NCBI RefSeq assembly: GCF_000518545.1
Contig: NZ_JADU01000009.1
Location: forward strand, 1-64,000
DNA from: Hallella seregens ATCC 51272
Lineage (GTDB): Bacteria > Bacteroidota > Bacteroidia > Bacteroidales > Bacteroidaceae
DNA: 64,000 nucleotides
Reading direction: 5' to 3'
The position numbers and the translations under genes were made by a program. Under the pieces are notes generated by a model. The model saw only the letters and a list, made by a program, of their open reading frames with translations, was not told the origin of the DNA and did not search any database. Shown here one piece after another: positions 1 through 64,000 of the stretch. How positions within the stretch are numbered: position 1 is the first letter of the stretch; each line of letters opens with the position of its first letter.

Positions 1-66
1 CATACCATAGAATTATATGGCGAAAGCATGCGTAAGTTAAGGGCTAAGAAAAGCCAGAGTATCTAA
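1..66 (+). CDS. C-terminal end of an IS21-family IstB-like transposition ATPase (partial)
   Basis: The first 21 codons read in frame from base 1 and end at a TAA at 64-66. The tail (H-T-I-E-L-Y-G-E-S-M-R-K-L-R...) resembles the extreme C-terminus of IstB helper ATPases, where a hydrophobic-IEL-x-G-x-S-x-R pattern followed by basic residues is usual. The gene enters from outside the window. What follows immediately (repeated 20-odd-bp units ending in TTTTCCA near 181) fits the right end of an IS21 element, which supports the call. Only a short stretch is visible, so the assignment is inferential. Confidence 0.6.
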   Translation, partial: HTIELYGESMRKLRAKKSQSI

Positions 67-181
67 AAGGGTAAAATAAAATTGACCCCTGCACCAGAAC
101 TTTACAAGGGGCAATCATGTTGTGGCCAACAGGAGCAAATTCTACTTGGCCAAAAGGGGCAAAGTAGAGTGGCTTTTCCAC
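67..181. mobile_element. Terminal region of an IS21-like insertion sequence
   Basis: Downstream of the IstB-like stop, three related units follow each other: GGGGCAATCATGTTGTGGCC at 107-126, AGGAGCAAATTCTACTTGGCC at about 131-151, and AGGGGCAAAGTAGAGTGGCT near 155-174. Each has a GGRGCAA start and a TGGCY end. IS21-family elements carry multiple such terminal repeats and finish with CA; here the likely outer tip is ...TTTTCCA at 175-181. The opposite end and any target duplication are outside the window. Confidence 0.55.
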
Positions 182-188
182 AAATCAT

Positions 189-310
189 CTATTTTACGAC
201 TACCTTACATCCGTTCACGATGTAGTTGTTCTTGGGCTTGCCGTCATTTGTCGAGACATTTACCCAGGGTTGGGCAAGACTGCCGTCATTTGTCATTTTC
301 ACTTTGCTGA
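189..310 (-). pseudogene. Leftover C-terminal tail of a surface protein (PorSS/T9SS-like end)
   Basis: On the minus strand a reading frame ends NNYIVNGCKVVVK then TAG at 189-191. This is the typical end of Prevotella/Bacteroidetes secreted proteins (GVYIVNGKKVVVK-like) and parallels the end of the large protein upstream. The phrase TNDG(S/K) occurs twice, encoded by a direct repeat of GCCGTCATTTGTC at 240-252 and 281-293. No start, signal peptide or body of a protein precedes it, so it looks like a fragment left by recombination. The IS21-like tip lies only seven bases beyond its stop. Confidence 0.45.
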
Positions 311-326
311 TAAAGTCTTTTATTTT

Positions 327-362
327 CGGGAGTGCATCTCCCCGTTGGTGGATGCACTCCCG
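327..362. terminator. Strong hairpin after the small gene, probable terminator
   Basis: A perfect 12-bp stem, CGGGAGTGCATC at 327-338 and GATGCACTCCCG at 351-362, with a 12-base loop. It lies 22 bases beyond the stop of the minus-strand small gene. It is flanked by A/T-rich bases (ATTTTC on one side, ATAAAAAT on the other) but has no clean U tract, so termination efficiency is uncertain. Confidence 0.5.
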
Positions 363-384
363 ATAAAAATGAGCGGAACTTGCT

Positions 385-564
385 TTAATTGTCCCATATC
401 GAAGATGAAGAACTTTCCTCTTCATCGAGGAAATCCTGCTGTTTGGAGCAGGCGGGTCCGGTAGCGGGGTCATCGTCAATCCCCACGCTGGTGGAACCGG
501 CGAGGATATGGTTTTCCAATTCGATAATAGAGACTTTGATGGCTGGTTTTATATACTTTTTCAT
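385..564 (-). CDS. Small 59-residue protein with acidic, Ser-rich tail, downstream of the surface protein
   Basis: ATG at 564-562, stop TAA at 387-385, 59 codons. The product starts MKKYIKPAIKVSIIELEN, continues HILAGSTS, and ends in an acidic and serine-rich tail (FLDEEESSSSSIWDN). It begins only 23 bases after the stop of the large surface-protein gene in the same direction, so co-transcription is likely. The layout (basic KKxIKPxIxV start, amphipathic core, A-G-S, acidic tail ending in a W) matches my memory of short unnamed genes in Prevotella found beside secreted proteins, but I know no function. It has no hydrophobic signal peptide. Possible roles, all inferred: secretion or folding accessory, or a peptide precursor with an AGS processing point. 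No Shine-Dalgarno is visible, which is common in this phylum. Confidence 0.6.
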   Translation of the reverse strand: MKKYIKPAIKVSIIELENHILAGSTSVGIDDDPATGPACSKQQDFLDEEESSSSSIWDN

Positions 565-587
565 TATTCTTGTTTTTTATTTCTTAT

Positions 588-3500
588 TTATTTCAGAATC
601 ACCTTGCGTCCGCCTACGATGTACACGCCTGCGGGCAGTCGGTGGCGTGCGGCGTCGTCGAGGCGGTCGGCCACGCGTCGGCCTTGCAGGTCATACACCG
701 GACCGTCGGCTCTGCCCCTCGCGTCGTTCGTAGCGCCACCGATGCCGGTGGTCTCGCCGTCGATGACGATGGAGAGCTGCTTGGCGCCCGCGCCCTTCGG
801 ACAAGTGACATAAGCGCGATAAGCGGGAACCGTAGCGGCGGGGTTGTCGGTCGTTACCTTATGGAACTTGCCGTCATCCTGGAGGATGTAGGCGTTGGCG
901 GCGGTTGCCGTAGCGTTGTCCACGCCGGCTACCGTGCCCACAAAGCTGAAACCTGCGGCGGTCTGCTTCAGGACGTCGGCCTTGTAGGCTTTCACCTGTA
1001 TGTTCTCGCCGCCGAGCTGTGGCACACCGTCGACAGTAATCAGGTAAGGCTTGTAGGCTTCGAGCTTATCCTTCGCATCCGCGAAATGGACTGCGCTGTT
1101 GTCGCCGCCCGAGAGGGTGTAGGCCTTGAAGCCGTTGGCGGGCAGCTCGTAGGGCAGGCAGATGGTGGCCTTTCCGCTTGCGGCGAACGTGCGCTCGTAG
1201 GTGGCTCTGGCGGCGATGAAGTCGAGGCCGATGGGCAGCGGCTTGGCGTCGGTGAGGCGGAAGTCTTCACATGCCCAGCGACTGTTCGCCGTGTCGTAGT
1301 AAACGTAGTTGGTCTTGCTCTTGTCGGCCTCGCGGTAGAGGCCCGGCGTCTCGCCCAACGGCTGTGCCCAGTGGCATTGGTCGGTGCGGCCGGCTTGCAA
1401 CATCTTCGCCACCTCGCCGCTCTTGAGTTGCTCGGCGGTTACCCTGTCGCCCTGTACCTTGCCGCAGGGGTTGAGGTAGTAGCAGTTGTTGATGCGCGTA
1501 AAGCCGGTGCCCTCGTTCAGCTCACTTTCCGAGCAGAAGGTGAAGCTAGTTTTGTCGTCGCTGAGGGCGTTGTTCGTGCCGAGGTAGAGGCAGTTGTTCA
1601 GCGTGCAGGTAGATTCTAGGGTCTTATTAGCTATAAATCCGGATATATATCTTGCTTTGCCGCCATTCAGGTCGGACGTGGCGTGGAAGTTTCCCTTGAC
1701 TAAGCAGTCGTTAATGGTGATATGGGCAGTGTCATCCGCCCATTGAAGTATGCCCGCCAATGAGCTGCTCCCCTTGAGGTCCACCTCGCTGACACAGCCG
1801 GAAATGGTGGTTGTGCCCTCAGCGTTTTGAATCAATCCGGACAACTGGCTATCGTAACCGCTCGACGTAATCTTCCCTTGGGTGCGCAGGTTGCGGATGG
1901 TGGCGTCCTTCACATATTTGAAGGGGGCAATCTCTCTTCTGTTGCCGGCATCCCAGGAGAAAGAGAGCGTGTGTCCCTGTCCGTCGAATGTGCCGTAATA
2001 ACGGTTGGGCCAAGTATCGGCCACCATCACGATTTCCGTGCCGAGATCGACGTCCTGCGTCAGCTTGACGTCGACGGCGGGCTGTCCGTTGTTCACGAGG
2101 TCGCGTAACGCCTTCCAGTCTTCCTTCGATGCGATTTCGTAGCAGTCTTTTTCGGTGATGCTGACAGCCACCTGCCTGTCGGCTGTTACGGTGGTGGAGG
2201 CGTTGAAGCCGTCGGCAAAGGTCAGTCCGGTGTAGTAATGGTGTGGGTTGTAGCTGTTGCCGAGGGCTTCCTGCAAGGTGGGCAGACTGACGGTGCCGCC
2301 CTTGTTGGCGTAGCGCGCGGCTACTTCCTTATCTTTGTAAGTGAAGCCCACTTTATAGACTTTCTTCGCCGCGTCGGCGGTGAACTGCGGCACGTTGTCG
2401 GTGCCGAGCGTCTGTCCCCAGAACTGCGTGTCTCTGCCGTTCTGCAACTTATAGGTCACCTCGCCGCTCTTCAGTTGCTCCTCCGTTACCTGCGTGCCCT
2501 GTGCTGTGCCGCAGGCGTTGAGGTAGTAGCAGTTGTTCAGGGTGGCGTTATCGGCGAAGGTATTGCTACCGGTGGTGGCGTTGTTCGTGCCGGCGTAGAG
2601 GCAGTTGGTCAGCGTGCAGGTGCCGCCCTGATAGTCTACAAATCCGCCGATACTCTTCTTCGCGGAGTTGAGCGCTCCCTTGACGACGCAGTCGGTGATA
2701 ATAACCTCGGTATTGAGGTTTACCATATGAATCATGCCTGCTAAATAGCTGGAGCCCTTGAGGTCCACATCGATGACGCAGCCCGAGACGGAGATCTTGC
2801 CAGAGGCAGACAGAATCAATCCGGACAAAAGGCTGTTGCCTGTTGCTTCAATCTGCCCTTTTACATGCAGGTTCTTGATGGTGGCGCCTTCCACAGTCTT
2901 GAAGGGGGCTATATTGACGAAGCTTGTGTGATTCCAGTTGACGGTGAGCGCATGTCCCTGCCCATCGAACGTGCCGGAATAGTTTCTGGTCACGCCCACC
3001 ATCACGATGTCCGAGCCGAGGTCGACGTCCGCTGTCATCTTGGCGTCGAGGCCGGCCTGTCCGTCGTTCACGAGGTCGCAGAACGTCTTCCAGTTGTCCT
3101 TCGAGGCTATCTCGTAGGCTTCCTTATGGTTGAAGAGCACTGCCACGGTCTGGTCGGAGCTGACGGTGGTGGAGCCGTTGAAGTCGCCGGCAAAGGCGAG
3201 GGTGTAATAATGGTGCTCGTTGTATTCGCTGCCCATGAGGCCCTGCGCGGTAAAGGTGGGCATGTCGCCGTAGATGGCGTTGTTGCGGGTGGCGTAGCGC
3301 GTGGCCTTCACCTCGTTGTTGTAGGCGAAGTCCACCTTATATATATGTTTCGCCTCGTCGGTGGTGGGCATCGGCTCGTTGTCGGTGCCGAGCTTCTGTC
3401 CCCAGAACTGCGTGTCCCTGCCGTTCTGCAGCAGATGCGCCACCTCGCCGTTTTTCAGTTGCTCTTCGGTAATCTGCGTGCCTTGCGCCGTGCCGCAAGG

Positions 3501-6292
3501 GTTCAGATAGTAGCAGTTATTGAGGTTGGCGTTATTGCAAAAGGTACGCGCCCATTGACTGTCGGCGTTGTTGGTGCCGATGTAGAGGCAGTTGTTGAGC
3601 GTGCATTTGTCATACTGTCTTTTTACAAACCCAACGATGTCTTTATTTCCTTCCCTATTCATGCTTTTCATGTCGCCCTTTACGATACAGTCGTTAATGG
3701 TAACGTTGGCAGGATCGAAGACTACGGAAATCAAGCCTGACATTCTGCCGTCTTTATATTTGTTCGTGATTTGCAGATTACTGACGCATCCCGAAATGGT
3801 GGAATTGCCCTTCGCCGAATAAATCAATCCGCCCACCTCGTCAGCATTCGCCGTAATCTTTCCCTCGAGGCGCAGATTTTTTATGGTGCAGTCTTTCACG
3901 TAATTAAAAACACCTACCTTTTGATCATTGCCGCTGTCCCAGTTCATCGTGAGCGTGTGCCCTTGCCCGTCGAACGTGCCGAAGTAAGGGTGGTAGTAAT
4001 CGCCCACCATTTTGAAGTAGACGCCGAGGTCGATGTCGGCGGTCAGTTTGGCGTCAAGTCCGTTCTCGCCCTTGATCACGAGGTTGCTGAATGTATTCCA
4101 TTCGTCTGCCGACCCGATTTCGTAAGCATCCTTTTCGGTGATGCTGACAGTCACCTGCTTGTCGCCCGTGACGGTGGTGTTTTCGTTGAAGTTGTCGGTA
4201 AAGGCGATGGTGTAATAATGGTGCTCGTTGTAGCTGCTGCCCACGATGTCTCTCGTGGTGGGCAGGCTGACGGTCTTGCCGCTGTTGGCATAGCGGGTGG
4301 CTTTCACCTGGTCCTTGTAGGTGAAGTTCACCTGATATACTTTCTTTGCCGAGTTGTCGAAGGCGATGAGCTGCGGCTCGTTGTTCGTGCCGATGGTTTG
4401 TCCCCACACCTGCTCGTTTCTGCTCTTTTGCAACTGATAAGCCACCTCGCCGTTCTTGAGCTGGTCTGTGGTTACCTTCGTGCCCTGTGCCTTGCCGCAG
4501 GGGTTGAGGTAGTGGCAGTTGTCCGTCGTGGCGTTATAAGCAAAGGTATTGGTTCTTTCTCCGTTGTTTTCCACATTGTTCGTGCCGGCGTAGAGGCAGT
4601 TGGTCAGCGTGCAGGTGCCGTTCTGGCTATATACGAATCCGCCCATGCCTCTTCTGCCTGCACCGCTGGCATTGATACTGCCCTTGACAAGGCAGTCGGT
4701 GATGGCAACGCGGGTGCTGCCATATATATAGGAAATCAAGCCTCCCGCTCCGCACCCCTCGCCGGTATAGGAACTTGTGATGTCCACATTGCTGACGCAG
4801 CCCGAGATGGTGTTGTTATCGCCGGATACCTCGTCAATCAACCCTGCCAGAAAGTAACTGCTCGATTTGATAGTCCCTGCGGTGCGCAGGTTCTTGATGG
4901 TTGCGCCGCCCACCCTGCGGAAGGGGGCGATGTCGTTTTTGTCGGTGTTCCAGTTGAGCGTGAGCGTATGGTTCTGTCCGTCGAACGTGCCGGTATAAGG
5001 GTGGTCGGTAGTCCCCACCATCGCGATGTCGCTCCCGAGGTTGACATCGGTTTCCAGCCGGGCGTTGAGTCCGGCCATGCCCTCGTCGTTGACGAGTTTG
5101 CAGAACAGCTTCCATTCGTTGAGGTCTTTGATGAGCATGGTCTTAGCCCCCTTGTCCGTGCGTATTACTGTGAATGTTTGCCTAAGAGAAGACTCCGCGT
5201 AAAGGTTGTTCTCATGCTGAGTCATGGTGACGGTTACAGTGCCTGCGGTACGTTCAAAGAAGCATCTTCCTATCGTTTTCTCAATCGACAGCACGTCGTC
5301 ATTAGTGCATTCGACGTTAAACCCGTCATTACCCCTGTTGTAAGGTATACCACTTTCCGTCGTAAAGTCCGAATAATCATATAAGTTATAGATTGCGTTG
5401 GCGTATCCATCACCCTGGTAATACAACACCTTAGGCCGCGGTACCTGGTAGTTGAAGGTTACTCGGTCGCGCTTCACGTTGATCGTCGTGCCGCACTGCG
5501 CTTTGGCAAACTTTTCATTGCTGGGGAAAATGGCGGTGAGGCCTACCGTTCCGGGGCGCTTTAACTTTAGACTTCCGTTATTGTTGACATCCGCAATTTC
5601 ATTGTTGTCCACATAGTACTCTATATTGCCGTCGTACTCACCCTTGTCGAGGTTGGCCATAAACGAATTCGATACGGTGTATACGTCATAGCTGTCTTTT
5701 TCGAATCTCACCTTGGGTACCTTGACGTAACCCACAATGATGTCGCGCACCTTGAACTGTCCCCAACGGGAATTGTTGTGGGTGTAGATGTTGACACTTC
5801 TTGCCGAGGCATCATAATTGTAGACGACGATATTGTTGTCGTCGTCGTTGAGATTATTCTGATTGGCTCCGCTTATCCCCGAGTTCGAGATGGCATTCCT
5901 CTCGAAGTAATAGTCGTAGCCCGATGTAACGCTGCTGATGCGCTTGATGCCATTGGGTTCGTCATAGTCTTCTCCACCCTCCGTATCGCGCAGGATGATC
6001 CAGCGGATGGCATAGCCGTCGTCAACCTCTACGTTGATGCGGGAACCCTTTGCCAGTTCATAGATGGCACGGTTGCCCGTTCCGCCGGTGGTATTGCAAC
6101 GGCTGAACGTGATTTCCACGTTCCCTTTTCGGAGTGTTCTTACAGTCTGATGCGTGCCTAAGTCGCGTGATCGGAATGTCTCATAGCCCTCACGCCCGTA
6201 GCTGTCGCCCACGCCGGTGCTGCCAGCACGAGGACGAACAGGAAGAGGCAGAGCCTCTGAATGATGTTTGTTGTCTTTGTTTTCATTTTCAT
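588..6292 (-). CDS. Large modular surface protein with four repeated modules; signal peptide out of frame
   Basis: The main open frame runs from 6212 to 588 (1874 codons) and ends in a sorting-type tail (PVYDLQGRRV ... GVYIVGGRKVILK), as in proteins exported through the outer membrane by the Por/T9SS system. Residues about 355-690, 690-1025, 1025-1350 and 1350-1640 are four copies of a module of about 330 residues: (W)-N-x-F-x-x-LV, DVDLG, GTFDGQGHTLT, IKNLR, GLI ... ISGC, DC-VKG, NCLYAGTNN, NPCG-AQGT and a VYKV...YTxAF linker. The GLI/ISGC pieces are GLUG-like and suggest a beta-helix. The open frame's first possible start is a GTG at 6212. A perfect signal peptide (MKTKTTNIIQRLCLFLF ... APAWA) starts at 6292 or 6286 but is one base out of frame; adding one base near 6208-6212 would join AWA to DSYGREGYE. 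Either a sequencing error or an inactivating frameshift. Function is unknown; adhesion or glycan contact are guesses. Confidence 0.75.
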
Positions 6293-6617
6293 TTTACTGA
6301 ATATCTAAAATTGAAATTAAAATATTTTTATCTTCTTGTTTTCTCACGTCACATTCCTGCCGACTGAATTTCGCATGCCGGATGGTTCTTTTCCGAGCAA
6401 TTCCGCAAGAAACATTTGTGCGAAAACAGCAAAAGGCCATGCAAAAATAAGAAAAAGAGAATTGTGATTTTTAAAATTTATAAGAAAAAGACCATTTTAA
6501 TTGTATCATTATACCTTAAAACCCTTAATATCCCCTTAAAAACACTTAATGAAAGCTTGGAAAAGAGAAAGTAAAAACGTATCTTTGCATCCGTCATAAA
6601 AAGTAAAAACGACAAAC
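6293..6617. other. Divergent intergenic region between surface protein and LuxR-type regulator
   Basis: A/T-rich 325-bp spacer. It holds the regulator's promoter on the plus strand (listed separately). No TAnnTTTG box is visible for the minus-strand surface-protein gene, and no gene or RNA was recognised. Confidence 0.5.
6557..6587 (+). promoter_or_regulatory. Promoter of the LuxR-type membrane regulator
   Basis: Bacteroidetes-type promoter: TTG at 6557-6559, 20-base spacing, TATCTTTG at 6580-6587, about 30 bases before the ATG at 6618. Confidence 0.7.
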
Positions 6618-7646
6618 ATGAGCACTCGTTATCTCACTGAAAAGGTTTCGGCATTTCTGCAGTCGCGCGCCGGAAACACCGTCGAGCAGCACCGCATCAC
6701 CGTGTATTTGCTGCACTCGGTTCTCGTTGTGACCATCATATTGCTGCAGTTCATGGGCTTGGGCGGTTCGCACGACCGGCTTCCGCTTTCCATGAGCGCC
6801 ATACACCTTGCGGTGTGCCTCCTTTCGCTGTCGCTCTATCTCACGCGGCGGCTGACGCTTTCCCAGGCTTTTTCACTCACGGCACTCGTGGCACAGTGTG
6901 CCATCGCCGTGCGCTTCTTTTATTTCTCCAGCGTCCGTCCCGACCATTTTCTGCAACTCATCCTCGTCAATCAGATAGCGTCATTGCTGGCTATCTTCTT
7001 CCTTGTGATGGGCTTTGTCCGGCTTACCCCCTTTATCGTCTCCACCATCAGTATGATCAGCTACGGTTGTGTGGCCATCTTTCTTCAAGAGCCTTCGCTT
7101 TGGCGGCTGTTCAGCTTCTTCCTCTTCGTGCAGTATTTCCTCTGTGTGCTGGGCGAACTGTTGCGGCGCAACGTGATGAGCGTGTCGAAAGAGAATGCCA
7201 GCCTGCAATACGGCAGGACAGCACTGTTGAGGGCCGTGAGGCTCAACGCGCAGGAGATAGAGGGTTATCTGCGGATGAGCAGCCACCGCAATCCGTCGGC
7301 TGACGACGTGGACCGTCTCTTCGCCATGCTCACGCCCGTTTCGCAGCGCAACCTCGTCAACGCCGTGCGCCTGCACCTGAAGAACCACTTGGCGGACGAC
7401 TGCGACCTCGCCCAGCTCTTCCCTTGTCTCACTAAATCAGAAACGGACGTGTGCCGTCTTATCCTTGAGGGCAAGAAAGGCCGGGAAATCTGCCTGCTGC
7501 TCAACAAAACGGAAAACAACATCAACGTGACGCGCAACCATATCCGCAAGAAGCTCAATGTGCCCACTGACCAGGACTTGCGAAAGTTTCTCGTAAATTT
7601 ATTGATCGAAAAAGGATATTTGAACAAGGGGGAAAGGAAAAGATAA
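6618..7646 (+). CDS. Membrane-anchored LuxR-type HTH transcriptional regulator
   Basis: 342 residues. The N-terminal 190 residues contain about six hydrophobic segments (for example ITVYLLHSVLVVTIILLQF, IHLAVCLLSLSLYL, LILVNQIASLLAIFFLVMG, LWRLFSFFLFVQYFLCVLG), so the protein is a polytopic inner-membrane protein. After a linker the C-terminus (about residues 270-325) reads LTKSETDVCRLILEGKKGREIC followed by NINVTRNHIRKKLNV, the recognition pattern of a GerE/LuxR winged-less helix-turn-helix. No receiver or PAS domain is present. It stands alone, divergent from the surface-protein gene, which it might regulate; that link is only positional. Membrane-embedded HTH regulators of this build are common in Bacteroidetes, with unknown signals. 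Confidence 0.8.
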   Translation: MSTRYLTEKVSAFLQSRAGNTVEQHRITVYLLHSVLVVTIILLQFMGLGGSHDRLPLSMSAIHLAVCLLSLSLYLTRRLTLSQAFSLTALVAQCAIAVRFFYFSSVRPDHFLQLILVNQIASLLAIFFLVMGFVRLTPFIVSTISMISYGCVAIFLQEPSLWRLFSFFLFVQYFLCVLGELLRRNVMSVSKENASLQYGRTALLRAVRLNAQEIEGYLRMSSHRNPSADDVDRLFAMLTPVSQRNLVNAVRLHLKNHLADDCDLAQLFPCLTKSETDVCRLILEGKKGREICLLLNKTENNINVTRNHIRKKLNVPTDQDLRKFLVNLLIEKGYLNKGERKR

Positions 7647-7714
7647 GTTCCTCCGCCGGAAACGTTCATATATATGCCATTATCCGCTTTCCATAACAAA
7701 TCGGGTAATAGATT

Positions 7715-7862
7715 GTGAAGGGCAAGAAGATTGCCAATGCCGAAATGACCGGTGCATGGGAACTTGCCCTTGCTACCATCAAGGCAGGGCAGATGTCTGC
7801 GGATAAGTTTTCACAGAGCATCAACTCATACGTGGCAACATTTGTGATCTTTCAACTGAAGA
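7715..7862 (+). pseudogene. Fragment of a topoisomerase III (TopB-like) C-terminal region
   Basis: The frame reads KGKKIANAEMTGAWELAL then KAGQMSADKFSQSI, which fits the type IA topoisomerase III stretch with consensus iadpemTaeWEkkLe-I-kG. About 45 residues are recognisable before similarity is lost near QLKKVQV. There is no upstream body: a TAG lies just before the first codon. Topoisomerase III genes are standard cargo of Bacteroidetes conjugative elements, so this is probably debris from such an element. There is no promoter. Confidence 0.55.
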
Positions 7863-8013
7863 AAGTCCAGGTAAGTTCTTATATTCTTATAGTCATCCAT
7901 TTTCATCTTTTTTCATATTTACTAAATGGACAATTAAAATACGAATTTGTAGACACAGAGATTGGGAGAAATCTTGTTTATAACACATCTTAACACTTTA
8001 TCCTCTTGGTAAG

Positions 8014-8127
8014 AATGCTTCCATAGAACCTTCAGAGGTAGAAAAGAAAGAGGTGCCTATATTGCTCACCCAGCCAGAATTAGAATTGGAAAGATCATTT
8101 GATATAAACAGGGAAGAACCGATGTAA
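8014..8127 (+). pseudogene. Orphan C-terminal fragment of an unrecognised protein
   Basis: An open frame reads NASIEPSEVEKKEVPILLTQ, then PELELERSFDINREEPM and TAA at 8125-8127. It has no start codon context and no upstream body. Its acid/hydrophobic composition resembles tails of mobile-element proteins, but I cannot name it. It lies between the TopB fragment and the tRNA, and the phrase CAGGTAAGT occurs on both sides (7870 and 8139), suggesting a duplicated junction. Confidence 0.3.
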
Positions 8128-8223
8128 TAGATAACTCCCAGGTAAGTCCAAAATTTTAGAAGCATTCATATTATAACAATTTTCATTGGAAAGTTCACCA
8201 AAAGCTCACCGATAGAAATAAAA

Positions 8224-8249
8224 AAGGAGTTGCATTGCTGCAACTCCTT
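8224..8249 (-). terminator. Rho-independent terminator of tRNA-Met
   Basis: An 11-bp perfect stem, AAGGAGTTGCA (8224-8234) and TGCAACTCCTT (8239-8249), with a 4-base loop. On the minus strand it is followed by a run of U (complement of 8219-8225), placed about 12 bases after the tRNA 3' end. Confidence 0.8.
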
Positions 8250-8260
8250 AACTCTCAATG

Positions 8261-8334
8261 TAGCGGGGGTGGGACCCGAACCCACGACCTCCGGATTATG
8301 AATCCGACGCTCTAACCAGCTGAGCTATCCCGCC
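8261..8334 (-). tRNA. tRNA-Met (anticodon CAT)
   Basis: The minus strand folds as a standard cloverleaf: acceptor GGCGGGA with CCCCGCT plus discriminator A, D arm GCTC...GAGC, anticodon arm TCGGA-TTCATAA-TCCGG with anticodon CAT, T arm GTGGG-TTCGGGT-CCCAC. The acceptor has one A-C mismatch at its seventh pair and a G-T first pair. CCA is not encoded. Elongator Met is most likely; an Ile2 (lysidine-modified CAT) identity cannot be fully excluded from sequence alone. The adjacent 7.7-8.1 kb debris is consistent with the tRNA as an integration hot spot. Confidence 0.9.
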
Positions 8335-8366
8335 ATATCGTAAACTTGCCTATTGGAAAGTGGTTG

Positions 8367-8398
8367 CAAAGGTAAGCATATTATTTGGAACCACCAAA
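8367..8398 (-). promoter_or_regulatory. Promoter of tRNA-Met
   Basis: On the minus strand TTTG (8395-8398), 20 bases, then TACCTTTG (8367-8374), ending 32 bases before the mature tRNA 5' end. It matches the Bacteroidetes primary sigma consensus exactly. Confidence 0.75.
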
Positions 8399-8717
8399 CT
8401 TTTAGGCTTTTTTGTTTTGCCAAGAATGGAAGGCGGACTCCACAAGCAAGTGCAAGGCTGTGCTGTCCTGCCCCACATCATGGCAGCAGACTTTGCCAAT
8501 CCATTCCTTTCCCACGTTCCGTCGCTCTCCTTGTCACCCAAATTTTGCATGGAACCAAGGGAGCGCACTGCCTTTCTCGCGCGCGAACAATAATACATTA
8601 ACTGGGAACACAAGAAGTAAATAGTTGGAAGTTGCACGAAAGGCTCCGTTCACTCTTTTTAACCTTGCCCGCTGTTACAAACCCGACGGCCGGGTTCGTT
8701 TGTTGAGACGAAATGCG
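8399..8717. other. Intergenic stretch with no recognised feature
   Basis: Between the tRNA-Met promoter and the exonuclease promoter. Open frames here on both strands overlap each other and have no family resemblance or start signals. I see no gene, repeat or hairpin of note. Confidence 0.5.
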
Positions 8718-8725
8718 TAACTTTG
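8718..8725 (+). promoter_or_regulatory. Promoter box of the exonuclease gene
   Basis: TAACTTTG, 38 bases before the ATG at 8763. A clear upstream TTTG at the usual spacing is not present (TTTG at 8699-8702 is only 15 bases away). Confidence 0.5.
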
Positions 8726-8762
8726 TGCAGATTCAGACCTATCGTCCATCCCGCATCCAGCC

Positions 8763-9254
8763 ATGACAGACTTTGCAGCCATAGATTTTGAGACGGCCAA
8801 CTTCGAGCGCAGCAGCGTGTGCTCGGTGGGCGTCGTGATTGTGCGCCACGGCGAAGTGGCCGACTCGTTCTACTCGCTCATCCAGCCCGAGCCCAACTAT
8901 TACACCTGGCGATGCACACAGGTGCACGGCCTGACGCAACGCGACACCGACGACGCTCCCGTGTTCAGCGAAGTGTGGGCCCAAATCCGGCCGCTCATCG
9001 CCAATCTGCCCCTCGTGGCCCACAACAGTCCCTTCGACGAGGGCTGCCTGCGGGCTGTTTTCCGCACCTACCAGATGGACTATCCCGACTATTCTTTCCA
9101 CGACACGCTGCGGGCCGCCCGCCGTGCCCTGCCCCATTTGCCCAACCACCAGCTCCATACCGTGGCGGCGGCCTGTGGCTACCGGCTGGATCGCCACCAC
9201 CACGCTCTGGCCGACGCTGAAGCCTGCGCCGCCATTGCCCTAAGACTGCTCTGA
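8763..9254 (+). CDS. DEDDh-type 3'-5' exonuclease (DNA polymerase III epsilon-like)
   Basis: 163 residues, a single exonuclease domain. The four metal-ligand motifs are visible: Exo I AIDFETAN (D8, E10), Exo II HNSPFDEG (about residue 89), and Exo IIIe HHHALADAEA near residue 147 with the general-base His and final Asp. Proteins of this size in Bacteroidetes are stand-alone relatives of DnaQ that trim single-strand 3' ends in repair or RNA processing; the polymerase-binding tail of true DnaQ is missing. It is a single gene facing the convergent GH43 gene. Confidence 0.85.
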   Translation: MTDFAAIDFETANFERSSVCSVGVVIVRHGEVADSFYSLIQPEPNYYTWRCTQVHGLTQRDTDDAPVFSEVWAQIRPLIANLPLVAHNSPFDEGCLRAVFRTYQMDYPDYSFHDTLRAARRALPHLPNHQLHTVAAACGYRLDRHHHALADAEACAAIALRLL

Positions 9255-9322
9255 GACGGCGGGGGCTCCGGCCCTGCGGGTGTTTCTTTTCAGCAAGCTT
9301 ATTTCGGGCGGCGACTGTTCCC

Positions 9323-10441
9323 TTATTTCCTCAACACGGGCACGCCGTCCTCAAACGTGACGGGTATCCACAGATGGCGGCTCTCGGAGAGGTGCTCCGG
9401 ATTCCATATATCGGCCATGAAAACATGGCCGGCGCCCTTGAAGAGCTTGCGCTCCCTGCCTGTCGTCAGCTCGAAGATATAGGTTCCCTGCGCCCCGAAA
9501 GTCTTGTCGGCCCCCTCGCCACGGCATGGGTTGGGCAACTGTTTCCACGGGCCGAAGATGTTTTTTGCACAGAACATCCGCGCCGCGTTCGGCGCCCACC
9601 CGGTGCATCCGCTTGTTATCATCCAGTAGACGCCGTCTTTCTTGAAGACGGTCGGGGCCTCGTTCTGCCCCCCGGCAGCCACGCGCACGAAAGATCCGTT
9701 GTGCGACATGTAGTCGTCGGCCAGCTGGGCTATCTGCAAGGTGAGGTTGTCCTCGGAGGAATAGACATGGTAAGCCTTGCCGTCGTCGTCGACAAAGATG
9801 GTCATGTCGCGTGCCATCTGGCCGCCTTCGAGGTCGCGCACGAAGAACATGCCACGCTCTATCTGCGTGCGCCACTCGGGCGTCCACCACGCTTTCAGCT
9901 CGGGAAAGAGAAGCTGGTGGCGCAGGTCGGTGGTGTCGGGCAGGGAGAAGCCGATGGGCCAGCCGCCGGGATTGACTCTGCCCGAGCGCACAAACCGGAA
10001 CGGCCCCGCCGGCGTGTCGCTTGTGGCGATGCCATAGCGCGCCGCGTCGTAGCCCTGCCCCTTGAGTTCCAGATGGAACCACATGACGTATTTGCGGGTT
10101 CGGGCATTGTAGACCACTTTCGGACGCTCCATGATGCACCCGCCCTCGATGTCGCTTCCGGCCTCCCGGCTCACCGGCAGCACAAGGCCGCGGCTGGTCC
10201 AGTGCAGCAAATCCTTTGACGTATAGAGGCCCACGCCCAAGGAAGAATAGGGCTTGCCGTCGTGCGAGCGGGCCTCGCCATACCAGTAGTAGGTGCCGCC
10301 CAGGGCGAGGATGTTGCCGCCATGGACGTTGACATGCTTGCCGTCGCTGGCTTTCCACTCCCCGCCCTGCATGGGCGGTTGGGCAAACGACGGCATCACT
10401 GCCAGAAGCAGCAAAAGGAAAAGAGCGTGCGTTTTGTTCAT
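9323..10441 (-). CDS. Glycoside hydrolase family 43-like secreted enzyme
   Basis: 372 residues from the ATG at 10441. It begins with a signal peptide (MNKTHALFLLLLLAVMPSFA, then QPPMQ). The mature start VNVHGGNILALGGTYYWYGE is the hallmark of the GH43 clade acting on galactan-type substrates, followed by ERPKVVYNARTRKYVMWFH, DMTIFVDDDGKAYHVYSSE and APTVFKKDGVYWMITSG, which are blades of a five-bladed beta-propeller. The likely role is periplasmic or surface exo-cleavage of galactose- or arabinose-containing plant glycans; the exact subfamily is not certain. An in-frame ATG at 10459 sits at the expected transcription start and is less likely. There is no SusCD pair nearby. Confidence 0.8.
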   Translation of the reverse strand: MNKTHALFLLLLLAVMPSFAQPPMQGGEWKASDGKHVNVHGGNILALGGTYYWYGEARSHDGKPYSSLGVGLYTSKDLLHWTSRGLVLPVSREAGSDIEGGCIMERPKVVYNARTRKYVMWFHLELKGQGYDAARYGIATSDTPAGPFRFVRSGRVNPGGWPIGFSLPDTTDLRHQLLFPELKAWWTPEWRTQIERGMFFVRDLEGGQMARDMTIFVDDDGKAYHVYSSEDNLTLQIAQLADDYMSHNGSFVRVAAGGQNEAPTVFKKDGVYWMITSGCTGWAPNAARMFCAKNIFGPWKQLPNPCRGEGADKTFGAQGTYIFELTTGRERKLFKGAGHVFMADIWNPEHLSESRHLWIPVTFEDGVPVLRK

Positions 10442-10462
10442 GCTGATGGTTTTAAACATGCC

Positions 10463-10493
10463 CAAAATTACGGCTTTAATTTTGTTCCGGCAA
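10463..10493 (-). promoter_or_regulatory. Promoter of the GH43-like gene
   Basis: On the minus strand TTG (10491-10493), 20 bases, TAATTTTG (10463-10470). The transcription start would fall near 10458, which is why the ATG at 10441 is preferred over 10459. Confidence 0.65.
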
Positions 10494-10616
10494 GCAAAGC
10501 CGCTGAAATTCTTCTGCCCTCCGGCCGCCTCCCGCCGAAAGACTCGCCGCCACGCCCAAAGGCTTCCGCCTCCGGGGCTGCCAAGATGCGAACTGTCTCT
10601 AAAAAGGCGGGAAAAG

Positions 10617-10648
10617 TTTGGTGGTGTCGCGGAAATGTGATACCTTTG
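10617..10648 (+). promoter_or_regulatory. Promoter of tRNA-Pro
   Basis: TTTG at 10617-10620, 20 bases, TACCTTTG at 10641-10648; the tRNA starts 58 bases later. Confidence 0.7.
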
Positions 10649-10706
10649 CACCTGCAATTCGCGGGCGGGCTCGCCACCGCATGGCCGACCGCTGCGAATT
10701 GCCCCG

Positions 10707-10783
10707 CGGGGTGTAGCGCAGTCCGGTAGCGCTCCTGGTTTGGGACCAGGTGGTCGCAGGTTCGAATCCTGTCGCCCCGACCA
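10707..10783 (+). tRNA. tRNA-Pro (anticodon TGG), CCA encoded
   Basis: Cloverleaf: acceptor CGGGGTG with CGCCCCG, D arm GCGC...GCGC, anticodon arm CCTGG-TTTGGGA-CCAGG with anticodon TGG, T arm CGCAGG-TTCGAAT-CCTG. The terminal CCA is encoded at 10781-10783, unlike the tRNA-Met in this window. Confidence 0.95.
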
Positions 10784-10785
10784 AT

Positions 10786-10826
10786 GGCAAAGGCAAGTGT
10801 CTGAAAACAAGACGCTTGCCTTTGCC
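10786..10826 (+). terminator. Long hairpin directly after tRNA-Pro
   Basis: Stem of 17 bp with one G-T pair: GGCAAAGGCAAGTGTCT (10786-10802) and AGACGCTTGCCTTTGCC (10810-10826), 7-base loop. It begins two bases after the CCA end. It is followed by GTTTATC rather than a U run. Probable terminator and tRNA 3' processing boundary. Confidence 0.6.
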
Positions 10827-10868
10827 GTTTATCCTCGTCCACCCACTGCCGGCCTCGCTGCAACGCCG

Positions 10869-10960
10869 CAAACGCACCGCCGCTGCGGTGCAATCGCCGT
10901 GCGTCCACGCCGTAAACGCAACGCGAAAAACCCGTCACCGCAACGCGAAAAACCCGTCAT
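10869..10960. repeat. Copy of a dispersed GC-rich intergenic repeat (locus A)
   Basis: Contains the complement of the shared unit GCGTTTACGGCGTG...CGGCGATTGCACCGC, and two tandem copies of CGCAACGCGAAAAACCCGTC (10926-10945 region). Related units occur near 21655, 25030, 33388, 44703 and 63085. Reading frames over it are short and frame-inconsistent, so I treat it as a DNA-level repeat. Confidence 0.55.
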
Positions 10961-11139
10961 CAAAACACAACAAAGCCGCCGTCGCCACGCCTCCACCGCC
11001 CGGCTGCAGGGCCGCCGGCAGGTCACGCGCCCACCCCACCGCCGTCACGGATACAGCACGACGGTTCTTAACAAACCTTTTATTACGAACAATAAACGTT
11101 AAATAGCGTTCCATATCGAAAGGATTAGAAATAGAACGC

Positions 11140-11170
11140 TTGCAGCAAACGGGCCGGCGGCCTATCTTTG
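11140..11170 (+). promoter_or_regulatory. Promoter of the BlaI/M56 pair
   Basis: TTG at 11140-11142, 20 bases, TATCTTTG at 11163-11170, 26 bases before the ATG. A BlaI-type repressor normally binds a dyad at its own promoter; TTCCATATCG..AGAAATAGAACG just upstream may be part of one, but no perfect TACA-type dyad is visible. Confidence 0.7.
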
Positions 11171-11196
11171 CCCGTGTAAACCCATACACCGGAGCC

Positions 11197-11592
11197 ATGA
11201 AACAGAAAGAGAAGACCCTGACCAAAGCCGAGTTCGACCTGATGTCCATCCTGTGGGACATCAATCATTCGGCATGCGTGCACGACATTCTTCAGCGGTG
11301 CCCGGAGCCCCGTCCGGCCTACACCACGCTGGCCACCTACATGAAAATACTGGTAGAGAAAGGCTTTGTGGACTATTATAAGGTGAAAGGACAGGGCAAG
11401 ACACAGCTGTACGTCCCCTTGGTGACGCGCGCCGAATACACCCGCCGCGCAATGAACGGCATCAAGAAAGACCTCTTCGGCAACAGCTTGAAGTCGATGT
11501 TCAGCTTCTTTGTCAGGGAGGAGAACCTCTCGCCCGACGAGCTCCGGGAACTCATGGCAACCCTTTACAGCGAAACCCCGGCTTATGAATGA
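11197..11592 (+). CDS. BlaI/MecI-family transcriptional repressor
   Basis: 131 residues. The N-terminus (LTKAEFDLMSILWDINHSACVHDIL then PAYTTLATYMKILVEKGFVDY) is the winged-helix DNA-binding domain of BlaI/MecI/CopY repressors; the C-terminus (SFFVREENLSPDELRELMATLY) is the dimerisation part. I chose the ATG at 11197 because it has GGAG six bases upstream, and because the longer open frame runs back through the promoter. It overlaps the next gene by 8 bases, so the pair is translationally coupled. Regulation is expected to be autorepression relieved by the M56 partner. No beta-lactamase gene is linked, so the regulated target is unknown. Confidence 0.9.
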   Translation: MKQKEKTLTKAEFDLMSILWDINHSACVHDILQRCPEPRPAYTTLATYMKILVEKGFVDYYKVKGQGKTQLYVPLVTRAEYTRRAMNGIKKDLFGNSLKSMFSFFVREENLSPDELRELMATLYSETPAYE

Positions 11593-13330
11593 CCTGCTCT
11601 CCTACTCGCTCCGCTCGGCCGCCGTGCTGGCCCTGCTGCTCATTCCCTACCTGTTGCTGCTCAGGCACGAGCGGCTCTTCAGGCTCAATCGTGCGGTGCT
11701 GCTGGGCATTCTGCTGCTGTCACTGTCGGTTCCGCTGTGCCATGTGCCCATGCCCGCCATGAAATGGCACACCACCCACCTGGACATACAGCCGCCCGCG
11801 GCCCCCGCTCCCGCCCCGACCGAGGGGTCGGAACCCACGGTGCAGCCGGCATCTCAGCCCGATCCCGACATGGCCGCCCCCGCAGCTGCAGGGCTGCCGT
11901 GGACCGTCGTCCTGGGTTGGGCCTGTCTGGCCGGCATGGCGGCCACGGGCGCCGTGCGCCTGATGCAGGTGGCCCGCATGCGGGGAGCCATCCGCTGCGG
12001 ATGCCTGTGGACCCTGCGGGAGAACGGCTGCACCGTCTACTGCCATGCCGAAGACGTGGCACCATTCAGCTGGATGCGGAGCATCGTCATCGGCGAGGCC
12101 GACTACCGCATGCACGGCCGCCCCATCATCCTGCACGAACAGGGGCACATTCTGCACTGCCACTCGCTCGACGTGCTGCTGCTGGCCGCCGTGGAGACCC
12201 TGCAATGGTGGAACCCGCTGGTCTATGTGCTGGGCAACTGTCTGCGCGACGTGCACGAATACCAGGCCGACGACCATGCCCTGCGCCGGGGCGTCGGCCT
12301 CCGAGAATATCAAATGCTGCTGGTCCGCAAGGTCGCGGGGTCCGGAACCTGCGCCCTTGCCAACAGTTTCAATCACAGTTTAACCCAAAAAAGAATTTCC
12401 ATGATGATGAAATCCAATCCCCGCAAGCGGGCCCGCGCCAAGGCGCTGTACCTCGTCCCGCTCGTTGCGCTGGCGCTCAGCGCTTTCGCAACACCCGAAA
12501 CCGCAGGGCAAACTTCCGGAAGCGCGGCCCTCGCCACCGCTCCGGCCGACTCCGTGCCCATGGTCACCTTCAAGCCCCGGGAGCGGATGGGCCGCAAGGT
12601 GGCAGACGCCTACGTGGTGCATTTCCCGCTCAACACCTGGATAGAAAACGTGGGGCAAGGCTCGTATCTGTCAGACTGCGCCACACACATGGCCTTCGAG
12701 GCCACACAAACCAGTCTGCAACTCGACGGCGCAACGTTCGGCAGATCGAGCCTGCCCCGCCTCCCGGCGGCGGCCGTAAGGAAAGTCGAGATTCGCCGCA
12801 ACGCCCGCAAGAACCACATGTGGGTGAACATCATCACCCGGGAAGTCAAGGTTCCCGCCAGTGTGCAACCCACCACACTGCCCGTCGTCACCGTGATGCT
12901 GCCCGGCCGGAACGAGATTGGCTTCGCCCAAGGAACGGCAGCAGCCCAGAAAAGCAACTGGATGAACGTCAGCGCGACGGCGTGGGACACCGACCGTTTC
13001 GGCAACAAAGGCATACGCAAAGAACTGGAAACGCGCCGCGGCCACCCCGACTTCAAGGTCTATATCTACGCCAGCACCGAGGCCACGCAGCAGGAAATCG
13101 GCCGCATGGAGGGCATACTGAAAGCGCAGGGAATCAGCAATTACACCGTCGTCAGAGACCTCACGATTGTTCATCCCTCGGCCGACGAGTTCCGCCAATG
13201 GGCCCTGGCCGAGAAGCAGAAAGGCACCCGCTACGACCAACTGTACAACCTGATGGCCCAGAAACACGCCGGCTGCGACGACATCCGCAAGCACTGGCAC
13301 GTGGTCAAGGCCGTCTACGGCAGGAAATAA
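11585..13330 (+). CDS. M56-family (BlaR1-like) membrane metallopeptidase sensor
   Basis: 581 residues. Transmembrane segments lie near residues 8-27, 36-52 and 105-125, then the cytosolic zinc peptidase motif H184-E-Q-G-H188 in RPIILHEQGHILHCHSLD and the third-ligand region HEYQADDHALRR near 230. A fourth membrane segment (ALYLVPLVALALSAF, about residue 288) leads to an extracytoplasmic C-terminal part of about 290 residues that is not a penicillin-binding sensor domain that I recognise. Thus it is the Bacteroidetes M56 type: the signal seen outside is unknown, and proteolysis would inactivate the BlaI partner. Confidence 0.85.
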   Translation: MNDLLSYSLRSAAVLALLLIPYLLLLRHERLFRLNRAVLLGILLLSLSVPLCHVPMPAMKWHTTHLDIQPPAAPAPAPTEGSEPTVQPASQPDPDMAAPAAAGLPWTVVLGWACLAGMAATGAVRLMQVARMRGAIRCGCLWTLRENGCTVYCHAEDVAPFSWMRSIVIGEADYRMHGRPIILHEQGHILHCHSLDVLLLAAVETLQWWNPLVYVLGNCLRDVHEYQADDHALRRGVGLREYQMLLVRKVAGSGTCALANSFNHSLTQKRISMMMKSNPRKRARAKALYLVPLVALALSAFATPETAGQTSGSAALATAPADSVPMVTFKPRERMGRKVADAYVVHFPLNTWIENVGQGSYLSDCATHMAFEATQTSLQLDGATFGRSSLPRLPAAAVRKVEIRRNARKNHMWVNIITREVKVPASVQPTTLPVVTVMLPGRNEIGFAQGTAAAQKSNWMNVSATAWDTDRFGNKGIRKELETRRGHPDFKVYIYASTEATQQEIGRMEGILKAQGISNYTVVRDLTIVHPSADEFRQWALAEKQKGTRYDQLYNLMAQKHAGCDDIRKHWHVVKAVYGRK

Positions 13331-13337
13331 GCGCCGC

Positions 13338-13364
13338 CCGGGAGGCTCCGTCCCGGCCTCCCGG
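13338..13364 (+). terminator. GC-rich hairpin after the M56 gene
   Basis: CCGGGAGGC (13338-13346) pairs with GCCTCCCGG (13356-13364) around a 9-base loop, eight bases past the stop. No U tract follows. Confidence 0.4.
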
Positions 13365-13466
13365 CACGCTCCCGCCAAGCAGCCAGCCCCGCGGCCGCAC
13401 TGTCCTGGCGGCGGTGCCGGCACCATTTTTCCGGGGCCCGATAGTGCGGTTTCCGCAAAATCATGC

Positions 13467-13474
13467 TATCTTTG
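13467..13474 (+). promoter_or_regulatory. Promoter box of the GH2 pseudogene
   Basis: TATCTTTG, 24 bases before the position where translation should start (now ATA, 13498). Its survival indicates recent decay of the gene. Confidence 0.55.
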
Positions 13475-13497
13475 CGGCAGCAATCCAACCTACCGTC

Positions 13498-15073
13498 ATA
13501 TTCAGAAACCTGCTCTTCCTTTTCATCGCACTGGCCGCCGCCGGCCGAACCGCCGCCCAGGAGTTTACGAATTGCCCCGCCTCTACCCGCCAACTGTTCG
13601 ACATGGGGTGGCGGTTTGTCGAGGCCGACGTGCCCGAGGCCGTCTCGCCCGCCTACGACGACCGCCGCTGGCAGCCCGTGGACCTGCCCCACGACTGGGA
13701 CATCGGCCACGCCCCGCGGGCCGACGCCGCCACAACCAACGGCGGAGGCTACTATCCCGGCGGCAAGGGCACCTACCGCAAGCGGTTCGCCATGCCCCGG
13801 GGCAAGCGTGTGCGCCTCTGCTTCGACGGCGTCTACCAGCGTTGCCGCGTCTACGTGAACGGCCACGAGGCGGGCACCCATGCCTATGGCTACACGCCGT
13901 TCAGCCTGGACGTCACCTGCCACCTCCGCCCCAAGGGCGACAATGTGGTGACCACCGCCCGCAATATGAGGCGCGAGGTGCTGCGGCACGACGACACACG
14001 CCCGGTGACCGAGGCCTTGTGCACCTGGAACAACGACTGGGAAATCTACGACCTGCACGCCGAAGCGCTCGACGTCGTGGGCTACAACTATATGATGCAC
14101 AGGCATGCCGCCGACCATGTGCGGGCTCCGCAGCGCATCCTCTGGCAGACGGAGAGCTACCCGCGCGACGCGTTCCGCAACTGGCAGCGCACCCGCGACT
14201 TCGCCTATATCATCGGCGACATCGTGTGGACAGGCCTCGACTATCTGGGCGAATCGGGCATCGGGCGGTGGCATTACGGCCGGCGAGAGCTCGGGCGAAC
14301 ACTATCAACGCGACCAGTTCCCCTACCACGGGGCCTACTGCGGCGATGTGGACCTCACGGGATGGCGCAAGCCCGTCTCGCACTATCGCGACATGTTGTG
14401 GAACCGCGACGCCGCGCCCACGCTCTACATGGCCGTGAAAGAGCCCAACGGCTACGGCGGAAAGGGCGACATCAAGGAGACGCAGTGGTCCGTATGGCCC
14501 ACTTGGGAGAGCTGGAACTGGCCAGGCTGGGAGGGCCGCACCATCGACATGGAGGTCTGCAGCAAGGCTCCGGCCGTGCGGCTCTACCTCAATGGGCGGC
14601 TCGTGGGCGAGAAGCCCACCACGCTTGCCACGGAGTTCAAGGCCGTGTTCCCCGTGGCCTATGCCGCCGGGCAGCTGCGCGCCGTGGCCGTGGATGCCGC
14701 CGGACGCGAGACCGACAGCGTGCTGCTCGCCACCGCCGGAGCCCCGGCCGCCGTGCGGCTCACGGCCGACCGCACGGCGATGCCGGCCGATGGGCAGTCG
14801 CTGGCCTATGTCACCGCGGAGGTAATCGATGCCGAAGGCCGCGTGGTGCCCAATGCCTCGCTTCCCCTCACGGTGCGCGTCGACGGCCCCGCACGCCTCC
14901 TGGCTGCCGGCAGCGCCGACCTCGAAGACCTCGAACCCCTCACTTCCAACCGCGCAACCACCTGGAAAGGGCTCGCCTCCATCGTCGTGCGCAGCCGCCA
15001 GAGACGGGGCTCCGCCACCATTTTCGTGGCTTCTTCCCTCGGCACCCACGCCATCACCCTCCCCGTGCGGTAG
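13498..15073 (+). pseudogene. Decayed GH2 beta-galactosidase-type gene
   Basis: Three lesions are visible. First, the signal peptide (FRNLLFLFIALAAAGRTAAQ) begins with ATA at 13498-13500 where ATG is expected. Second, the sugar-binding domain (FDMGWRFVEADVPEAV, DLPHDWD, GTYRKRFAMP, VYVNGHEAGTHAYGYTPF) reaches GDNVVTTARN and then jumps directly to HDDTRPVTEALCTWNNDW, so the immunoglobulin-like domain and the part of the TIM barrel with the acid/base NE motif are missing, several hundred residues. Third, the frame shifts by one near 14280: GIGRWHYG is in one frame, GESSGEHYQRDQFPYHGAYC in the next. The rest (LTGWRKPVSHYRDMLW through DUF4982-like and Ig-like ends to TAG at 15073) is intact. An active enzyme is not possible. 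Confidence 0.85.
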
Positions 15074-15191
15074 GTGCACGCGGGGGCGGGCTCAGGGCGA
15101 GACGGGGCATAACGTGCTCCATCCAACACGAAGTTCTGCCCATCAGAGTGTTAAACTCCCCGACAACCTCGCTTTTCTACCTAAGAATCGC

Positions 15192-15199
15192 TAAATTTG
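15192..15199 (+). promoter_or_regulatory. Probable promoter box of the ATPase gene
   Basis: TAAATTTG lies just before four 22-bp tandem repeats. Transcription would start near 15204, so the repeats would form almost the whole 5' leader. No good TTG is present at the usual upstream position. Confidence 0.45.
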
Positions 15200-15208
15200 C
15201 AACGAGAT

Positions 15209-15296
15209 TTGAACATTTCGTAAACCGAACTTGAACATTCTGCAAACGAAATTTGAACATTCCGTAAACTGAATTTGAACATTCCGCGAAAACTTG
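15209..15296 (+). repeat. Four tandem 22-bp repeats ahead of the ATPase gene
   Basis: Copies at 15209-15230, 15231-15252, 15253-15274 and 15275-15296 share TTGAACATTYYGYRAA and then a more variable 6 bases ending GAAY. The array ends 16 bases before the ATG at 15313. There are no unique spacers, so it is not CRISPR. It resembles iterons or operator arrays. Confidence 0.85.
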
Positions 15297-15312
15297 ACGA
15301 GGAGTTGAAGAC

Positions 15313-16521
15313 ATGTACAGAAGAGCGCAATTTGATACTTTACTGAGTCGGATGGATGAGCCGAGGCAGTTCATCCAGGTGGTTGTGGGCCCAAGACAAG
15401 TAGGAAAATCCACGATGGTGACGCAGGTGCTGGAAGCCGTCAGCACGCCTCATTTGTCGTTCAATGCCGACCACATCGACGAGAACGATACCGACTGGGT
15501 GAGACGTTGCTGGGAAGGAGCACGCGCCCTTATGCAGTTGCAGGGATACGACCAGCTGATTCTCGTCATAGATGAAATCCAGAAAATCAGCAACTGGAGC
15601 GAAGCCGTCAAGCGCGAGTGGGACAGCGACACCATGGCTGGAGTGGGCATTAAGCTGATTTTGCTGGGCTCCTCGCGCCTTATGATTCGCAAGGGACTGA
15701 CCGAATCGCTGGCCGGACGCTTCGAATTGATCCGCATGGGGCACTGGGGACTCAAAGAGATGGGCGATGCTTTCGGGCTGAGCATGAACCAGTGGATCTA
15801 CTTCGGCGGCTACCCAGGCACGGCTTCTATGATGGGAACAGAGCATAGATGGAGGCGGTATGTCAAGGATGCGCTGGTTGCGCCAGCCATAGAAAAAGAC
15901 GTGATGATGACCTCGCGCATCTACAAACCGGCCCTCATGGTTCAGCTATTCGAGATGGGTTGCTCCTACTCTGCCGAGTTGTTGTCGCTCACCAAGATGC
16001 TGGGACAGCTGCAAGATGCAGGCAATGTCACCACCCTCCAGTCCTATCTCAACGTGCTTCGAGAGTGCCATCTCATCACCGGTCTGCAAAAATATGCCCA
16101 CGACAAGTCCCGCTGGTACCAGTCTGTTCCTAAATTCCAAGTCTACAACAACGCCCTGCTCACGGCTTTTCACCGCACGTCATACGGCAAAGTACGCACG
16201 GATCCCATGATGTGGGGGCGGTGGGTCGAGTCGGCCGTAGGCGTGCACCTCATGTCCAAAGCCGAAGAAGAGGGCTACGGCGTGTACTATTGGCGCGAGC
16301 GAAACGACGAAGTGGACTACATTGTCGACCTCGATGGAGAGCTGACGGCCATAGAAGTAAAGAGCGGGAAGCGAGGAACCAACAAGGGGCTGCCGCTTTT
16401 TGCCGGCAAGTTTCATCCCTGCAGGGCCTTGGTGGTAGGCACCGACGGGCTGCCATTGGAAGAGTTTTTTCGCGCCGACATGATGGACATTCTGTCCCTG
16501 CCCGCCTCCACGCCCAAATAA
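15313..16521 (+). CDS. AAA ATPase with DUF4143-type C-terminal domain
   Basis: 402 residues. Walker A G-P-R-Q-V-G-K-S-T at 26-34, Walker B LILVIDEIQ at 82-90, sensor-like LILLGSSRL. The middle LSLTKMLGQLQDAGNVTTLQ and YLNVLRECHLI is the winged-helix part of the AAA_14/DUF4143 family. The C-terminus NDEVDYIVDL ... AIEVKSGKRG has the D-(x)n-E-x-K pattern of PD-(D/E)XK nuclease folds. Members are abundant and highly variable in Bacteroidetes and archaea, with no settled function; a role in mobile DNA or defence is suspected. It is monocistronic and lies between a decayed gene and the P-type ATPase. The upstream repeats suggest self-binding or control. Confidence 0.8.
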   Translation: MYRRAQFDTLLSRMDEPRQFIQVVVGPRQVGKSTMVTQVLEAVSTPHLSFNADHIDENDTDWVRRCWEGARALMQLQGYDQLILVIDEIQKISNWSEAVKREWDSDTMAGVGIKLILLGSSRLMIRKGLTESLAGRFELIRMGHWGLKEMGDAFGLSMNQWIYFGGYPGTASMMGTEHRWRRYVKDALVAPAIEKDVMMTSRIYKPALMVQLFEMGCSYSAELLSLTKMLGQLQDAGNVTTLQSYLNVLRECHLITGLQKYAHDKSRWYQSVPKFQVYNNALLTAFHRTSYGKVRTDPMMWGRWVESAVGVHLMSKAEEEGYGVYYWRERNDEVDYIVDLDGELTAIEVKSGKRGTNKGLPLFAGKFHPCRALVVGTDGLPLEEFFRADMMDILSLPASTPK

Positions 16522-16582
16522 TAATAAGGTGTAGAAGGTCCGGGGGCCTCAACTTTGCAACTCGGTTGCAAAACATTTGCCG

Positions 16583-16620
16583 TAACTTTGCCCACAGAAA
16601 ACGATAACAAGGCAAAGTTA
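16583..16620 (+). promoter_or_regulatory. Promoter of the P-type ATPase, with inverted repeat reaching the start codon
   Basis: TAACTTTG at 16583-16590. The 10-base word TAACTTTGCC (16583-16592) is repeated inverted as GGCAAAGTTA (16611-16620), the last A being the A of the start codon. The first arm lies mainly upstream of the transcript, so this is more likely a protein-binding dyad (metal regulator) than an RNA hairpin. Confidence 0.5.
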
Positions 16621-18521
16621 TGAACCGCAAATTACTGAGAATTATTGCTACCGCCGTGCTGCTGCTGGCCGCATGGCTCGTTACTCACGACAGCGGCTTG
16701 CCCGTGTGGCAGCAGCTCGTTGTCTACCTGGTGCCCTACCTGCTCATCGGTTACGACGTGCTGGGCGAGGCGGCAGAGGGAGTCATGGAGGGCGACCCCT
16801 TCGACGAAGACTTCCTTATGGCCATCGCCACCATCGGGGCGTTGTTCATCGGTTTCCTGCCGGGGGCCGAGCCGCAATTCCCCGAAGCCGTGTTCGTGAT
16901 GCTGTTTTTCCAGGTGGGCGAGCTGTTCGAGGACTATGCCGAAGACCGCAGCCGCGAGTCCATTGCCAAGCTGATGGACATCCGTCCCGACACGGCCCAC
17001 GTGGAACGGGGTGGCCAACTGGAGACGGTGGCCCCGGAGACGGTACAGCCGGGCGACGTCATCGTGGTGAAGCCGGGCGAGAAAGTACCCCTCGACGGCA
17101 CCGTCGTCGAGGGCTCCACAAGCCTCGACACTGTGGCTCTGACGGGCGAGAGCCTGCCCCGCGACGCGGCCAAGGGCACCGAGGTGGCCTCGGGTTGCGT
17201 GAGCCTCACGGGGGTCATCAAGCTGCGGGTGACCCACTCTTTCGGCGAGTCCACGGCCTCGCGCATTCTCCAGTTGGTGGAGGATGCCGGCGAAAACAAG
17301 TCGCACAGCGAGACCTTCATCCGTCGCTTTGCCCGCGTCTACACGCCCGTGGTGGTGTTCCTGGCCTTGGCCATCGCCCTCATCCCACCTTTCTTCTACA
17401 CCGGCTACGCCGCCGCCCTGCCCTCTTGGCTCTACCGGGCACTGACCTTTCTGGTGGTGAGCTGTCCGTGTGCACTGGTCATCAGCGTGCCGCTCACGTT
17501 CTTTGCCGGCATCGGTGCCGCCTCAACCAAGGGTATTCTTATCAAGGGCGGCAACTTCATGGAGGCCCTGTCGCGCATGGGCATCGTGGTGTTCGACAAG
17601 ACCGGAACGCTCACCCGCGGCGTGTTTGCCGTGGAGGCCGTGCACCCCGACATGCCCGACGAGCGCGAACTGCTGCATCTGGCGGCCCATGTGGAGCACC
17701 TCTCCAACCACCCCATCGCCGCCGCCCTGCGCGCTGCCTACCCTCTCGAACATGACAACTGCCGCACGGAGCAGGTGGAAGAACTGCCCGGCCTGGGTAT
17801 TCGAGCCGTGATAGACGGGCGGACGGTGTGTGTGGGCAACGAGAAAATGATGGCTGCCGTGGGAGCCGCCGTGGTGCCTTGCGACAAGTGCAAGGCTCAT
17901 ACGGGCACCGTGGTTCATGTGGCGGTGGAGGGTGTCTATGCCGGACACGTGGTCATTGCCGACCAGCTGAAGTCCGACGCCGCCGATGCCGTCGCCACGC
18001 TGAAGCGTCTGGGCGTGAGCAAGACGGTGATGCTCACCGGCGACCGCGAGGAAGTGGGGCGCACGGTGGCCAGCCAACTGGGCCTCGATGCCTACTACGC
18101 CGGACTGCTGCCGGCCGACAAGGTGACCCATGTGGAGCGGTTGCTCAAGGAGAATGCCGCCGGACGGAGCCTGGCTTTCGTGGGCGACGGCATCAACGAC
18201 GCCCCTGTGCTGGCCCGCGCCGACGTGGGCGTGGCCATGGGTGCGCTGGGCAGCGACGCGGCCATCGAGGCTGCCGACGTGGTGCTCATGGACGACAAGC
18301 CCTCCAAACTGGGCCTCGCCATCCGCATTTCGCGCCGCACCATCCGCATCGCCCGGCAGAATGCTGTCTTCGCCATCGCCGTCAAGGTGGGCATCCTGCT
18401 CGCCGTTGCCTCTGGTTTCATGGGTTCGTGGGCCATGCCTGTGGCCGTGTTCGGCGACGTGGGAGTGATGGTTCTCGCCGTGCTCAACGCCATGCGCGCC
18501 ATGCGCATCGGCGGGAAATAA
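16620..18521 (+). CDS. Heavy-metal P1B-type ATPase (Zn/Cd/Pb exporter-like)
   Basis: 633 residues. Motifs in order: actuator TGES at 175-178, metal-site SCPCALV with C282-P-C284, phosphorylation site D326KTGTLT, HP motif SNHPIAAAL, ATP-binding GDGINDAPVLARADVGVAMG. The CPC transmembrane motif and hinge sequence fit the ZntA/CadA group. There is no N-terminal heavy-metal-associated domain; the protein starts almost directly with a membrane helix. A C-D-K-C pair near residue 422 in the nucleotide domain (VVPCDKCKAHTG) is an added possible metal site. Located in the inner membrane, exporting divalent cations. No linked ArsR or MerR gene. Confidence 0.9.
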   Translation: MNRKLLRIIATAVLLLAAWLVTHDSGLPVWQQLVVYLVPYLLIGYDVLGEAAEGVMEGDPFDEDFLMAIATIGALFIGFLPGAEPQFPEAVFVMLFFQVGELFEDYAEDRSRESIAKLMDIRPDTAHVERGGQLETVAPETVQPGDVIVVKPGEKVPLDGTVVEGSTSLDTVALTGESLPRDAAKGTEVASGCVSLTGVIKLRVTHSFGESTASRILQLVEDAGENKSHSETFIRRFARVYTPVVVFLALAIALIPPFFYTGYAAALPSWLYRALTFLVVSCPCALVISVPLTFFAGIGAASTKGILIKGGNFMEALSRMGIVVFDKTGTLTRGVFAVEAVHPDMPDERELLHLAAHVEHLSNHPIAAALRAAYPLEHDNCRTEQVEELPGLGIRAVIDGRTVCVGNEKMMAAVGAAVVPCDKCKAHTGTVVHVAVEGVYAGHVVIADQLKSDAADAVATLKRLGVSKTVMLTGDREEVGRTVASQLGLDAYYAGLLPADKVTHVERLLKENAAGRSLAFVGDGINDAPVLARADVGVAMGALGSDAAIEAADVVLMDDKPSKLGLAIRISRRTIRIARQNAVFAIAVKVGILLAVASGFMGSWAMPVAVFGDVGVMVLAVLNAMRAMRIGGK

Positions 18522-18525
18522 AAAT

Positions 18526-18577
18526 GCTCCCATGCAGATTTGCCATTGTTTCCACGTTGGCAGCTCTGCATGGGAGC
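18526..18577. terminator. Bidirectional terminator between P-type ATPase and metY
   Basis: GCTCCCATGCAGA (18526-18538) pairs perfectly with TCTGCATGGGAGC (18565-18577). On the minus strand it is followed by a U-rich run (complement of 18516-18525), and on the plus strand by TCTTCTT. It serves both convergent genes. Confidence 0.8.
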
Positions 18578-18582
18578 TCTTC

Positions 18583-19866
18583 TTACAGCCTGTCGAGAGC
18601 CTGGCGGATGTCGTCGAGCAGGTCGTCGGCATCTTCAATGCCCACCGAAAGGCGGATGAGGTCGGGGGCGATGCCGGCCGCGCGCAGCTGCTCGTCGGAG
18701 AGCTGGCGGTGGGTGTGGCTGGCCGGATGGAGCACGCAAGAGCGGCTGTCGGCCACATGCGTGGCGATGTTGATGAGCTCGAGCGAGTCCATCCACCGGA
18801 TGGCCGTCTCGCGGGTGCCTTTCAGTCCGAAAGCGATGACGCCGCACGAGCCACCGGGCAAATACTTCCGGGCCAGGTCATGACACGGGTCGTCGTCGAG
18901 TCCGCAGTAGCGCACCCAGGCCACGCGAGGGTCTCCGTGCAGGAACTCGGCTATGCGCTGGGCGTTGGCGCAGTGCTGGCGCATGCGCAGGTGCAGGGTC
19001 TCCAGCCCCAGGTTGAGCAGGAAAGCGTTTTGCGGCGACGGGATGCTGCCCAAGTCGCGCATGAGTTGAGCCACGAGTTTGGTGGTGTAGCCCAGCTTGC
19101 CGAAGGCCGTGGTGTAGACGAGACCATGGTAGGAATCGTCGGGCGTGGTGAGGCCCGGGAAGCGGTCGGCATGGGCTGCCCAGTCGAAGTTGCCGCTGTC
19201 CACGACCACACCGCCCACCTGCGTGGCATGGCCGTCCATGTACTTTGTGGTGGAGTGGGTCACGATGTCGCAGCCCCATTCAAACGGACGGCAGTTGACG
19301 GGCGTGGCAAAAGTGTTGTCGACGATGAGGGGCACGCCATGGCGATGGGCGATGCGCGCAAACTTTTCAATGTCGAGCACGCGGCAGCCGGGGTTGGAAA
19401 TGGTCTCGCCGAAGAGGGCCTTGGTGTTGGGACGAAAGGCTTTTCCGATCTCCTCCTCGGGCAGTTCGGGGTTCACAAACGTACAGTCGATGCCCATTTT
19501 CTTCATCGTCACGCCGAAGAGATTGAACGTGCCACCGTAGATTTCGTTGGAGGCCACGATGTGGTCACCGGCCGAATAGATGTTGAGCACGGCGTAGAAG
19601 TTGGCCGCCTGCCCCGACGAAGTGAGCATGGCACCCACGCCGCCCTCGAGCGCGGCTATCTTGGCGGCCACAGCATCGAGCGTCGGATTTTGCAGCCGGG
19701 TATAGAAATATCCCTCCTTTTTCAGGTCGAAGAGCATGGCCATCTCCTCGGAATTGTCATACTTGAACGTGGTGCTCTGCACGATGGGCGGCTCCACGGG
19801 CTCGCCGTTCTTGGGTTTCCACCCGCCCCGCACGCAGAGCGTGGAGGGTTTCAGCTTCTTTGTCAT
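18583..19866 (-). CDS. metY: O-acetylhomoserine (thiol)-lyase / sulfhydrylase
   Basis: 427 residues, full length for the Cys/Met-metabolism PLP enzymes. It has STLCVRGGWKP and IVQSTTFKYDN at the start, the long MetY-type loop YFYTRLQNPT, SSGQAANFYAVLNI, IVDNTFATPV and the PLP-lysine region HSTTKYMDGHAT (K near 208). The length and the SYHGLVYTTAFGKLGYTTKL segment favour MetY (sulfide plus O-acetylhomoserine to homocysteine) over MetB/MetC of about 390 residues. Cytosolic, methionine biosynthesis. Transcribed alone, divergent from ndh. No riboswitch is visible in the 48-base leader. Confidence 0.85.
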   Translation of the reverse strand: MTKKLKPSTLCVRGGWKPKNGEPVEPPIVQSTTFKYDNSEEMAMLFDLKKEGYFYTRLQNPTLDAVAAKIAALEGGVGAMLTSSGQAANFYAVLNIYSAGDHIVASNEIYGGTFNLFGVTMKKMGIDCTFVNPELPEEEIGKAFRPNTKALFGETISNPGCRVLDIEKFARIAHRHGVPLIVDNTFATPVNCRPFEWGCDIVTHSTTKYMDGHATQVGGVVVDSGNFDWAAHADRFPGLTTPDDSYHGLVYTTAFGKLGYTTKLVAQLMRDLGSIPSPQNAFLLNLGLETLHLRMRQHCANAQRIAEFLHGDPRVAWVRYCGLDDDPCHDLARKYLPGGSCGVIAFGLKGTRETAIRWMDSLELINIATHVADSRSCVLHPASHTHRQLSDEQLRAAGIAPDLIRLSVGIEDADDLLDDIRQALDRL

Positions 19867-19913
19867 GGTTGTTTTTGTCGTTTATGTTGGATGTTGTCTC
19901 CTGTTCTATGGGG

Positions 19914-19944
19914 CAAAGGTAACGTTTCTTTTCCGATTCATCAA
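19914..19944 (-). promoter_or_regulatory. Promoter of metY
   Basis: On the minus strand TTG (19942-19944), 20 bases, TACCTTTG (19914-19921). Confidence 0.7.
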
Positions 19945-19965
19945 GGTTTTACGCGTGATTTTACT

Positions 19966-19973
19966 TACCTTTG
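19966..19973 (+). promoter_or_regulatory. Promoter box of ndh
   Basis: TACCTTTG, about 65 bases before the ATG at 20038. It overlaps back-to-back with the metY promoter region. Confidence 0.6.
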
Positions 19974-20037
19974 CACACATCAATTGATGCCCAACGCACG
20001 GCAAAACATACACACAACGCTTAACACAAAAGCAGCA

Positions 20038-21447
20038 ATGAGAGCAAATATACACAAGGGCGGGCACCGCCGCGTGGTCATTGTGGGCGGCGGCATCGCC
20101 GGCCTGCAGCTGGCCCGGAGCCTGTGCCGCACCCCTTTCCAGGTGGTGCTGGTCGACAAGAACAACTACAACCAGTTTCCGCCACTCATCTATCAGGTGG
20201 CCTCGGCCGGCTTGGAGCCGAGCAGCATCTCGTTTCCTTTCCGCCGTCTGTTCCAAGGCCGCACCAACTTCTACTTCCGCATGGGCGAGGTGCAGGCCGT
20301 GAACCCGGAGGAGCAGTCGCTGCAAACCTCCTTCGGCACGCTGTACTACGACTTCCTGGTGCTGGCCGCCGGAGCCACGACCAACTTCTTCGGCAATGCC
20401 GACATCGAGCGCAACGCCCTGCCCATGAAGACCGTTGCCGAGGCCATGCGCCTGCGCAACACCATCCTGCAGAACCTGGAGCGCGCCGAGACCGAGGACA
20501 ATGAGGAGGCCCGGCAGCGGCTGATGAACGTGGTCATCGTGGGCGGCGGGCCCTCGGGCGTGGAGATTGCCGGCGCGCTGGCCGAGATGAAGCGCACCAT
20601 CGTGCCGCGCGACTACCCCGACCTGGACGCCAGCCGCATGCACATCTGCCTGCTCGACTCGGGCGACCGTCTGCTCAAGGGCATGGATGCCGGCCTCTCG
20701 GCCCGCGCCGAACGCGACCTGACGGAACTGGGCATCAAGGTGATGAAGGGCTGCCGCGTGGTCGACTGCAACGACCGCGGCGTGGTGTTGCAGGGCGGCG
20801 ACACGCTGGAGGCCGGACTGACGGTGTGGGTGAGCGGCGTCAGGGCCAGTGCCATCGGCGGCCTGCCCACCGCAAGTATCGGCCATGCCGGGCGCATCCT
20901 CACCGACCGCTACTGCCGCGTGAAGGGCGTGCCCAACGTCTACGCCGTCGGCGACCAGAGTCTTGTCGAGGGCGACGAGGCCTACCCGCTGGGCCATCCG
21001 CAGCTGGCCCAGGTGGCCATGCAGCAAGCAGCCACCGTGGCCCACAACCTCTCGCGCCGCCTCGAGGGCAGAGCCGAGCAGCCATTCAGCTACCGCAATC
21101 TGGGCGCCATGGCCACCATCGGCCGCAAGAAGGCCGTGGCCGAGATTGGGCGTTTCCGTTTCGGCGGGTTCCCGGCCTGGCTGTTGTGGCTGGTAGTGCA
21201 CCTGCGTTCCATCCTTGGCGTGCGCAACAAGACGGTGGTGTTCCTCAACTGGGTGTGGAACTACCTGAACTACAAGCAGAGTCTGCGCCTCATCCTGCGT
21301 GCCCAGCCCTCGTCCCATCCACAGGCCGACCCCTCCGCCGACGCATGCCGGCGCGTCCATGGCCCCGCCGCCGCGGTGCAAGGGCGCGGCATGGCCGGGA
21401 GGACACATGGAAAAACAGGGATGGTTTGCCACGAATGCCACAGATGA
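20038..21447 (+). CDS. ndh: Type II NADH:quinone oxidoreductase
   Basis: 469 residues. FAD-binding VVIVGGGIAGLQLA near residue 14, the NDH-2 signature NNYNQFPPLIYQVASAGLEP, the second nucleotide fold VVIVGGGPSGVEIAG near 165, and the GVPNVYAVGDQ / HPQLAQVAMQQA redox-quinone region. The hydrophobic segment AWLLWLVVHLRSIL near 385 and the following NKTVVFLNWVWNYL form the membrane-binding end. It transfers electrons from NADH to menaquinone without proton pumping. The start at 20038 follows from the promoter position; ATG 19987 would leave almost no leader. The last 45 residues (SSHPQADPSADACRRV and on) have no family likeness and look like read-through into intergenic sequence. Confidence 0.88.
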   Translation: MRANIHKGGHRRVVIVGGGIAGLQLARSLCRTPFQVVLVDKNNYNQFPPLIYQVASAGLEPSSISFPFRRLFQGRTNFYFRMGEVQAVNPEEQSLQTSFGTLYYDFLVLAAGATTNFFGNADIERNALPMKTVAEAMRLRNTILQNLERAETEDNEEARQRLMNVVIVGGGPSGVEIAGALAEMKRTIVPRDYPDLDASRMHICLLDSGDRLLKGMDAGLSARAERDLTELGIKVMKGCRVVDCNDRGVVLQGGDTLEAGLTVWVSGVRASAIGGLPTASIGHAGRILTDRYCRVKGVPNVYAVGDQSLVEGDEAYPLGHPQLAQVAMQQAATVAHNLSRRLEGRAEQPFSYRNLGAMATIGRKKAVAEIGRFRFGGFPAWLLWLVVHLRSILGVRNKTVVFLNWVWNYLNYKQSLRLILRAQPSSHPQADPSADACRRVHGPAAAVQGRGMAGRTHGKTGMVCHECHR

Positions 21448-21905
21448 AATGCAGATGGTTTTACCATCAACATCTGCACAACAACAGATAAACACATTGC
21501 CGGCACCGCCTGTTTCTCTCACAGATTCCACCGATTTCACAGATGCTGCGCGGGGATGGGCATCTGTGCACAGCCCATAATCTCCCATCATGTCCTGTAC
21601 CATCGTATAAAATTCACCCTAACCATCCAAACGTTCCACGGGCCATGGCCGCACGATGACGGTGCAATCGCATGGCGATTACGCCGCAACGGCCATGCGT
21701 TTACGCCGTCATCACGCGGCCGTTGCGCCGTAAACCTTTGGCCGCCACACCGCACCGGCGCCGGCACGCGGGAGGGTTCGTGCAGTCTGGATACGATTTT
21801 TGGCACGCAAACGTGCAAGTTTTCCTTGCAAATGGCATTATAAAGACAGGAAAAGGGACGGTTCTAGGCTGCAAACACCCCCTAAAAACCCTAAAAAAAC
21901 GACGT
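21448..21905. other. 458-bp intergenic region with repeat phrases
   Basis: Holds the short phrase repeats CACAGAT..., as in ACAGATTCCACCGATTTCACAGATG near 21520, a copy of the GC-rich dispersed repeat at about 21655-21745, and a small hairpin GCAAGTTTTCCTTGC at 21814-21828. No gene recognised. Confidence 0.5.
21655..21745. repeat. Copy of the dispersed GC-rich intergenic repeat (locus B)
   Basis: GGCGATTACGCCGCAACGGCC here is nearly identical to GGCGATTGCGCCGCAACGGCC at locus E (about 63090); ATGCGTTTACGCCGTCATCAC follows, matching the GCGTTTACGGCGTG part of the unit at locus A. Confidence 0.55.
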
Positions 21906-22271
21906 ATGAAGAAGCTCTTGTTCCTCCTCACAAGTATCCTTCTGGCCGCATCCTGCACGACAGACGGCAACTGCGGCTATCCCTCCAAGCTCTCTTTCCC
22001 GAAAGAGGGAGGCACCGTCATGGTGTCGGGTTCATACGCTCCATACAATATTGAGGTATTAAATTACAACGGGGACGGAAAAAGCGAAAGGACAGTTTTG
22101 GAAGACCCCGACACCATCTCCGTGCAATACAGCTGGCTCACGGTAAGGAGGAAGCGGGGAACACCCACCTTGGTGATTACCGCCGAGCCCAACACGACAG
22201 GCAGGAAACGCAAGCTCTACATCAATGTTTCCGTTGATGACAGGAACGCAGAGATAAAAGTCACGCAATAA
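21906..22271 (+). CDS. Small lipoprotein with a BACON-like domain
   Basis: 121 residues. Lipoprotein signal peptide with lipobox LLAASC (Cys about residue 17). The rest is one beta-rich domain: KLSFPKEGGTVMVSG, YSWLTVRR, TLVITAEPNTTGRKRKLYINV, EIKVTQ. This order of a GG turn, W-L, N-x-T-x-x-R and a final V-x-Q is that of BACON (carbohydrate- or mucin-associated Ig-like) domains, normally found as modules in larger Bacteroidetes surface proteins. As a stand-alone one-domain lipoprotein its role is unknown. No TAnnTTTG box is seen close by. Confidence 0.65.
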   Translation: MKKLLFLLTSILLAASCTTDGNCGYPSKLSFPKEGGTVMVSGSYAPYNIEVLNYNGDGKSERTVLEDPDTISVQYSWLTVRRKRGTPTLVITAEPNTTGRKRKLYINVSVDDRNAEIKVTQ

Positions 22272-22294
22272 GACGGCCCAATGCTTGCGGCTCC

Positions 22295-22427
22295 TCTCTG
22301 AAAACAAAGCGAGACACTCCTGAAAACCGGAAGAGGCTCTTCCGAAAACAAAAGGAGACCATTCTATATACTAATGAAAAGCACTTCTAACAACAGAGGG
22401 AAACGCCTCTGAAAACCGGGAGAGGCA
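22295..22427. repeat. Tandem 22-bp degenerate repeats (three plus one copies)
   Basis: Adjacent copies at 22295-22316, 22317-22338 and 22339-22360 share CTGAAAACMRRRMGAGRC; a fourth lies at 22406-22427 (CCTCTGAAAACCGGGAGAGG). The better copies have short dyads (CCTCT...AGAGG). They lie between the lipoprotein stop and the guaA terminator. Confidence 0.6.
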
Positions 22428-22460
22428 CCGCCAAGACAGTAGCGGAACGCCCTCAACCCA

Positions 22461-22498
22461 CAAGGGGAACGCAGCCACGACGGGCCGCGTTCCCCTTG
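22461..22498. terminator. Hairpin between the lipoprotein gene and guaA
   Basis: A perfect 12-bp stem: CAAGGGGAACGC (22461-22472) and GCGTTCCCCTTG (22487-22498), 14-base loop. It is 23 bases past the guaA stop on the minus strand. No U run on either side. Confidence 0.55.
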
Positions 22499-22521
22499 CC
22501 TTTGTGGGGCCATGCGGGCAG

Positions 22522-24066
22522 CTACTCCCACTCAATGGTCGAAGGCGGTTTGGAGGAGATGTCGTAGCACACGCGGTTCACACCCTTCACCTTGCGGATG
22601 ATTTCGTTGGACACGTCGGCCATAAAGTCGTAGGGCAGGTGGGCCCAGTCGGCCGTCATGGCATCTGTCGAGGTCACGGCGCGCAGGGCCACCGGGTGCT
22701 CGTAGGTGCGCTCGTCGCCCATCACGCCCACAGAACGGATGGTGGAGAGCAGCACCGTGCCGGCCTGCCACACGTGATCGTAGAGACTTGTGCCGTCGGG
22801 CATGGTGTACTGGTGCATCTTACCGATATAGATGTCGTCGGCATCCTGCAGGATACGCACCTTCTCGCGCGTGATGTCGCCCAGGATGCGCACGGCCAAG
22901 CCGGGCCCGGGGAACGGGTGGCGCTTGATGAGCCGCTCGGGCATGTGCAGCTCGAAGCCCACGCGGCGCACCTCATCCTTGAACAGCCACTTCAGCGGCT
23001 CGCAGAGTTGCAGGTGCATTTCCTTGGGCAGGCCGCCCACGTTGTGGTGGCTTTTGATGACCATACCCGTGATGCTGAGGCTCTCGATACGGTCGGGATA
23101 GATGGTGCCTTGGGCCAGCCACTTGGCGTCGGTGATTTTCCGAGCCTCCGCATTGAACACTTCCACGAAGTCGCGGCCTATAATTTTGCGCTTCTGCTCG
23201 GGGTCGGTCACGCCCTCCAAGTCCTTGAAGAACTTCTCTGAAGCGTCCACGCCCACCACGTTGAGCCCCAGGCCCTGGTAGGCCTCCATCACTTTCTGGA
23301 ACTCGTTCTTGCGCAGCATGCCGTGGTCCACGAAGATGCACGTGAGGTTGCGGCCGATGGCGCGGTTGAGAAGCGTGGCGCAAACCGACGAGTCCACGCC
23401 GCCCGAGAGGCCCAGAATGACGCGGTCGCCGCCCAGCTGCTGCCGCAGTTCGGCCACCGTCGACTCCACAAACGAGGCGGCGCTCCACTCCTGACGGCTG
23501 CCGCAGATGTCGACCACGAAGTTGCGCAACAGCTGCATGCCCTGCGTGGTATGGTACACTTCGGGGTGAAACTGCACGCACCACACGGGCTGCGAGCCGC
23601 TGGCAAAGGCCGCATATTCCACGTCAGGCGTGGAGCCGATGACCCGATAGCCGGCGGGGATGGCCGTGATGGTGTCGCCATGGCTCATCCACACCTGCGA
23701 GTTGGGGTCGAAGCCCTTGAACAAGGGATTGGTGGAGTCAAGCCATTGCAGGTTGGCCCGGCCGTACTCGCGCGTGCCGGTCTGCTCCACCCGGCCGCCT
23801 CCGGCATGGCTGATAAACTGGGCGCCGTAGCAGATGCCCAGCACAGGATAGCGGCCGATGAGCCGGCTCAGGTCCACGCGAAAGGCTTCCTTGTCGTGCA
23901 CGGAGTAGGGGCTGCCGCTCAAAATCACGCCAATGACGGAGGGATCGTCGTGCGGAAACTTGTTGTAGGGCAGGATCTCGCAGAAGGTGTCCAGCTCGCG
24001 CACGCGGCGGCCAATGAGCTGCGTGGTCTGCGAACCGAAATCGAGGATGATGATCTTCTGTTGCAT
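22522..24066 (-). CDS. guaA: GMP synthase (glutamine-hydrolysing)
   Basis: 514 residues, full length. N-terminal class I glutamine amidotransferase: [18 protein letters not shown], nucleophile C79 in GICYGAQ, and FHPEVYHT for the His/Glu pair. ATP pyrophosphatase P-loop [10 protein letters not shown] near 220, then the synthase C-terminal domain with [15 protein letters not shown] and the final KPPSTIEWE that binds XMP. It converts XMP, glutamine and ATP to GMP in the cytosol. It follows the nucleotidyltransferase gene with a 53-base gap in which CTCCCGTTGCGGGGAG could form a weak hairpin, so they may be one transcript. Confidence 0.97.
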
Positions 24067-24119
24067 AGTCGAAAAGCCCCGCCCCTCTCCCGTTGCGGGG
24101 AGACGGCCGAGGCATGCGT

Positions 24120-24974
24120 TTAAGTGTTATGATGAATTTGATGTTGATGGTCGAGCTGCTGCGCAAAGGCCTCGGCGGCGTCCAGTGTGCCGAGCTTGCC
24201 CACGTCCATGAGCTGCAGGTCGGGCTCGACATGGCCCTTAACGGGCACCTCGCGGCAGTGGCGCAGGTAGAAGTCCATGATGGCAAACCGCTCGGGCCAC
24301 GCCACCATGTAGGGGAAAAAGAGCGGCGAAAAGCTGTGTATGCCGCTGAAAGCATACATGCGGTAAAGCCCTGCCAGCCGCATGGGCGCGTCGCCGACGG
24401 CCAGCGGCCAACGCACCGAGGCGGCCGCACGGGCCACTTCGGGATAGGGCGATTTCACCTCGCCCGTCTCCACATTGACCCACCCCACGAGCAGCATCCG
24501 GTCGTCGAAGAGCAGGTAGCGGCGCGTCCTGCGCCAGCTCACGAGCAGTTGCGCGCCGGCCATGCGGTGGGGCACGCCGCAGTCGGGGCACGCCACGCGG
24601 GGGTCGAGGGCGTAGAACCGGGCCAAGTCCACGTTGCTTAGGATGTCCACGTTGTGGATGAGGATGGGGCGGTGCGCGTCGAACAGCGGCGCGGCCTTGC
24701 GCAGACCGCCGCCCGTGTCAAGCAAGGCGGCAGTCTCGTCGCTCACCCGAATGTCGAGGCCAAAGCTGTCGTTGGCCTGCAGATAGTCCTTGATTTGCTG
24801 GGAAAAGTGATGCACGTTGACCACCAAACGGGTGAATCCGGCATCGCGCAACCTGAAAACCACGTGCTGCAACAGCGGCTGTCCGCCCACGCTTACCAGT
24901 GCCTTGGGCATCGTGTCGGTAAGCGGTTTCAGGCGTGTGCCCAAGCCTGCAGCGAAAATCATGGCTTGCTTCAT
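24120..24974 (-). CDS. Sugar-1-phosphate nucleotidyltransferase (MurNAc-1-P / mannose-1-P type)
   Basis: 284 residues. The start [19 protein letters not shown] and then [12 protein letters not shown] is the nucleotide-binding signature (G-x-G-T-R-(x)n-P-K) of nucleotidyltransferases; [11 protein letters not shown] holds the metal-binding Asp. Size and pattern resemble MurU/HddC-like enzymes that activate MurNAc-1-phosphate or heptose-1-phosphate. A partner kinase (AmgK-like) is not adjacent, so the substrate is not settled. Residues about 130-165 include a C-P-D-C pair. The promoter ends only four bases before this ATG, so the mRNA is leaderless, or translation starts at the in-frame ATG of MIFAAG (24962). 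Confidence 0.75.
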
Positions 24975-24978
24975 GGCG

Positions 24979-25009
24979 CAAAATTAGTATTTATTTCCCG
25001 AACGGCAAA
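24979..25009 (-). promoter_or_regulatory. Promoter of the nucleotidyltransferase-guaA pair
   Basis: On the minus strand TTTG (25006-25009), 19 bases, TAATTTTG (24979-24986). Only four bases separate it from the ATG at 24974. Confidence 0.7.
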
Positions 25010-25116
25010 GGAAAGGCCTCCTTTTTTCGCGCCCGCCGCCGTGCGTTTGCGCCGTGTTCTACGTTAAATTTTGCTTATAAACCACCCGCTTCCCGCGCGT
25101 GTCCAACTCTTTTTGT

Positions 25117-25124
25117 TACCTTTG
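25117..25124 (+). promoter_or_regulatory. Promoter box of the M3 peptidase gene
   Basis: TACCTTTG, 32 bases before the ATG at 25157. Confidence 0.6.
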
Positions 25125-25156
25125 CACATCCATAGAGAAAGAGAAAGCGACAAGCC

Positions 25157-27232
25157 ATGAGCCAAACCGAAAAACGTGTCAACCCTTTCATGGAGCCCTA
25201 CGGGACGCCACACGACACCATCCCCTTCCACAAAATCAAGTTCGAGGACTACGAGGAGGCCTTCATGGAAGGCATCCGACGCGACGACGAGGAGATTGCC
25301 AAGATTGTCGGCAACCCCGAGGAACCCACGTTCGACAATACCATTGCCGCCGAGGATCTGTCGCACGGGCGGCACTATTACGACCTGCTCGACCGCGTGT
25401 CGACCATCTTCTCCTGCCTGATGAGTGCGGAGACCACGCCCCAGATGGAGGCCCTGGCCCAGAAGCTGAGCCCCATTCTCACCAAGCACAGCAACGACGT
25501 CATCCTCAATCCACGGCTCTTTGAGCGCGTGAAATACGTATATGAGCACCACCGCGAGCTCACGCCCGAGGAGCAAACACTGCTCGACAAGGAGTACGAT
25601 GCCTTTGTACGCAGCGGCGCCCTGCTCGACGAGGAGGGCAAGCAACGGCTGCGCCGGCTCACCGAGGAGGCCGACATGCTCACCCTGCAGTTCTCACAGA
25701 ACCTGCTCAAGGAGAACAAAGCCTACACCCTGCACCTCTCCGACCGCGCCCAACTCGACGGACTGCCCGACACAGCAGTGGATGCCGCCGCACAGACGGC
25801 CCGCGAACGGGGCCTCGAGGGATGGGTCTTCACACTCGACTATCCCAGCTATTCGCCCTTCCTCACCTACTCCACACAGCGCGAGCTGCGCCGCCAAATG
25901 TACATGGCGCGCAACACCGAGTGCACCCACGACAACGCAGAGAACAACCTCCGGATATGCCAACGCCTCGTCAACCTGAGGCGCGAGCTGGCCCAGCTGC
26001 TGGGCTACGACTGCTTTGCAGACTATATACTCAAGCACCGCATGGCCGGCGACACGGCCCATGTGTACAAGTTGCTCAACGATTTGCTGGCCGCCTACAA
26101 GCCCACCGCCGTGCAGGAGGTGGAGGAAATCACGGCCATGGCCCGCAAGATGGAGGGCGACGACTTTGAGTTGCAGCCCTGGGACTTCTCGTTCTACGCC
26201 CACAAGCTGCAAATGGAGAAGTACGATCTCGACGCCGAAATGCTGCGCCCCTACTTCCAACTCGACAAGGTGACGGAGGGAGTGTTCGGTCTGGCCGGCC
26301 GTCTCTACGGCCTGACGTTCCGCGAAAACCCCGACATACCGGTGTATCACCCCGATGTCAAGGCCTACGAAGTGTTCGACAACGACGGCTCATTCCTCGC
26401 TGTTTTCTATGCCGACTTCCATCCGCGGGCCGGCAAGCAGGGCGGCGCCTGGATGACAGAGTTCCAGGGACAGCACATCACCAACCAGGGAGAGAACGTG
26501 CGTCCCCACGTGAGCGTGGTGATGAATCTCACCAAACCCACCGACACCAAGCCGGCATTGCTCACGCTGAGCGAGGTGGAGACCTTCCTGCACGAGTTCG
26601 GACACTCGCTCCACGGCATGTTGGCCAACACCCGTTTCGGCTCGCTCTCGGGCACAAACGTGTGGTGGGACTTCGTGGAGATGCCCTCGCAGTTCATGGA
26701 GAACTATGCCGTCGAGAAAGAATTCCTGCGCACTTTCGCCTTCCACTACGAGTCGGGCGAGCCCATTCCCGACGAGCTCGTCGACCGTATCGTGCGCAGC
26801 CGCAACTTCAACGTGGCCTACAGCTGTCTGCGTCAGGTGGGCTTCGGCCTACTCGACATGGCCTATTACACCCAGCGCGAGCCGTTCACCGAGGACATCA
26901 TGACCTTTGAAAAGCAAGCGTGGGCCCCGGCCATCATCACCCCACAGCTGCCCGACACGTGCATGACGGTGCAGTTTTCCCACATCATGGCCGGTGGCTA
27001 TGCAGCCGGCTACTACAGCTACAAGTGGGCCGAAGTGCTCGATGCCGACGCGTTCAGCGTGTTCAAGCAGCACGGCATCTTCGACCGCGCCACGGCCCAA
27101 CGGCTGCGCGACTGCGTGCTCTCGCGCGGCGGCACCGAGAATCCCATGACGCTCTACAAGCGGTTCCGCGGCCAGGAGCCCACCATCGACGCCCTGCTCC
27201 GGCGCAACGGCATTGACCCGGCCCACCCTTGA
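25157..27232 (+). CDS. M3-family zinc metallopeptidase (oligopeptidase A / dipeptidyl carboxypeptidase type)
   Basis: 691 residues, normal for the thimet oligopeptidase family. The zinc motif H479-E-F-G-H483 lies in FLHEFGHSLHGML and the third ligand Glu about 28 residues later in DFVEMPSQFMENYA. The substrate-binding HIMAGGYAAGYYSYKWAEVLDADAF region is conserved near the C-terminus. No signal peptide, so cytosolic recycling of short peptides is the likely role. The Bacteroidetes proteins are usually labelled Dcp-like; endo- versus dipeptidyl carboxypeptidase activity cannot be told from this. The next gene starts 30 bases downstream and is probably co-transcribed. Confidence 0.9.
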   Translation: MSQTEKRVNPFMEPYGTPHDTIPFHKIKFEDYEEAFMEGIRRDDEEIAKIVGNPEEPTFDNTIAAEDLSHGRHYYDLLDRVSTIFSCLMSAETTPQMEALAQKLSPILTKHSNDVILNPRLFERVKYVYEHHRELTPEEQTLLDKEYDAFVRSGALLDEEGKQRLRRLTEEADMLTLQFSQNLLKENKAYTLHLSDRAQLDGLPDTAVDAAAQTARERGLEGWVFTLDYPSYSPFLTYSTQRELRRQMYMARNTECTHDNAENNLRICQRLVNLRRELAQLLGYDCFADYILKHRMAGDTAHVYKLLNDLLAAYKPTAVQEVEEITAMARKMEGDDFELQPWDFSFYAHKLQMEKYDLDAEMLRPYFQLDKVTEGVFGLAGRLYGLTFRENPDIPVYHPDVKAYEVFDNDGSFLAVFYADFHPRAGKQGGAWMTEFQGQHITNQGENVRPHVSVVMNLTKPTDTKPALLTLSEVETFLHEFGHSLHGMLANTRFGSLSGTNVWWDFVEMPSQFMENYAVEKEFLRTFAFHYESGEPIPDELVDRIVRSRNFNVAYSCLRQVGFGLLDMAYYTQREPFTEDIMTFEKQAWAPAIITPQLPDTCMTVQFSHIMAGGYAAGYYSYKWAEVLDADAFSVFKQHGIFDRATAQRLRDCVLSRGGTENPMTLYKRFRGQEPTIDALLRRNGIDPAHP

Positions 27233-27261
27233 CCGCCCCAACGACATAACAACCCACACTC

Positions 27262-27741
27262 ATGGAAGACGAGAGAAAGCAGGAAGACAAGCGCCGCCGC
27301 CTTGACGGGCGCTATCTGCGCATGGCCCACATCTGGGCCGAAAACTCCTATTGCCGACGCCGCAAGGTGGGCGCGCTGGTGGTGAAGGACAAGATGATTA
27401 TCAGCGACGGCTACAACGGCACGCCGAGCGGCTTCGAGAACCGGTGCGAGGACACGTCCAACGTCACCTTTTCCTACGTGCTCCACGCCGAGGCCAACGC
27501 CATCACGAAGCTGGCCCGCTCGCACAACAACAGCGAGGGAGCCACGCTCTACGTCACGGCGTCGCCCTGCATCGAGTGTGCCAAACTCATCATCCAGGCC
27601 GGCATACGCCGCGTGGTCTACGGCGAAACCTACCGACTCGACGACGGCATCCAGCTGCTCCAGCGCGCAGGAGTGGAAGTTGTGTTCATGGACATGCAAC
27701 AAATCAAAGACAAGCAAGATGAAGAACGAGAACAAGAATAG
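27262..27741 (+). CDS. Deoxycytidylate (dCMP) deaminase
   Basis: 159 residues. Zinc-site motif H75-A-E-A-N and PC-x-x-C with C103 and C106 (SPCIECAKLII), plus ENSYCRRRKVGALVVKD and YNGTPSGFENRCED, which is the dCMP-specific N-terminal pattern (ComEB-like). It makes dUMP for thymidylate synthesis. It overlaps the following protease gene by 23 bases, so the two are tightly coupled. Confidence 0.9.
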   Translation: MEDERKQEDKRRRLDGRYLRMAHIWAENSYCRRRKVGALVVKDKMIISDGYNGTPSGFENRCEDTSNVTFSYVLHAEANAITKLARSHNNSEGATLYVTASPCIECAKLIIQAGIRRVVYGETYRLDDGIQLLQRAGVEVVFMDMQQIKDKQDEEREQE

Positions 27742-29371
27742 GTTTATGCCGCTGCTCATGGCCCTTTGCGTGGTCATCGGCATCATCATCGGCTCTTTCT
27801 ATGCCAACCATTTCTCGGGCAATCGGCTCACTGTCATCAACAGCGGGAGCAACCGATTGAACAACCTGCTACGCATCATCGACGACCAATATGTGGACAA
27901 GGTGGACATCGACTCCCTTGTGGAGAAGGCCATTCCGCAGATTCTCGCCGAGCTTGACCCCCATTCTGTCTACATCAGCGCAAGCGACGTGCAGGCCGCC
28001 AACGACGATCTGAAGGGCTCGTTCTCGGGTGTGGGCATCGAGTTTACCATCCGCGAGGACACCATCCACGTGCAAAACGTCATCCGAAACGGGCCCGCCG
28101 AGAAGGCCGGCCTCATTGCGGGCGACAAGATTGTGACCGTGGACGGCAAGCCGTTCGTGGGCAAGAGCGTCACCAACGAGGAGGCACAGCGTCGCCTCAA
28201 GGGCCCGCAGGGCTCCAAAGTAAAGATAGGAGTGCTGCGCTACGGCCATGCCAAGCCCATCGTCTACGAGGTGACACGCGGCGAAATTCCCACCAAAACC
28301 GTCACCGCCGCCTTCATGCTCGACGACAGTACAGGCTATATCAAGGTGAAAAACTTCGGAGAAAAGACCTATCCCGAACTGCTCATCGCACTGGCCAATT
28401 TGCAGCAACAGGGCTTCAGCAACCTCGTAATCGACCTGCGAGACAATACCGGAGGCTACCTGCAAAGCGCGGTGCAGATGGCCAATGAGTTCCTCCCCGC
28501 CAAGAAGCTCATCGTCTATACCCAGGGCCGCAAGTCGCCGCGCGAGGAGTATCGCTCCGACGGACACGGCGCCTATCAGACCATGCCGCTCGTGGTGCTC
28601 ATCAACGAGGGGTCGGCATCGGCCGCCGAAATCTTTGCCGGGGCCATGCAGGACAACGACCGCGCCACCATCATCGGCCGCCGTTCGTTCGGCAAGGGAC
28701 TCGTGCAGCAGCAGATTCCGTTCCCCGACGGCAGCATGATACGCCTCACCATCGCCCGCTACTACACCCCCTCGGGCCGCTGCATCCAGAAACCCTACAC
28801 CGACGGCGGCGACCCAAGCTACGCCTCCGACCTCATCACGCGCTACCAGCACGGCGAGTTTTTCTCGCAGGACAGCATCAAACACACCGGCCCTGCCTAC
28901 CACACGGCCAACGGACGGACGGTGTATGGCGGCGGCGGCGTCACACCCGACATCTTTGTTCCCGAAGACACGACGGGCGTCACCTCTTATTATAAACAGG
29001 CAGCCATGAGCGGACTCATCCTGCAATTTGCTTTCACCTACACCGACAACAACCGCCAAAAGATGAAGCAATTCCAGGAAATGCTCAAGCTCGCGGCCTA
29101 CTTGAAGAAGCAGAACACGGTGGACCAGTTCGTCAACTATGCCGACAAGAGGGGCTTGCAGCGCCGCAATCTGCTCATCCGACAGAGCCATTCGCTGCTC
29201 GAACGCTACATCAACGGCCGCATCATCTACAACATGCTTGACGAGCAGGCGCTCAACCAATACCTCAATCAGGACGACCCGGTCGTTGCCACGGCCCTGC
29301 GCGTGTTCCGAAACAACGCCTCTTTTCCCAAAGCCCCGGAGAAGGCAAAAGGGAAAAAGGTGAAAAAGTAA
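27719..29371 (+). CDS. S41-family C-terminal processing peptidase with PDZ domain
   Basis: 550 residues. Start chosen at the ATG inside the end of the deaminase gene, because MKNENKNRFMPLLMALCVVIGI gives a proper N-terminal membrane anchor. The PDZ domain lies at about 95-180 (GVGIEFTIREDTIHVQNVI, AEKAGLIAGDKIVTVDG), the tail-specific protease domain at about 200-400. The catalytic Ser is in NEGSASAAEIFAGA (S301, 25 residues before K326 in SFGKG), matching the usual Ser-Lys spacing. Anchored in the inner membrane facing the periplasm, it cleaves protein C-termini. The substrate is unknown. Confidence 0.9.
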   Translation: MKNENKNRFMPLLMALCVVIGIIIGSFYANHFSGNRLTVINSGSNRLNNLLRIIDDQYVDKVDIDSLVEKAIPQILAELDPHSVYISASDVQAANDDLKGSFSGVGIEFTIREDTIHVQNVIRNGPAEKAGLIAGDKIVTVDGKPFVGKSVTNEEAQRRLKGPQGSKVKIGVLRYGHAKPIVYEVTRGEIPTKTVTAAFMLDDSTGYIKVKNFGEKTYPELLIALANLQQQGFSNLVIDLRDNTGGYLQSAVQMANEFLPAKKLIVYTQGRKSPREEYRSDGHGAYQTMPLVVLINEGSASAAEIFAGAMQDNDRATIIGRRSFGKGLVQQQIPFPDGSMIRLTIARYYTPSGRCIQKPYTDGGDPSYASDLITRYQHGEFFSQDSIKHTGPAYHTANGRTVYGGGGVTPDIFVPEDTTGVTSYYKQAAMSGLILQFAFTYTDNNRQKMKQFQEMLKLAAYLKKQNTVDQFVNYADKRGLQRRNLLIRQSHSLLERYINGRIIYNMLDEQALNQYLNQDDPVVATALRVFRNNASFPKAPEKAKGKKVKK

Positions 29372-29407
29372 AAGGGTAAAAGAGTAAAAAGAGCAAGGGC
29401 AGAAGCG

Positions 29408-29956
29408 ATGAAGAACGAGACCCAGGCCGCCAAGCAGGCGTTGCGCGAACTCATCCGCCGGCGCAAGCGGGAGCACACGGCCGAGGAGCTGGCCGCGCTG
29501 TCGGCCGAGGTCATCGGCCGGCTGACGGCCCACCCGCGCATGCAGGCGGCCCGCACCATCCTACTCTACTGCTCGCTACCCGACGAAGTGGACACCCACG
29601 GCTGCATCGCCCGGCTGCACGCCGAGGGCAAGACCGTGCTGCTGCCCAAGGTCGCAGACGGCGAACGGCTGGAGCTGCGCCGCTACACCGGGCACGAGAG
29701 CATGCAGCCCGGTGCTTTCGGCATCATGGAACCCACGGGGCCGGCCTATCCGCGGCCCCTCGACATCGACGTGGCCGTGGTGCCGGGCATGAGTTTCGAC
29801 GCCCACGGCAACAGGCTGGGGCGCGGCAAGGGCTACTACGACCGCTTGCTGGCACGGCTCGCCCACACATACAAGATAGGCATTTGCTTCGACTTTCAGA
29901 AGACGGACTGCGTGCCCTGCGAAGCTACGGACCAGCCCATGGACGAGGTGCTCTGA
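29408..29956 (+). CDS. 5-formyltetrahydrofolate cyclo-ligase family protein
   Basis: 182 residues. RRRKREHTAEEL start, LPKVADGERLELRRY, GIMEPTGPAYP, VVPGMSFDAHGNRLGRGKGYYDRLL: the last carries the G-R-G-K-G-Y-Y-D ATP-binding motif of MTHFS. It turns 5-formyl-THF to 5,10-methenyl-THF. It follows the S41 gene by 36 bases; the spacer is a purine-rich phrase repeat (GTAAAAGGGTAAAAGAG). The end (PMDEVL) is a little short compared with the usual MDxVxTE tail but functional residues are present. Confidence 0.88.
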   Translation: MKNETQAAKQALRELIRRRKREHTAEELAALSAEVIGRLTAHPRMQAARTILLYCSLPDEVDTHGCIARLHAEGKTVLLPKVADGERLELRRYTGHESMQPGAFGIMEPTGPAYPRPLDIDVAVVPGMSFDAHGNRLGRGKGYYDRLLARLAHTYKIGICFDFQKTDCVPCEATDQPMDEVL

Positions 29957-29992
29957 CACCCCGCTCGCCCGGCGGTGCCATGCCGACGGCGC

Positions 29993-30283
29993 CTAATACA
30001 CCCTTACATCCACGATTACCGAGCTGCCCACGGCGGCATTGAGCCGCCGCACCAGCTGCGACCGCATCATGCTCAAGTCCTGACGCAACGCGGGATTCTG
30101 AATCTTGACGAAAAGCACTTGGTTTTTCACAAACTTTTCTGCCGTGTAGCGGGCCACCATGGGGCCGGCCACGCGATCCCAGGCCTCGACCACACGCAGC
30201 TGCAACAGCGGTGTCTCGAGCCCGCCGTCGCGCAGAAACTTGCGCAGCACCTCGCCCAGCGGCTTCACCTCGCGCTTAAACAT
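29993..30283 (-). CDS. DUF721 / DciA-like protein
   Basis: 96 residues. The pattern GEVLRKFLRDGGLETPLLQLRVVEAWDRVAG then TAEKFVKNQVLFVKIQNPALRQDLSMMRSQLV and the VIVDVRVY end is the short DUF721 (DciA) type. DciA proteins load the replicative helicase DnaB in bacteria without DnaC, so this is likely the helicase loader of this organism; the Bacteroidetes versions are short. It overlaps the end of recF by 8 bases, the usual pairing. Its start at 30283 is fixed by that coupling. Confidence 0.8.
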   Translation of the reverse strand: MFKREVKPLGEVLRKFLRDGGLETPLLQLRVVEAWDRVAGPMVARYTAEKFVKNQVLFVKIQNPALRQDLSMMRSQLVRRLNAAVGSSVIVDVRVY

Positions 30284-31391
30284 GGCCGCGTTCCCTTTCC
30301 TCGATTTCGCCCCCCTGCACGTCGAACAGCTTGTAGTCCTGCCGGCTGTGCCGCAGAATCTTGTCCAGATGGTCGCGGTTGGTGTCGGTAATGAAGATCT
30401 GTCCGTACTTGTCGCCCGACACCAAGTCCACGATCTGCTCCACGCGCTGGGCGTCGAGCTTGTCGAAAATATCGTCAAGCAACAACAGCGGCGCAGTGTT
30501 CGATGCCGTGCGCCGCAGGAAATCGAACTGCGCCAGCTTCAGTGCCAGCACGTAAGTCTTGGTCTGTCCCTGGCTGCCCTCGCGCTTCATGGGATAGTCA
30601 CCGATGAGCATTTCCAGGTCGTCGCGGTGTATGCCGTGCAGACTGTAGCCCACGGCGCGGTCGCGATGGGCGTCGCGCCGTATCACGTCGAGCAGGGGCC
30701 CGCGCTGCGCATGCGACACATAGCGCAGCGACACCGTCTCCCGCTCGCCCGAGACGTGCCGGTAAATCTCCTGGAACACCGGCACCAGCTCGCGCACGAA
30801 AGCGTCACGCCGGGCATACACCGCCTCGCCCTGCGCAGCCATCTCCTCCTCCCACAGCTGCATGAGCATGGCGTCGGGCTCCTGCTCCTGCCTGAGCAAG
30901 GCGTTGCGTTGCTGCAGGGCTTTGTTGTAGCGGTTCAGGGCATCGATGTACCGATGGTCGTACTGCGCAATCACCACATCCATGAGCCGCCGCCGCTCCT
31001 CGCCGCCGCCGTCCACGAGAATGGTGTCAGAGGGCGACACGAAGATGAGCGGCACGCGCCCGATGTGCTCCGAAAACTTCTTGTAATCTTTCTTGTTGCG
31101 GCGGAAGTGCTTGTGCCGTCCGCGCTTCATGCCGGCGTAGATGTTCTCCTCGGAGCCGTCGTCGGTCTCGTAATCACCCTCAAGCACGAAGAAGTCCTCC
31201 CCGTGGGTCATCACCTGGCTGTCCATATTGGTGAAGCTGCTGTGGCAGAACGACAGGTAGTAGACCGCGTCGAGCAGGTTGGTCTTGCCCTCGCCGTTGC
31301 TGCCGATGAAGCAGTTTACCTTGGGCGAGAACGCCAGATTGGCCGCACGAATATTCTTGTAATTGATGATGGAAATCTTGTTTAATCTCAT
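30276..31391 (-). CDS. recF: DNA replication and repair protein RecF
   Basis: 371 residues. MRLNKISIINYKNIRAANLAFSP start, Walker A GSNGEGKTNLLDAVYYL (about 30-46), the RecF stretch PLIFVSPSDTILVDGGGEERRRLMD, signature and Walker B LLLLDDIFDKLDAQRV, and ITDTNRDHL. It is an SMC-like ATPase that helps RecOR load RecA at gapped DNA. Followed by the dciA-like gene. dnaN is not adjacent here. Confidence 0.95.
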   Translation of the reverse strand: MRLNKISIINYKNIRAANLAFSPKVNCFIGSNGEGKTNLLDAVYYLSFCHSSFTNMDSQVMTHGEDFFVLEGDYETDDGSEENIYAGMKRGRHKHFRRNKKDYKKFSEHIGRVPLIFVSPSDTILVDGGGEERRRLMDVVIAQYDHRYIDALNRYNKALQQRNALLRQEQEPDAMLMQLWEEEMAAQGEAVYARRDAFVRELVPVFQEIYRHVSGERETVSLRYVSHAQRGPLLDVIRRDAHRDRAVGYSLHGIHRDDLEMLIGDYPMKREGSQGQTKTYVLALKLAQFDFLRRTASNTAPLLLLDDIFDKLDAQRVEQIVDLVSGDKYGQIFITDTNRDHLDKILRHSRQDYKLFDVQGGEIEERERGHV

Positions 31392-31414
31392 TTTACGCTG
31401 CGTGTGCTGGCGTG

Positions 31415-31422
31415 CAAAGTTA
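31415..31422 (-). promoter_or_regulatory. Promoter box of recF
   Basis: On the minus strand TAACTTTG, 24 bases before the recF ATG; back-to-back with the TPR gene promoter 65 bases away. Confidence 0.55.
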
Positions 31423-31486
31423 GCTGTTTTAGGCTGTAAAAACGAAAAAAGGGCATGATAAATTTCACTATCTGAGAGAAAAACCG

Positions 31487-31494
31487 TAATTTTG
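31487..31494 (+). promoter_or_regulatory. Promoter box of the TPR gene and ribH
   Basis: TAATTTTG, 38 bases before the ATG at 31532. Confidence 0.55.
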
Positions 31495-31531
31495 TCGCAA
31501 TGAATGAAATCATAAAAATAAGCAAAAAATA

Positions 31532-32224
31532 ATGGCAAACAAAAACGAACAGGCTACCTATGAGGTTGCCAGCAAAGAGCAAGCATTCTTCCAGAAGAAC
31601 GTCAAGGCAATTCTCATCGCCGCAGCTGCCGTCATCATCATCGTGGCCGGCTATTTCTGCTACACCACCTTTATTGGCCATCCGCGCCAGGAAAAGGCCA
31701 GCACGGCCATCGCACGCGGCCAGGAATACTTCAACGCCGAGCAGTTCGACAAGGCTCTCAACGGCGACGGCGCCGGCTACGAGGGCTTCGTCAAGATAGC
31801 CAGCGACTACAGCAGCACCGACGCCGGCAACCTGGCCAACCTCTATGCGGGCCTGTGTTACGCCAATCTCGGCAAGTGGCAGGAGGCTGTAAAGTACCTC
31901 GAAAGCTACTCGCCCGCGGGCGATGCCATGGTTGGTCCCGCCGCCATCGAGGCCTTGGGCAACGCCTACGCCCACGTGGGACAACTCGACAAAGCCGTGA
32001 GCAAGCTCAAGGAAGCCGCCGACAAGGCCGACCGTGAAGCCAAGAACGGCGTCAACAACAGCCTCTCGCCCGCTTTCCTGCTCCAGGCCGGACAGCTGCT
32101 CGAGTCGCAGAATAAGCAGGACGAGGCCTTGAAGATTTATCAGCAAATCCAAGCCAAATACTTGAACTCCCCACTCGTACAGAGCCACGAGATCGACAAG
32201 TACATCGAACGCGCTACGAAGTAA
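31532..32224 (+). CDS. Membrane-anchored TPR protein (YfgM/PpiD-helper-like)
   Basis: 230 residues. One membrane helix at about 24-45 (VKAILIAAAAVIIIVAGYFCY), then helical repeats: GQEYFNAEQFDKALNG, LANLYAGLCYANLGKWQEAVKYLESY, ALGNAYAHVGQLDKAVSKLKEAAD, AFLLQAGQLLESQNKQDEALKIYQQIQAKY. Single N-terminal anchor with TPRs is the YfgM build (periplasmic chaperone network), but sequence-level orthology is uncertain. ribH follows after four bases, so the two share a transcript. Confidence 0.75.
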   Translation: MANKNEQATYEVASKEQAFFQKNVKAILIAAAAVIIIVAGYFCYTTFIGHPRQEKASTAIARGQEYFNAEQFDKALNGDGAGYEGFVKIASDYSSTDAGNLANLYAGLCYANLGKWQEAVKYLESYSPAGDAMVGPAAIEALGNAYAHVGQLDKAVSKLKEAADKADREAKNGVNNSLSPAFLLQAGQLLESQNKQDEALKIYQQIQAKYLNSPLVQSHEIDKYIERATK

Positions 32225-32227
32225 CCC

Positions 32228-32704
32228 ATGGCCACCGCACTCCACAACCTCTCCGATTACGACTTCGCCCAGGTGCCCGATGCCAGCAACATGTGCTTCG
32301 GCATCGTGGTGGCCGAGTGGAATCCGGAGATTACCGGCGCCCTGCTCGAGGGTGCCGTGAAGACCCTCGAGAAGCACGGCACGCTGCCTGAGAACATCCA
32401 TGTGAAGACCGTGCCGGGCAGCTTCGAGCTGGTCTACGGCGCACAGCAGCTGAGCAAGAACGACGGTTTCGACGCCATCATCATCCTGGGCAGCGTCATT
32501 CGCGGCGAGACACCCCACTTCGACTATATCTGCCAGGGCGTGACCTACGGCATCGCACACCTCAATGCCTCGCAAAACATACCCGTCATCTACGGTCTGC
32601 TCACCACCAACGACCTGCAGCAGGCCCGCGACCGCAGCGGCGGACGGCTGGGCAACAAGGGCGACGAGTGTGCCATAGACGCCATCAAGATGGCCAAATT
32701 CTAA
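32228..32704 (+). CDS. ribH: 6,7-dimethyl-8-ribityllumazine synthase
   Basis: 158 residues. Family motifs in order: [52 protein letters not shown] (His of the proton-transfer site), [35 protein letters not shown]. It condenses ArP with dihydroxybutanone phosphate, the penultimate step of riboflavin synthesis. No FMN riboswitch; it is in an operon behind the TPR gene. Confidence 0.96.
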
Positions 32705-32708
32705 GTTT

Positions 32709-33098
32709 ATGATTGTTTACGAACTCCTCCAAGCCTACGATTTCGACGAGATCATGTCGACCATTGCCGACATGTTCCCCGGCACGGCCAAGTATCGCGA
32801 GCCCCTCCACGAGGCCTACAACATCCTGCTCGGCCTGAAGCCCGTGCCGTCGAAAAAGGACATCCGCTACAAGATTATGCCGGCCCCGCGCGGCGAAGAA
32901 AAGTACATGGGGGCCGAAGACCGCGACTTCGACACCACCTGGGAGGTGTGTCTGGGCAAGAACCTAAGCCGCGAGAAGGGCGTAGACCTCTCTGATGTCG
33001 AGATGTTGGCCAACGCTTTTGTCAACATCTGCTTCCTGGCCCGCCACCCCAAGGCTTTCGATGCCGCCTACGCCGAGCTGACCCGGCCCTCGCGCTGA
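32709..33098 (+). CDS. Conserved hypothetical protein downstream of ribH
   Basis: 129 residues, soluble, no signal peptide. I do not recognise the family. Visible features: IVYELLQAYDFDEIMSTIADMFPGT, an LGLKPVPSKKDIRYKIMPAPRGEEKYMG segment and a helical end (LSDVEMLANAFVNICFLARHP). It begins four bases after ribH and is surely in that operon. Likely a Bacteroidetes-restricted small protein. Confidence 0.7.
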   Translation: MIVYELLQAYDFDEIMSTIADMFPGTAKYREPLHEAYNILLGLKPVPSKKDIRYKIMPAPRGEEKYMGAEDRDFDTTWEVCLGKNLSREKGVDLSDVEMLANAFVNICFLARHPKAFDAAYAELTRPSR

Positions 33099-33132
33099 CC
33101 GCCGCCGCTGTTGCCCCGCCCCCGTCTTCCGT

Positions 33133-33149
33133 GGGCCGGCAACCGGCCC
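33133..33149 (+). terminator. Short GC hairpin after the ribH operon
   Basis: GGGCCGG (33133-33139), CAA, CCGGCCC (33143-33149), 35 bases beyond the last stop. No U run; weak evidence. Confidence 0.3.
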
Positions 33150-33204
33150 GCGCACAGCCCGCAACCGCTGCACATCCCTATGATATGGTTTGCCCCACCC
33201 ATGC

Positions 33205-33362
33205 TTGCGGCTTATCAAATCCTATCATACGCCTATCTTCTCCTATAAGCGCCCCTATCCCCTCCTACAAACACACCTATCCCCTCATACAATTGCGGCT
33301 TATCAAATCCTATCATACGCCTATCTTCTCCTATAAGCGCGCCTATCCCCTCCTACAAACAC
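33205..33362. repeat. Two 70-bp direct repeats, 88-bp period, pyrimidine-rich
   Basis: TTGCGGCTTATCAAATCC starts at 33205 and again at 33293; both copies run about 70 bases to CCTCCTACAAACAC with a single clear difference (GCGCCCC versus GCGCGCC). Inside, shorter words (CCTATCCCCTC, CTCCTATAAGCG) recur, so the array has nested periodicity. No gene in the 530-bp gap between the ribH operon and carB. Confidence 0.85.
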
Positions 33363-33387
33363 GCCGTTCTCACCCCATGAAAACACC

Positions 33388-33430
33388 GCAAACGCGGGGC
33401 GACTACGGCGCAAACGCAACGCAAATACGG
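33388..33430. repeat. Copy of the dispersed GC-rich intergenic repeat (locus C)
   Basis: CCGCAAACGCGGGGCGACTA and GGCGCAAACGCAACGCAAA match, inverted, the GCGTTTRCGGCG unit of the other loci. It runs directly into a long hairpin. Confidence 0.5.
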
Positions 33431-33458
33431 CGTTATCACTTCGTGATAACGCCGTATT
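33424..33458. terminator. Perfect 16-bp hairpin between the ribH operon and carB
   Basis: AATACGGCGTTATCAC (33424-33439), loop TTC, GTGATAACGCCGTATT (33443-33458), then CATTTTG on the plus strand. A bidirectional terminator is plausible. Confidence 0.65.
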
Positions 33459-33629
33459 CATTTTGACAGTGGGCCGTGCCGGCCAACACTTCCGCCCCAA
33501 CTTGCAGGGCCTCGCCCCACACATACCCGTCACTTTCGGCCACCCTTGCAGGGCCCCACACCGTGCGTGCCACTCGCTACAGCCAGCCCCACAGCCACGC
33601 GCAGGGCGCATTCGCACCGGCCGGCGGAC

Positions 33630-36600
33630 CTAATACTCGCCCCAAGCCTTGATGTCGATGTCAGCAGGGCCAAGCGTACAGAACGCCGTGATGAAAGCAC
33701 TGGCCAGCCGCGTGTTGGTGATGAGCGGCACGTTGAGGTCTATGGCTGCGCGCCGAATCTTGTAGCCGTTGGTGAGTTCGTGAGTGGTGAGGTCCTTGGG
33801 AATGTTCACCACCATATCGATCTTCTTCTCGTGCAGCAGCGTGAGGGCCTGCGGCTCCTTGCCCTGGTCGGAGGGCCAGTACACCAGCGTGTTGTCAATG
33901 CCGTTGTCTTTCAAGTATTTCGACGTGCCGCCCGTGGCATAAAGCTCGTAGCCGTGGTCGATAAGCATCTTCGCTGCGTCGAGCATCTCGGCCTTTTGCT
34001 TGGCTCCACCCGTGGAGAGCAGCACCGAGTGGCGCGGAATGCGGTGGCCCACGGAGAGCATGCTCTTGAGCAGAGCCTGGTTGGTGTCGTCGCCCAGGCA
34101 GCCCACCTCGCCCGTGGAACTCATGTCGACACCCAGCACGGGGTCGGCCTTCTGCAGACGGTTGAAGGAGAACTGGCTGGCCTTGATACCCACATACTCC
34201 AGGTCGAAGAGGTTCTTCGAGGGCCTCTCCACGGGCACGCCGAGCATCACTTTGGTGGCCAAGTCGATGAGATTGAGCTTGAGCACCTTGCTCACGAAGG
34301 GGAACGAACGGCTGGCACGCAGGTTGCACTCGATGACGAGGATGTCGTTCTCGCGGGCCATGTACTGTATGTTGAACGGGCCGGAGATGTGGAGTTCGCG
34401 GGCAATCTGGCGGCTCACGCGCTTGATGCGGCGCACGGTCTCCACGTAGAGCTTCTGCGGCGGGAACTCAATGGTGGCGTCGCCGGAGTGCACACCGGCA
34501 AACTCGATGTGCTCGGAGATGGCGTAGGCCAGTATCTCGCCGTCGCGTGCCACGGCATCCATCTCGATTTCCTTGGCGTGCTCGATGAACTTCGACACCA
34601 CCACGGGGTGGTCTTCACTCACGTTGGCGGCCAGTCGCAGGAAGCGTTCGAGCTCCTCGCGGTTGGAACACACGTTCATGGCCGCGCCCGAAAGCACGTA
34701 GCTGGGGCGCACGAGCACGGGGAAGCCCACGCGCTCGACGAAGCGGTCGATGTCATCCATCGAGGTAAGCGCGCTCCATTCTGGCTGGTTGATGTTGTTG
34801 CGGGTGAGCATCGACGAGAACTTGGCGCGGTCTTCGGCGTTGTCGATGTCGCGGGCCGACGTGCCGAGGATGGGCACGTGCTGCTCGTCGAGGTGCATGG
34901 CAAGGTTGTTGGGTATCTGGCCGCCGGTGGAAACAATGACGCCGTGCGGGTTCTCAAGCTCGATAATGTCCATCACGCGCTCAAAGGTGAGCTCGTCGAA
35001 GTAGAGCCGGTCGCACATGTCGTAGTCGGTCGACACGGTTTCAGGGTTGTAGTTAATCATGATGCTGCGGTAGCCCTGCCGGCGAATCGTCTGCAGAGCC
35101 TGCACGCCACACCAGTCGAATTCCACGGAGCTGCCGATGCGGTAAGCCCCCGAACCGAGCACCACCACCGAGTGGCGGTCGGACGGGAAAGCCACGTCGC
35201 TGGCCACTCCGGCGTAGGTCACGTAGAGGTAATTGGTCTGGGCGGGGTACTCGGCGGCCAGCGTGTCGATCTGTTTCACCACGGGAACGATGCCGTAGCC
35301 CTTGCGCAGACGGCGGATGAGGAGCATGGCCTTGTGCATGTTGCCCAGCTCGCGCTCCAGCCCCACGGCGCGGGCCACCTGGAAATCGGTGAAGCCGTAG
35401 ACTTTGGCCTCGCGCAGCAGCGTGCGGTCGAGGGTGTTCACGTTGCAGCGTTTCAGCCGCTCATCGATGTCGATGATGTGTTTCAGCTTGTGGAGGAACC
35501 AGCGGTCTATCTTCGTCAGTTCGTGTATCTGGTCGATGGTATAGCCGCGGTGCATGGCCTTGGAAATGACAAACACGCGCTTGTCGGTGGGTTCTTGCAG
35601 GGCCTCGTCCAGGTTGGGAATCTCCAATTCCTTGTTCTCCACGAAGCCGTGCATGCCCTGCCCTATCATGCGCAGGCCTTTCTGGATGGCCTCTTCAAAG
35701 TTGCGGCCGATGGCCATTACCTCGCCCACGCTCTTCATGCTCGACCCCAACTCGCGGTCTACGCCGTGGAATTTGGAGAGGTCCCAGCGCGGAATCTTGC
35801 ACACCACATAGTCCAGCGCGGGCTCGAAAAAGGCGCTTGTGGTCTTGGTCACCGAGTTCTTCAGCTCGAACAGGCCGTAGCCCATGCCCAGCTTGGCGGC
35901 CACAAAGGCCAGCGGGTAGCCCGTGGCCTTGGAGGCAAGTGCCGACGAACGGCTTAGGCGAGCGTTCACTTCGATGACGCGGTAGTCCTCGCTGGCGGGG
36001 TCGAAAGCGTACTGCACGTTGCACTCGCCCACGATGCCGATGTGCCTTACTATCTTGATGCTCAGCGCGCGCAGCTTGTGATACTCGGCGTTGGTGAGGG
36101 TCTGCGAGGGCGCAATGACAATGGACTCGCCGGTGTGGATGCCCAGCGGGTCGAAGTTCTCCATGTTGCACACGGTGATACAGTTGTCGTAACAGTCGCG
36201 CACCACCTCGTATTCTATCTCCTTCCATCCCTTGAGACTTTTCTCCACCAGCACCTGGGGCGAGAATGAGAACGCCTTTTCGCAGAGCGTGCGCAGCTCG
36301 TCGTCGTTGTTGGCAAAGCCCGAACCGAGGCCGCCGAGGGCGTAGGCCGCCCGCACGATGACCGGATAGCCCAGATGGTTGGCGGCCTGCAGCGACTGTT
36401 CCATCGTCTCACAGGCCTCGCTCTTGATGGTCTTCACGTCGATTTCGTCGAGCTTGCGCACGAAGAGTTCGCGGTCTTCGGTGTCCATGATGGCCTGCAC
36501 GGGGGTGCCGAGCACCTTGACCCCGTACTTCTCCAGCACGCCGCTCTCGTAGAGCTCCACGCCGCAGTTCAGGGCGGTCTGGCCTCCAAAGCTCAGCAGG

Positions 36601-36854
36601 ATGCCGTCGGGGCGCTCCTTTTCGATGACGCGCTCCACGAAATAGGGCTGCACCGGGAGGAAGTATATCTGGTCGGCCACACCCTCCGACGTCTGCACGG
36701 TGGCGATGTTGGGGTTGATAAGCACCGTCCTGACCCCCTCTTCGCGCAGGGCTTTCAGGGCCTGCGAACCCGAATAGTCGAACTCTCCGGCCTCGCCTAT
36801 CTTCAAAGCGCCGGAGCCCAACAGCAAAACCTTCTTGATATTTGTATCTTTCAT
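33630..36854 (-). CDS. carB: Carbamoyl-phosphate synthase large subunit
   Basis: 1074 residues, full length, with the duplicated ATP-grasp halves: KKVLLLGSGALKIGEAGEFDYSG in the first and HSVVVLGSGAYRIGSSVEFDWCG in the second, both followed by the allosteric MGS-like domain (VGHRIPRHSVLLSTGG ... YATGGTSKYL) at the C-terminus. It makes carbamoyl phosphate for pyrimidines and arginine from bicarbonate, ATP and glutamine-derived ammonia. Last gene of the purF-like/carA/carB transcript, 35 bases after carA. Confidence 0.97.
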   Translation of the reverse strand: MKDTNIKKVLLLGSGALKIGEAGEFDYSGSQALKALREEGVRTVLINPNIATVQTSEGVADQIYFLPVQPYFVERVIEKERPDGILLSFGGQTALNCGVELYESGVLEKYGVKVLGTPVQAIMDTEDRELFVRKLDEIDVKTIKSEACETMEQSLQAANHLGYPVIVRAAYALGGLGSGFANNDDELRTLCEKAFSFSPQVLVEKSLKGWKEIEYEVVRDCYDNCITVCNMENFDPLGIHTGESIVIAPSQTLTNAEYHKLRALSIKIVRHIGIVGECNVQYAFDPASEDYRVIEVNARLSRSSALASKATGYPLAFVAAKLGMGYGLFELKNSVTKTTSAFFEPALDYVVCKIPRWDLSKFHGVDRELGSSMKSVGEVMAIGRNFEEAIQKGLRMIGQGMHGFVENKELEIPNLDEALQEPTDKRVFVISKAMHRGYTIDQIHELTKIDRWFLHKLKHIIDIDERLKRCNVNTLDRTLLREAKVYGFTDFQVARAVGLERELGNMHKAMLLIRRLRKGYGIVPVVKQIDTLAAEYPAQTNYLYVTYAGVASDVAFPSDRHSVVVLGSGAYRIGSSVEFDWCGVQALQTIRRQGYRSIMINYNPETVSTDYDMCDRLYFDELTFERVMDIIELENPHGVIVSTGGQIPNNLAMHLDEQHVPILGTSARDIDNAEDRAKFSSMLTRNNINQPEWSALTSMDDIDRFVERVGFPVLVRPSYVLSGAAMNVCSNREELERFLRLAANVSEDHPVVVSKFIEHAKEIEMDAVARDGEILAYAISEHIEFAGVHSGDATIEFPPQKLYVETVRRIKRVSRQIARELHISGPFNIQYMARENDILVIECNLRASRSFPFVSKVLKLNLIDLATKVMLGVPVERPSKNLFDLEYVGIKASQFSFNRLQKADPVLGVDMSSTGEVGCLGDDTNQALLKSMLSVGHRIPRHSVLLSTGGAKQKAEMLDAAKMLIDHGYELYATGGTSKYLKDNGIDNTLVYWPSDQGKEPQALTLLHEKKIDMVVNIPKDLTTHELTNGYKIRRAAIDLNVPLITNTRLASAFITAFCTLGPADIDIKAWGEY

Positions 36855-36889
36855 GACCTTTCTTATTGACCTTAATGAATGAGCTTACC

Positions 36890-37966
36890 TTACTTTAGCG
36901 TTTCGACGAACCTATCGAACATGAACATTGTGTCCACCGGACCCGAGCAAGCCTCGGGGTGAAACTGGCTGGTGAACCAGGGATTGGTCTTGTGGCGTAT
37001 GCCCTCGTTGGAGCCGTCGTTCATGTTAACGAAGAGTTCCTCCCAGTCCTGGCCCAGCGTGTGGGCGTCCACCGCATAGCCGTGGTTCTGCGAAGTGATG
37101 TAGCATTTCTCGCTGCCCACGAGGCGCACGGGCTGATTGTGCGAGCGGTGCCCGTACTTCAGCTTGTAGATTGAAGCCCCGGCGGCCTTGCCCAGCAACT
37201 GGTTGCCCATGCAGATGCCGCAGATGGGCTTGCGGCTCTGGCTCATTTGCTTGCGGATGATGTCCACCGCGTCCTGACAAGTGTCGGGATCACCGGGCCC
37301 GTTGGCCAGGAAGAGGCCGTCGAAATCCATGTCCGTGTAGTCGTAGTTCCAGGGCACGCGCACCACCTCCACGCCGCGCTCGATGAGGCAACGTATGATG
37401 TTGGCCTTCACTCCACAGTCGACAAGCACCACCCGTTTGCCGGCCCCCTCGTTGTAACGAACCACTTCTTTGCACGACACTTGGTCGACAAAGTTGACGC
37501 CTTCGTAGTTGGCCGAGGGTATGTTGTCGGGGTCGTCGTCGAAGATAATCTTGCCCATCATCACGCCGTGCTCGCGCAACACCTTGGTGAGCTGGCGGGT
37601 GTCGATACCCGTGATGCCGGGCACGTGCTCGCGCTTGAGCCAGTCGGCCAGGCTCTCGACGGCGTTCCAATGGCTGAACTGCTCGCTGTAGTCGGCCACG
37701 ATGATGGCCGAAGCGTAGATCTTGTCGCTCTCCATGAAGGTGGGGAGACCGTTGGGCTCCACCGAGAAAGGCGGCACACCATAGTTACCCACCAAGGGAT
37801 AGGTGAGCGTCATCAGCTGCCCCGCATACGAAGGATCGGTAAGAGACTCGGGGTAGCCCGTCATGGCCGTGTTGAAAACCACCTCTCCGGCCACGGGTGC
37901 ATCGTAGCCAAAGGACTGCCCATGAAACTTAGTCCCGTCGGATAAAACCAAGGTTACATTCTTCAT
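36890..37966 (-). CDS. carA: Carbamoyl-phosphate synthase small (glutaminase) subunit
   Basis: 358 residues. N-terminal CPSase domain (LVLSDGTKFHGQSFGYDAPVAGEVVFNTAMTGYPE), then a class I amidotransferase with nucleophile C252 in PICGICMGNQLLG and the His/Glu pair in SQFHPEACSGP. It supplies ammonia to CarB. It lies 35 bases before carB and 30 after the purF-like gene. Confidence 0.97.
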   Translation of the reverse strand: MKNVTLVLSDGTKFHGQSFGYDAPVAGEVVFNTAMTGYPESLTDPSYAGQLMTLTYPLVGNYGVPPFSVEPNGLPTFMESDKIYASAIIVADYSEQFSHWNAVESLADWLKREHVPGITGIDTRQLTKVLREHGVMMGKIIFDDDPDNIPSANYEGVNFVDQVSCKEVVRYNEGAGKRVVLVDCGVKANIIRCLIERGVEVVRVPWNYDYTDMDFDGLFLANGPGDPDTCQDAVDIIRKQMSQSRKPICGICMGNQLLGKAAGASIYKLKYGHRSHNQPVRLVGSEKCYITSQNHGYAVDAHTLGQDWEELFVNMNDGSNEGIRHKTNPWFTSQFHPEACSGPVDTMFMFDRFVETLK

Positions 37967-37996
37967 TTGTATAGCTTGTTTTAAGATTCTGTTCGT

Positions 37997-39892
37997 TTAT
38001 TGGTCGCCATCATGCCGGAAAACGGTCTCCACATAGTTCACAAAGGCCTGGTTGCACAGCTTGGTGCCGCCGGGTGTGGGGTAATGACCGGTGAAGTACC
38101 ACGTGCCGCGGTGGTCGGGAATGGCGCTGCGCAGGCCCTCAATGCTCTGGAACACCAGTTCAATGGGCGTGGCCATGCCTGCCGGGCGCAGCATTTCGAC
38201 AATCTTTCGGTTGATTTCTTCCACGGTGAAAGGCTCGTAGAGCTCGCGCACGCAGTTGTCCATCTCGGTCTTGGGCTTCTTCAATTCGACCTTGCAGTCG
38301 GCGTAAACCTTCTGGATGCGGTCGGCCATGCCGCGCTCCTTGAGCAGTTCGATGGTGGCGCGGAACACGCAGAACTCCTCCAGTCGCGGCATGTCGATGC
38401 CGTAGTAGTCGGGATAACGGATTTGCGGTGCCGAGCTCACGATGACGATTTTCTTGGGATGCAGCCGGTCGAGAATGTGCAGAATGCTCTCCTTGAGCGT
38501 GGTGCCGCGCACGATGCTGTCGTCGATGATGACCAAATTATCCTCGGGATTGACGCTGCCATAGGTAATATCATACACGTGCGAGGCCAGGTCGTTGCGC
38601 GCATTGCCCTCGGTGATGAACGTGCGCAGCTTTATATCTTTCCAGGCCACCTTTTCAGAGCGCACGTATTCGTGGAGAATCTCTTCCAGTTCGGCCCGCG
38701 TGGGGATGTGTCCGAGCGACTCGATGCGCTGGATTTTCTGCTCGTTCACATAGCGTTTGAAGCCGTCGAGCAGTCCGTAAAAGGCCACCTCGGCTGTGTT
38801 TGGAATAAAGGAGAAGACGGTATGACGGGTGTCATGGCCCACGGCCCGGAGCACTTGGGGGGTGAGTTGCTCGCCTAATTTCTTGCGTTCCTGATAGATG
38901 TCGCGATCGGATCCGCGGGAGAAATAGATGCGTTCGAACGAGCAAGCCGCGTCGGCGCCGGGCTCCAAGATGGGCTTGATGAGGGCTTCACCGCTGCTGC
39001 GCACGATAAGCGCCGAGCCGGCGGGCAGCTCTTTCACGTCGTCGTACTCCAGATCGAAAGTGGTTTGCAGCACCGGACGCTCGGAGGCCAGCACCACCAC
39101 CTCGTCGTTCCGATAGTAGAACCCAGGGCGGATGCCGTGGGGGTCACGCATGGCAAACATCTCGCCGCTGCCCGTGATGCCGCACACCACGTAGCCGCCG
39201 TCGAAGCCTGTCATCGTGGTCTTGAGCACATTCTCCACCTGCACGTGGCTGTCGATGTAGTCGGTGATGGCTCCGTCTTCGAGTCCGAGCCGCTGGGCCT
39301 CGACAAAATTGCGCTCCACCTCACGGTCGAGACGGTGCCCCATGAGCTCGAGCATGATGTAACTGTCGCTGTAGACACGGGGACACTGGCCCTGATGGAG
39401 CAGCCGCTCGAACACCTCGTCCACGTTGGTCATGTTGTAATTGCCGCACAGGCAGAGGTTCTTGGCCCGCCAATTGTTGCGCCGCAAAAAGGGATGCACG
39501 TACTTCAGACCGCTCTTTCCCGTGGTGGAATAGCGCAGATGGCCCATGTAAAGCTCGCCGGCAAAGGGCAGTTCAGCATAGTCGTTGGGATCAAGTTCGC
39601 CGTTCTCGGCCAGCACCTGACGTATCTGCCGATGGGCCGAACCGAAGATTTTCGTGATGGCATTGGAGCCTTCGGCGCGCTCGCGGAACATATATTCGTT
39701 GCCGGGCTGGGTGTGCAGCTTCACCGAAGCAATGCCGGCGCCCTCTTGTCCACGGTTGTGCTCTTTCTCCATCATCAGGTAGAGCTTGTTCAAGCCGTAC
39801 TTCCACGTGCCGTATTTCTGCTGGTAATAGCTCAGGGGCTTGAGCAGACGCACCATGGCCACGCCGCAATCCTCGTGTATTCCCTTTTCCAT
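37997..39892 (-). CDS. Amidophosphoribosyltransferase-like class II glutamine amidotransferase (long form)
   Basis: 631 residues from the ATG at 39892 (MEKGIHEDCGVAM). The Ntn nucleophile would be C9, exposed only if a short propeptide is removed. Glutaminase motifs follow: NRGQEGAGIAS, GHLRYSTTG, CGNYNMTN. The C-terminal phosphoribosyltransferase pattern is VIIDDSIVRGTTLKESI. It is about 150 residues longer than standard PurF and belongs to the second, Bacteroidetes-type PurF-like protein that is commonly encoded with carA and carB. Whether it makes phosphoribosylamine or has another amidotransfer role is open. A distant start at 39931 adds 13 residues, without support. Confidence 0.85.
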   Translation of the reverse strand: MEKGIHEDCGVAMVRLLKPLSYYQQKYGTWKYGLNKLYLMMEKEHNRGQEGAGIASVKLHTQPGNEYMFRERAEGSNAITKIFGSAHRQIRQVLAENGELDPNDYAELPFAGELYMGHLRYSTTGKSGLKYVHPFLRRNNWRAKNLCLCGNYNMTNVDEVFERLLHQGQCPRVYSDSYIMLELMGHRLDREVERNFVEAQRLGLEDGAITDYIDSHVQVENVLKTTMTGFDGGYVVCGITGSGEMFAMRDPHGIRPGFYYRNDEVVVLASERPVLQTTFDLEYDDVKELPAGSALIVRSSGEALIKPILEPGADAACSFERIYFSRGSDRDIYQERKKLGEQLTPQVLRAVGHDTRHTVFSFIPNTAEVAFYGLLDGFKRYVNEQKIQRIESLGHIPTRAELEEILHEYVRSEKVAWKDIKLRTFITEGNARNDLASHVYDITYGSVNPEDNLVIIDDSIVRGTTLKESILHILDRLHPKKIVIVSSAPQIRYPDYYGIDMPRLEEFCVFRATIELLKERGMADRIQKVYADCKVELKKPKTEMDNCVRELYEPFTVEEINRKIVEMLRPAGMATPIELVFQSIEGLRSAIPDHRGTWYFTGHYPTPGGTKLCNQAFVNYVETVFRHDGDQ

Positions 39893-39933
39893 GAAATCTC
39901 TTCTTGTTGTGCTTCTGGACTGTATATTCAAAA

Positions 39934-39988
39934 AAAGATTGAAATATTACCGGCAGCCCGAAGAGCTTCGACTAATATTTCAATCTTT
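39934..39988 (-). terminator. Terminator after the polysaccharide export gene
   Basis: AAAGATTGAAATATTA (39934-39949) pairs perfectly over 16 bp with TAATATTTCAATCTTT (39973-39988); the minus strand continues with six U. The 23-base loop is itself partly self-complementary. It lies 38 bases past the stop of the 40026 gene and also just upstream of the purF-like gene, whose own promoter is not evident. Confidence 0.8.
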
Positions 39989-40025
39989 CTTTTTATCTTG
40001 TTTGTATCACCTCTGGCGCGCTCAC

Positions 40026-40826
40026 TTATTTTCTCAAGATGTTGACAAGCAATGAAGCGACGGATGTCACGATGCCGATGAACGAGAACCAGATGGTGGT
40101 GCTGCTGCCTATCGCGGAGTTCTTGGCCTTGACCGAGTTGGGCTCCACATAGATAATGTCGTTCTGCTGCAAGTAATAATAAGGTGAGTTGAAGAGGTTG
40201 CCATCGTTTAGATTCAGGCGGTGGGCTTTCTTTTCACCGTTTGCATCCTCGCGGATGAGCAGTACATTGCCGCGCTTGCCATAGATGGTCAGGTCGCCGG
40301 AATAGGCCAAAGCCTCGATGATGCTCATCTTCTCGGTGGTGACTGGAACCACTTTCGGCGCTCCCACCTCACCGATGACGGTCACCCGATAGCTCGACAT
40401 GCGCACCGTCACGATGGGGTTTTCCTTGGCGTTCAGGTAGGGGCGCACCTTGCTGAGAATCATGTCTTCGGTCTGTGTCTTCGTGAGCCCGCCCACGTGC
40501 AGCTTGCCCAGCACCGGGAAATTAATGTCTCCATTGTTGTCGACCAGGTAGCCTTGCAGCGAGCCTACGCTCGTGGAGAGCTGGCCGGAAGTGCCCACCG
40601 TGTTACTCACTGTCAGGTTGAAAGGGGCCGATGCCTCGGGATTGGTGGTCAGTACAGTGATGGTAAGCTCGTCCTTCGGCATAATCTTGGCATCGTAGAG
40701 ACCACGGGAAGCGGCCAGGCTGATGGAATCAATGTTCTGGAAATAAGCTACTTTTTTACTCCCCGAACAACTGCCCATGGCCATAATCACTGCCAAGAGG
40801 ACAAAGGGAATCAATAATTTCTTCAT
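40026..40826 (-). CDS. Polysaccharide export lipoprotein (Wza/OPX family)
   Basis: 266 residues. Lipoprotein signal with lipobox MAMGSC (Cys about 20). The Poly_export domain PKDELTITVLT begins near 50, GYLVDNNGDINFPVLGKLHVGGLT is the family signature, followed by an SLBB-like domain (VTVIGEVGAPKVVPVTTEKMSIIEALAYSGDL) and a C-terminal membrane helix (STTIWFSFIGIVTSVASLLVNIL). It should form the outer-membrane pore for capsule or exopolysaccharide. No Wzc kinase, polymerase or glycosyltransferase gene is adjacent, so it works with a locus elsewhere. Confidence 0.88.
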   Translation of the reverse strand: MKKLLIPFVLLAVIMAMGSCSGSKKVAYFQNIDSISLAASRGLYDAKIMPKDELTITVLTTNPEASAPFNLTVSNTVGTSGQLSTSVGSLQGYLVDNNGDINFPVLGKLHVGGLTKTQTEDMILSKVRPYLNAKENPIVTVRMSSYRVTVIGEVGAPKVVPVTTEKMSIIEALAYSGDLTIYGKRGNVLLIREDANGEKKAHRLNLNDGNLFNSPYYYLQQNDIIYVEPNSVKAKNSAIGSSTTIWFSFIGIVTSVASLLVNILRK

Positions 40827-40857
40827 GCGTAAGCGACTGTTATAACTTAAATTTCTG

Positions 40858-40890
40858 CAAAATTAATACTTATTTTCGGAAGCAACAAAT
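40858..40890 (-). promoter_or_regulatory. Promoter of the polysaccharide export gene
   Basis: On the minus strand TTTG (40887-40890), 21 bases, TAATTTTG (40858-40865), 31 bases before the ATG. Confidence 0.65.
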
Positions 40891-40983
40891 AAATGAAACG
40901 AAAAGTGCTACCCACTTTTATAAAAGGAACGCGTGCGGGGATAGGCCGGCCCGTGCCGGCACTCCCCGCACGCGGAGGGTGGA

Positions 40984-42384
40984 TTAGTAGAACTTGAAGT
41001 AGCGGCGGGCGTTGTTGTAGGAGATGTCCTCCACCATGCGGGCCAGGGTTTCACGGTCGTCGGGCAGCAGTCCGTTCTCCACATCGTTGCCCAGCAGGTT
41101 GCAGAGCAGCCGCCGGAAATACTCATGACGCGGATAGCTCAGGAACGAACGGCTGTCGGTGAGCATGCCCACGAAACGCGAGAGCAAGCCGAGCACCGAG
41201 AGGGCGTTGAGCTGACGGGTCATGCCGTCCAGCTGGTCGTTGAACCACCAGCCGGAGCCGAACTGAATCTTGCCGGGCTCCGATCCGTCCTGGAAGTTGC
41301 CGAGCATGGTGGCTATCACCTCGTTGGCACAGGGATTGAGCGTATATAATATGGTACGCGTGAGCTTCTTCTCCATGTTCAGCTCGTTCAGGAAGTGGCT
41401 CATGGCGCGTGCCGTGCTGAACTCGCCGATGGAATCGAAGCCCGTGTCGGGGCCGAGCTGGTTGTACATCAGCGTATTATTGTCGCGGATGGCTCCGTAA
41501 TGGTACTGCTGTGTCCAGCCGGCGGCATGGTCCATCTCGGCACTGTCTTTCAGGAAAGCGTGCTTGTACTGCCGCACTTCCTCGGCCGACAGCTGCAGTC
41601 CGCGCAGGGCTTTGGAGAAGATGGTCTCGATTTGCGAGTCGGTGTAAGTGTCGTCGTAGAACTCCTCCACGCCGTGGTCGGACAGGCGGCAGCCGTTCTC
41701 GGCAAAGAAGTCGTGGCGTTTTTGGAGCGCGTCCACCATGTGCTTGTAGCTGTCCACCTCTACCCCACTCACCTCGGAGAGCTGCTTCACGTAGTCGGCA
41801 AAATCAGGCTTTTCGATGTTCATGGCCTTGTCGGGGCGCCACGCGGGAATCATCTTGATCTCGAATCCGCTCTCCCGCGTGGCCTTGTGCCAGCGCAGGT
41901 CGTCCACGGGATCGTCGGTGGTGCACACGCATTCCACGTGGTAACGGCGCATCAGCCCACGGGCCGAATACTCGGGCTGCGTAAGTTTCTCGTTGCACTC
42001 GTCGTAGATTTCGCGCGCCGTTGCAAGCGAGAGCTGGCGGGTGATGCCGAAGGCCGTCTTCAGTTCCAGGTGTGTCCAGTGGTAGAGCGGGTTGCGAAAC
42101 GTGTAGGGCACGGTCTCGGCCCACTTCTCAAACTTCTCCCAATCGGTGGCGTCGCCGGTGCAAAAGCGCTCGTCCACGCCGTTGGTGCGCATGGCCCGCC
42201 ACTTGTAATGGTCGCCGCCAAGCCACAATTCGGTGATGCTTCTGAATTGATGGTCCTCGGCCACCATCTGCGGCACGAGATGACAATGGTAATCAATGAT
42301 AGGCATCCGGGCCGCATGCTTGTGATAAAGGTCCTGCGCCGTAGCTGTGTCGAGCAGGAAGTTCTCATCCATAAACTGTTTCAT
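40984..42384 (-). CDS. uxaC: Glucuronate isomerase
   Basis: 466 residues from the ATG at 42384 (MKQFMDENFLL), the usual UxaC length. Motifs: MPIIDYHCHLVPQMV with metal-binding His pair, CVCTTDDPVDDLRWH, GWTQQYHYGAIRDNN and the C-terminal LTDSRSFLSYPRHEYFRRLLCNLLG. It converts glucuronate to fructuronate and galacturonate to tagaturonate, the first step in hexuronate use. No other uronate genes are in the window. The upstream start at 42426 would lie inside the promoter. Confidence 0.95.
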   Translation of the reverse strand: MKQFMDENFLLDTATAQDLYHKHAARMPIIDYHCHLVPQMVAEDHQFRSITELWLGGDHYKWRAMRTNGVDERFCTGDATDWEKFEKWAETVPYTFRNPLYHWTHLELKTAFGITRQLSLATAREIYDECNEKLTQPEYSARGLMRRYHVECVCTTDDPVDDLRWHKATRESGFEIKMIPAWRPDKAMNIEKPDFADYVKQLSEVSGVEVDSYKHMVDALQKRHDFFAENGCRLSDHGVEEFYDDTYTDSQIETIFSKALRGLQLSAEEVRQYKHAFLKDSAEMDHAAGWTQQYHYGAIRDNNTLMYNQLGPDTGFDSIGEFSTARAMSHFLNELNMEKKLTRTILYTLNPCANEVIATMLGNFQDGSEPGKIQFGSGWWFNDQLDGMTRQLNALSVLGLLSRFVGMLTDSRSFLSYPRHEYFRRLLCNLLGNDVENGLLPDDRETLARMVEDISYNNARRYFKFY

Positions 42385-42423
42385 CTTCTGCGTTTGTTTT
42401 AATATTGAAGTGTGTTGTTTCTG

Positions 42424-42472
42424 CAAAAATAAGACAAAATATTTGAATTCTCAAGGTTTTTAACTATATTTG
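42424..42472. promoter_or_regulatory. Interleaved divergent promoters of uxaC (minus) and ansA (plus)
   Basis: uxaC: TTG complement of 42452-42454, 20 bases, TATTTTTG complement of 42424-42431. ansA: TTTG at 42442-42445, 19 bases, TATATTTG at 42465-42472. Each promoter's upstream element lies inside the spacer of the other, so the two cannot bind polymerase independently. Confidence 0.65.
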
Positions 42473-42491
42473 CACAAAATATCGAGTACCA

Positions 42492-43517
42492 ATGAACAAG
42501 GTCTTACTCATCTATACCGGAGGCACCATCGGCATGGGGCAGAACGCTGTCACGGGGGCGCTGGAGCCCCTCGACTTCAATCACTTGGTGGAGTCGATGC
42601 CCGAGTTCAGGCTTATCAAGACCGAAATCGACGTTTACCAGTTCACTCCCCCCATCGACTCCAGCGACATGGCCCCCGACAAGTGGGCCAAGCTCGTGCG
42701 TATCATTGCGCGCCGCTACGACGCCTACGACGGATTCGTCATCCTCCACGGCACCGACACCATGGCCTACACGGCTTCTGCCCTCTCGTTCATGCTCGAA
42801 AACCTTACCAAACCCGTCATTCTCACCGGCTCTCAACTGCCTATGGGGCAGCTGCGCACCGACGGCAAGGAGAACCTGGTGACGAGCATTGAACTGGCCG
42901 CGCTGAAAGATTCGCAGGGCCATGCCCGCGTGCCCGAGGTGTGCATCTACTTCAGCGGGCGCCTCATGCGCGGCAACCGGTCGACCAAAATCAATGCCGA
43001 CGGCTTCCATGCCTTCGAGTCTTTCAACTACCCCCACCTGTGCGACGCGGGCGTGGACTTCGTCTTTCACGACCACCACATCCTCAAACCCGACTTCGGC
43101 AAGCCCATGACGCCCCATCTCACGCTGGATCCCAACGTCGTGGTGTTCAGTCTTTTTCCCGGCGTGCAGGAGCACATCGTGCGCAATGTGCTCCAGGCCA
43201 AGGAGGTGCGCGGCATCGTGATGCGCACCTTCGGCAGCGGCAACGCCCCGCAGACGCCCTGGCTCATGCATGCCCTGCGCGAGGCGGCGCGGCGCGGCAT
43301 CGTGGTGGTGAACATCAGTCAGTGCGTGTCGGGCAGCGTGGAGATGGGGCGCTACGACACGGGCTACCAGCTCAAGGCGGCCGGAATTGTCTCGGGTTAC
43401 GACTCCACGGTGGAGTCGGCCGTCACCAAACTCATGTTCCTGCTGGCGCGTCACAGCACACCCGCCACCATCCGCAACCTCATGGACCGGTCGCTGGCCG
43501 GAGAGATCAGCCGCTGA
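42492..43517 (+). CDS. ansA: Type I L-asparaginase
   Basis: 341 residues. The N-terminal TGGTIGM with the catalytic Thr, DGFVILHGTDTMAYTASALSFML with the T-D pair, and LTGSQLPMGQLRTD are diagnostic of asparaginases; the lack of a signal peptide and the length fit the cytosolic type I (AnsA). It hydrolyses asparagine to aspartate. Single gene, ending in a hairpin shared with the ribosomal cluster. Confidence 0.95.
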   Translation: MNKVLLIYTGGTIGMGQNAVTGALEPLDFNHLVESMPEFRLIKTEIDVYQFTPPIDSSDMAPDKWAKLVRIIARRYDAYDGFVILHGTDTMAYTASALSFMLENLTKPVILTGSQLPMGQLRTDGKENLVTSIELAALKDSQGHARVPEVCIYFSGRLMRGNRSTKINADGFHAFESFNYPHLCDAGVDFVFHDHHILKPDFGKPMTPHLTLDPNVVVFSLFPGVQEHIVRNVLQAKEVRGIVMRTFGSGNAPQTPWLMHALREAARRGIVVVNISQCVSGSVEMGRYDTGYQLKAAGIVSGYDSTVESAVTKLMFLLARHSTPATIRNLMDRSLAGEISR

Positions 43518-43559
43518 AATCCCGTGGGCCAGAGCATCGATACGCCCCGGCCCAAACGC

Positions 43560-43593
43560 AAACGGGTCGTGTGCCTCAGCCCACGACCCGTTT
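43560..43593. terminator. Terminator between ansA and the ribosomal cluster
   Basis: AAACGGGTCGTG (43560-43571) and CACGACCCGTTT (43582-43593), a perfect 12-bp stem with a 10-base loop. It serves the two convergent transcripts. Confidence 0.7.
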
Positions 43594-43610
43594 GTCTGTC
43601 TACAAAAAAC

Positions 43611-43769
43611 TTATTTCTTGAAATAGTCCTTCACTGCTTCGTTGAGAACCATCTGCTCGGCGAAAGTATAAGCACCCGTCTTGGGGCTCTTCACCATCTT
43701 GATAACTTTTGAATATGCGCGACCATCCAACGAACCTTCGTGGAGAGAGGCGACCGCTTTCTTTGCCAT
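43611..43769 (-). CDS. DUF4295 small basic protein of the ribosomal cluster
   Basis: 52 residues: MAKKAVASLHEGSLDGRAYS, then KVIKMVKSPKTGAYTFAEQM and VLNEAVKDYFKK. This is the Bacteroidetes DUF4295 protein, always found directly behind rpmB and rpmG, basic and probably ribosome-bound. It starts 45 bases after rpmG. In many relatives ftsY follows; here ansA lies convergently instead. Confidence 0.85.
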   Translation of the reverse strand: MAKKAVASLHEGSLDGRAYSKVIKMVKSPKTGAYTFAEQMVLNEAVKDYFKK

Positions 43770-43813
43770 AGTCTATGAATGTCTATAATCTAACGTTAGC
43801 GAATAAACCCCGA

Positions 43814-44002
43814 TTACTTAATCTCCTTGTGGAGCGTCATCTTCTTCATGATGGGGTTATACTTCATGAGCTCAAGGCGCTCAGGACTGTTCTTGCGGTT
43901 CTTGGTGGTTACATAGCGGCTTGTGCCAGGCAGGCCGGAGTTCTTCATCTCCGTGCATTCCAGCACAACCTGCACTCTATTACCCTTAGCTTTCTTTGCC
44001 AT
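43814..44002 (-). CDS. rpmG: Large ribosomal subunit protein bL33
   Basis: 62 residues: [36 protein letters not shown], typical bL33. The protein has a single Cys, so it is the zinc-free (C-) form. It follows rpmB by 5 bases. Confidence 0.97.
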
Positions 44003-44007
44003 GACAA

Positions 44008-44271
44008 TTATTCTCCTATAACTTTAATGTCTTTCCAATCGCAATAGCCCTTGGCAACGGCCTGCTTGAGAGCTGCGTCAAGGCCTTTTTTATTGATAGT
44101 ACGAAGACCGGCTGCGCTGACCTTGAGCGAAATCCAGCAGCCCTCCTCAACGTAGTAGAACTTCTTATGGAAAAGGTTGACGTCAAAGCTTCTCTTCGTG
44201 CGGTGCTTTGAGTGAGACACATTACAACCTATCTGTGCCTTCTTTCCTGTGATCTGACAAATCTTAGACAT
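44008..44271 (-). CDS. rpmB: Large ribosomal subunit protein bL28
   Basis: 87 residues: [27 protein letters not shown] is the conserved bL28 start, [20 protein letters not shown] the C-terminal core. First gene of the rpmB-rpmG-DUF4295 transcript. Confidence 0.97.
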
Positions 44272-44321
44272 TGCTATCTTTGTTTTTGTTTTCGATTGTG
44301 ATACTTATTCCAAACAGGATG

Positions 44322-44353
44322 CAAAATTACAATTAATTTTCAAATCAGCAAAA
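44322..44353 (-). promoter_or_regulatory. Promoter of the rpmB cluster
   Basis: On the minus strand TTTTG (44349-44353), 19 bases, TAATTTTG (44322-44329), 50 bases before the rpmB ATG. Confidence 0.65.
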
Positions 44354-44392
44354 TATTCCCCTGAAGAAATGCCGTTTTTAAGTTATTTTACA

Positions 44393-44863
44393 GTTTATGA
44401 ACGGCTGCGTGGAGTCCATCAGCAAGTGCAAGGTTAGGCCCTTTTAGCCCTTTACCGTTTATGAGCAGCGTGTGGAGCCTCCCTTTCTCCGCGTCTCCGC
44501 GTGCAAAAAAACAGCCAGAACCACCAAGAAGCACGCAGAGCCGCAGAGACAAGGAGACGAAACATATACGCGGCGACCTGCCCGCGCCCTCCTTTTCTCC
44601 GCGCCACTGCGTGCAAAAAAACAGCCATGCTCCACCCGCGAAACCGCAAAAGCGGAAGCCTTGTTCCACAGCGGGAGCAACCGATAGCCAGCCATCGGCC
44701 CGACTCTACGCCGCAAACGCGGGCCCTCCACACCGTAAACGCGAGGCGATAACGCCGTAAAGAAAACGCGGCAAAACCATCGTCGTGGGAGCATCCCCGC
44801 CCAACGCCCCACCTGTGCCCAGCGTTTCCACCGCAGGGGCCGGCCTCCGCGCCGGGCCGACAG
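44393..44863. repeat. Repeat-rich intergenic region between rpmB and nadE
   Basis: TCTCCGCG..CTCCGCGTGCAAA (near 44480-44505) recurs at about 44593-44618, each followed by AAAAACAGCCA. Between them CACGCAGAGCCGCAGAGAC is the inverted counterpart. At about 44703-44765 lies a copy (locus D) of the dispersed GC-rich repeat: ACGCCGCAAACGCG, CACCGTAAACGCGAGGCG. CCGTTTATGARC is also doubled (44393 and 44455). No gene recognised in this 590-bp gap. Confidence 0.6.
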
Positions 44864-46888
44864 CTACTGCTGCACGCCCGCCTGGCTCATCAGCGCATCC
44901 ACTTCGCGCAGCCAGAGGGCCGAGACGGCATCGGAGGGCATGCGCCAGTCGCCGCGGGGACTCAGGCTCACCGACCCCACCTTGGGCCCGTCGGGCAGGC
45001 ACGAACGCTTGAACTGCTGGTTGAAGAACCGGCGGCAGAACGTCTGGAGCCAGTGCAGGATGGTTGCCTCGTCGTAGATGCCGGCCCCGCCGTCGGCCCG
45101 ACTGGCCGGCGAGGACGAGGCGGTGCCGGCAGCAGCGGCCGCCGAAGCCCCGCCGCCGAAGGCCTTCCGGGCCAGCAGGAAGATCTTGCGCGGACTGAAA
45201 CCGTGGCGCAGGAAGTAGTAGAGGAAGAAGTCGTGCAGCTCGTAGGGCCCCACGAGATCCTCGGTTTTCTGCCGGATGTTGCCCTCGTCGTCGGCCGGGA
45301 TGAGCTCGGGCGAGATGGGAGTATCGACAATATCGAGCAGCGTGGCCGCCGAATCGGTGTCCATCTGCCCTGCCACATGGCGCACCAGATGCTGTACAAG
45401 CGTCTTGGGCACGGAGGCATTGACACCGTACATCGACATGTGGTCGCCGTTGTAGGTGGCCCATCCCAACGCCAGCTCCGAGAGGTCGCCCGTGCCCACG
45501 ACCATGCCGCCCAGCTCGTTGGCCAGGTCCATCAGTATCTGCGTGCGCTCGCGGGCTTGCGCATTCTCGTAGGTCACGTCGCGCACGGCGGCGTCGTGGC
45601 CGATGTCCTCGAAGTGCTGCGTCACGCTCCGCGCGATGTTCACCTCGCGGATGGTGACACCCAAGCTCTGCATCAGGCCGACGGCGTTGCGGTAGGTGCG
45701 GTCGGTGGTGCCGAATCCCGGCATGGTGACGCCGACGATGCCGCGGCGGTCGAGCTGCAGCCGGTCGAAGGTCTTCGCGCAGACCAGCAGCGCCAGCGTG
45801 GAGTCCAGGCCGCCGCTGATGCCGATGACCACCGTGCGGGCACGGGTGTGAACCATGCGTTTGGCCAGTCCCATCACCTGAATGCTGAATATTTCGTCGC
45901 ACGAGGTCTCCATGTCGGCGGCCCCGGGGATGAACGGCAGTGGCTCGACGGCCCGCTCCAGCACGAAGTCCCTGGGTTGTGTGGCCTCAGCCTCGACGGT
46001 TGTCACCTCCTCGTTGCGCATGCGCCGCTGGGCATTGGCAAAGGTGGTGTTGTTGCGTCGCTCGGAGCGCAACCGCTCCACATCGACCTGTGCCGTCTGC
46101 ATCTGGCTCTTCAGGGCGAAGCGCTCGCCCTCGGCCAGCAGTCGGCCGTTCTCGTAGATGAGGGCGTTGCCGCCGTAGACCACGTCCTGCGTGCTCTCGC
46201 CGAAACCCGCGCTGCTGTACACGTAGGCCGTGACCGTGCGCGCGCTCTGCTGTGCCAGCAGGCTTTTCAGATAGGCGTGCTTGCCCGTGAGCTCGTCGCT
46301 GGCCGAGAGGTTGAAGACGATGTCGGCCCCGGCCAGGGCCAGATGGTTGCTCGGCGGCGTGGGGGCCCACACGTCTTCGCAGATTTCCACGCCGAAGACG
46401 GCCCCGTCGCAGGTGCGGAAGAGCTGGGGCGAGGCCGTGACGTGCACGCTGTGCCCGGCCAGCCGGATGGTGGCGGGGCGCAGGTCCTGCGAGGAGGCGA
46501 ACCAGCGTTTCTCGTAGAACTCACCGTAGTTGGGTAGGTAGGTCTTGGGCACCAGGCCCAGTATCTTGCCGCGCTGCACCACGGCGGCGCAGTTGAGCAG
46601 CAGGTCGCCCACGGGCACGGGCAGGCCCACGATGGCGATGATGTCGAGATGACGGGTGAAGTCGAGCAGCTGCAACAGGGCGTTCTCGGCCGCATCGAGC
46701 AACAGCTGCTGGCGGAAGAGGTCCTGACAGGAGTAGCCCGTGAGGCTCAGCTCGGGGAAGGCGATGACCTCCACGCCCTGCCCCTCAGCCTGAACGATGA
46801 GCGACTCAATCTCTTTGAGGTTCTGTACGCAGTCGGCCACCTGCACGGTGGGCACGGCACTGGCCACTTTGATGAATCCGTATTTCAT
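44864..46888 (-). CDS. nadE: Glutamine-dependent NAD+ synthetase (two-domain)
   Basis: 674 residues from the ATG at 46888 ([13 protein letters not shown]). The N-terminal nitrilase-type glutaminase has the Glu in [14 protein letters not shown], the Lys in [16 protein letters not shown] and the Cys in [10 protein letters not shown]. The C-terminal synthetase carries the P-loop [12 protein letters not shown] and [12 protein letters not shown]. It amidates deamido-NAD+ with glutamine nitrogen. It is the last gene of the long minus-strand block, separated from the gene before it by 243 bp of repeats. Confidence 0.96.
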
Positions 46889-46907
46889 GTGATGGGTATT
46901 TTTCTTT

Positions 46908-47095
46908 GGAGTTAAGGAGTGATGGAATGATGGAGTTATGGTGTCCAAGGAGTTAGGGAGTTAAGACGTGATGGAGTTAGGGAGTTAAGGAGTGATGGAG
47001 TTAAGACATTACAATAAGGCCGTGACTGCTGCTGAATCCACCGCAGTTGCATGACCATTTGTCTTGACTCCATCACTCCTTAACTCCCTAACTCC
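46908..47095. repeat. Tandem GGAGTTARGGAG repeats with a 36-bp inverted copy
   Basis: Copies start at 46908, 46949 and 46981 (GGAGTTAAGGAGTGATGGA and variants). The stretch 46973-47008 is matched in inverted orientation by 47060-47095 over 36 bp with one mismatch (wobble G-U in RNA), separated by 51 bases. It lies between the DUF2027-Smr stop (47132) and nadE. RNA from either strand could form a very stable hairpin. Confidence 0.85.
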
Positions 47096-47131
47096 TTGAA
47101 AACCACACTCCATGGGCCCTTGAACTTCTCT

Positions 47132-48361
47132 CTATTTAATCGTCACCTGCGTGGCCCCGTAGCCATATTCCTGGAACGAGGCGTCCTGATAGGTGTAGCC
47201 TTTGTACTTGTAGGTGAGTGCATTGATGAGCGCGCGGCGCAACACGCCCTCGCCCTTGCCGTGGATGAAGATGAGCTTCTGCCCGTGGCGGGAGGCATAC
47301 TGGGCCATCGTGTCGTGGAAAATCTTGAGCTGATACTCCAGTATCTCGCCGGGCTGCATGCCCTGCGTGGTGTCGAGCACCTCGCCGGCATGCAAGTCTA
47401 CGACGATGGCATCGTCGAGACCGCGGTGCCGCATGTAGGGCGAATGCCGCTTGTCGCCCCTGCGCTGGTCGTCGGCATAGCGTCCCGGCAGCGGCCCGCG
47501 CTGCCCGGACGCGAGGGGTGCGGCCGACTGCGCGGGCTCGTCCTCACGTGCACTGCGGTACATCTCGCGCTTGAGCTGGCGTGCGTCTACCACGAGCGGG
47601 CGGGCCGGACTGTCGTTCTCGACCACGGCATAGAGCAGGGCCGGGGTCTCGAAGAACGCACTGTCCTCAAAGGTGTGCGCCTTGTAGAAGCGCAGCGGGT
47701 CGATGCGCAGTGTCACGTCGACGGCCGGCTTGCGCACGAAAGGCTTGTCGCGCTTGTAGGCCACAAGCTGTACAGCCACCTGCGAAAGGTGGTTGATCTC
47801 TTCGCGGCCAATCTCTTCCACGAAGAGCTTTGTGTTGGGTTCCACCTCGGCCTGGGCCCTGAGCGTCCAGCTGTTGCCCTCGGCAGCGAGGTAGGCGAAC
47901 TGCATGTGGTAGTTGCTGTCGTTCACAAAATAGACCTCGAAACGGGGGTTGGCCAGCTGCTTGGCATCGAGCGGCACAAAGGCCAGCCAGGCCGAGAGCC
48001 GGTTGCCGCCCTGCCGTTCCTCGGCCTTGGGGCGGAAGGTCACCTCGCGGGAGTCGTCCACGGTATCCTCCACGGTCATGTCCACCTCCTCGTCCTGGCC
48101 CTCGCGCATCATGGCCTTCACCGAGCGGCCGCCCCGGCTGAGCGGTGTCTCCTCGGCGTGCCGCTCCTGGGCCTCGGCCCTGCGGTTGATGAGCGTGGCC
48201 GTGCTGTAGTCGTCGGCGCTCACCACCACCACCTCGTTGAGGGGCGTAGGAATCTGGAAGCCGTCTTCGTCTTCCACCAACACGAGGTTCTTGCCCTTGA
48301 AACCGGCGACCTTGCCGCCGCCCGTCTCACTGAGAAATCTCACTTTGTCTCCTATCTTCAT
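47132..48361 (-). CDS. DUF2027 and Smr-domain protein
   Basis: 409 residues. The N-terminus MKIGDKVRFLSETGGGKVAGF is a small beta domain also found in Bacteroidetes MutS2-adjacent proteins. The middle (LSAWLAFVPLDAKQLANPRFEVYFVNDSNYHMQFAYLA) is DUF2027. The C-terminal Smr domain has VDLHAGEVLD, YQLKIFHDTMAQY and LIFIHGKGEGVLRRAL, with D-L-H and H-G-K-G motifs of the DNA/RNA nicking fold. No MutS ATPase. Function is not established; nucleic-acid binding is likely. It follows queA by 48 bases; that gap contains a twice-used phrase TTGAACTTTG. Confidence 0.85.
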   Translation of the reverse strand: MKIGDKVRFLSETGGGKVAGFKGKNLVLVEDEDGFQIPTPLNEVVVVSADDYSTATLINRRAEAQERHAEETPLSRGGRSVKAMMREGQDEEVDMTVEDTVDDSREVTFRPKAEERQGGNRLSAWLAFVPLDAKQLANPRFEVYFVNDSNYHMQFAYLAAEGNSWTLRAQAEVEPNTKLFVEEIGREEINHLSQVAVQLVAYKRDKPFVRKPAVDVTLRIDPLRFYKAHTFEDSAFFETPALLYAVVENDSPARPLVVDARQLKREMYRSAREDEPAQSAAPLASGQRGPLPGRYADDQRRGDKRHSPYMRHRGLDDAIVVDLHAGEVLDTTQGMQPGEILEYQLKIFHDTMAQYASRHGQKLIFIHGKGEGVLRRALINALTYKYKGYTYQDASFQEYGYGATQVTIK

Positions 48362-48409
48362 AGACTTTGAATGTTGAACTTTGTGGTTTGAACTTTGAGG
48401 TTGCCGGCC

Positions 48410-49675
48410 TCAGGGGATGAGCAGACTGGAGTCGCCGTAGCTCAGGAAGCGGAAGTCGTGGGCCAGGGCGTAGTCGTACACGCGCCGCCAGTCGCCGCCG
48501 AGGAAGGCGCTCACCAGTAGGAGCAGCGTGCTTTGGGGCTGGTGAAAGTTGGTGACGAGCATCTGCACCATCTTGTAGGCATAGCCCGGCGCAATGATAA
48601 TCTGGGTGCTGGAGTGCAGGGCTTCGAGGCCGTCGCGGTCGAGATAGTCCAGGATGGCCTGGATGGCACGCCGCGGCGACACGGGCTCGTCGCCGGCCAT
48701 CACCAGGCCGTCGGCATTGTGGGGCAGGTCGTAGGGCTCCCACTGGCCCACGTGCAGGTCGGCCTCCGCGGCTCCGGGACGGAGCAGCAGCTTCACGCCC
48801 ATGTAGTAAAGGCTCTCCAACGTGCGCACGCTCGTGGTGCCCACGGCGATGGCGCGGCAGCCGTGGGCAAGCAGCCGCTCGAAGGTGTGGCGGTGCACCA
48901 CGATGTATTCGGTGTGCATGCTGTGGCTTTCAATCTCCTCGCTCTTCACCGGTTTGAAGGTGCCGGCACCCACATGGAGCGTCACCTCGTCGCGCACGAT
49001 GCCGTGGGCGTCGAGCGCCGCCAGCACGTCGTCGGTGAAGTGCAGCCCGGCCGTGGGGGCGGCCACACTGCCCTTGATCTTGGAGTAGACGGTCTGGTAC
49101 GTGGTTTTGTCGCTCTCCTCGGTGGCGCGGTTCAGGTAAGGGGGGATGGGCAACTCGCCCACCGTCTCGAGAATCTCGGCAAAGCTCACCTGAGCATTGT
49201 CCCAACCGAAGTCCACCCAGTAGTTGGTGCCTCCGCTCGTCTGGGCGGCGCGGTCGCGGTCGATGGTAGCCGTGAGCGTGAGGTGCCGGCCCTTGACGTC
49301 GAAGTCGCGGCGCAACGGGCCCTCTTTCCACTTTTTCAGGTTGCCCACCATGCAGAGCCAGCTGCACCGCCCCGTGGTCTGGAACATCTGTTCGTAGTCT
49401 GCGGGCTGGGCGGGCTCCATGAGAAACACCTCGATGAGTGCGCCCGTCTCCTTGCGAAAGTGCATGCGGGCCTGGATAACGCGCGTGTTGTTGAACACCA
49501 TCAACGCCCCTTGGGGCAGATAATGGGGCAGTTGGCAAAACACGTCGTCGGTCAGCTCGCCGTGGCGGTAGACCAGCAACTTGCTGTGGTCGCGCCGGGC
49601 CAGGGGAAACTTGGCTATGCGCTCGTCGGGAAGATTGTACTGATAATCGGTAATGTGAATGTGTTTTGTATCCAT
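48410..49675 (-). CDS. queA: S-adenosylmethionine:tRNA ribosyltransferase-isomerase
   Basis: 421 residues, slightly long for the family because of an internal segment at about 95-170. Motifs: YNLPDERIAKFPLARRDHSKLLVY, NNTRVIQARMHFRKETGALIEVFL, GSVAAPTAGLHFT, VTLHVGAGTFKPVKSEEIESHSMHTEYI, RAIAVGTTSVRTLES and NFHQPQSTLLLLVSAFLGGDWR. It attaches the epoxyqueuosine ribosyl group to tRNA. 16 bases after the PAP2 gene, the same direction. Confidence 0.96.
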   Translation of the reverse strand: MDTKHIHITDYQYNLPDERIAKFPLARRDHSKLLVYRHGELTDDVFCQLPHYLPQGALMVFNNTRVIQARMHFRKETGALIEVFLMEPAQPADYEQMFQTTGRCSWLCMVGNLKKWKEGPLRRDFDVKGRHLTLTATIDRDRAAQTSGGTNYWVDFGWDNAQVSFAEILETVGELPIPPYLNRATEESDKTTYQTVYSKIKGSVAAPTAGLHFTDDVLAALDAHGIVRDEVTLHVGAGTFKPVKSEEIESHSMHTEYIVVHRHTFERLLAHGCRAIAVGTTSVRTLESLYYMGVKLLLRPGAAEADLHVGQWEPYDLPHNADGLVMAGDEPVSPRRAIQAILDYLDRDGLEALHSSTQIIIAPGYAYKMVQMLVTNFHQPQSTLLLLVSAFLGGDWRRVYDYALAHDFRFLSYGDSSLLIP

Positions 49676-49691
49676 GTGTCAGGTGTGCACC

Positions 49692-50393
49692 CTAATAAGG
49701 CAGCGTGGCCAGGGCCGCAAGCTGCACGGCAGCCAGCGTACCTACGACGACCATCATCACCACGTCGATGTCGGCCATGCTGTAGCCCGTGCGGGTGTAC
49801 TGCGAAGAAATGTAGTTGATTTTAGGGGTGAGGCGGAAGTAGACGTGCGTGAACACCGCGTAGCTGGCCACGCCGCTGAGCACGCCCCAAAGCAGTCCGC
49901 AGAGGATGTCGCTGGGATAGTGCACGCCGAGATAGAGGCGTGTCCAGCAGTTCACCAGCGACCAGAGCATCATGACGGCGATGAACAGCCGGTCGCGCAC
50001 CAGCAGACTGAAGAACACAGCCAGCGACATGGTGTTGGCCGCGTGGGCCGAGAAGAAGCTGAAGCCCGAGGCACGATAGCCGTCGACAATGCGGACGGAG
50101 TATTTCATCACGGGGTCGAGAGCCGGTCGCGGCCGCGCCACGAGGGGCTTCACGATGCCCCCGTCTATGCCGCCGGCCAGCAGCAGACAGAGTCCGGCAC
50201 AGCACACCACGAGCAAAATCTGGGCCATCGTCTCGTTGTTCTTGATGACCAGATAGAGCAGAGCCAGGTACAACGGTATCCACGTGAGGCCCGAAGTGAG
50301 CAGCATGGCCAGCCGATCGACGAGCACGGAGTCGCTGCCGTTGAGGCCCTCCAGTATCAATCGGTCGAGGGCGGCGAGGTCTTCCCATATCAT
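49692..50393 (-). CDS. PAP2-family membrane phosphatase
   Basis: 233 residues with about six membrane segments. The three phosphatase motifs are present: KPLVARPRP near 82, FFSAHAANT near 113 (S-x-H type), and RLYLGVHYPSD near 152. Related proteins dephosphorylate undecaprenyl pyrophosphate or other lipid phosphates at the periplasmic face. The C-terminal helix VVMMVVVGTLAAVQLAALA is an addition. It follows batE by 27 bases. Confidence 0.85.
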   Translation of the reverse strand: MIWEDLAALDRLILEGLNGSDSVLVDRLAMLLTSGLTWIPLYLALLYLVIKNNETMAQILLVVCCAGLCLLLAGGIDGGIVKPLVARPRPALDPVMKYSVRIVDGYRASGFSFFSAHAANTMSLAVFFSLLVRDRLFIAVMMLWSLVNCWTRLYLGVHYPSDILCGLLWGVLSGVASYAVFTHVYFRLTPKINYISSQYTRTGYSMADIDVVMMVVVGTLAAVQLAALATLPY

Positions 50394-50420
50394 GGCGGTA
50401 GGCTTTGGGTGTAGAATCAG

Positions 50421-51203
50421 TTAAATGGCCTCCAGCTGGCGGGCCGGAATCCAGCCCTCACGACCGTCGGCCAGACGGATGCCGCGCCAGGCGGGAAGAC
50501 TGGCGTCGGTCACGTCAACGCGGGTTCCCTCGTGGAGCACAAAGGCCTCCTGCGCATTCTTCACGGGCGTCTTCCTGACGCTTACGCAGGGAGTCACGAT
50601 GATGGCGCCGGTGCGGCTCTCGAGCGCGCGCTTCTGGCTCCAGCCAAAGAGGGTGGAACAGAGGAACGTCAGCACAAACAGCACACCGCCGAAGAAGCCC
50701 ACCTTGCGCAAGGCAAGCCGCGGAGCGAAGAGGTAGGCCAGCATGAGCAGCAACGCCAGCACGACGGACGACACGCTGACCGTGGCCCAACGATCCACGC
50801 TGGTGAAGTTGACCAGGCTTCGGTACCAGGTCGCGAAGACGGTCTCGCCCTCGGGCGTAATCTTGTCGATGGTCTTGGAGCGGGCAAACTGCAGGTTGAA
50901 GCGGATGTCGTCGTCGCCCGGCGAAAGCAGCGAGGCCCGCTCATAGGCCAGGATGGCCTGTGTAAGATTGTCGGAACGATAGTAGGCATTGCCCAGATTA
51001 TAGTAGAGTTCGGCCGACACGCCGCGGTGCAGCAGCTCCCTGTAGTCGTCGATGGCCTGCTGAAAATTGCCCTTGCGGTATGCCTCGTCGGCGTCGCGCT
51101 TGGTAATGGCCGAAGCCGGCAACGTCAGAACGGCCAGCAACAGCCACAGCAGCGTGGCCCGGACAAGGGCTCCCACACGATGATGGATGTGCAGATTTGT
51201 CAT
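50421..51203 (-). CDS. batE: BatE: TPR and SH3-like protein
   Basis: 260 residues. Signal peptide (LLWLLLAVLTLPASA), TPR pair (EAYRKGNFQQAIDDYREL, LYYNLGNAYYRSDNLTQAILAYERA), two membrane helices at about 140-190, and a C-terminal SH3b domain (PVKNAQEAFVLHEGTRVDVTD ... GWIPARQLEAI). This is the architecture of BatE of the Bacteroides aerotolerance operon. Overlaps batD by four bases. Confidence 0.9.
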   Translation of the reverse strand: MTNLHIHHRVGALVRATLLWLLLAVLTLPASAITKRDADEAYRKGNFQQAIDDYRELLHRGVSAELYYNLGNAYYRSDNLTQAILAYERASLLSPGDDDIRFNLQFARSKTIDKITPEGETVFATWYRSLVNFTSVDRWATVSVSSVVLALLLMLAYLFAPRLALRKVGFFGGVLFVLTFLCSTLFGWSQKRALESRTGAIIVTPCVSVRKTPVKNAQEAFVLHEGTRVDVTDASLPAWRGIRLADGREGWIPARQLEAI

Positions 51204-53071
51204 GACTTGTGTTTCTTTTGGGTCTTCTTCATCACGTCTTCGGTCTCGCTAATGGCCGTCATGGCCGTGGCAAAGGTCTTCCCCATGTTGCCCGACGGGT
51301 CGCCGGGAGCATAGCGTTCGTACTCGCACTCGTCCAGTGCGGAGAGGAATTTGCCGATGGTGGCCTCGTCCACGTCGCGTGCCGCCAGGTTCTCGGCGAT
51401 GTTGTCGCGCGAGAGTTGCTCCACCGGCATGTTGAGTTTGTAGCCGGCATAGTCCCAGAGGGCCCGCAGCACCTCGTCGTAAAACTCGCCGCTGCGCCCA
51501 CGAAGCATGAGCTGCCGCGCCTTCTTCAGCCGGCGGCGGGCAATCTTGTCGGCTTTCTTGAGCCGCATTTTAACGATGTCGGCATTGTCGATGGCCCGCT
51601 TGCGGAAGACCACAAGCAGTGCCACAAAGGCGGCAAGGGGCAGGAGCAGGCAGAGCCAATAGGTGGTGCTGGCAAAGAAAAAGTCGTTCACCGGGTGCAG
51701 TTTCACGTCGCCAACCTTGATGGGGCGGATGTCATTGTCCTCGGGTGCAGCGTAGCTGGCTTTGGTGGTGGAGCCGTCGCCCTTGCCGACTGTCAGCTGG
51801 AAAGACTGCGTGCGAAGCGTGCGATAGGCGTTGGTCTGCGTGTCGTAGTAGCAGAATTCCACGCTGGGGATGGTGTAGCGGCCTTGGTTTCGGGGCACGG
51901 CAAGGATGTCGTAGATCATGTTTCCCTCCACGCCGTTGGCCGTGAGCTTGGTTTTGTCGGTGACCTTGGGGTCGTATTTGTCGAAGCCCTTGGGGAAGTT
52001 CGCCTCGGGCTGACGGATGAGTTTGAGGTTGCCCGTGCCGCCCACGACCACGCGCAACGTCACGGGGTCGCCGGCTTTTACCTCGGTCTTGCTCAGCTGG
52101 GCCGAGATATTGAACCGCCCTACGCCGCCCGAGAAGTTGGCCGGACGCTGGGGCAGCGGGTCCACTTGGATGGTAAGACCCGGCGCCTCGATGTTGCGCT
52201 TCACCTCCACATAGCCCGAACCGCCGTTGAAGAAGGCCTCGAAAGGATCGACGGAGCGGTTCTGCTGCACCACGATGCCCTTGAAAACGATGCTCGGAAT
52301 CTGGAGACGGCCCGTCATCTGGGGGTACATCACGTACTGGCTCCACGTCACAGCCTTGTAGTTGCGGCCGTTGACGTTCTCCATGTGAAAGCTCTTCTGC
52401 TGGGGCAGCGGCACTTCCTGGGTGTGGAATCCCGTGAGGTCGGGCATCTTTCCCTCAAGTTGCGTCAGGTCGACGAGGGTGTAAACCTTGTAGGTCAACA
52501 GCACGGGCTCCTGCTCATGCACGCGTCGTTTGTTGGCCGATACCTTGATGAACAGGTCGTTTCCCGAGATGCGCGAACCCGCGCTGCGCAACTGAGCCTC
52601 GTCGTCATTGTCCTGGTGCATCTGCGGTGCACCGTTGCTGTTGGGACGGGCATGGCCCGACACCGTAATCTTGACCGCCCGCGAGGCCACCGTGCGGCCG
52701 TTGATGCGGGCGTGGGCGGCGGGAATGGTGTAGGTGCCGGTCTTGTCGGCGTAGAGCGTATAGGTGAACGTGATCGACGAGGAACTGCTCGTATGTCCGT
52801 TCACCATCTGGTAACTTGACTGCTGCGAGGTGTAGGGGCCCGCAATGACTTCGAGTCCACTGGGGATGTTGCCGGCGCGGAAGTCCTCCACGTCCTGCGT
52901 GTTGATGGTGTAGGCCAGCCGGAAATTCTCACCCGCCGACACGCGCGCAGGGGCCGACACCGTGATTTGCGCCCGCAGCGGAAGCGTGCCCCACGCCATG
53001 GCAACCGTGGCAAGGAGCATATATAATATAAGGTGGGGGATGGGCTGTAAGCGATTTTTTACCATATTCAT
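51200..53071 (-). CDS. batD: BatD: oxygen-tolerance protein
   Basis: 623 residues. N-terminal signal anchor (LILYMLLATVAMAWGTLPLRA), several Ig-like beta domains (ITVSAPARVSAGENFRLAYTI, NDLFIKVSANKRRVHEQEPVLLTYK, FNISAQLSKTEVKAGDPVTLRVVV), then a membrane helix near 480 (TTYWLCLLLPLAAFVALLVVF) and a cytosolic helical tail. Typical BatD. It is proposed to present partners to the VWA proteins BatA and BatB. Confidence 0.92.
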   Translation of the reverse strand: MNMVKNRLQPIPHLILYMLLATVAMAWGTLPLRAQITVSAPARVSAGENFRLAYTINTQDVEDFRAGNIPSGLEVIAGPYTSQQSSYQMVNGHTSSSSSITFTYTLYADKTGTYTIPAAHARINGRTVASRAVKITVSGHARPNSNGAPQMHQDNDDEAQLRSAGSRISGNDLFIKVSANKRRVHEQEPVLLTYKVYTLVDLTQLEGKMPDLTGFHTQEVPLPQQKSFHMENVNGRNYKAVTWSQYVMYPQMTGRLQIPSIVFKGIVVQQNRSVDPFEAFFNGGSGYVEVKRNIEAPGLTIQVDPLPQRPANFSGGVGRFNISAQLSKTEVKAGDPVTLRVVVGGTGNLKLIRQPEANFPKGFDKYDPKVTDKTKLTANGVEGNMIYDILAVPRNQGRYTIPSVEFCYYDTQTNAYRTLRTQSFQLTVGKGDGSTTKASYAAPEDNDIRPIKVGDVKLHPVNDFFFASTTYWLCLLLPLAAFVALLVVFRKRAIDNADIVKMRLKKADKIARRRLKKARQLMLRGRSGEFYDEVLRALWDYAGYKLNMPVEQLSRDNIAENLAARDVDEATIGKFLSALDECEYERYAPGDPSGNMGKTFATAMTAISETEDVMKKTQKKHKS

Positions 53072-53075
53072 CGGT

Positions 53076-53777
53076 TTACCAGTTCTTCTGCAACCGGCGA
53101 CGCTGCGGTTGCTGCTGCTGTTGCTTCATGCGTTGCTGGGTGGCACGCTCCGCCTGGACGGCGTAGTTGAGCAGCTGTTCGGCGTTGTCCTTGCTCATCT
53201 GCTCCTCGGGACGGGGCTGCTGTTGCTGCTTGTCCTGCTTGGAATCCTGCTTGTTCTGCTTGTCTTGCTTCTGTTTGTCCTTGTCGTTCTTGTTGTCTTT
53301 CTGCTTGTCGTTCTTGTTGTCCTTGCCACCGTTCTGCTTCTGTTTCTTGGCCAACCGCTTGCAGAGGGCCAGGTTGTAGCGCGTCTCGTTGTTGTCGGGA
53401 CGGTTGCGAAGGCTCTCCTTGTAGGCCTCGATGGCCTCGCCATACAACTGGTGTTTCTGGCAGATGACCCCGATATTGTGGTACGCCATAGCCTTTCGCA
53501 CACGGGCGGTTTCGGCCTTGCCGGCGTTCTGCAACTGCACGATGGCGGCCGAATCTTTCTGTTGCTGCATGAGCGCACAGCCCAGATTGTACATCGCTTG
53601 CGTGTTGCGACCATTCTTGCCCAGGGCCTTTCGGTATTCTATCTCGGCTTTGGCATAGTTCTGCTGCCGGTAGAGCCGGTTGCCGTTGCGGATGAATTGG
53701 CGGTCACTCTGGGCCGACACGGCCAGCGCTTGCACCGTGCACAGCAGGAGCAACAGCAGGTATCTCAGCTTTTTCAT
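53076..53777 (-). CDS. batC: BatC: TPR protein with Q/K-rich tail
   Basis: 233 residues. Signal peptide (RYLLLLLLCTVQALAVSAQ), three TPR units (GNRLYRQQNYAKAEIEYRKAL, AMYNLGCALMQQQKDSAAIV, AYHNIGVICQKHQLYGEAIEAY), then a low-complexity Lys/Gln/Asn tail from about 150 (KNDKQKDNKNDKDKQKQDK and similar). The tail is highly charged and probably disordered. Overlaps batB by four bases. Confidence 0.88.
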   Translation of the reverse strand: MKKLRYLLLLLLCTVQALAVSAQSDRQFIRNGNRLYRQQNYAKAEIEYRKALGKNGRNTQAMYNLGCALMQQQKDSAAIVQLQNAGKAETARVRKAMAYHNIGVICQKHQLYGEAIEAYKESLRNRPDNNETRYNLALCKRLAKKQKQNGGKDNKNDKQKDNKNDKDKQKQDKQNKQDSKQDKQQQQPRPEEQMSKDNAEQLLNYAVQAERATQQRMKQQQQQPQRRRLQKNW

Positions 53778-54808
53778 GACGTTTCCCCCTTTCGTTTAAA
53801 CAGGCGCACACCCTTGAACATGGGGTTCTTGGCCTCGAGCACACACACTTCGGCCAGCAAAAGCAGGATGGCCAGCAGTCCGAAAGCCTGGAACTGTTCG
53901 TCGTATTCACTGTAAATCACGGAGCTGGTCTCGCCTTTTTGCAGTTTGGTGAGCTCGTCGTTGAGGTCCTCCTGCGCGTCGGACGTGTTGTCCACATGGA
54001 TATATACGCCGCTGCCCGCCTGGGCCACCTGCCGGCACATCTGCTCGTTGAGGGCCGACATGACGGTCTGTCCCGCCGCGTCTTTCATGTAGCCGCCCCG
54101 CCCGTCGGGGATGGGAGCACCCTTGGGATCGCCCACGCCGAGCACAAAAACATTGATGCCCGCCTTGCGTGCAGCCCTTGCAGCTTCCAGCGCGCCCCCC
54201 TCATGGTCCTCACCATCAGTAATAATAATGATGGCGCGCCCCACGCCATCCTGCTGCGTGAAGCTGTGCATACCCACATTGATGGCCCGTGCAATGTCGG
54301 TGCCCTGCGTGGCAATGAGCGAGGGATCGATGTTTTGCAGGAACATCTTGGCCGACACATAGTCGCTCGTAATAGGCAGCTGCACGAAGGCATCACCGGC
54401 AAAAACCACGAGCCCTATCTTGTCGTTGGTGAAGTGATCGGTCATGCTTTCCACGAGCATTTTACTCTTGTCGAGCCGACTCGGCGCCACATCCTCGGCA
54501 CGCATAGAGTTGGAAATGTCCATGCAGATGATGGCTTCGATGCCGTTGCGCTTCTCATGCGAGATGCGTGTACCCATCTGCGGGCGGGCCAGCATGAGCA
54601 CCAGCACGGCCAATGCCGCCTGCAACAGCCAGAACTTGAGCAGTGGCCGCCAGCGCGACACGTCGGGCATGAGCCCGCGCAACAGCCTCAAGTCGCCGAA
54701 CTGCCGGAGTCGCCGCTTCTGCCGCCGGCTCATCAACCAGCGCAGCAGAGCCATTGCCGGAATGAGCAACAGCAGCCACAGGTATGTCGTATCTTCAAAT
54801 CTTAGCAT
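53774..54808 (-). CDS. batB: BatB: membrane VWA-domain protein
   Basis: 344 residues. Two N-terminal membrane helices (YLWLLLLIPAMALLRWL, FWLLQAALAVLVLML), VWA domain from about 90 with MIDAS motif D-I-S-N-S in CMDISNSMRAED, and a C-terminal membrane helix (AFGLLAILLLLAEVCVLEA). BatA/BatB pairs bind each other and MoxR-type ATPases. The gap to batA is 30 bases. Confidence 0.92.
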   Translation of the reverse strand: MLRFEDTTYLWLLLLIPAMALLRWLMSRRQKRRLRQFGDLRLLRGLMPDVSRWRPLLKFWLLQAALAVLVLMLARPQMGTRISHEKRNGIEAIICMDISNSMRAEDVAPSRLDKSKMLVESMTDHFTNDKIGLVVFAGDAFVQLPITSDYVSAKMFLQNIDPSLIATQGTDIARAINVGMHSFTQQDGVGRAIIIITDGEDHEGGALEAARAARKAGINVFVLGVGDPKGAPIPDGRGGYMKDAAGQTVMSALNEQMCRQVAQAGSGVYIHVDNTSDAQEDLNDELTKLQKGETSSVIYSEYDEQFQAFGLLAILLLLAEVCVLEAKNPMFKGVRLFKRKGETS

Positions 54809-54838
54809 ATCGATTCTTGTTTAACACGATGCGCCGAC

Positions 54839-55837
54839 TCAAGGCAACCGCCGCAATACGGTGTTGCGCAGCAGCAGTTCGAGCAGCAGACACACCACGG
54901 CGGCCAAGGCAAAGGGCTGGTAAGCCTCGTAGCGTTTGGAGAAATGCGTGACGTTCATCTTCGTTTTTTCCAGCTGATCGATGTCGCGGTATATCTGCTT
55001 GAGTTCGCGGTTGTTGGTGGCGCGGTAGAAGTTGCCCTCGGTCATGGCCGAGATTTGCGTCAGCGTTCGGGTGTCTATCTCTACGGGCATGTTCACATAT
55101 TGCACCGTACCGCCCACAGGCATAGGGTATGGAGCCACCTTGTTGGTGCCCACACCGATGGTATATACACGGATGCCCAGCGAGCGGGCAATCTGTGCAG
55201 CGGTGAGGGGAGATATGTCGCCCATGTTGTTGCTGCCGTCGGTAAGCAGGATGACGACCTTGCTCTTGGCTTTCGAGCCCTTGAGGCGCGACACGGCATT
55301 GGCCAGTCCCATGCCCACGGCCGTGCCGTCCTGGATGAGTCCGCGAGCGGCAATGTCGGTGCGCACGTTGTGCAGCAGACTGAGCAGCGAGCCGTGGTCA
55401 GTAGTGAGCGGACACTGCGTGAACGCCTCTCCGGCAAAAATCGTGAGGCCGATGTTGTCGTCGAGGCGGCCCGAAATGAACTCGGCGGCCACGTCCTTGG
55501 CGGCTTCGATGCGATTGGGCTTCAGGTCTTCGGCCAACATAGAGGTCGAAACGTCCATGGCCAGCATGATGTCGATGCCCTCGACAGTCCTGTGACCCCA
55601 GGAGTTGCGGGTCTGGGGGCGCGCCAGTGCCAGCACCACCAGCACGAAAACGAGGCAGCGCAGCACCATGGGCAGCCCCACAATGCGCATGCGCCAGCTA
55701 CGCGGGGCATCCATGTAGACGTGAGTATCGCTCATGCGCATCGCGGGCTCGCTGCGGCGGCGGTAGAGGAAGTACCACAGCACGTAGGGGAGTAGCAACA
55801 GCAGCAGTAAGAAATATTCCTTGTTTGCAAATTCCAT
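54839..55837 (-). CDS. batA: BatA: membrane VWA-domain protein
   Basis: 332 residues from the ATG at 55837 (a GTG six bases earlier is less likely). N-terminal helix (YFLLLLLLLPYVLWYFLY), VWA domain with D-V-S-T-S in AMDVSTSMLAED, TDGSNNMGD, and a C-terminal helix (FALAAVVCLLLELLL). Similar to BatB in layout. Confidence 0.92.
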   Translation of the reverse strand: MEFANKEYFLLLLLLLPYVLWYFLYRRRSEPAMRMSDTHVYMDAPRSWRMRIVGLPMVLRCLVFVLVVLALARPQTRNSWGHRTVEGIDIMLAMDVSTSMLAEDLKPNRIEAAKDVAAEFISGRLDDNIGLTIFAGEAFTQCPLTTDHGSLLSLLHNVRTDIAARGLIQDGTAVGMGLANAVSRLKGSKAKSKVVILLTDGSNNMGDISPLTAAQIARSLGIRVYTIGVGTNKVAPYPMPVGGTVQYVNMPVEIDTRTLTQISAMTEGNFYRATNNRELKQIYRDIDQLEKTKMNVTHFSKRYEAYQPFALAAVVCLLLELLLRNTVLRRLP

Positions 55838-55861
55838 TTCCACGAGTTACTTAGGATGAGG

Positions 55862-56941
55862 TCACACCATCAACTGCCACAGCTGCCAGAGCACATAGCC
55901 CACCAAGCCCACAACAGCCACCCCCACAACCCAGAGCAGCCCCTTGATGGTGATGCGGCTCTGCTGTTTCTGCCGGTCGCTCTCGGAGAGTTGGGGCACG
56001 ATGCGCTCCTCCGTGGGCTGCCCCTCCTGCTTAGTCACGTCGATATAGTTCACGGCATTCACCAGGTTGAGGTCGTTTTCATTGATGAGCGTCGAGTATT
56101 TGGCAAACTTCACCAGGTCGGCCGTGGTGAAGAGCTCGGTCAGTTCGGCCAGCATGCGGCGGTCGCCGGCCGCCTGCAGGTGGTCGATGATTTCGCCGGA
56201 GGTCATTTCCATGGCATTGAAGCCGAAGCGTTCCTGGATGTATTGGCGCAGGGTGTTGGTGAGTTGCGTGTAATAAGTCTTCTGGTCCTCACTGGCCTGC
56301 ATGTGCTCGGCCTTGATTTTGTCGATGGCCGTCAGGGCCCGTTGATGGGCGGGGATGTGCTTCACGATGCGGATTCGGGTGATGATGGGCTTGTGGGCAC
56401 GCAGCCGCACCACGAGGTAGAACGCGCCCAGCCCCAACAGCACCACCAGCACGGAGAGCCAGAACCCGGGCATCCACTCGGACATGAGGAAAGGATTGTC
56501 CTGCACATCGTTGGGCGGGAAGAACTGATTGGGGTGCAGCGTGTCCACGTCCATGGTGATGACCTTCAGCGCGGCCGTGCCGCCGCGGTAGGTCTTGCCG
56601 TCCACCCGCACCGGCAGAGCGGGGATGGCATAGAGCCGCTCGTCGAACGAGGTGATGGTATAGACGCGTGTCAGCTGCACCTGCCCGTTGCCCACGCTCA
56701 CGCTGTCGCCGTCGGCCACGCCCACCACTTCCACTCCAGGCACCACGTATTGCGCGGCCTTGAGTGCGGGCCACTGCACGCGCGACCTCTCGGGCAGGGT
56801 GACGCCGAGCGACAAATGGGCCTGCTGGCCGATGAGGATGCCCACGGAATCGACCGTTTGCTCCACCACCACCTGCGCCCTGCCCGGCAGGAAGCCGAGC
56901 AGAAGAACGAATGTCAATATGCCGTGTGTCAATCTGTTCAT
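55862..56941 (-). CDS. BatD-like membrane protein of the Bat operon
   Basis: 359 residues. Signal peptide (GILTFVLLLGFLPGRAQ), an extracytoplasmic Ig-like region (VDSVGILIGQQAHLSLGVTLPE, PALPVRVDGKTYRGGTAALKV), membrane helix at about 155-175 (GFWLSVLVVLLGLGAFYLVV), a helical cytosolic part (TYYTQLTNTLRQYIQERFGFNAMEMTSGEII) and a C-terminal helix. It always lies between the DUF58 gene and batA in Bacteroidetes. Without a standard name; the N-terminal likeness to BatD is an inference. Confidence 0.8.
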   Translation of the reverse strand: MNRLTHGILTFVLLLGFLPGRAQVVVEQTVDSVGILIGQQAHLSLGVTLPERSRVQWPALKAAQYVVPGVEVVGVADGDSVSVGNGQVQLTRVYTITSFDERLYAIPALPVRVDGKTYRGGTAALKVITMDVDTLHPNQFFPPNDVQDNPFLMSEWMPGFWLSVLVVLLGLGAFYLVVRLRAHKPIITRIRIVKHIPAHQRALTAIDKIKAEHMQASEDQKTYYTQLTNTLRQYIQERFGFNAMEMTSGEIIDHLQAAGDRRMLAELTELFTTADLVKFAKYSTLINENDLNLVNAVNYIDVTKQEGQPTEERIVPQLSESDRQKQQSRITIKGLLWVVGVAVVGLVGYVLWQLWQLMV

Positions 56942-56956
56942 CGTGTCTTTGCTTGT

Positions 56957-57826
56957 TTACGCCCGCTGTTTGAAGAGCAGCATCAGCGCGCGGGTGAAGT
57001 CTTCGTCGGTGGCCACGGCCGTCCAGTCCACGCGGCTGCGCGAAAAAGTCTGGCGCAGAACCGCCTCGCGCTCCATCCAGTAGCGGGTGTGGGCACGGCG
57101 CAGACTGGCGCTGGAGGTGTCGATGAGCATTTCGTGGCCGGTCTCGGCGTCGCGCACGCGGATGAGTCCCACGTCGGGCAGCATCCGAGCACGCGGGTCA
57201 TACACCTGAATGGCTATCACGTCGTGCTTGCGGTTGGCTATCTCCATCTCGCGCGAGAAGTCGCCGCGGTCGTAGAAGTCGCTGATGACAAACGAGGTGC
57301 ACCGCCGCTTCATCACGCGTGTAAGGAATGCAGTGGCCATGGCCACGTCGGTTTTGCGGCTCTGTGGCTCGAAGTTGAGCATCTCGCGGATGATATAAAG
57401 GATGTGGCGGCGCCCTTTCTTCGGAGGGATGTATTTCTCTATTCGGTCCGAGAAGAAGACCACGCCAATCTTGTCGTTGTTCTGAATGGCCGAGAAAGCA
57501 ATGGTCGCGGCAATCTCCGTGGCCATGTCGCGCTTCATCTGCCGCGACGTGCCGAAGTCGAGCGAACCCGACACATCGACGAGCAACATGACGGTGAGCT
57601 CGCGCTCCTCCTCGAACACCTTGACATAAGGATGATGGAAACGGGCCGTCACGTTCCAGTCGATGTCGCGCACGTCGTCGCCGAACTGGTACTCCCTGAC
57701 CTCCGAAAAGGCCATGCCCCGGCCCTTGAAGGCCGAGTGGTACTGTCCGGCGAAGATGTTCTGACTCAACCCGCGGGTCTTAATCTCTATCTTCCTTACC
57801 TTTTTTAATATGTCGCTCGTGTCCAT
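56957..57826 (-). CDS. DUF58 domain protein of the MoxR/Bat operon
   Basis: 289 residues from the ATG at 57826 (MDTSDILKKVRKIEIKTRGL); the TTG overlapping moxR at 57850 is rejected. GRGMAFSEVREYQFGDDVRDIDWNVTARFHHPYVKVFEEERE is the DUF58 signature; the downstream VWA-like fold starts LLVDVSGSLDFGTS with the D-x-S-x-S motif. Cytosolic partner of MoxR. Confidence 0.92.
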   Translation of the reverse strand: MDTSDILKKVRKIEIKTRGLSQNIFAGQYHSAFKGRGMAFSEVREYQFGDDVRDIDWNVTARFHHPYVKVFEEERELTVMLLVDVSGSLDFGTSRQMKRDMATEIAATIAFSAIQNNDKIGVVFFSDRIEKYIPPKKGRRHILYIIREMLNFEPQSRKTDVAMATAFLTRVMKRRCTSFVISDFYDRGDFSREMEIANRKHDVIAIQVYDPRARMLPDVGLIRVRDAETGHEMLIDTSSASLRRAHTRYWMEREAVLRQTFSRSRVDWTAVATDEDFTRALMLLFKQRA

Positions 57827-57846
57827 CCTGACGCTTGCCTGCCGGC

Positions 57847-58842
57847 TCAAGGCACCTCTATCTTGTTCACTATCTTGCTCACAATCTCCTCGGCCGACAC
57901 GTTGCCGGCCTCGGCCTCATAGCTCAGGCCGATGCGGTGGCGCATCACATCGTGCACCACGGCCCGCACATCCTCGGGCACCACGTAGCCGCGATGCTTG
58001 ATGAAAGCATAGGCGCGCGAGGCCTTGGCCAGGTTGATGCTGGCGCGCGGACTGCCGCCAAAGGTGATGAGGTCTTTCAGTTCGGCCAGCCCGTAGCGGT
58101 CGGGATAGCGCGAGGCAAAGACTATATCGGCGATGTACTGCTCGATTTTCTCGTCGATGTAGACCTGCCCCACCACGTCACGGGCGCGCAAAATCTCGTC
58201 AGCGGTGGTCACGGGGCTGACCGTTGGCAGGCTGCCCCGGATGTTTTCGCGGATGATTAGCTTCTCCTCCTCCAGCGTGGGATAGTCGATGACAACCTTG
58301 AGCATGAAGCGGTCCACCTGGGCCTCGGGCAACGGATAGGTGCCCTCCTGCTCGATGGGGTTCTGCGTGGCCATCACGAGGAAAGGCACGGGCAGCTTGA
58401 ACGTGCTCTCGCCGATAGTCACTTGGTGCTCCTGCATGGCTTCGAGCAGGGCGCTCTGCACCTTGGCCGGGGCCCGGTTGATCTCGTCGGCCAGCACGAA
58501 GTTGGCAAACACGGGGCCGCGCTTCACCTGGAAGCGCTCGTCTTTCTGCGAGTAAATCATCGTGCCCACCACGTCGGCCGGGAGCAAATCGGGCGTGAAC
58601 TGTATGCGGCTGAAGCCGGCATCGACCAGTTGTGCCAGCGTCTTGATGGCCAAAGTCTTGGCTAGTCCCGGCACGCCCTCGAGCAGGATATGGCCGTCAC
58701 TGAGCAGCGAAATGAGGAGCATGTCGACCAAATGACGCTGCCCCACGATGACACGGTTCATTCCCGACACCAGGTTGGTGACGAAACCGCTCTGCTGCTC
58801 TATTCTGACGTTGAGTTCTCTAATGTCTACGGATTCTGCCAT
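57847..58842 (-). CDS. MoxR-family AAA+ ATPase
   Basis: 331 residues. Walker A G-V-P-G-L-A-K-T near 56, Walker B FVLADEINRAPAKVQSALLEAMQE, sensor 1 PFLVMATQNPIEQEGTYPLPEAQVDRF, C-terminal sensor-2 helices with GGSPRASINLAKASRAYAF. MoxR ATPases act as chaperones for VWA-containing complexes. First gene of the Bat operon. Confidence 0.95.
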   Translation of the reverse strand: MAESVDIRELNVRIEQQSGFVTNLVSGMNRVIVGQRHLVDMLLISLLSDGHILLEGVPGLAKTLAIKTLAQLVDAGFSRIQFTPDLLPADVVGTMIYSQKDERFQVKRGPVFANFVLADEINRAPAKVQSALLEAMQEHQVTIGESTFKLPVPFLVMATQNPIEQEGTYPLPEAQVDRFMLKVVIDYPTLEEEKLIIRENIRGSLPTVSPVTTADEILRARDVVGQVYIDEKIEQYIADIVFASRYPDRYGLAELKDLITFGGSPRASINLAKASRAYAFIKHRGYVVPEDVRAVVHDVMRHRIGLSYEAEAGNVSAEEIVSKIVNKIEVP

Positions 58843-58877
58843 AATCTCTTGTATTAACCTTGATTTCTATTTTGGCG

Positions 58878-58885
58878 CAAAAGTA
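58878..58885 (-). promoter_or_regulatory. Promoter box of the MoxR/Bat operon
   Basis: On the minus strand TACTTTTG, 36 bases before the moxR ATG. Confidence 0.55.
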
Positions 58886-58918
58886 CAACATTATCCTTAG
58901 AGCGGCGAAACATCGCAT

Positions 58919-59539
58919 CTAAATAATATTAAAATCGGGACGCAGGGCCGATTGGGCCATGCGCTCGTAGAGCAGACCCAGTCCTGCAAAGCGCGTCACG
59001 GCGTTCATGGCGGCATGCCTGACGCCCGCCGAACCGGAGTGGAGGGCTGCCACAGCCTGGTCGAGGAACTCGTGGATGCCCCGTTCGTTGGGTTCCTGCC
59101 CGCGCATGAAGAGCCTCGCCAGGATGCCGTAGGCGCAAATCTGGCACACGTCGCGGTCGCTGGCCATCCAGCGGTAGGCCAGCGCGGGGGCGTAGGGCAC
59201 GTGCTGGTAGAGGTTGAAGGCCTGCATCTCGGCCATTTCCTGCGAGCGTGTCTGCTCCATCCATATCTCGGCCACCTCCTCGGGCATGGCCGAGGCGGGC
59301 ATGACAAGCGTTGCCAGTATCTTGCACTCGCGTATGTCTTCCTTCCACAAGGCGATGGCCAGGTCGTAGTCCTGGCCTGTTTCCTGCGCCAACTCGCGCA
59401 GCTGCACGAAGGGCACGCCCCAGTTGAGGTGGTAGTCGAGGCCTTTGTCGCGCATGGACTGGGCCACGGGGCCGTTCATCATGCCGTGGAAGCTCCGCTT
59501 GATTTGGCGCAGCCGTTCCTGTACGTCTTCTTTCTTCAT
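58919..59539 (-). CDS. AlkD-like DNA alkylation repair protein
   Basis: 206 residues from the ATG at 59539 (MKKEDVQERLRQIKRSFHGMM). The helical-repeat pattern with ALWKEDIRECKILATLVMP resembles the L-W-x-(S)-x-(H/R)-E core of AlkD-like HEAT-repeat glycosylases (PF08713). Typical AlkD is slightly longer. Predicted to remove or recognise alkylated purines; the catalytic Asp is not identifiable with certainty. 17 bases after the DPP III gene. Confidence 0.6.
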   Translation of the reverse strand: MKKEDVQERLRQIKRSFHGMMNGPVAQSMRDKGLDYHLNWGVPFVQLRELAQETGQDYDLAIALWKEDIRECKILATLVMPASAMPEEVAEIWMEQTRSQEMAEMQAFNLYQHVPYAPALAYRWMASDRDVCQICAYGILARLFMRGQEPNERGIHEFLDQAVAALHSGSAGVRHAAMNAVTRFAGLGLLYERMAQSALRPDFNII

Positions 59540-59556
59540 GGTGTATGGACAGGCGA

Positions 59557-61512
59557 TTAAAGCGTGGCATACTCGCGCGAGTAGCGCAACATCTGGTGTT
59601 CGAAGCTCTCGCTGTAGTCCAGCGCAATGTCGGTGATGTGGCCGTCGGCGTCGGTCACGGGCCGCATCCGGGGGTTGATGAAGCCTTTGTAGGGGGCGAT
59701 GTGTAGGTGTTCGTAGCGCGCGAGCACCTCGCTGTGGAGCCCGGCATCCACCCGCACGCCATACTGCTCCACCAGCCGGCGGGCGGCTTCGTGGTCGCCC
59801 TCGCTCTTGATGCGCTGCACCTCGGCCAGCAGCCGGGCGAAGAGCCCGCGCAACCGGGGGTAGTCGTCGATGCGGACATAGGTCTTGCCCGCGCGCTTCA
59901 CCAGTTGCACCGTGCCGTCGCCCTGGGCCAGGCACCAGCGGGCAATGAGCGCACGGTTGCGCATGTGGGCCTCCTCAATCTGGTGGCCGGGCTTGATGCG
60001 CACCAGCTGGGTGAGCAGTCCGTTCATCATGTAGTGGTAGTACTGGCTCTTGTAGGCCTCGTCGTCGGGCACGAGGCCCAGCTCCCGCAGCTTGGGGTCG
60101 GCCAGATAGTAGAGCCCGAAGAGGTCGGCCCGCGCCTCTTCCACGGTGCTGGCATAGGCCTTCAGGGCGTCGGGGTCGGTGCCGGGCAGCAGACGGCCGC
60201 TGCCGTGGCCCAGACATTCGTGCAGGTCGGTGTGCAGGTCGTCGCACAGGTCGCCGTAGGCGGCCGTGAGGCGACGCGTCTCCTCGTCGATGACAAACTC
60301 CTCGTCGAAGCCGTTGCCGCGGGCGGCCTGCCGGTAGGCTTCGGTCAGATTGCCGATGGTGACACTCTTCGAGCCGTGGCGTGCCCGTATCCAGTCGGCA
60401 TTGGGCAGGTTGATGCCGATGGCCGACGCCGGGTATTCGTCGCCGCCGAGCATGGCTGCACACACCACGTTGGCCGTGACGCCGGTCACCTTTTCCTTGC
60501 GGAAGCGGGGGTCCACGGGCGAGTGGTCCTCGAACCACTGGGCGTTCCGCGCGATGGTCTGCGTGCGCCGCGTGGCCTCCATGTCCTTGTATTCCACGAT
60601 GCCCTCCCACGAGCCTTTCAGCCCGAGGGGGTCGCCGTAGACCTCGATGAAGCCGTTCACGAAGTCCACCTGCCCCTGCTGTTCGCCCAGCCAGGCGATG
60701 GAATAGTCGTCGAAGCGGCGCAGGTCGCCCGTGCGATAATAGTCTGTGAGCAGGGCGATGACCTGCCGCTGCCGCTCGTTCTCGGCCACCGTGGCGGCGC
60801 GTTCCAGCCATTCCGTGATTTGCCTGATGGCGGGCCCGTAGAGCCCGTCGATAGTATAGACATGCTCCTCGATGCGGCCGTCGGCCGTCTTCACCAGCCG
60901 GGAGTTGAGCCCATAGGAGGACGGGCAGTCGGCGTCGCCCCCGGCCTTGAGGCGCGCGTAGTAGGCCTCCACCTCGGCTTGGGTCAGGTTTTCGTAGTAG
61001 TTGCAGGCCGAGGTCTGCACCAAGTCCTCGCCGTCGGCCTGGTTCACACGCTTGGGCAGCAGCGCGGGGTCGAAGACGACGGGGGCCACCGCCGCCGCCA
61101 CGTCGGCCCAGGAAGCGTAGCCCCGGGGCACGCCCGCCGCGGGCAGCCGCTCCGCCGCGGCGTGCAGCCAGGCCTCGCCGAAGCCCGGCACGAACTTCTC
61201 GCAGCCGTAGTGGTGGTAGATGCCGTTGGAGAACCAGAGGCGTTTCAGGTAGAGCGTCAGGGCCGCGAAATCGGGCTCCGTGCGGTCGCCGCCGTAGTTG
61301 GTGTAGACGGCTTCCAGCAGTTTGCGGATGTCGAGGTTCCAGCGGCCTCCCTGGTCGGTGGTGATGTCGCGGCCAAAGAGCGTGGCCTGGGCCAGGAAGT
61401 ACACGTATTTCTTCTGTTGCAGCGTCAGCTGCTCGAAGCCGGCGAGGCGGTAGCGCAACAGCTGGAGGTCGGCAAACCGCTCGTCGGCATAGGCAAAGTC
61501 TTGTTCTTTCAT
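59557..61512 (-). CDS. Dipeptidyl peptidase III (M49 zinc metallopeptidase)
   Basis: 651 residues from the ATG at 61512 (MKEQDFAYADERFADLQ). Zinc motif H431-E-C-L-G-H436 in LHECLGHGSGR (the M49 H-E-x-x-G-H form) and the second motif EEARADLFGLYYLADP near 458. It releases dipeptides from the N-terminus of peptides. No signal peptide, whereas some Bacteroides M49 enzymes are secreted. Stop 17 bases before the AlkD-like gene. Confidence 0.9.
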   Translation of the reverse strand: MKEQDFAYADERFADLQLLRYRLAGFEQLTLQQKKYVYFLAQATLFGRDITTDQGGRWNLDIRKLLEAVYTNYGGDRTEPDFAALTLYLKRLWFSNGIYHHYGCEKFVPGFGEAWLHAAAERLPAAGVPRGYASWADVAAAVAPVVFDPALLPKRVNQADGEDLVQTSACNYYENLTQAEVEAYYARLKAGGDADCPSSYGLNSRLVKTADGRIEEHVYTIDGLYGPAIRQITEWLERAATVAENERQRQVIALLTDYYRTGDLRRFDDYSIAWLGEQQGQVDFVNGFIEVYGDPLGLKGSWEGIVEYKDMEATRRTQTIARNAQWFEDHSPVDPRFRKEKVTGVTANVVCAAMLGGDEYPASAIGINLPNADWIRARHGSKSVTIGNLTEAYRQAARGNGFDEEFVIDEETRRLTAAYGDLCDDLHTDLHECLGHGSGRLLPGTDPDALKAYASTVEEARADLFGLYYLADPKLRELGLVPDDEAYKSQYYHYMMNGLLTQLVRIKPGHQIEEAHMRNRALIARWCLAQGDGTVQLVKRAGKTYVRIDDYPRLRGLFARLLAEVQRIKSEGDHEAARRLVEQYGVRVDAGLHSEVLARYEHLHIAPYKGFINPRMRPVTDADGHITDIALDYSESFEHQMLRYSREYATL

Positions 61513-61550
61513 CTTGTCAGTGGGTGGAAACTCCCGGCCCGCACAGGGGC

Positions 61551-62390
61551 CTAAGAGCGGAAACGAGACCGGGGCAGCCCGCCATAGCACAGGGCGGCCC
61601 CGATGGCCGTGCAGAATTCGGAGTATTTGGGGATGATGAAGTGCACCTTGTAGAGCTTCTCCATGGCGGGAAAGATGACCTTGCACTGGGGCAGCAGCGT
61701 CAGGTTGCCGATGAGCACGTACTCCCTGATGCCCGAGTTGAGCGAAGCCAGAATGCAGCTCGACCCGATGCTTTGCAGCACCATGGTGATGATGCCCAGG
61801 GCAATGTCCTCGCGCGAGGCATTGCTCCGTGCGTTGCCGAAGAGCGAGGCGGTGGCCGTCTTGGGCAGGTTGGGCAGGGGATTGGGGCTGATGTCGCCGA
61901 TGAGCACGTCCACGTTGGCGGGGTCGCCCTCCATGGCCAGGGCCACAATCTGCTTCACCTCGTCGGTCTTGAGCATGATGCGGCTCAGCCCCATCAGCGT
62001 GCCGCCGCCCAAACCGATGCCTCCGATGTGGCGGATGTCGTCGCCGTCGCACTGCACCAGACTGGTTCCCGTGCCCATCGAAACCACGAGCATGCGGTCC
62101 AAGTCGGTCTCGTAGCGCGCCCCCAGACCGTCGGCCAGGAACTCCTCGGCCTTGTCGGTGGGCAGCCCGTAGATGGGCGTGTCGATGTAAGCAGCCCCTA
62201 CACCGGTTATCATCACGTGCTCAATGTCGTCGAGTCGCAGCCTGTTGTCGTAGAGATACTTGCCGAAAGCCCCGTAGAGCGAGGTCACGGGGTCGGTGGC
62301 TTTGATGCGGACGGGCGACACCACGGCGCCCTCGCCGTCGATGCCTACTATCTTGGTGGTACTGATACCTACGTCTATGCCGATTACCAT
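61551..62390 (-). CDS. Type II pantothenate kinase-like protein
   Basis: 279 residues. N-terminal phosphate-binding MVIGIDVGISTTKIVGI, VMITGVGAAYI, VVSMGTGTSLV and GIGLGGGTLMGLSR: the ASKHA-fold of type II PanK (CoaW). It phosphorylates pantothenate in the first step of CoA synthesis. Type II forms occur in Bacteroidetes as well as staphylococci. 38 bases before the DPP III gene, possibly the same transcript. Confidence 0.85.
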   Translation of the reverse strand: MVIGIDVGISTTKIVGIDGEGAVVSPVRIKATDPVTSLYGAFGKYLYDNRLRLDDIEHVMITGVGAAYIDTPIYGLPTDKAEEFLADGLGARYETDLDRMLVVSMGTGTSLVQCDGDDIRHIGGIGLGGGTLMGLSRIMLKTDEVKQIVALAMEGDPANVDVLIGDISPNPLPNLPKTATASLFGNARSNASREDIALGIITMVLQSIGSSCILASLNSGIREYVLIGNLTLLPQCKVIFPAMEKLYKVHFIIPKYSEFCTAIGAALCYGGLPRSRFRS

Positions 62391-62450
62391 AATTGGGTGA
62401 AAGATATGATGGGTGATGAGGATTGAACGTGTTGCCCTGCCTCCCGGGCC

Positions 62451-62864
62451 TCAGCGCACGATGCGGGCCATCTGCGGGTCCAGGTCGTCGAACTCGTCGC
62501 CCTCGCGGTATTTCTGCGTGGCGGCCTCGTGGGCCGCGAGCTGGTAGAGGCACTGGGCGGCAATCTCGGCCTGTGGGGCCGTCACGTCGGCGGCCACGCG
62601 GAGGCGGTGGCTCAGCAGGTCGGTGGGCGAACCGAGGTGCATGTTGCTCACACTGAGGCGGCCGCCCGCCATCTTCACCTCGATGGGCGTGTCGATGAAA
62701 CCAAAGGTTGGCCGCGCCGCCAGCAGTTCGTCGTAGGCCCGCCGCACCTCCGCCGTCTTCACGTGCTGCGGTCGCAGGTCTTCGGCGTTCTGCCTTGCGG
62801 CCTCGTCGATATAGGGAGCCATGTCGGCGTATGCCACCTGGCCCAGGAGTTGTTTGAATGTCAT
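62451..62864 (-). CDS. Hypothetical protein
   Basis: 137 residues from the ATG at 62864 (MTFKQLLGQVAYADMAPYI); the ATG seven codons earlier (62885) would lie at the transcription start. Soluble, helical, acidic end (YREGDEFDDLDPQMARIVR). No family recognised. Features: ADMAPYIDEAARQNAEDL, IDTPIEVKMAGGRLSVSNMHLG. First gene before the pantothenate kinase gene, the gap is 60 bases. Confidence 0.65.
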   Translation of the reverse strand: MTFKQLLGQVAYADMAPYIDEAARQNAEDLRPQHVKTAEVRRAYDELLAARPTFGFIDTPIEVKMAGGRLSVSNMHLGSPTDLLSHRLRVAADVTAPQAEIAAQCLYQLAAHEAATQKYREGDEFDDLDPQMARIVR

Positions 62865-62892
62865 GTCGGTGTCTTTTGGGTGCAAACTTACG

Positions 62893-62900
62893 CAAAATTA
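62893..62900 (-). promoter_or_regulatory. Promoter box of the 62864 gene
   Basis: On the minus strand TAATTTTG; the start of transcription would be near 62888, favouring the ATG at 62864. Confidence 0.55.
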
Positions 62901-63072
62901 TCGGATTACGCCCCCTCTTTGCCGAAAAATTGAGGCTGCCGGGAGGGCTGCCCGCCCTGCCCCGCCGCCTTTCCGGGCCCGGGGATGCGGGGGCGCGGGG
63001 GCAAGGTGAGGGTGGCGCGGGGCAGACGGCCCACCTGAAAATGAGGGGCCCAAGGCCGTTGTGGCTGCACGC

Positions 63073-63195
63073 CCACGCCCGCACCGTGGGGCGATTGCGC
63101 CGCAACGGCCGTGCGATTACGGCCTTTTCGCGCGACGTTTGCACCGTTTTCGCAACGCGTTTGCGGCGTGTTCGCGCGGCGATTGCGCCGCCCCA
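63073..63195. repeat. Copy of the dispersed GC-rich intergenic repeat (locus E)
   Basis: The longest copy: GGCGATTGCGCCGCAACGGCC near 63089, GTGCGATTACGGCC, ACGTTTGCACCGTTTTCGC, then GCGTTTGCGGCGTG and CGGCGATTGCGCCGCC to about 63192. The last 45 bases match locus A inverted (TTTTCGC, GCGTTTACGGCGTG, CGGCGATTGCACCGC). No gene in this 500-bp gap. Confidence 0.6.
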
Positions 63196-63322
63196 TGCCC
63201 GCCGCCACCGCCCCATACATCCCCGGCAGACACACAAAGGCTGTGCCCCTACATGGCGGAAGGGCGACACGCCAGCCTGAAAATAATGGGAAAAAGGCGG
63301 GGGCGGTATCTGATTTTTTGCG

Positions 63323-63330
63323 TATCTTTG
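63323..63330 (+). promoter_or_regulatory. Promoter box of the NUDIX gene
   Basis: TATCTTTG, 42 bases before the ATG at 63372. Confidence 0.6.
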
Positions 63331-63371
63331 CATGAATCAACAACAAAACCACACCCTAAAACAACCGAAAC

Positions 63372-63770
63372 ATGAGCACCCAAGAGGACATCATCGACGT
63401 GGTGGCGGCCGTTGTCAGAGACGACGACCGCTACCTCTGCGTGCAACGCCGCCGTTCGCACCGCGCCTACAACTCCGAGCACTGGGAGTTTCCCGGGGGC
63501 AAGGTGAAGGCGGGAGAGAGCCGGCACGAGGCCCTGCTGCGCGAAATCCGCGAAGAAATGGACTGGGACGTCTACGTAGGACGGCCGCTGGGTTGCGTGG
63601 TTCACGCCTACCCCGACTTCACCATACGCCTCTGGCCCTACCTGTGCAAGCCGGGCGACGGCCCCTTCACGCTGCTGGAACACCTCGACGCCCGCTGGCT
63701 CACGCGCGAGGAAGCCGAGGGCCTCAACTGGACCGCGGCCGACCGCCAGGTGCTGGCCCTGCTGCCGTGA
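63372..63770 (+). CDS. NUDIX hydrolase (MutT-like 8-oxo-dGTP diphosphatase type)
   Basis: 132 residues. The NUDIX box G42-G-K-V-K-A-G-E...R-E-I-R-E-E-M at 42-63 is complete. VVRDDDRYLCVQRRRSHRAYNSEHWEFPGG matches MutT/NudG (8-oxo-dGTP or CTP pyrophosphatase), which sanitise nucleotide pools. Single gene between repeats and ligA. Confidence 0.88.
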   Translation: MSTQEDIIDVVAAVVRDDDRYLCVQRRRSHRAYNSEHWEFPGGKVKAGESRHEALLREIREEMDWDVYVGRPLGCVVHAYPDFTIRLWPYLCKPGDGPFTLLEHLDARWLTREEAEGLNWTAADRQVLALLP

Positions 63771-63902
63771 GGGGCAAGGGGCCGGGTTGCGCACGGCTTG
63801 GGGCGCATGTACCCGCATGAACCGGCGGCGCCATGGGCCGCAAGCGTAGGGGCACTCCGAAAATATTGCGGCGCGCCCGCGGGCCTTTCCCGCCTTTTTT
63901 GC
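63771..63902. other. Spacer between the NUDIX gene and ligA
   Basis: About 130 GC-rich bases without hairpin or gene that I can support. Confidence 0.4.
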
Positions 63903-63910
63903 TAACTTTG
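63903..63910 (+). promoter_or_regulatory. Promoter box of ligA
   Basis: TAACTTTG, 21 bases before the ATG at 63931. Confidence 0.6.
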
Positions 63911-63930
63911 CAGGGAAAGACAAGACACGC

Positions 63931-64000
63931 ATGGACAAGACCCAACAGATGCAGGAGCTGATACGGCAGCTCAACGAGGCCTCGGAGGCCTACTACAACG
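63931..64000 (+). CDS. ligA: NAD+-dependent DNA ligase, N-terminal start (partial)
   Basis: The 23 visible codons (MDKTQQMQELIRQLNEAS, then EAYYN) match the N-terminal Ia domain of LigA, where a conserved Y-Y pair in L-N-x-A-x-x-A-Y-Y binds NMN. The gene continues beyond the window. Confidence 0.85.
   Translation, partial: MDKTQQMQELIRQLNEASEAYYN

Follow-up and report, generated by a model that had tools for sequence, protein, structure and literature searches.

Linear polyphosphorylated peptides (LPPs) are the described products closest to the system considered here. In their 2026 description by Popov et al. (PMC13381572), LPPs were reported from Bacillota as restricted to that phylum, and their biological role was given as unknown. 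An LPP gene cluster contains one to three precursors and is completed by an NTP transferase and an MsbA-like exporter. The LPP leader carries the motif YxxPxVLxHQxIxFETxxS, which places a Ser at Y+18, LppA is phosphorylated at Ser3, and the LppS protease has a Ser/His/Asp triad (PMC13381572). YxxP is described as an RRE recognition motif in two papers (PMC12710340 and PMC13381572), and the kinases of lasso peptide clusters are HprK homologues (PMC8498205). Short T9SS sorting domains have been described from P. intermedia, with cleavage near T/GI and motifs termed B, D, and E (PMC11969387).

We analyzed a gene, P0001, near one end of a 64,000-nucleotide stretch of DNA from Hallella seregens ATCC 51272, the whole of which we refer to as the window. 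P0001 probably encodes the precursor of an RRE-dependent, ribosomally made and modified peptide related to LPPs, with an unlinked operon serving many such precursors in trans. The observations behind this proposal are a coding family, the neighborhoods of its members, an operon in the H. seregens genome, the joint presence and absence of family and operon, a catalytic triad, and homology of the operon genes to a cluster that includes a family-like peptide gene.

P0001 is a real, constrained coding gene. It begins with ATG, spans 59 codons plus a stop, and is separated by 23 bp from the stop of a large upstream gene on the same strand. Homologues were detected in other genomes with E values down to 1.5e-17, and the H. 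seregens genome contains a paralogue with 67% identity. Against five distinct relatives, dN was 0.25 to 0.31, with dS of 1.25 to 1.73 in four comparisons and 4.85 (saturated) in one, indicating that P0001 is a coding gene under purifying selection. Thus, homologues, paralogue, and dN far below dS agree with the initial annotation that the gene is unlike random sequence. That annotation also had the coordinates, length, 23-bp spacing, and residues right, but both the gene and its neighbor lie on the minus strand. A structure prediction of P0001 alone was of low confidence (pLDDT of 66, with one helix at residues 13 to 22) and uninformative. A scan of named genomes with the single P0001 protein returned three relatives, the best of which was from Segatella buccae. 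The features of this end of the window are listed in Table 1.

Table 1. Positions of P0001, its proposed parts, and adjoining features in the window.
Feature	Position	Strand	Basis or remark
P0001, 59-codon precursor gene (proposed)	385..564	-	ORF list, homologues, constraint
Proposed leader, residues 1-21	502..564	-	Inferred from LppA layout (PMC13381572), family alignment, and spacing
YxxP motif, residues 4-7, proposed RRE-binding site	544..555	-	Y and P invariant in alignments A1 and A3
Ser24 of AGS (Y+20), proposed phosphorylation site	493..495	-	By analogy with LppA Ser3 (PMC13381572)
Proposed core, residues 22-59, acidic	388..501	-	Family-wide net acidity after the leader
Trp57, in proposed core	394-396	-	Trp within last 16 residues in 65/71 members
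Upstream surface protein, mature-part ORF, 1874 aa	588..6212	-	No Pfam family at E<=0.001
Short T9SS C-terminal domain of upstream surface protein: TTGI, YDLQGRRV, GVYIVGGRKVILK	588..785	-	Motif names from PMC11969387
Second CTD-like tail, downstream of P0001 (NNYIVNGCKVVVK)	189..293	-	Reads like a CTD tail

The upstream gene encodes a large surface protein with the C-terminal end ETTGIGGATN...VYDLQGRRV...GVYIVGGRKVILK. This C-terminal domain (CTD) resembles the short CTDs of P. intermedia in its TTGI, YxLxGR, and GxYI motifs (PMC11969387). The main text of that paper contains none of the terms "downstream," "operon," and "small protein" and therefore seems not to cover a small gene behind a CTD. 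The signal peptide of the upstream protein (window positions 6149 to 6286, minus strand) is out of frame with its mature part, and this split may represent a broken gene, a switch, or an assembly error. The second CTD-like tail sits just behind P0001, as if cassettes had been exchanged at this spot. Seven further copies of window positions 1 to 180 occur in the genome at 97 to 99% identity, all within about 400 bp of contig ends, suggesting that this segment is probably a repeated or mobile element.

P0001 belongs to a large peptide family. From the first matches we constructed profile A1 (27 rows), followed by profile A3 (57 rows). At an E value of <=0.01, A3 detected the family in 138 of the 150 genomes surveyed within the genus, including that of H. 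seregens, so that homologues, whose absence elsewhere the initial annotation would have held against the gene, are widespread. The H. seregens genome contained 18 A3 matches, and another genome, G122, contained 37. Among 295 genomes of the class, H. seregens and eight others had matches at E<=0.001, with one of the eight belonging to the same genus. Members share a YxxP motif near the start, a Ser in the middle about 20 residues later, a Lys, an acidic stretch, and a late Trp. The Y and P of YxxP are invariant in alignments A1 and A3, and the motif is present in all 71 members of our working set, a count that is partly due to selection because some of the added ORFs were required to show YxxP. 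A Ser occurs exactly at Y+20 in 46 of these 71 members and somewhere between Y+17 and Y+25 in every one, with AGS as the commonest Ser triplet (24 members). In 65 members the late Trp is among the final 16 residues, and every one of the 71 has a net acidic part after its leader. The run of Ser residues in P0001 is particular to this copy and not general in the family; the sharply defined layout noted in the initial annotation is correct residue by residue for P0001, but its poly-Ser tail is not a family trait.

We found no credible family when the peptide was compared with Pfam and NCBIfam models, no match to it with GG-leader models, and no match between profile A1 and solved structures. Likewise, we did not recognize the family in open-access literature on small Prevotella proteins, small ORFs associated with the T9SS, RiPP leaders with the T9SS, or fimbrillin phase variation. 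Family-like peptides were also present in family f14, behind proteins with tails that read as long T9SS domains, and in family f44, 4 to 18 bp before lipoprotein-like ORFs.

For analysis of genomic neighborhoods, we used 47 members, comprising all 18 from H. seregens and 29 from G122 (28 of its 37 A3 matches and one from another search). A script placed 26 downstream of a CTD-tailed ORF (class A) and 18 upstream of a lipobox ORF (class B), leaving three unclassified. By eye, two of these three belonged to class A, with a short or broken CTD ORF, and one to class B. One site that the script had assigned to class A, with its CTD 467 bp away and a lipobox ORF 28 bp downstream, was better placed in class B. 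In total, 27 members were behind T9SS-tailed cargo and 20 were before predicted lipoproteins, so that all 47 adjoined a gene for a predicted surface protein. When the same rules were applied to 285 control genes in 20 loci chosen without regard to peptides, none satisfied the class A rule and 42 satisfied the class B rule, which is loose; a strict class B rule (an ORF of >=300 amino acids within 250 bp) was satisfied by 3 of the 285 controls versus 18 of the 47 members. The initial annotation had supposed that such genes are scattered beside secreted proteins and had regarded homologues located elsewhere as evidence to the contrary. Its supposition is upheld by the 18 of 18 H. seregens matches and 29 of 29 examined G122 matches that adjoin a CTD-tailed or predicted lipoprotein gene, with none of the 47 located elsewhere.

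The proteins on the two sides were of several types. Among eight class A proteins scanned, BspA-type leucine-rich repeats were found in four and an M6 peptidase domain in one, with no family matched by the other three; among nine class B proteins scanned, two were fimbrillin-like (Mfa_like_1) and seven had no match. A family member stood behind 12 of 55 CTD tails in H. seregens and 16 of 32 in G122 (manual count), fractions that are biased because the CTD profile came mostly from member-associated tails. Loci L057 and L058 encode the same CTD and nearly the same peptide with different N-terminal parts of the surface protein, and because peptide type tracks CTD type in this way, a CTD tail and its peptide may travel as one cassette.

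Many copies on the lipoprotein side (e.g., L046, L048, L067, L068, L072, L079, L267, and L268) carry a conserved leader before the peptide gene. This leader consists of a dinucleotide repeat of 10 to 35 units, (CT)n in H. seregens and (AC)n in G122, with a strong hairpin 75 to 77 bp later. Repeat and hairpin were present in 13 of 18 loci scanned, and the hairpin arms vary together by eye. A leader of such variable repeat length looks like a phase-variable switch ahead of the peptide gene and the fimbrillin-like gene. Rfam comparison of four lipoprotein-side loci gave one match, in the hairpin region and far below the gathering score.

The candidate maturation operon of H. seregens lies in locus L206, with genes for a kinase (10761 to 11645), a protease (10294 to 10743), and an RRE (9899 to 10177), all on the minus strand. 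The RRE is a discrete PqqD-type protein (PF05402, E=1.3e-12), and among solved structures the RRE profile matched PbaB1 (9x90, E=1.7e-4), FusB1, LppB (9x8z, E=0.0086), and TbiB1; rows from L212, L215, L220, and L222 were left out of the RRE alignment (A6). The kinase is a conserved P-loop protein to which HprK-related models match weakly (E=0.0014 in L208 and 4e-9 in the f14 homologue). In the protease, S31, H69, and D84 are invariant in 20 of 20 sequences. TIGR02228 matched the f14 homologue at E=2.7e-10 and the L208 protease at 0.043, both under the cut-off of the model; signal peptidase and SEC11 structures matched at 0.0025 to 0.07, and no Pfam model matched the H. seregens protease at E<=0.01. 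Kinase and protease thus match Pfam and NCBIfam models only below curated cut-offs.

In 20 loci around PqqD genes, all three genes were present in 19 (L208 being the query source and L220 and L224 being divergent), whereas in the PqqD locus of G004 only the protease of the trio was matched. The operon runs directly behind a sigma-factor-like gene, which we take to be rpoD, in five of six loci with ORFs listed. No exporter, NTP transferase, or precursor was recognized beside the H. seregens operon in the ORF list of its locus, and the precursors of this genome are scattered away from the operon. Some relatives have further genes nearby. In G361, a member of f14 (a different family of the class), the gene for a family-like peptide lies 82 bp before genes for a PqqD-type RRE, an HprK-like kinase, and a signal-peptidase-like protease in that order, with NTP_transf_5 nearby and the contig ending about 0.3 kb past the peptide. 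An ABC exporter follows the operon in G045 (by Pfam) and G055 (by reading). In G004, one ORF of 679 amino acids (L221, 7662 to 9701) combines a signal-peptidase-like domain with an ABC exporter, NTP_transf_5 is about 3 kb from this fused protease, and a YxxP peptide precedes a lipoprotein-like ORF. Some genomes also contain further clusters of PqqD-like ORFs and HprK-like kinases (L276, L278, L279, and L280), two of which lie beside radical-SAM-like proteins by reading and are possibly other peptide-modification systems.

By analogy with LPPs, we infer a pathway in which the PqqD-type RRE would bind the YxxP leader, the HprK-like kinase would phosphorylate the Ser of AGS (Ser24 in P0001), and the signal-peptidase-like protease would cut just before AGS (...ENHIL/AGSTSVG...). 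The released acidic core would then be exported and may act with the neighboring surface protein or be made in step with it. Many precursors across the genome would share the one unlinked maturation operon acting in trans. The suggestion in the initial annotation that AGS may be a processing site in a peptide precursor draws its support from this same analogy.

Family and operon tend to occur together. PqqD (127 of 150 genomes) shows a pattern similar to that of the kinase (128 of 150 genomes), which had one match in 112 genomes and more than one in 16. Family and kinase were both present in 126 genomes, with the family only in 12, the kinase only in 2, and neither in 10 (Fisher p=3e-8, inflated by kinship); the corresponding numbers for 69 good genomes were 59, 2, 2, and 6 (p=6e-6, likewise inflated). 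Closer inspection revealed a YxxP peptide in both kinase-only genomes (G045 and G004), and because G045 was scored 0 for the family and yet has a member, absence calls can err. The ten genomes with neither were scored by profile matches alone, and the kinase-less G145 and G148 were assigned by elimination from the match list. Most of the 12 genomes with the family and no kinase match are incomplete; the good ones are G130 (nine matches) and G032 (one match).

Because relatedness inflates the Fisher p values, we made a PorU tree of 40 genomes, consisting of 11 of the 12 family-less genomes, G032, G130, and 27 others of our choosing. On this tree, kinase absence corresponds to six changes, and joint absence occurs in three places (G020 and G088; G043, G053, G065, G068, G078, and G107; and G042). 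These data bear on the possibility that peptide and operon share a lineage history rather than a function, with the peptide being an independent protein of surface loci, such as a translational regulator. The relatedness of the genomes and those genomes that have one without the other are consistent with this possibility, but the joint absence in three separate tree positions and the side-by-side arrangement of peptide and operon in G361 argue against it, and we regard it as unlikely.

A second alternative, raised in part by the initial annotation, is that P0001 works in the cytoplasm as a helper or chaperone during export of the neighboring T9SS cargo. Very tight spacing behind CTD genes (-4 to 138 bp) and the pairing of peptide type with CTD type in L057 and L058 are compatible with this role. 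However, 43 of 55 CTD tails in H. seregens and 16 of 32 in G122 are without such a neighbor, and 20 of the 47 members examined precede predicted lipoproteins instead. Furthermore, PorU, which is matched in H. seregens, was present in 146 of the 150 genomes, among them all 12 scored without the family. In contrast, G010 is 99% complete with no PorU match and has 11 family matches at E<=1. In nine of these 11, an exported-protein-like ORF starts 23 to 127 bp downstream, eight of these ORFs being lipoprotein-like; the other two are behind another protein type, and none is behind a short CTD. PorU without the family in 12 genomes and the family without a PorU match in G010 led us to reject the family as a T9SS component. 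The role of export helper was rejected because the family follows neither the T9SS nor CTD genes alone, and we consider it quite unlikely.

P0001 as a lasso peptide precursor appears very unlikely to us. Phosphorylated lasso peptides such as paeninodin and pseudomycoidin have in common with our system the leader motif, a discrete RRE, and putatively an HprK-like kinase, and some of their clusters include a nucleotidyltransferase (PMC8498205 and PMC10368454). With cleavage between G and S, peptides of the P0001 subgroup would also have an acidic residue near position 8 available for a ring. Nevertheless, the family as a whole does not keep an acidic residue at that position, as shown by cores starting SPAVQPGGGG, and by reading of the ORF lists around the operons, we recognized neither a B2-type protease nor a lasso cyclase; in addition, paeninodin carries its modified Ser at the C terminus. 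A peptide of the double-glycine type, with cleavage and export by a C39 peptidase transporter of the kind proposed for bacteroidetocins, is extremely improbable and was rejected: AGS is placed where a leader could end, C39 (PF03412) occurs in 52 of the 150 genomes surveyed, and the C39-exported GG-leader peptides of Bacteroidales are similarly small precursors cut after a small residue (PMC10352776), but the leader of our family is different and not matched by any GG-leader model, 7 of the 12 family-less genomes have C39, and neither H. seregens, for which this alternative is contradicted, nor G122 has a C39 match despite 18 and 37 family matches, respectively.

Returning to the RRE-dependent peptide precursor, we consider it possible, with a little less than even confidence, that one kinase-protease-RRE operon matures many phosphopeptides encoded beside adhesin and pilus genes, providing each such surface protein with its own modified peptide. 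If so, surface biology would gain a new layer, and LPP-type peptides a first functional context. If the reading as an LPP-like precursor holds, a system of the LPP kind would be common across a large genus of the Bacteroidota (kinase matches in 128 of 150 genomes and up to 37 family matches per genome), with precursors physically linked to T9SS adhesins and fimbrillin-like proteins. The purpose of LPP peptides could then be tested with a specific surface protein and the gene next to it.

Our search of open-access literature found no report of LPPs in Bacteroidota. Relative to LPPs as described in PMC13381572, the system reported here is alike in its YxxP leader, variable C terminus, and conserved Ser downstream of the motif, and in its discrete PqqD-type RRE and signal-peptidase-like protease with Ser/His/Asp; its putative kinase, matched weakly by HprK-related models, would be a further likeness. 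Some relatives resemble LPP clusters further, with an exporter and NTP_transf_5 in G004, an exporter in G045, NTP_transf_5 in G361, and an exporter by reading in G055. In contrast to LPPs, the peptides retain YxxPx[I] and the Ser, the latter mostly at Y+20 rather than Y+18, but lack HQ and FET. The H. seregens operon also differs in having no precursor within it, whereas G361 has one as LPP clusters do, and in that neither an exporter nor an NTP transferase was recognized beside it. Furthermore, the host is a member of the Bacteroidota, and many scattered precursors, each beside a surface-protein gene, accompany one separate operon. Because leader motif and cluster layout differ, we have not filed the system as a member of the LPPs. 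By analogy, it is most likely a Bacteroidota variant of an LPP-like kind that works as LPPs do; what is new relative to LPPs is the Bacteroidota host, the scattered precursors served in trans, and the tie to a surface protein.
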